Positions 1 to 13,135 of a stretch of 13,135 bases of DNA are shown in pieces. This DNA is from Muribaculaceae bacterium (lineage in GTDB: Bacteria; Bacteroidota; Bacteroidia; Bacteroidales; Muribaculaceae). How positions within the stretch are numbered: the first letter of the stretch is position 1; every line of letters starts with the position of its first letter. The notes under the pieces are model-generated. The model was not told the DNA's origin. It ran no database searches and worked only from the letters and a program-made list of their open reading frames with translations. Location: positions 1 to 13,135 of the forward strand of contig JAIDTS010000548.1 in NCBI GenBank assembly GCA_029060585.1. The letters are read 5' to 3'. A program made the position numbers and the translations under genes.

Positions 1-16
1 CATTCCGGATATCCTG

Positions 17-51
17 TAAAAATCGATCCCGGCTCTGACAAGGGCCGGGAT
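17..51 (-). terminator. Rho-independent terminator of the leftward operon
   Basis: Read on the minus strand, a perfect 8-bp stem ATCCCGGC/GCCGGGAT (26-33 with 44-51) closes a 10-nt loop and is followed two to three bases later by a run of five T. It lies just past the last repressor-tail remnant and ends the string of minus-strand genes that starts at the repressor. No complementary T run lies on the other side, so it acts leftward only. Confidence 0.75.
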
Positions 52-61
52 TAGAAAACTT

Positions 62-124
62 CTGGCGGAGGGCGATGTTTTCCTTCTCAAGTTCTGATTC
101 GCGGGGAGAGGTGGCGATGTGGAG
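62..124 (-). pseudogene. Repressor 3'-end remnant (third tail)
   Basis: Read on the minus strand these 63 bases encode LHIATSPRESELEKENIALR plus Q, the start of the coiled-coil tail found at the end of repressor-type proteins in this window. By hand alignment about 55 of 63 bases match positions 2388-2450 of the second tail, without gaps. It starts four bases after the stop codon of the STAS-like gene, in another reading frame and with no start codon, and homology stops abruptly before the terminator. It is a recombination scar, not a gene. Tails 2 and 3 belong to one sequence type; tail 1 and the intact repressor belong to another. Confidence 0.7.
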
Positions 125-128
125 ATTT

Positions 129-470
129 TTAGATAGCCTCGAAGAATTCCTGCATGTCCTTCAGAGTATTGAGATGATATACTTTGGCATTCATGTGAGG
201 ATATTCACGAGGTTCTTTTCTTCCTCTAACAACCAAATCATACATCATCTTTACATCACCTTCCATTCCTGTTATTGAAAGCTTAGGATAGTCTATCATG
301 AGATTACAAATCTCGTCTCCTACCGAGCGAGATATGAATACTACTCCGGAGAAATCAAGTGTGGAGTCTTCATTATACCTGTCAAGGAGTCGCTCGATGT
401 CACGACGAAAAAACGAACGGGTTCTCAGATCACTTCCAAGATGGTTCGATATCGATATTACAGTTTTCAT
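129..470 (-). CDS. STAS-like domain protein (DUF4325 type)
   Basis: This 113-residue protein resembles the short STAS-like (DUF4325) family. The recognisable part is a hydrophobic strand running into DFSGVVFISRSVGDEICNLM (about residues 39-58), matching the family pattern of F-GV--IS-S-ADE, followed by a predicted helix. There is no membrane segment or signal peptide. STAS-fold proteins usually act as small phospho-regulated or ligand-responsive partners rather than enzymes. No ATPase partner of the kind sometimes found beside DUF4325 genes is seen, though one could lie outside the window. It is the last intact gene of the leftward operon, 126 bases after the HIRAN gene, and is followed at once by a repressor-tail remnant and terminator. 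The ATG at 470 follows an A/T-rich leader and I see no better start. The family call is fairly safe; the function is unknown. Confidence 0.7.
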   Translation of the reverse strand: MKTVISISNHLGSDLRTRSFFRRDIERLLDRYNEDSTLDFSGVVFISRSVGDEICNLMIDYPKLSITGMEGDVKMMYDLVVRGRKEPREYPHMNAKVYHLNTLKDMQEFFEAI

Positions 471-596
471 AATAATCAGCTAAAGATCATTGAACACTGA
501 AGTATTTAATTGAAACATGAGATTTTATCACGAAGTTCTATCTGGAGTCTTGAATAGAAACTGTTTAATGTTACTAGATATAACATCTTTTGTTTA

Positions 597-1319
597 TCAA
601 TATTTGATATCGATCCTAACATATAATTTCTCAAATTCAGGCACATTCGTATATCGCCATACTGATAGTTTTACTCCATTTAGATTCCTTCTTCTAAAAA
701 TTGTATTGTGACCTTTCTTTATATATCCGATTTTTTCGCCCTTGAAACTCACAAATACAGCATTCTGATCAAACTGATTTCCTGGTTCTTTCTCATAATC
801 TAAAGTATCGCCAATTGTAAGCTTAGACAAATCGAACTCACTTACTGAAAGACCGGCTATGTCAGTGATAAATGAATGCTTATGATTGCTGAAATATTGA
901 GGTACGAATTCAAACATATCGCCAAGAGATAAACCCTGAGTTTGTGCAAGTACATAGAGTTTATTATTTACCTGTTCTTTATCAACTAACCAAAAATCAT
1001 AGAAATCATCCGCGTCGGATCTATTATTATTTATCAAACGTCCAAAAAAGACTTCTGAAATTTGAAGGGAACTGAAAGATTCCTGGTCCAAAGGCAATCC
1101 GGGATAACCGCAAAAATTATTATCTACTTTTTTAGCTTTTTCAACACCATCGGTTGAATATTCAAATTTCAGATCATTACCGTCCTTGGACACAATAATA
1201 GATCCGACATCGATACGACGATGCCCTTTCCCAGGTCTCCACATAAGGGAGATACGTGAAAAATCATACTTATTTGCCATAATCAATGAGTTTAGAATAT
1301 ATGTAGTTAATACGAGCAT
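597..1319 (-). CDS. HipA N-lobe-like protein with C-terminal HIRAN domain
   Basis: Up to 240 residues. The first part looks like the small N-terminal subdomain of HipA kinases: a beta-rich stretch, then GYPGLPLDQESFSS (71-84) and FFGRLINNNRSDADDF (91-106), in the manner of the LPL and ff-nLLPEG-xR segments. The C-terminal part, about 147-235, is a HIRAN domain: FITDIAGLSV, GDTLDYEKEPGNQFDQNAVF and KGEKIGYIKK are its hallmark segments. HIRAN domains bind DNA, with 3' single-stranded ends as the known ligand in HLTF. The first ATG (1319) follows the kinase stop codon directly (TAGATG), so translation is probably coupled. An internal ATG at 1280, before ANKYDFSR, also has an A/T-rich leader and would give 227 residues. 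Together with the kinase it looks like a split HipA, in which N-lobe and catalytic core are separate chains, as in HipBST. The pairing is inference. Confidence 0.65.
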   Translation of the reverse strand: MLVLTTYILNSLIMANKYDFSRISLMWRPGKGHRRIDVGSIIVSKDGNDLKFEYSTDGVEKAKKVDNNFCGYPGLPLDQESFSSLQISEVFFGRLINNNRSDADDFYDFWLVDKEQVNNKLYVLAQTQGLSLGDMFEFVPQYFSNHKHSFITDIAGLSVSEFDLSKLTIGDTLDYEKEPGNQFDQNAVFVSFKGEKIGYIKKGHNTIFRRRNLNGVKLSVWRYTNVPEFEKLYVRIDIKY

Positions 1320-2306
1320 CTATGAGTTTAACAATAAATTGTTTTCGTTTGTTTGATATCCGAAAGTCGTTAAAAGTTTCCTCTGGTATCTATCATCCAT
1401 GTGCTCGATATGATATGTCAATTCATCAAAACTGTAGTTAGACAAATGATGTGAAATAAAATGAGAACATTCATTAGGGTATTTTTCCAATAGACAATCA
1501 ATAGTTTCCAAGAATGTCATTTTCTCTTCACCTACAATTATATCCGATTTTCCATTTGAGAAAAATCTATCAAACAATGTTTCATTCTCTAATAGAGTAG
1601 AGATTCGTTCTTCCGACAGTTCTCTTCCCAAACTGCTTCCATTATCATAAAAAGGAGCAAATGTATGCCTTATTATGGCAAGGAGCTTAGGAACTTTAAG
1701 TAATGGAATTTTAAATTCCCTGTGTATGTTCCAGTATGTCTTGTATCTTTTATAAAATATTTGTTTACTTAGCTTGGAATTTAAGTTCTCACCTTCCTTA
1801 TTTCTTATCAATGCCCAATTCTCAGAATGCCTATCAGTATTGCCAATTATACAATCAAACAAGACCATTTCTACGGCTATTCTTCGGTATTCTATCAAAC
1901 CAACAGATTTTAATGCTCGTTCAATTTTTTCAAAATGATGATTCGTCTTGCATATTTCTCTAAAATTTGGTTCTACTTGGAGTATGAAATTCACACCTTC
2001 TATCAATTCTTCCTTTTTGATATCAATCATATTTTCTGAGAGACATCCAATTTTATCGCCGTAGCTTGCTATGTGATAATGCAATACTGGAAGTTTCAAA
2101 AGCATTCCAAGCCTATCAGCAGCAATCTCAGACCAGAACTCAAAAGGATAAATCTTCTTGTTCTGGTTAATAGATGTTTTGAAATAAAATGTTTGACCGG
2201 ATGGTGCGATAAAGATAGCTTTATCACGAGTTCCAGTAGTATTGACTTCTGGAATTTTTATCCATGAGTCAAGTTTGAAGTATATAGGTGGTTCAAAAAT
2301 TCTCAT
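1320..2306 (-). CDS. HipA-like serine/threonine kinase, catalytic core
   Basis: A 328-residue HipA/CtkA-type kinase without the usual N-terminal subdomain. Visible motifs: nucleotide-binding lysine in TFYFKTS (K43), helix residue E60 in EFWSEIAADRLG, catalytic loop FDCIIGNTDRHSENW (D151, N156, D158, H160, N163) and metal-binding FAPFYDNGSSLG (D221). All residues needed for phosphotransfer appear present, so it should be active. Between the catalytic loop and the DNG motif lies a longer-than-usual basic insert (about 168-215), which could take the place of the family's autophosphorylated regulatory loop. The known relative HipA phosphorylates glutamyl-tRNA synthetase; the substrate here cannot be read from sequence. 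The ATG lies three bases after the stop codon of a repressor-tail remnant, so its ribosome-binding region is made of tail sequence. No HipB-like gene is adjacent; the only HTH gene of the operon is the repressor 2 kb upstream. Confidence 0.75.
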   Translation of the reverse strand: MRIFEPPIYFKLDSWIKIPEVNTTGTRDKAIFIAPSGQTFYFKTSINQNKKIYPFEFWSEIAADRLGMLLKLPVLHYHIASYGDKIGCLSENMIDIKKEELIEGVNFILQVEPNFREICKTNHHFEKIERALKSVGLIEYRRIAVEMVLFDCIIGNTDRHSENWALIRNKEGENLNSKLSKQIFYKRYKTYWNIHREFKIPLLKVPKLLAIIRHTFAPFYDNGSSLGRELSEERISTLLENETLFDRFFSNGKSDIIVGEEKMTFLETIDCLLEKYPNECSHFISHHLSNYSFDELTYHIEHMDDRYQRKLLTTFGYQTNENNLLLNS

Positions 2307-2309
2307 TAA

Positions 2310-2527
2310 TTACAAAGAACATTTAATATTTTCTGATGTCTCTTTTTCCATTAGGCGGATGATTTTGGACTGGGCTTCGATGAGCTGCTGGCGGAGGGCG
2401 ATGTTTTCCTTCTCCAGTTCCGCTTCGCGAGAAGAGGTACCTATGTGGAGGTCGCGGCCGCCTGACTGTGGTCGGTGGCATTGATTGTCATCACTCCCCT
2501 GCTTTCATCTAACATCTCCATATTCAT
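2310..2527 (-). pseudogene. Repressor 3'-end remnant (second tail), frameshifted
   Basis: On the minus strand this reads MLDESRGVMTINATDHSQ, then after a frame change GRDLHIGTSSREAELEKENI and a further coiled-coil stretch up to a TAA at 2310-2312. It matches the linker and coiled-coil tail of the intact repressor (NESRGGVTVSATDNSQAAGR onward). Compared with tail 1 it lacks four bases near 2455-2462, within GCGGCCGC, which breaks the frame; as it stands, the ATG at 2527 would give only a short peptide ending at a TAG. There is no HTH-coding part. The sequence ends three bases before the HipA-like start codon, the same placement the intact repressor has before its own downstream gene. Confidence 0.8.
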
Positions 2528-2593
2528 GGATTTTTTTGTTATTATTGTATAAGATCATATAACTTTCAACTAATGCAACAAATCCTGTACATA

Positions 2594-3145
2594 TTACTTA
2601 CTTTTGTTCTTCCTGCTTGTATCGGTAGCGGTATCCTTTGTCTTATAGGCTTGATCATTGAGATTGTCAGTGATCTGCCGAGCACCATCAAGGACTTCAT
2701 CCGTCGCCCCAATCTTACCGACCTTCGCTTCATTCTTCATGATATCGCTCTCATAATGGGGAGCATCCTTTTCATATGCATTGGTGTGATGGGCATCATA
2801 GCATCCCTTACAGCATAAAACAAAAGAGCAAAAAGCAGAAAGCACAGCTGCCAACGCTGAAAGGTAGACGGATATACGCTGACGCTTGGCGGCGTTCTCC
2901 TCATTTGCCTTATTCGTGAAATATTGAGAATGATACAGCCATTCCATGGCAGGAGTCATAGTGGTCCAATCATGCGAAGCATTCATTATGTGCAATTCAT
3001 GCAGCAATGCCTTGTAATCAGCAGTGCCATATAGCATTTTGCAACTTTGTTCGGATATGAATTCACCTTTGGCAACTCTCTGGTGAAGATCGTCTATGAT
3101 CTCTTGGCATCTGATATAATATTTCCGTCGTCGCTTTTCTGACAT
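2594..3145 (-). CDS. Single-pass membrane protein of unknown function
   Basis: I do not recognise a family for these 183 residues. The N-terminal 90 residues are charged and helical (SEKRRRKYYIRCQEIIDDLH), with an aromatic patch AMEWLYHSQYF near 66-76. One membrane segment follows at about 91-110 (SVYLSALAAVLSAFCSFVLC), and the remaining 70 residues are very hydrophilic. It starts 25 bases after the stop of repressor tail 1, with a GATTGCATTATG leader like the GATTCATTATG before the HIRAN-BRCT gene. Co-direction with the operon and placement right behind a repressor tail favour it as a real gene. A caution: the opposite strand at 2573-2818 has an 81-codon frame in the same codon register, encoding a hydrophobic two-segment peptide; hydrophobic and hydrophilic codons mirror each other here, so the C-terminal 70 residues could instead be the shadow. 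Confidence 0.5.
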   Translation of the reverse strand: MSEKRRRKYYIRCQEIIDDLHQRVAKGEFISEQSCKMLYGTADYKALLHELHIMNASHDWTTMTPAMEWLYHSQYFTNKANEENAAKRQRISVYLSALAAVLSAFCSFVLCCKGCYDAHHTNAYEKDAPHYESDIMKNEAKVGKIGATDEVLDGARQITDNLNDQAYKTKDTATDTSRKNKSK

Positions 3146-3170
3146 AATGCAATCCTGTCAATTAAATTAT

Positions 3171-3368
3171 TTATTTGGTCTTGAGCTCGGATATGCGCTC
3201 TTTGAGTTCGGAAATGCGCTCGTCTTTTTCCTTGACTATGGCTTCAAGATACTTAACTCTTTCTGCTAAAATAGCATCTTCTGTTGACACATGGATGTCT
3301 CGGCCAGCTGCTTGACTGTGGTCGGTGGCATTCACTGTAACTCCTCCCCTGCCTTCATCGAAATCTAA
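3171..3368 (-). pseudogene. Repressor 3'-end remnant (first tail)
   Basis: The minus strand encodes 65 residues in one open frame starting LDFDEGRGGVTVNATDHSQA and ending RISELKTK before a TAA at 3171-3173. By hand count about 50 of 61 residues are identical to the C-terminus of the intact repressor, aligned without gaps. It has no start codon and no HTH. It begins three bases after the TAA of the HIRAN-BRCT gene, in the same frame, so two consecutive TAA codons separate the two. It ends 25 bases before the next gene. It is thus a clean truncation of a repressor whose cargo gene survives downstream. Confidence 0.85.
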
Positions 3369-3371
3369 TTA

Positions 3372-4355
3372 TTAACATAATAAGAAAGAAATTGCAACTA
3401 TACTGATAAAAATAACAGCTATTACACTTGCGCACCCATTGGATGAATTTTGAGCCTGATTCGAAGAAATCCGAATTTCCGGTTCGTGAGAACGTATTAT
3501 GGGTCTCTCATTTGTAGTCCTGTATTGCCTGCTATTAGATTTAATATCTATTGAAGAATCTAAGTCTTCGTAACCAAGTAATTCAGAGACTGAGACAATG
3601 GTTTTACCATCCTCAATAGCCTTACTTACAGTAGCAGTATTCGTCCATTTATCCCATTTTATGAGAACATCTGTAGTTCGTTTCTTATATCTTTGAGTTA
3701 AACGTGCACCATGTTCAATTAAATAGCGAGCGGCCAATTCTGCATCCATTGTCTCCCGATTTGATGCAAAAGCCACTTCCTTTCCAAAGAACCTTTCGTC
3801 TCGCTCATCTTCAGGTAAAGCTTCGGCAATAAAGTCGCATATATGAATTTCTTTGAAACTGAAGTTGCTACTTTCTTTCCGTGTCTTAACAATATCAGGA
3901 AGGGACTGATCATAGATGACATAGTCTGTGTCTTTCTTCAAACTACTGTTTATTATAGCACCAAATGATTTCGCTATAGCAACTACATCTGATTTGTAAA
4001 GCTTTACAAAATCACTACATATATACACTTTTTTACCTGTAAATGGCGATTCTGTTTTTTGGTGAGTGTCGTAGATTGCCACTCCTCCTCTATATACATT
4101 AGCAGAAGGAATAATTTCCAGAGAAATATTACATGGTAATTTCGCTATATTTTTGTTATTTGCCCACATTCTCACATATGCGGTAAGCTCACGCGGAATA
4201 TAACCCACTAATTTGTCAAATTCATTATATATGGCAATCGCATTTGAATCAAACGGATTATTCTCTGGCATAATATATCCTTTGAAGTTACCATGGTCTG
4301 AAGCGCGACAATGATGTTTTATTCCTGAAATATCACATGAAAACGGAGATCTCAT
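3372..4355 (-). CDS. HIRAN-BRCT-BRCT protein with C-terminal membrane anchor
   Basis: This 327-residue protein has an unusual order of domains. Residues 1-85 are a HIRAN domain (CDISGIKHHCRASDHGNFKG, PENNPFDSNAIAIYNE, KLVGYIPREL), a fold that binds DNA ends. Residues about 105-180 fit a BRCT domain (FTGKKVYICSD, then SFGAIINSSLKKDTDYVIYD), and about 189-263 fit a second (FFGKEVAFASN, LIEHGARLTQRYKKRTTDVL, SKAIEDGKTIVSVSELLGY). A polar linker leads to a hydrophobic C-terminus at 308-326 (CASVIAVIFISIVAISFLLC), which should anchor the protein with its N-terminal domains in the cytoplasm. BRCT domains bind DNA ends or phosphopeptides and bacteria usually carry a single one in DNA ligase LigA. 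No catalytic domain is seen. It starts 28 bases after the repressor stop, so it is co-transcribed with the repressor and likely made in the lysogen. A sensor of phage DNA or broken forks at the membrane is my inference. Confidence 0.7.
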   Translation of the reverse strand: MRSPFSCDISGIKHHCRASDHGNFKGYIMPENNPFDSNAIAIYNEFDKLVGYIPRELTAYVRMWANNKNIAKLPCNISLEIIPSANVYRGGVAIYDTHQKTESPFTGKKVYICSDFVKLYKSDVVAIAKSFGAIINSSLKKDTDYVIYDQSLPDIVKTRKESSNFSFKEIHICDFIAEALPEDERDERFFGKEVAFASNRETMDAELAARYLIEHGARLTQRYKKRTTDVLIKWDKWTNTATVSKAIEDGKTIVSVSELLGYEDLDSSIDIKSNSRQYRTTNERPIIRSHEPEIRISSNQAQNSSNGCASVIAVIFISIVAISFLLC

Positions 4356-4383
4356 AATGAATCTTGTTATCTTTCGTGAGTCT

Positions 4384-4752
4384 TTATTTATTCTTCAAAT
4401 CTTCAATACGTTCCTTGAGCTCGGAGATGCGCTCGTCCTTTTCCTTGACTATGGCTTCGAGGTATTTTACTCTCTCGGCCATCAGGGCATCCTCGGGAGC
4501 AACGTGGAGGTCCCGCCCTGCCGCCTGGCTGTTGTCGGTGGCAGAAACTGTCACTCCACCCCTGCTCTCATTAAAGAAAAAAGTTGAGGAGATATGATAT
4601 ACCTTGCATAGCCTCTCGATTAATCCAGTCTTGATATCTTTGGTTTTAAGAATTCCATCAAGATTTTGTGGGGTCATATCAAGTTTTCTTGCAACATTCG
4701 CAAGTGTCTCATCTAAAGACAGTAAGCTTATTTTTAATTCTTCTCCCGTCAT
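4384..4752 (-). CDS. HTH repressor with C-terminal coiled coil
   Basis: A 122-residue DNA-binding protein. Residues about 12-50 form a helix-turn-helix of the phage-repressor kind (ETLANVARKLDMTPQNLDGI, then KTGLIERLCKVYHIS). A short linker NESRGGVTVSATDNSQAAGR is followed by a charged heptad-like helix from about residue 88 to the end (ERVKYLEAIVKEKDERISEL), well suited to dimerisation. There is no LexA-like peptidase domain, so induction would not go by RecA-driven self-cleavage. It is divergent from the early gene at 4875 and the space between holds a symmetric operator, so it probably represses the rightward promoter and possibly itself. It heads the leftward cargo operon. Three partial copies of its linker and tail lie further along that operon. 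Confidence 0.8.
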   Translation of the reverse strand: MTGEELKISLLSLDETLANVARKLDMTPQNLDGILKTKDIKTGLIERLCKVYHISSTFFFNESRGGVTVSATDNSQAAGRDLHVAPEDALMAERVKYLEAIVKEKDERISELKERIEDLKNK

Positions 4753-4767
4753 AATCGAGCCACAATT

Positions 4768-4848
4768 ATAAAGTTAATTTATGTTAATTCTATAAAGTAT
4801 TTACTTGATATATCAAATTAATACTTTATCTTTGCACCATAAAGTTAA
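4768..4848. promoter_or_regulatory. Repressor operator cluster with 38-bp dyad
   Basis: Positions 4792-4829 form a near-perfect inverted repeat: ATAAAGTATT (4792-4801) pairs with AATACTTTAT (4820-4829) around the central palindrome TTGATATATCAA (4805-4816), all with the same centre and only two unmatched pairs in nineteen. Two further half-sites ATAAAGTTAA occur at 4768-4777 and 4839-4848, in the orientation of the left arm of the dyad. This spacing of one strong dyad plus flanking half-sites between divergent genes is what a dimeric, cooperative phage repressor would use. Confidence 0.75.
4805..4834 (+). promoter_or_regulatory. Rightward early promoter
   Basis: TATCTTTG at 4827-4834 matches the Bacteroidetes -7 element TAnnTTTG exactly; TTG at 4805-4807, 19 bases upstream, serves as the -33 element. 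Transcription would start near 4840, inside the flanking half-site at 4839-4848. The promoter lies within the operator dyad, so repressor binding would block it. Confidence 0.7.
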
Positions 4849-4874
4849 CAATAAACAATAAATTGACAAAGAAA

Positions 4875-5159
4875 ATGGCAGAAAAAATTATTGGAAAGGA
4901 GCAGACGCTGTTCGATGGAGATCCTGCGGTGGAGGTAGTTCTACCGGTGGCGAGAGAGTATCCGGAGGAGGAACGCAAGCCGATAAGGATCCGCCCGGTG
5001 CTGATGGCGCTGTCGACGGGGGAAGAGGCGAAATTCCCGATAGAGAAGATGAGGAGCATCCGCGCCATAGCGTCGGACTTAGGAGCGATCATGGACCGCA
5101 GGTATCAGACCCGCATAGACCGCGAGACACGCACCATCAGCGTCACCCGGACAGCTTAG
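4875..5159 (+). CDS. Small early protein of unknown function
   Basis: 94 residues from the ATG at 4875; an in-frame TTG at 4863 is possible but the ATG has the A-rich leader typical here. The protein is soluble, with an acidic N-terminal half (VAREYPEEERKPIRIRPVLM) and a basic, Arg-rich end (IMDRRYQTRIDRETRTISVT). The segment FPIEKMRSIRAIASDLGAIM looks like a helix, followed by a beta hairpin; this resembles small DNA-binding proteins, but I see no defined HTH. It is the first gene behind the repressor-controlled promoter, 35 bases before the methyltransferase, so it is made early on induction. A Cro-like or anti-repressor role is possible but not shown. Confidence 0.7.
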   Translation: MAEKIIGKEQTLFDGDPAVEVVLPVAREYPEEERKPIRIRPVLMALSTGEEAKFPIEKMRSIRAIASDLGAIMDRRYQTRIDRETRTISVTRTA

Positions 5160-5194
5160 AATTAAATCTTGCCCAAAAACAAAAATCAGAACTC

Positions 5195-6817
5195 ATGATC
5201 AACCTGCTCTACATAGACCTTTTCTGCGGAGCCGGGGGTACATCCACCGGAATCAACTCCGCAAGACTCGAAGGAGAAGAGTGCGCGAAGGTGATAGCAT
5301 GCGTAAACCATGACGCCAACGCCATAGCCTCCCATAGGGCCAACCATCCAGAGGCTATGCACTTCACTGAGGATATTCGGACTCTTGAACTGTCTCCGCT
5401 TGTAGACCACGTCCGGAAATGCAAGGACGAGAATCCGACAGCTCTGGTCGTTTTGTGGGCCTCGCTCGAGTGCACCAATTTCAGTAAGGCTAAAGGTGGC
5501 CAGCCGAGGGATCCGGACAGCCGGACATTGGCCGAGCATCTTTTCCGATATATCGAGGCTATCGACCCCGACTACATTCAGATTGAGAACGTGGAGGAAT
5601 TCCAAAGCTGGGGAGATGTTGATGAGAATGGCAGGCCAATCTCCATGGACCGCGGACGCTGCTATCTTCGCTGGGTTCGGAATGTAAAGAAGTATGGCTA
5701 CGACTTCGAGAGGAAGATAATGAATGCCGCAGACTACGGTGCATACACCTCTCGCAAACGATTCTTCGGAATCTTCGCCAAGAAAGGCCTGCCGATCGTG
5801 TGGCCGGAGCAGACTCATTGTAAGCGTAGCAATGCTGAATTCTTTGCTGATGAGCTTGAACCATGGAAACCGGTCAAGGAAGTGCTCGATTTTACCAATG
5901 AAGGAGATAGCATCTTCGGAAGAAAGAAACCTCTTTCTGAAAATACCCTCGCACGCATATATGCCGGACTTATCAAGTTCGTGGCCGGAGGCAAGGATGC
6001 TTTTCTCATCAAGTATAACTCCATCAATCAGAAGACAGGGAAGTATTGTCCGCCGTCAGTTGACGAGCCATGTCCAACTGTAGCATGTCAGAACCGACTA
6101 GGCCTCGCCAGGGTCTGTTTCCTTTCGAAGCAGTTCAGCGGAAGCCCCTACGACAAGAATGTGTCAGTGGAAGAACCAGCAGGGACAATCACTACTATAG
6201 ATCATCACGCATTTGTGTCGGTCTGCTATGGCAACGGCTATAACAAGGGTGTCGACGATCCGGCACCGACATTGACAGCCAAAGATAAGCTTGCACTTGT
6301 CAATGTACATTTCATAGACAACCAATATGGCAATGGCAAGCCGACATCTGTTGACTCGGTCTCCGGCTCAATAATGACAAACCCAAAGCAGAAGCTTGTG
6401 ACGTGCGACCGGTTTCTGATGAACCCTCAGTTTGAATCGGCAGGATCATCGGTCGAAGACCCATGTTTCACATTGATTGCCCGGATGGACAAGCGGCCCC
6501 CTTATTTGGTGATGACCGAGACTGGAAACGTAGCCATCGAGATATATGAGACCGATTCACCGATGACCCGCAAGATTAAGGAATTCATGGCTATGTATTC
6601 CATCATCGACATCAAGATGCGTATGCTCATGATTGAGGAAATTAAGCTAATCCAAGGATTCCCTCGTGATTATGTACTTATCGGGACTCAAGCTGAACAG
6701 AAGAAGTTTCTCGGGAATGCGGTTGAGGTAACTGTCGCCAGAAAATGGTGCGAGGCACTCTGCGCATGCCTGCGAGATTTTGATTTGACGGACTATCATT
6801 CAAGACAAGCAGCTTAG
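5195..6817 (+). CDS. Solitary DNA cytosine-5 methyltransferase
   Basis: A 540-residue C5-cytosine DNA methyltransferase using S-adenosylmethionine. Motif I is DLFCGAGGTSTG (8-19), motif VI is ENV (131-133), motif VIII is TSRKRFF (185-191), motif IX is EIKLIQGFP (482-490) and motif X is GNAV (507-510). The catalytic motif IV reads SLECTNFS (90-97) with the nucleophile C93, in place of the usual PPCQ-FS. Between motifs VIII and IX is a long target-recognition region with five degenerate repeats of a core like SVEEPAGTITTIDHHAFVSV at about 288, 324, 352, 385 and 419. It is longer than most 350-400 residue family members because of this region. No restriction endonuclease is nearby, so it probably protects phage DNA against host restriction, as in many temperate phages. 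Co-directional with the early gene 35 bases upstream. Confidence 0.92.
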   Translation: MINLLYIDLFCGAGGTSTGINSARLEGEECAKVIACVNHDANAIASHRANHPEAMHFTEDIRTLELSPLVDHVRKCKDENPTALVVLWASLECTNFSKAKGGQPRDPDSRTLAEHLFRYIEAIDPDYIQIENVEEFQSWGDVDENGRPISMDRGRCYLRWVRNVKKYGYDFERKIMNAADYGAYTSRKRFFGIFAKKGLPIVWPEQTHCKRSNAEFFADELEPWKPVKEVLDFTNEGDSIFGRKKPLSENTLARIYAGLIKFVAGGKDAFLIKYNSINQKTGKYCPPSVDEPCPTVACQNRLGLARVCFLSKQFSGSPYDKNVSVEEPAGTITTIDHHAFVSVCYGNGYNKGVDDPAPTLTAKDKLALVNVHFIDNQYGNGKPTSVDSVSGSIMTNPKQKLVTCDRFLMNPQFESAGSSVEDPCFTLIARMDKRPPYLVMTETGNVAIEIYETDSPMTRKIKEFMAMYSIIDIKMRMLMIEEIKLIQGFPRDYVLIGTQAEQKKFLGNAVEVTVARKWCEALCACLRDFDLTDYHSRQAA

Positions 6818-6823
6818 AAACTA

Positions 6824-6958
6824 ATGGCGAGGACTAAGGAATGCACTGAGTGCTGGAAGGGAATCAACTGCTTCAATGGGAGATACTGCACGGAATTGCG
6901 GCGGATGGTGGAATACGCGCCGGTGCCACCCTGCAGGAAAATTATAAACACTAAATGA
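6824..6958 (+). CDS. Tiny cysteine-rich protein
   Basis: A 44-residue frame starting six bases after the methyltransferase stop. It has five cysteines: C7 and C10 as CTEC, then C16, C22 and C37 (KECTECWKGINCFNGRYC, PPCRK). The CxxC followed by spaced Cys suggests a zinc-binding knuckle. Tight spacing to the methyltransferase and a clean Cys pattern argue that it is real despite its size. Function unknown. Confidence 0.6.
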   Translation: MARTKECTECWKGINCFNGRYCTELRRMVEYAPVPPCRKIINTK

Positions 6959-6978
6959 TAATACAAAAATGGATGATA

Positions 6979-7686
6979 CTATTGCCCAAGCAGAACACGC
7001 CTTAGATGAATCACATATTTTGAGACCGCTGGAATTTCTGACTCCAGATGAGAGAGAAGAGATTCAAGCGACTGCCATTGAGTTGAGTCGCCTATGCCGG
7101 AGACTATGCGCAATAGATAGGGAGTGGTGCGTAAGAGAGGCTGCATCGCGTCGGCGATCACACTATAATGCTGCCGATGATAATGGTAATCTCCGAGAAG
7201 AGGCAACCAAGGCCTCACAGATCCATTCAGAAGGAACTCTTCCTTCAGAAATGGGTCGACAGGAAGGTGATTGTCATGATAGTCCCGGAGAATCGGGCAT
7301 GCATGGTTCAGGCCCCTTGTGGCACATAAATCTGAATATCCAAGCCGCCATATCACGAATCGGGACGCTGCTTCGCATAGAGTCTCTTCAAACCACTTCA
7401 GACCTGAGAGACGTCCTTCCATCGGTCCATCTATCAGATGATGAAGATACTCATGGGCATACTGGTATATCCATTGTCCATAATAGTTTTCGGTAGCAGA
7501 TAGAGAAATAATTCGTCGGGCATTGTCATTTCTGCATTCCGGATCTCCAGCCTTATGAACAATAACAAGTAATCTGGGTGAAGTCAGCCCTGAATATTTC
7601 TCCAATATATCTGTAGTAAGCTCCAATAATCCAACTATCGTCGGGCTATGGAAATATCCAAACCCCTCGGAATATAATTCTATCAT
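6979..7686 (-). CDS. HEXXH zinc metallopeptidase-like protein, antisense to its neighbours
   Basis: A 235-residue protein from the ATG at 7686. It contains HEYLHH at residues 78-83, the HEXXH zinc motif, and a glutamate-rich helix WFEETLCEAAS at 98-108, whose E101 or E105 is placed to be the third zinc ligand as in gluzincins. There is no signal peptide or membrane segment, so it should act in the cytoplasm. An in-frame ATG at 7725 would add 13 residues, but a TAnnTTTG promoter element (7713-7720) lies within that stretch, so transcription probably starts after it; I prefer 7686. It is the only minus-strand gene in the right arm, lying in a plus-strand early region, so it looks like separately promoted cargo (a moron). 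I do not recognise the exact family. A plus-strand frame across the same DNA (6969-7496) has no domain and is rejected. Confidence 0.75.
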   Translation of the reverse strand: MIELYSEGFGYFHSPTIVGLLELTTDILEKYSGLTSPRLLVIVHKAGDPECRNDNARRIISLSATENYYGQWIYQYAHEYLHHLIDGPMEGRLSGLKWFEETLCEAASRFVIWRLGYSDLCATRGLNHACPILRDYHDNHLPVDPFLKEEFLLNGSVRPWLPLLGDYHYHRQHYSVIADAMQPLLRTTPYLLRIVSGIGDSTQWQSLESLLSHLESEIPAVSKYVIHLRRVLLGQ

Positions 7687-7696
7687 AATGATTGAT

Positions 7697-7730
7697 TTTG
7701 GTATTGCAAGTACAAAGTTAATCATTTTTG
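7697..7730 (+). promoter_or_regulatory. Possible promoter of the tRNA-like element
   Basis: TTTG at 7697-7700 and CATTTTTG at 7723-7730, 22 bases apart, resemble the Bacteroidetes -33/-7 pair with one mismatch and slightly long spacing. Transcription would begin just before the tRNA-like fold at 7745. It overlaps the putative minus-strand promoter, making a small divergent promoter region. Confidence 0.3.
7713..7720 (-). promoter_or_regulatory. Possible promoter -7 element of the metallopeptidase
   Basis: The minus strand reads TAACTTTG here, an exact match to the Bacteroidetes TAnnTTTG element, about 27 bases before the preferred start codon at 7686. A well-spaced -33 element is not evident (the nearest TTG is only 15 bases away), so this is tentative. 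Confidence 0.4.
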
Positions 7731-7744
7731 CGGAACAATCCGCA
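7729..7744 (+). other. Small hairpin abutting the tRNA-like element
   Basis: TGCGGA (7729-7734) and TCCGCA (7739-7744) form a perfect 6-bp stem with an ACAA loop. It ends exactly where the acceptor stem of the tRNA-like fold begins, so the two could stack coaxially or the hairpin could mark a 5' processing site. There is no T run after it on either strand, so it is not a terminator. Confidence 0.5.
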
Positions 7745-7822
7745 GTCGCGGTAGCTCAAGCGTTAGAGCGCGGTCCGGACGAGCAAGCGGACTGAGATGC
7801 GGGTGGAAGGCCCGTCCGCGAC
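7745..7822 (+). ncRNA. tRNA-like element with aberrant anticodon arm and T-loop
   Basis: A 78-base cloverleaf-like fold. The acceptor stem is a perfect 7 bp (GTCGCGG 7745-7751 with CCGCGAC 7816-7822). The D-arm follows after TA, with a perfect 4-bp stem GCTC/GAGC. The anticodon arm is abnormal: CGGTCCG pairs with CGGACTG over 7 bp with one G-T, leaving a 10-base loop GACGAGCAAG instead of 5 bp and 7 bases. The T-arm has a 5-bp stem GCGGG/CCCGT with one G-T pair, and a 7-base loop TGGAAGG lacking the conserved TTCRA. No CCA is encoded. No sensible anticodon can be assigned. It lies between the antisense metallopeptidase and the small gene at 7862, 40 bases upstream of that gene. It could be a decayed tRNA, a tRNA mimic, or a structured leader. 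Confidence 0.6.
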
Positions 7823-7861
7823 ACAAACCAAATACTAACAATCTAAATAAACACGCAAAAA

Positions 7862-8050
7862 ATGGAAAACGTATTGAAAATCGACTTTGATATGGGCAAG
7901 GTGAGCCTCATGGTCACCGACTGCCCCATCGAGTTCGCCGACTCCCTGATGGAAGTCAACAAAGAGATGGCGGAATATATGGAGACGCTCCGCATGGAGC
8001 TGATCAACAGGCGCGCCAAGATGAATATAGAACACTCAAAAGGATCATGA
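7862..8050 (+). CDS. Small acidic helical protein of unknown function
   Basis: 62 residues: a short beta-prone start (VLKIDFDMGKVSLMVTDCPI) followed by one long charged helix (SLMEVNKEMAEYMETLRMEL) and a basic tail. No recognised domain, signal peptide or membrane segment. Its TGA overlaps the ATG of the next gene (ATGA at 8047-8050), so the two are translationally coupled, and it may assist the DNA-binding protein that follows. The ATG at 7862 has an A-rich leader. Confidence 0.65.
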   Translation: MENVLKIDFDMGKVSLMVTDCPIEFADSLMEVNKEMAEYMETLRMELINRRAKMNIEHSKGS

Positions 8051-8388
8051 ACATGGAAGAGACAACGAAAAAGAAAACAGGTAAGACTCCCGGAGAAGGG
8101 ATGACCATAGCTAAACGTCTGGAGCGCATCGAGCGCCTGATAGCCATCGGCACGAAGGAAGTGCTCAACACCGCAGAACTGGCTCTCTATCTCAACATAT
8201 CGGAAAGCCGGATCCGATCCATCACATCAGAGCGCAGCATCCCCCACTACAAGAACGAATTCGGCAGGGTGTGCTATCTCAAGTCGGAGATCGACAAGTG
8301 GAGGCTCGGTGAAAAAGTCAAGACCAAGGAAGAGCTGAAACAGGAGGCTGCGGCCTACTGCGCTAAGAAACGACTGGAACGAATCTGA
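8047..8388 (+). CDS. Excisionase-like helix-turn-helix protein
   Basis: 113 residues with a MerR/excisionase-type (HTH_17-like) winged helix at about 38-88: EVLNTAELALYLNISESRIR contains the helix-turn-helix, and IPHYKNEFGRVCYLKSEIDK forms the wing and closing helix. The N-terminal 25 residues are basic and probably disordered; the C-terminal helix is charged. Such proteins bend DNA at attachment sites during excision or regulate phage early genes. An integrase lies 2.7 kb downstream, supporting a recombination directionality role, but a regulator is equally possible. The start overlaps the preceding gene by ATGA; an ATG two codons later (8053) is an alternative. It is followed by a terminator at 8419-8461. 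Confidence 0.75.
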   Translation: MNMEETTKKKTGKTPGEGMTIAKRLERIERLIAIGTKEVLNTAELALYLNISESRIRSITSERSIPHYKNEFGRVCYLKSEIDKWRLGEKVKTKEELKQEAAAYCAKKRLERI

Positions 8389-8418
8389 TTTATTGTGTTA
8401 AGTTGTAACTCTGATACC

Positions 8419-8461
8419 GGCGGCGCACCGTCGGGAGACGCATTGCGCCGCCACTTTTCTT
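8419..8461 (+). terminator. Terminator after the excisionase-like gene
   Basis: A perfect 8-bp GC stem GGCGGCGC/GCGCCGCC (8419-8426 with 8445-8452) encloses a second short hairpin CGTC/GACG with a GGGA loop, and is followed by ACTTTTCTTT. It lies 30 bases past the stop of the excisionase-like gene and separates the early operon from the replication genes. Confidence 0.7.
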
Positions 8462-8462
8462 T

Positions 8463-8483
8463 AATGCATAATGCATAATGCAT
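8463..8483. repeat. Three tandem AATGCAT units
   Basis: AATGCAT is repeated three times exactly (8463-8469, 8470-8476, 8477-8483), each holding the palindrome ATGCAT, and followed by AATT. It lies directly after the terminator, about 70 bases before the first DUF6291-type gene. It may be a protein-binding site or a simple repeat. The remaining intergenic sequence to 8550 is AT-rich with no clear promoter match. Confidence 0.7.
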
Positions 8484-8550
8484 AATTGTTTGCGACCGAG
8501 ATTCAGATAAAAACTTCAAATGATTTTTTAACAATAAAATTTATATAGAT

Positions 8551-8796
8551 ATGGCAAAGAGTCCAATTAAGTTTTTAATCTTCGACATGATATGGCACAA
8601 AGCCATACAGGAGCTTCCGGAATATCAGCGCCTGGAAATGTATGAGGCGATCTTCGAATACGCACAGACCGGGCGGATGCCTGACAGCGTCACCGGCGTC
8701 AACCGATCGCTGCTAATGGTGATCTGCGACCGCATACCGGATACCCCTGCGGAGGATACCGACTTGGGGATTCAGGAAGAGTCAGAGACGGAATAA
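8551..8796 (+). CDS. Short DUF6291-type protein
   Basis: 81 residues. The core FDMIWHKAIQELPEYQRLEM followed by YEAIFEYAQTGRMPD matches, position by position in character, the start of the larger neighbour (FDLEWAEVLQEYSEEVRFEV, then YEAIIGYASSGTVPD). This is the N-terminal module of DUF6291 proteins, which occur beside replication genes in Bacteroidales phages. It lacks the basic linker and C-terminal part and ends in an acidic tail. It begins a new operon after the terminator and ends nine bases before its paralogue, so it looks like a tandem duplication reduced to one domain, possibly a modulator of the full-length protein. Molecular function is unknown. Confidence 0.65.
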   Translation: MAKSPIKFLIFDMIWHKAIQELPEYQRLEMYEAIFEYAQTGRMPDSVTGVNRSLLMVICDRIPDTPAEDTDLGIQEESETE

Positions 8797-8805
8797 GAAT
8801 CGCTT

Positions 8806-9762
8806 ATGAGCAAGAACACATTTGTCTTCGACCTTGAATGGGCGGAGGTGCTGCAGGAATATTCAGAGGAGGTCAGATTCGAAGTGTACGAGGCCATAAT
8901 AGGGTATGCGTCCTCGGGGACAGTTCCGGATCTGAAACCTCTGGCAAAAATGGCATTCTCCTTCATCAAGAAGCAGATGGACTACAACCGCGACCGCTAC
9001 GATGCCACCGTCGAGAAAAGGCGCGAGGCAGGGCGCAGCGGAGGACTGGCGCGGGCCGCAAAGATGAGCGAACAGAACCAGGCTGACGAAGCTAATGCTT
9101 CGGATGCGGAGCAAAACCAAGCAAACGTAGCAAATGCTACCAATGCCAAGCAAAGCCAGGCAAACGTAGCAAATCAAGCTGATATTGATATTGTAATTGA
9201 TAATGATATTGTAATTGATAATGATAAATTACTCTCTCTCCCTCTCGGCGTGGGGGGCGATGAAGAAGTTTTGATAAGGAAAGCATATCTGGATGTGTTT
9301 TTCGCCAATCCTAAAGCCACAGCCGACTTCATCAAGAGATGGGAGACCACGGCGGAGGAACTGCGCGAGACCTGCGAGACGGTGCTCGACGAATGGACGG
9401 TCTTCAACGAGACGCACGTCTCCGCGGAAGACGCGCGCAAGCACTTCGTCAGTGCAGTCAGGACGAGGTATGAGAAAAAGATCAGGCAAACTAAGGCGAA
9501 ATCCTCCAGGAGCAGCAGGTCCTCAGGTCGCGTCCATACCGGGACTCTCTCCGGCAAGGGCAAGGATGAGACTGACATCGAGAGGCTCGACCGGCAGCAG
9601 AAGGAGCGCGCCGAGGCATTCGAGAAGCAGGAAAAGGAGGCCGTCAAACCTGCCGAGTACATCAGGAGTCTCGGATATGATCCGAAGAAGGTCACCATGA
9701 TCCAGGTGCTCAATCCCGAATGGCGCGCCGCGCACCCTCCGACAATGAAAGAATCCACTTAA
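8806..9762 (+). CDS. DUF6291-type putative phage replication protein
   Basis: 318 residues. Residues 1-65 are the DUF6291 module (YEAIIGYASSGTVPDLKPLA, then AFSFIKKQMDYNRDRYD), followed by a basic segment typical of the family (VEKRREAGRSGGLARAAK). Residues 89-125 are three copies of a 13-residue Gln/Asn/Ala repeat (EQNQADEANASDA, EQNQANVANATNA, KQSQANVANQA). Then comes DIVIDND twice and an acidic hinge. About 160-225 is helical, with a DnaD-like feel, and the rest is a charged basic tail. Two-domain proteins with a repetitive linker at this map position often serve phage replication initiation. The DNA coding for the linker carries direct repeats and a sharp AT-rich block, as the lambda O gene carries the lambda origin. 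The replication role is inference. Confidence 0.65.
   Translation: MSKNTFVFDLEWAEVLQEYSEEVRFEVYEAIIGYASSGTVPDLKPLAKMAFSFIKKQMDYNRDRYDATVEKRREAGRSGGLARAAKMSEQNQADEANASDAEQNQANVANATNAKQSQANVANQADIDIVIDNDIVIDNDKLLSLPLGVGGDEEVLIRKAYLDVFFANPKATADFIKRWETTAEELRETCETVLDEWTVFNETHVSAEDARKHFVSAVRTRYEKKIRQTKAKSSRSSRSSGRVHTGTLSGKGKDETDIERLDRQQKERAEAFEKQEKEAVKPAEYIRSLGYDPKKVTMIQVLNPEWRAAHPPTMKEST
9070..9180 (+). repeat. 39-bp direct repeats, 2.8 copies, inside the DUF6291-type gene
   Basis: Units run 9070-9108, 9109-9147 and 9148-9180 (last copy short), each coding a 13-residue Gln/Asn/Ala block. The later copies share the string GCAAACGTAGCAAAT exactly. The repeat is codon-phased and sits just left of the AT-rich 18-bp repeat. 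Confidence 0.75.
9187..9222 (+). repeat. Two exact 18-bp AT-rich repeats, candidate origin unwinding element
   Basis: GATATTGTAATTGATAAT occurs twice without a gap (9187-9204, 9205-9222), flanked by partial copies GATATT before and GATAAA after. It is much more AT-rich than the surrounding gene. Next to the 39-bp repeats it resembles an iteron plus unwinding-element layout within an initiator gene. The origin role is inference. Confidence 0.6.
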
Positions 9763-9785
9763 ACCACCAAAAACACCAAAGAAAC

Positions 9786-10232
9786 ATGACAGTATTCAAC
9801 GACAATCCCGATATATGGCCCACGCTTCTTCTCCTCGTGCTTCTGGCCATCGCCGTCTTCGGCGCAATGATGGCCACCAACAGGGCCGACCGTCTCAAGG
9901 ACGAGAGCATCGACCTTGCGCGTCGCCTCGAGGCCCAGGAAGAGATCACCCGCCAGCGCGACCAGCAGCTACTTCTCGCAGAGACAGACGCGGCAAACCT
10001 CCGGAACGACCTCCGGCAGGCAAACGACAGCATCGCAACTGTCAGGAAGGAGAACGTATGTCTCCGCCTTCAGCTGCAGGCCACGTTCAAGGATCTGGAA
10101 TCAATCCGGGCATTCAACGGCGACATGCACCGCGTCATCGACATGGACGCGCAGAAGCTCAAGGAGAAAGACCGGATCATTTCCGAGCAGAAGGATAAAA
10201 TCGACAGACTCATGAAAATAAGACGGAAATGA
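9786..10232 (+). CDS. Membrane-anchored coiled-coil protein
   Basis: 148 residues from the ATG at 9786; a longer in-frame start at 9720 lies inside the preceding gene and is not credible. An N-terminal membrane segment at about 12-30 (WPTLLLLVLLAIAVFGAMMA) is followed by a continuous charged coiled coil to the C-terminus (RLEAQEEITRQRDQQLLLAE, KEKDRIISEQKDKIDRL). With a short acidic N-terminus and basic residues after the segment, the coil is probably cytoplasmic. It resembles neither a holin nor a canonical spanin, which would need the coil in the periplasm. Its TGA overlaps the next ATG (10229-10232), so it is coupled to the unknown 279-residue protein. A role in tethering phage replication or partition to the membrane is possible. 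Confidence 0.7.
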   Translation: MTVFNDNPDIWPTLLLLVLLAIAVFGAMMATNRADRLKDESIDLARRLEAQEEITRQRDQQLLLAETDAANLRNDLRQANDSIATVRKENVCLRLQLQATFKDLESIRAFNGDMHRVIDMDAQKLKEKDRIISEQKDKIDRLMKIRRK

Positions 10233-11068
10233 GCACACACGGAAAGATGATGATGACTGCGGCCACGGCCCTGATAGGTGCGGAGTCATTCGAACGGCAT
10301 TTCATGGAGGCCCTGCGCCGCAATCCGGAATGTCTTGATCTCACACATGGCAGGCCGCTTGATTTCGGAGTGCGCAGGCCATTGGGAGCCATTCCGCGCA
10401 GCCGCCGTCAGTTGACCGACGAGGAGGTGATCCGTCTGATGGGAAAGGAGGAATCGGCCATCTACAACTTCACCGGCATGATGATCGAGGGAATCGCCAT
10501 GCAGGAGATATCCGAATGGATTGCGCGGTGCAAGGAGCGGAAGGGACGCTTCAAGGATTACCGGAAATACACCCGACCGATGGAGCAGGCCATGGGAGCA
10601 TATCTGCAGACCATCGAGCTCTACTGGCAGGACCGCATGGACGTCTACAGTTATTTCTTCGACATGACCCTCGAGGAGTTCCAGAAGGAGCGCGCAGTCT
10701 ATCTCCATCTCGGCATGGACAACGAGATCTGCCGTCAACTGCCAGGCACAGTAGACAGGGAAGCGGCTCTTGAGCTCTGCTTCACGATAGAGATGCTGCG
10801 GAAGAGCTGCGACGTAGACAGGGAGAAGATGGCCGTAATCGCGAAAGCCGCGGGGGCGCCTGTGGTGCGCGACCCCGACCCTTACGTCATGGCCATGATA
10901 ACGGCCTGCAAGAGGATGCAGCGGGAACTCGGACTGACTGTCGAGGTGACGAAACCGATACGTGACGTGATAGACACATTCCATAACCGGCTCCGGCTCT
11001 ACTGCGCACGCCTGCTGGACGAGGAACGGGAAGCACGGGAAGAGGCATTGCAGGAAACCGAAACCTGA
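10229..11068 (+). CDS. Unknown phage protein, 279 residues
   Basis: I do not recognise a family. It is a soluble, mostly helical protein. Residues 25-60 include a proline- and arginine-rich loop (RRPLGAIPRSRRQLTDEEVI), and a long helical stretch follows at 70-160 with many aromatics (MEQAMGAYLQTIELYWQDRM, DVYSYFFDMTLEEFQKERAV). The end is acidic and helical. No nucleotide-binding, zinc or HTH motif is visible. The start overlaps the membrane/coiled-coil gene by ATGA, so the two products may act together. A 508-codon frame on the opposite strand (10286-11812) spans this gene and part of the integrase; it has no domain and is explained by GC-rich codons here. Confidence 0.7.
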   Translation: MSTHGKMMMTAATALIGAESFERHFMEALRRNPECLDLTHGRPLDFGVRRPLGAIPRSRRQLTDEEVIRLMGKEESAIYNFTGMMIEGIAMQEISEWIARCKERKGRFKDYRKYTRPMEQAMGAYLQTIELYWQDRMDVYSYFFDMTLEEFQKERAVYLHLGMDNEICRQLPGTVDREAALELCFTIEMLRKSCDVDREKMAVIAKAAGAPVVRDPDPYVMAMITACKRMQRELGLTVEVTKPIRDVIDTFHNRLRLYCARLLDEEREAREEALQETET

Positions 11069-11074
11069 ATCGAC

Positions 11075-11914
11075 GTGAACGCTACGGAATACATAGACCA
11101 TCTGGCCGAGGAGCGGCAGTTCCGGCCAAACACAGTAGCCAACTGGAAGGTAGCGGCGCGCAACTGGGAGCGAGCCGTCGGGGAGGTCGATATCGGCGAC
11201 ATCAGCAAGAAGACCGTCAGGATCTGGGCTGACTCGCTCCGGCGGCAGCACATAACCGCCAACACCGCCAACGCCTACATGCGGCAACTGCGGTCTGTCT
11301 ACAACAAGGCGGTCGAGGAGTTTTTCCTTGACCGCCCCAACCCGTTTAAGTATGTCATGATCGGACCGGAGGAGACTGTAAAGCGTGCGCTCGGCGAGCT
11401 TCAGATGCAGCGTCTCCGCACGATGGAGCTCACTCGGCGTGAGGCCAGGGCGAGGGATGTCTTCATGCTCACAGTCATGTTGAGGGGGATATCGCCATGC
11501 GACCTCTGGGGACTCCGGCCGAAGGATATCAGGGGCGACAGCCTCACTTACCGGAGAGCCAAGACCGGACGTCTTATCCAGATGCGTCTTGAGCCGGAGG
11601 CAAGTGAACTGATGAAGAGGTTGGGATTCGCCGACGGAAGTGAGCGGAATTTCCGCAACGAGTGTCACGGCATCAACGACCAGCTCAGGAAGATCGGCAG
11701 GAGGATGGGACTCCCCTTCGGACTCTCGCTCTACTGCGCCCGGCACACCTGGGCCACTGCCGCGCAGCGCGCCGGCGTGCCTCTGTCCATGATCAGCCAG
11801 AGCATGGGGCATGCAGATGAGAAGACCACCCAGATCTATCTCGCCGGTCTCGAGACGCCCGTCATGGACCGCTGGGGAAGAGACATCATAGACACCCTTT
11901 TCGGCACCGGATGA
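11075..11914 (+). CDS. int: Tyrosine recombinase (phage integrase)
   Basis: A 279-residue integrase of the lambda-Int/XerC superfamily. Residues 1-90 form a SAM-like core-binding domain (NTVANWKVAARNWERAVGEV, ANTANAYMRQLRSVYNKAVE). In the catalytic domain are the first arginine in MLRGISPCDLWGLRPKDI, the lysine hairpin YRRAKTGR, box II YCARHTWAT, MGHADEKTT, and the nucleophile tyrosine in QIYLAGL. The first histidine of H-x-x-R is a tyrosine (YCAR), a substitution common in Bacteroidetes recombinases. The start must be the GTG at 11075: two codons before it is the TGA of the preceding gene in the same frame, and the next in-frame ATG lies inside the core-binding domain. No arm-type DNA-binding domain is present. 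Spacing of six bases to the upstream gene indicates co-transcription with the replication module. Confidence 0.92.
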   Translation: MNATEYIDHLAEERQFRPNTVANWKVAARNWERAVGEVDIGDISKKTVRIWADSLRRQHITANTANAYMRQLRSVYNKAVEEFFLDRPNPFKYVMIGPEETVKRALGELQMQRLRTMELTRREARARDVFMLTVMLRGISPCDLWGLRPKDIRGDSLTYRRAKTGRLIQMRLEPEASELMKRLGFADGSERNFRNECHGINDQLRKIGRRMGLPFGLSLYCARHTWATAAQRAGVPLSMISQSMGHADEKTTQIYLAGLETPVMDRWGRDIIDTLFGTG

Positions 11915-11920
11915 GGTGGT

Positions 11921-11955
11921 CTAAAAAACCTCCAACTCCTGATAGGAGTTGGAGG
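11921..11955 (-). terminator. Perfect hairpin after the integrase, terminator in the minus direction
   Basis: CCTCCAACTCC (11929-11939) and GGAGTTGGAGG (11945-11955) make a perfect 11-bp stem with a TGATA loop. The T run of six (11923-11928) follows the stem only when read on the minus strand; the plus side continues AAAAGCG. It is therefore a leftward terminator placed behind a rightward gene. On the plus strand it may still shield the int mRNA 3' end. Confidence 0.65.
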
Positions 11956-11988
11956 AAAAGCGACAATTTGACATAAAATTATCACAAT

Positions 11989-12285
11989 ATGACAAACTCA
12001 AAAAATAGCCCTTTCAGGGCCACTCTGAGAGCCTTGAAAGGACACCTGTACTACTACATCGCAAAGGACAAAACAGGGTATCGGGTATTCGCCTGCTACG
12101 AGACGGGTCACCCGCTCGACGAGGAGCATTTCCGTGAGGGCAACTACCATCTGACGGCCGGAGATGCGGAAAACGCCATCAGATGGAGAGAAGAGTCGCT
12201 CCGCTGGAGGGAATGGCGGCAGGAATATCTCGAACAGCTCCACGAAATGAAGCGCAGGAGCGCAGCGCGACTACAGACAATATAA
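11989..12285 (+). CDS. Small protein of unknown function
   Basis: 98 residues. A basic beta-rich first half (FRATLRALKGHLYYYIAKDK, TGYRVFACYETGHPL) is followed by an acidic loop and a tryptophan-rich, charged helix (RWREESLRWREWRQEYLEQL). No known domain is recognised, and no signal or membrane segment. It lies behind the integrase hairpin and 11 bases before the next small gene, so the two form a pair. The ATG at 11989 has the usual A/T-rich leader. Confidence 0.65.
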   Translation: MTNSKNSPFRATLRALKGHLYYYIAKDKTGYRVFACYETGHPLDEEHFREGNYHLTAGDAENAIRWREESLRWREWRQEYLEQLHEMKRRSAARLQTI

Positions 12286-12296
12286 AAAAATCATAC

Positions 12297-12569
12297 ATGA
12301 ATTCCGATAATCTAAATGCGAATAACCAACACGATAATCTGAGAATGGATAAAAAATACAAGGGGATGATCCTTGACGGGAGGGTGTATATCGCCGTCAA
12401 GGACGAGTATTATTTCCGGCTCTGCGAGCGATGCGACGTGGAAGGCACAGGACTCTGCGGCAAGGGGACGCTCGGCGCGGCACTCTGCAATGCCTTCACA
12501 ATGCACTACAACATTCCGGTCCGCTTCCGCTTCTCCCAACGTCTGACTGATACACTCGCATGCATCTAA
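12297..12569 (+). CDS. Small cysteine-containing protein
   Basis: 90 residues from the ATG at 12297, which follows an A-rich leader; the frame is open further upstream inside the previous gene, but that part is a shadow. An Asn-rich start (MNSDNLNANNQHDNLRMD) is followed by a compact beta-rich core with a Cys cluster: C44 and C47 in LCERC, C55 in GLCGKG, and C65 in ALCNAF. The spacing CxxC-x7-C-x9-C could bind zinc, though it could also be coincidental. The function is unknown. It closes the plus-strand string before the HicAB promoter. Confidence 0.6.
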   Translation: MNSDNLNANNQHDNLRMDKKYKGMILDGRVYIAVKDEYYFRLCERCDVEGTGLCGKGTLGAALCNAFTMHYNIPVRFRFSQRLTDTLACI

Positions 12570-12594
12570 TAAAAAAGAAAAACATGACCTAAAA

Positions 12595-12626
12595 TTTGTA
12601 TAAGAGTAGATTTTTTACTACTTTTG
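12595..12626 (+). promoter_or_regulatory. Promoter of the HicA-HicB operon
   Basis: TTTG at 12595-12598 and TACTTTTG at 12619-12626, 20 bases apart, match the Bacteroidetes -33/-7 consensus exactly (TTTG and TAnnTTTG). Transcription would begin near 12633, about 14 bases before the HicA start codon. HicB-type antitoxins commonly autoregulate such promoters; the operator itself is not evident. Confidence 0.7.
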
Positions 12627-12646
12627 CATTATCAATAATGAACTAA

Positions 12647-12841
12647 ATGAACAAATATAAGGTTAAGGAAGTAATCCGGATGCTAATCGATGACGGTTGG
12701 GTTGAAATGTACACCAAAGGCGACCATAGGCAATTCAAGCATCCGACAAAGAAGGGCAAGGTGACTGTAAGAGGAAAGCCAAGTGAGACCTTGAGCCAGT
12801 TCCTTCTGAACAGTATCGCTAAACAGGCCGGTTGGCGATAA
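12647..12841 (+). CDS. hicA: HicA-type mRNA interferase toxin
   Basis: 64 residues, the normal length for HicA. It has the double-stranded-RNA-binding-like fold pattern: a helix with KEVIRMLIDDGWVE, strand MYTKGDHRQFKHP with the catalytic histidine in the GDHRQF position, strand KKGKVTVRG, and the helix ETLSQFLLNSIAKQAGW. HicA cleaves mRNA and is held inactive by HicB. The gene comes first in its own operon, with the antitoxin 40 bases downstream. In a phage such a pair may stabilise the prophage or abort superinfection. Confidence 0.9.
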   Translation: MNKYKVKEVIRMLIDDGWVEMYTKGDHRQFKHPTKKGKVTVRGKPSETLSQFLLNSIAKQAGWR

Positions 12842-12881
12842 GCGATCCCATTGATATATTCAACGTTGACATGACAGTTAT

Positions 12882-13135
12882 ATGGAAAAGATAAGGATAA
12901 AAGTAGAGGTAAGCTGGACCGATGATAATTTCTGCTGCGTATGGAATGATGAAGATGCAGGGACAGTTCTGGTTACGGCAAAAACACTTGAGAAGCTCAA
13001 AAGAGATTTCATAGAATCGCTTCGCCTTCATATAGAGGGATGTGTTAAAGACGGAGACATTCTTCCGGACTATCTTGTAAATGGGGATTATGAACCGGAA
13101 TATATTCTTGATACAGCCGCCCTATTGCGTGATGC
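12882..13135 (+). CDS. hicB: HicB-type antitoxin, cut by the window end
   Basis: The frame is open from ATG 12882 to the window edge, giving 84 residues without a stop. It starts EKIRIKVEVSWTDDNFCCVW and continues TLEKLKRDFIESLRLHIEGC, the strand-strand-helix pattern of the partially degraded RNase H fold in HicB, then a linker reaching PEYILDTAALLRDA, where the DNA-binding domain should begin. It neutralises HicA and usually represses the operon. An ATG at 12871 leads to a stop after seven codons and is not used. Confidence 0.85.
   Translation, partial: MEKIRIKVEVSWTDDNFCCVWNDEDAGTVLVTAKTLEKLKRDFIESLRLHIEGCVKDGDILPDYLVNGDYEPEYILDTAALLRD

Follow-up and report, generated by a model that had tools for sequence, protein, structure and literature searches.

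The window analysed here, a stretch of 13,135 nt, comes from the Muribaculaceae contig JAIDTS010000548.1 (GCA_029060585.1). It carries what is probably the lysogeny operon of a temperate phage from Muribaculaceae, in which a modular repressor with a presumed role in immunity is followed by cargo genes on the same strand. The repressor gene, of the immunity type, is an intact minus-strand open reading frame of 122 aa (4384-4752). It consists of an AT-rich operator/HTH half (about 4570-4752, 33.9% GC) and a GC-rich tail encoding a linker and a coiled coil (about 4384-4569, 54.6% GC). The match of the protein to Pfam HTH_26 (E 0.031) is under the cut-off. Its structure model has four helices within residues 3-52, a low-confidence stretch at 63-85 and a helix at 86-121. 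The top Foldseek matches in the PDB are HTH domains of the phage-repressor and LexA type, all with E ≥ 0.054. Among the relatives described below, L001 repressor B and the L002 repressor score above Pfam HTH cut-offs, and L001 repressor A scores below them.

Between the repressor and a divergent gene is a near-perfect palindrome of 38 bp (4792-4829), which may well be the operator. Its score of 13 compares with a 95th percentile of 9 for single-base shuffles. Five of 16 upstream regions exceed their own 95th percentile (the window, L002, L057, L032, and L033), and the one upstream of L001 repressor A falls below it (10 vs. 11). The divergent plus-strand gene (4875-5159; 94 aa from 4875) has related genes in L001, L002, and L020-L023, and it is the left edge of the variable region. 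A conserved divergent gene with a palindrome between it and the repressor is the CI-type arrangement.

All of the cargo genes lie on the minus strand. Cargo 1 (3372-4355) encodes a 327-aa HIRAN + BRCT protein (Pfam BRCT 3.2e-12, HIRAN 1.2e-5), and cargo 2 (2594-3145) a 183-aa protein with a hydrophobic stretch, judged by eye, and no family above the cut-off. Cargo 3a (1320-2306) is HipA-like and matches PDC-M03A (PADLOC PDLC04340, 4e-45; Pfam HipA_C at 4e-4 is under the cut-off). Cargo 3b (597-1319) encodes a HIRAN protein matching PDC-M03B (PDLC04348, 7.9e-20; Pfam HIRAN 8.1e-7). Cargo 3c (129-470) encodes a 113-aa protein with no family above the cut-off, which we take by eye to be STAS-like. 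PDC-M03 is a PADLOC candidate defence pair, and both of its genes are matched here by adjacent genes on one strand, which is the layout of the candidate system. It is mainly because of this pair that the cargo can be called defence-like. The earlier note on this DNA applied that label to the cargo as a whole, which goes too far. The 183-aa and 113-aa proteins have no defence match below 0.01 (the best for the former is HEC-09 at 0.013), and the HIRAN-BRCT protein matches PDC-M03B (1.5e-4) over the HIRAN stretch alone. It is also the only one below 0.01 among seven other cargo proteins scanned (three from the window and two each from L001 and L002). Perhaps the cargo guards the lysogen against other phages.

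Interspersed with the cargo are repressor 3' ends. The earlier note had described the intact gene and three such fragments on one strand, and tblastn and repeat searches confirm all of them on the minus strand. Against 20 loci, tails 1-3 give tblastn E-values of 6e-32, 4e-18, and 9e-8, far beyond chance. The repeats comprise 189 nt at 75% identity (3170/4383), 56 nt in three copies (2457, 3307, and 4520) and 66 nt at 86% (59/2385). Tail 1 (3171-3365; homology about 3174-3365, with the stop ending at 3171) is an open frame with a linker and a coiled coil of subtype CC1 but no HTH half. It starts at most 9 nt from the stop codon of the preceding cargo gene and is identical to the end of the intact repressor at 51/63 protein positions, close to the 50/61 or so first given. 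Tail 2 (2310-2509) is broken. Its linker (2456-2509) and its coiled coil of subtype CC2 (2346-2468; stop at 2310) are in different frames, with the frameshift at the linker/coiled-coil joint. Tail 3 (59-124) is a CC2 coiled coil cut off after its first 22 codons and lies about 4 nt past the cargo 3c stop. Decay grows with distance from the intact repressor, over three tails only. Tails 2 and 3 have the second coiled-coil subtype in common and are 87.9% identical over 66 nt, and the proposal that at least two repressor lineages are represented holds. So does the spacing of 3-28 bases ahead of cargo, with the next cargo start 28 nt from the repressor, 25 nt from tail 1, and 3 nt from tail 2. All three tails were found as claimed; the tail 2 frameshift and the setting of tail 3 amend the description. 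Tail 3 follows the last cargo gene and leads into a GC-rich inverted repeat (26-51) instead of further cargo. This repeat, seen in the sequence, is a presumed terminator, which terminator scans did not accept. A near-identical inverted repeat closes the L002 cargo region.

What if the tails are not remnants at all, but small genes kept by conservation, perhaps for coiled-coil proteins that pair with the repressor and tune it? Tail 1 could be read from a GTG through 54 open codons, and six of seven database matches (P0032-P0037) are tails of 49-65 aa, although gene callers may produce such proteins where a scar lies or a contig ends. The frameshift contradicts the idea for tail 2, and the stub length does so for tail 3. 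The L046 fragment is also short, and the tail in L002 has neither linker nor start. Tail 1 itself differs from three intact tails by 9.0-12.5 nonsynonymous changes, compared with 2.0-4.0 when those three are set against one another (over about 122 sites), which shows an apparent relaxation of constraint. With tails 2 and 3 broken and belonging to a different subtype, and with this nonsynonymous excess in tail 1, the tails are read as scars, and functional small genes are very improbable. Duplication inside the genome of the window is harder still to credit. Tail 1 and the intact tail do have 75% nucleotide identity. However, L001 repressor A, at 82.0%, is a closer match to tail 1 than the intact neighbour is (74.9%), contradicting an origin of tail 1 as a copy of that neighbour. 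Tail 2 matches tail 3 no more closely than it matches the L002 scar (87.0% identity over 108 nt), and there are two subtypes to account for. That tail 3 is a copy of tail 2 is possible. The 3' ends left among the cargo as tails 1-3 come from repressors of two lineages or more.

Stacking of repressor and cargo, as the earlier note had proposed, is seen at other loci in further states. L001 combines two intact but different repressors, both followed by cargo; L056 has two repressors in tandem; and L002 and L046 each have one intact repressor and one scar. An extra repressor copy is present in 5 of 24 scanned loci, a set that came from tail or neighbour-gene searches and is not random. The other 19 have no extra copy, where four contigs ending near the repressor (L015, L020, L055, and L056 among the 24) and three near-duplicate pairs (L027/L028, L020/L021, and L022/L023) bear on the count. 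In L030, an additional HTH half lies on the opposite strand with no tail attached; it was left out of this count. Five scars are known, in three loci only. They start at the HTH/linker joint (tails 1 and 2), at the linker/coiled-coil joint (tail 3 and L002) or inside the coiled coil (L046), and three of the four that follow a cargo gene start at most 9 nt from the cargo stop or overlap it. Comparison of the window with L001 and L002 shows islands of DNA homology whose limits are the stop codon of the repressor and positions at or in the linker, where breakpoints had been predicted. The backbone is common to these loci and the cargo is not; the single item common to L001 and L002 cargo is a distant small-protein family (26%). 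Cargo lies between repressor and integrase in L002, L021, and L022. In L002, a tyrosine integrase gene comes after the cargo region, whereas the window ends after tail 3.

The two halves of the repressor are exchanged in the wider family, as had been suggested from the window. Relatives, taken from 120 of 238 profile matches, those listed, have many pairings of HTH and coiled-coil halves, with a short conserved linker as the joint, and at least three coiled-coil types are combined with varying HTH halves. The cross-tabulation of halves covers linker-motif proteins alone (45/132, including the window repressor and tail 1), with HTH classes set at a 55% identity cut and subgroups lumped within classes 1 and 3. 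Among 37 linker-motif proteins of length ≥110, HTH distances show no correlation with coiled-coil distances (Mantel r 0.021, one-sided p 0.26). The 666 protein pairs are not independent; 33 of them have HTH halves at least 85% identical with different coiled-coil types, and 34 have coiled coils at least 85% identical with HTH halves below 40%. A conserved linker is favoured by construction, because the proteins were chosen by the linker motif. Linker conservation may also stem from protein function. Composition follows the same division. Tails (46.9-58.3% GC) are mostly GC-rich and resemble sampled phage core genes (49.8-62.3%), although tail 1 at 46.9% is under the core range. HTH halves (30.6-40.7%) and cargo (32.6-43.7%) are AT-rich.

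How might such an operon arise? We think it probable that it was stacked by recombination around a modular repressor, with old tails and cargo retained. A phage would recombine with another bearing a different repressor and cargo. A new unit of operator, repressor, and cargo would arrive on the promoter side, and the old HTH half would be lost while the old tail and cargo stay. The promoter of the newest repressor would therefore read the old cargo as well. Tails that have the linker, and in many cases the coiled coil, in common would offer later phages homology for further exchange. One alternative has the same scar reading and another order of steps: whole units are joined in tandem and downstream HTH halves are deleted later, the tail being passive. 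The two intact repressors of L001 and of L056 look like the expected starting point, and the second repressor of L001 keeps a 68-nt upstream gap. The palindrome in this gap is weak, its score of 7 just reaching the 95th percentile of the shuffles. However, intact repressors exchange modules at two joints, and it is at these that four of the five scars begin, a preference not expected of random deletion. Nor does it fit that three of the four scars behind cargo begin at most 9 nt from the cargo stop or overlap it. We regard this order of events as unlikely.

Ordinary phage mosaicism, in which illegitimate recombination catches repressor 3' ends and immunity switch and cargo gain are unlinked, is only a little less doubtful. 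L027, L032, and L033 have similar repressors and differing cargo, with breaks at the stop codon; therefore, cargo can change alone. This goes against the claim that an HTH switch and cargo gain are linked in one event. L021 and L022 do differ in both HTH and cargo, which several events would also explain, and no parent/recombinant pair with cargo gain and HTH swap in one event is found among the loci compared. The 19 loci without an extra copy point the same way, as does the antiviral hotspot between cI and integrase known from published work (PMC9122126), since L002 cargo is likewise placed. Against mosaicism, and counting repressor fragments alone, a stray catch would hardly account for an operon with three scars, for relatives with two more scars and two double repressors, and for joints that recur. 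Overall, the interpretation in the earlier note is partly supported.

A bolder version of the favoured stacking history is that the tail is a reusable recombination anchor of the phage family. Each immunity change made through it would also deposit cargo, the operon would be a layered record of immunity types and defence genes, and the two-repressor stacks (L001 and L056) would give immunity to two phage groups. This is a tentative idea that we hold to be possible, not probable. If stacking is right, a temperate phage could change its immunity type while retaining accessory genes, and the order of acquisition could be read within one operon. The two-repressor locus L001 makes double immunity testable, and the linker/coiled-coil sequence offers a search handle for accessory, possibly defence, genes in Bacteroidales phages.

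In lambdoid immunity-region exchange, the operator and the DNA-binding part change together and flanking DNA is kept. The present case is similar in that operator and DNA-binding part switch jointly with the flank retained. However, the kept flank includes the linker and coiled coil of the repressor itself, and scars accumulate. Integron-like cassette arrays consist of cargo units parted by repeated sequence and read from one upstream promoter. Here too cargo is separated by a repeat and presumably served by a single upstream promoter, but the repeat is protein-coding and decaying. Its copies also start at different joints, which, judged from repeat starts alone, argues against a recombination site.

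The hotspot described in 2022 comes closer: according to the portions available, cargo turns over between two conserved genes, cI and integrase, and homologous recombination is proposed for exchange between phages (PMC9122126). Both have a fixed site next to a phage repressor where the cargo varies and is in part related to defence, and different cargo in the same place is found here (the window vs. L001/L002; L027/L032/L033). In contrast to what is described in those portions, repressor 3' fragments persist between the cargo here and the repressor itself is exchanged. In the literature within reach, which stops short of preprints and most subscription journals, no repressor tails between cargo genes were found. 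The N-terminal HTH and C-terminal regions of the Rep repressor of Cluster A mycobacteriophages are under different evolutionary pressures, as available excerpts put it (PMC6550527), and the two regions evolve differently here as well. In those excerpts the C-terminal region of Rep is the more diverse, whereas here the tail is conserved, in at least three coiled-coil types, and the variation lies in the HTH half.

The window's cargo was expected to occur singly behind other repressors, and this was not borne out. Searches of 17 chosen genomes, run without a positive control, gave no HIRAN-BRCT (0/17) and no 183-aa relative (0/17). PDC-M03A occurs in 1 of 111 genomes, where the surrounding 18 kb has no repressor tail or HTH half. 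Cargo relatives are absent from IMG/VR and phage sequences, repressor relatives from INPHARED phages and IMG/VR, and relatives of two tail alignments from IMG/VR. The tail family is rare. It is found in 11 of 397 family genomes at E ≤ 1e-6 (below 1e-38 only in two already known), and an order-wide search of 393 genomes returned one, G001 itself. The CC2 profile finds 4 of the 397 at 1e-4. The integrase alignment finds 3 of them at 1e-60, together with three weak loci in IMG/VR (L017-L019).

The operon occupies the minus strand of the window and, read from 4752 to 59, consists of the intact repressor gene (4384-4752), a HIRAN-BRCT gene, tail 1 (3171-3365), a gene for a 183-aa protein, tail 2 (2310-2509), a HipA-like gene with a HIRAN gene, a gene for a 113-aa protein and tail 3 (59-124). 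The presence of three repressor tails on one strand, reported in the earlier note, has been corroborated by repeat search, translation and tblastn. The likeness of tail 1 to the intact repressor end, put there at about 50/61 residues, was measured as 51/63 identical in protein. Only tails 1 and 2 lie between cargo genes as had been proposed. Tail 3 follows the last cargo gene; it comprises the first 22 codons of a coiled coil and begins approximately 4 nt past that gene's stop codon. In tail 2 the linker and the coiled coil are in different frames. The scars are of two subtypes (CC1 for tail 1, CC2 for tails 2 and 3), which bears out a descent from at least two repressor lineages. A GC-rich inverted repeat follows tail 3, where terminator scans rejected it; such a repeat also ends the cargo region of the related locus L002.

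Are the tails scars or small genes? The intact tails of the window, of L002 and of the first repressor (A) of another related locus, L001, differ pairwise by 2.0-4.0 nonsynonymous differences over approximately 122 sites, whereas 9.0-12.5 separate tail 1 from these intact tails. Synonymous differences are high throughout, for tail 1 and intact-tail pairs alike (pS 0.60-0.84). Constraint on tail 1 has therefore been lost. Tail 2 is broken by a frameshift, and tail 3 is cut short. Read from their sequences, all three are repressor scars, not small genes. Since tail 1 is relaxed and tails 2 and 3 are broken, decay rises with distance from the intact repressor. With three tails only, this gradient is suggestive of new units entering from the promoter side.

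The repressor itself is modular. A first protein search returned 28 proteins including the window's own repressor, a protein search with the tail gave seven matches, six of them tail-only (49-65 aa), and a profile search matched 238, with 120 of them listed. Among the linker-bearing proteins in the matches listed, there are many different pairings of seven HTH classes with the coiled-coil types CC1, CC2 and CC3. Five of the seven are found with at least two of these types, and the sixth with CC2 and one type left unclassified; the seventh consists of a single protein. HTH and coiled-coil distances are not correlated in 37 linker-bearing proteins among the matches listed (Mantel r 0.021, permutation p 0.26). 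Identity profiles of the same 37 change over at either side of ATDHSQAAGRDLH, the motif by which they had been selected. The predicted model of the window repressor (mean pLDDT 75.4, pTM 0.40) shows four helices at residues 3-52, a low-confidence stretch at 63-85 and one helix at 86-121, and so suits exchangeable halves held together by a flexible linker.

Extra copies are not confined to the window. A scan for tails and HTH halves covered 24 loci (20 + 4), a non-random set chosen by similarity that includes three near-duplicate pairs and four contigs ending close to the repressor; five of them (the window, L001, L002, L046 and L056) hold more than one adjoining repressor or tail copy on the same strand. 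The other 19 have one copy, counting L030, where an additional HTH half without a tail lies on the opposite strand. In L001 a 164-aa cargo gene follows intact repressor A (7815-8183); next come intact repressor B (8762-9130), which differs from A, and cargo of 63 aa, an arrangement that supports the proposed stacking of repressor-plus-cargo units. In L002 an intact repressor and two cargo genes are followed by a tail that starts where linker and coiled coil meet and that overlaps the stop codon of the cargo. In L046 an intact repressor precedes a 25-aa coiled-coil fragment of another subtype and then cargo. L056 carries two different intact repressors in direct tandem at the contig end (6566-7413), approximately 11 nt apart if an internal ATG is the start of the second.

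The tails also stand out at the nucleotide level. Their GC content is 46.9-58.3% (tail 1 lowest), with 30.6-40.7% for HTH halves, 32.6-43.7% for cargo and 49.8-62.3% for sampled core genes. Same-subtype tail pairs are 72-88% identical; forced alignments of HTH halves give 55-66%. When the window is compared by blastn with L001 and L002, the tails stand out as homology islands that end at the stop codon of the repressor and at the linker or within it, the breakpoints that had been predicted. In another element group (L027, L032 and L033) homology likewise ends with the repressor's stop codon, and different cargo lies behind it. Two further loci, L021 and L022, share a 98.4% identical backbone that stops 65 and 93 bases short of the repressor start; beyond that point, blastn finds no homology across the repressor and first cargo gene, and homology resumes as 72% stretches nearer to and inside the integrase gene. 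Palindromes exceeding the 95th percentile of their own shuffles occur in 5 of 16 upstream regions; those upstream of the window, L002 and L057 repressors are unlike in sequence.

Given scars of two subtypes, a modular repressor, and loci with two repressors or with a repressor plus a scar, the operon is read most economically as the product of repeated recombination of related phages near the repressor. Each exchange would replace the operator and HTH half and bring a new cargo unit, and the old tail and its cargo would remain in the operon. New units would enter from the promoter side, possibly by homologous recombination at the tail, and a change of immunity may be coupled to cargo gain in one step. 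The chief rival is that whole units were joined first and redundant HTH halves were lost afterwards. L001 and L056 suit such joining equally well, and it differs from repeated recombination mainly in the order of steps.

The cargo may serve in defence. The window's HipA-like/HIRAN pair matches PDC-M03A (4e-45) and PDC-M03B (7.9e-20). A related pair in L060 (HIRAN 43% identical) lies near a methylase-like gene, identified by eye, and its HipA-like gene has one internal stop. The expectation that the window's cargo genes would be found singly behind other repressors was not borne out: no relatives of the HIRAN-BRCT and 183-aa genes were found in 17 chosen genomes, and in the 18 kb retrieved around the L060 pair there is neither a repressor tail nor an HTH half. 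Relatives of the L002 cargo pair (68 aa and a DUF2335 protein) occur in two loci. In L057 they stand behind another repressor, preceded by a first gene that matches HIRAN; in L035 their place is approximately 1.8 kb upstream of the repressor. A family of small proteins (63-106 aa) recurs near repressors: L001 9192-9383, L002 8229-8435, L057 5991-6206 and L035 5470-5790. The L002 member is followed by a membrane-type protein matching DUF2335, and those of L057 and L035 by related membrane-type proteins.

Antiviral hotspots beside phage repressors are already known; one in a P2-related phage of the Vibrionaceae has cI on one side and the integrase on the other (PMC9122126). As here, the two halves of a mycobacteriophage repressor are under different pressures (PMC6550527). 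Repressor passages of a hankyphage paper (PMC12135933) do not mention such a tail/cargo layout, and titles and abstract openings of the papers listed yielded no description of repressor tails between cargo genes.

The setting is phage-like. The window encodes a tyrosine integrase (11075-11914), a DUF6291 protein, a DNA C5 methylase, an excisionase-like HTH protein and, within 12647-13135 (+), a HicA toxin (PF07927, 8.4e-18), counted among the phage-type genes. A HicB-like frame, seen by eye and without a Pfam match, lies 3' of hicA and runs off the contig; L001 has two HicA/HicB-like pairs by eye. L001 and L002, the two loci recovered when the genome collection was searched with the tail, share the window's backbone. 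Their sources are labelled MAG: Muribaculaceae bacterium and MAG: uncultured Porphyromonadaceae bacterium, respectively, and the search tool's taxonomy places both in a single genus. At 7745-7822 (+) the window can form an RNA cloverleaf with a 7-bp acceptor-like stem and a tRNA D-arm-like sequence (MFE -38.1, z -2.3), which neither ARAGORN nor Rfam calls as a tRNA; another tRNA-like stretch lies at L046 3495. Two long window ORFs on opposite strands, 6969-7496 (+) and 6979-7725 (-), overlap almost totally and have counterparts, by eye, in L002 at 6453-7118 (-) and 6248-6985 (+).
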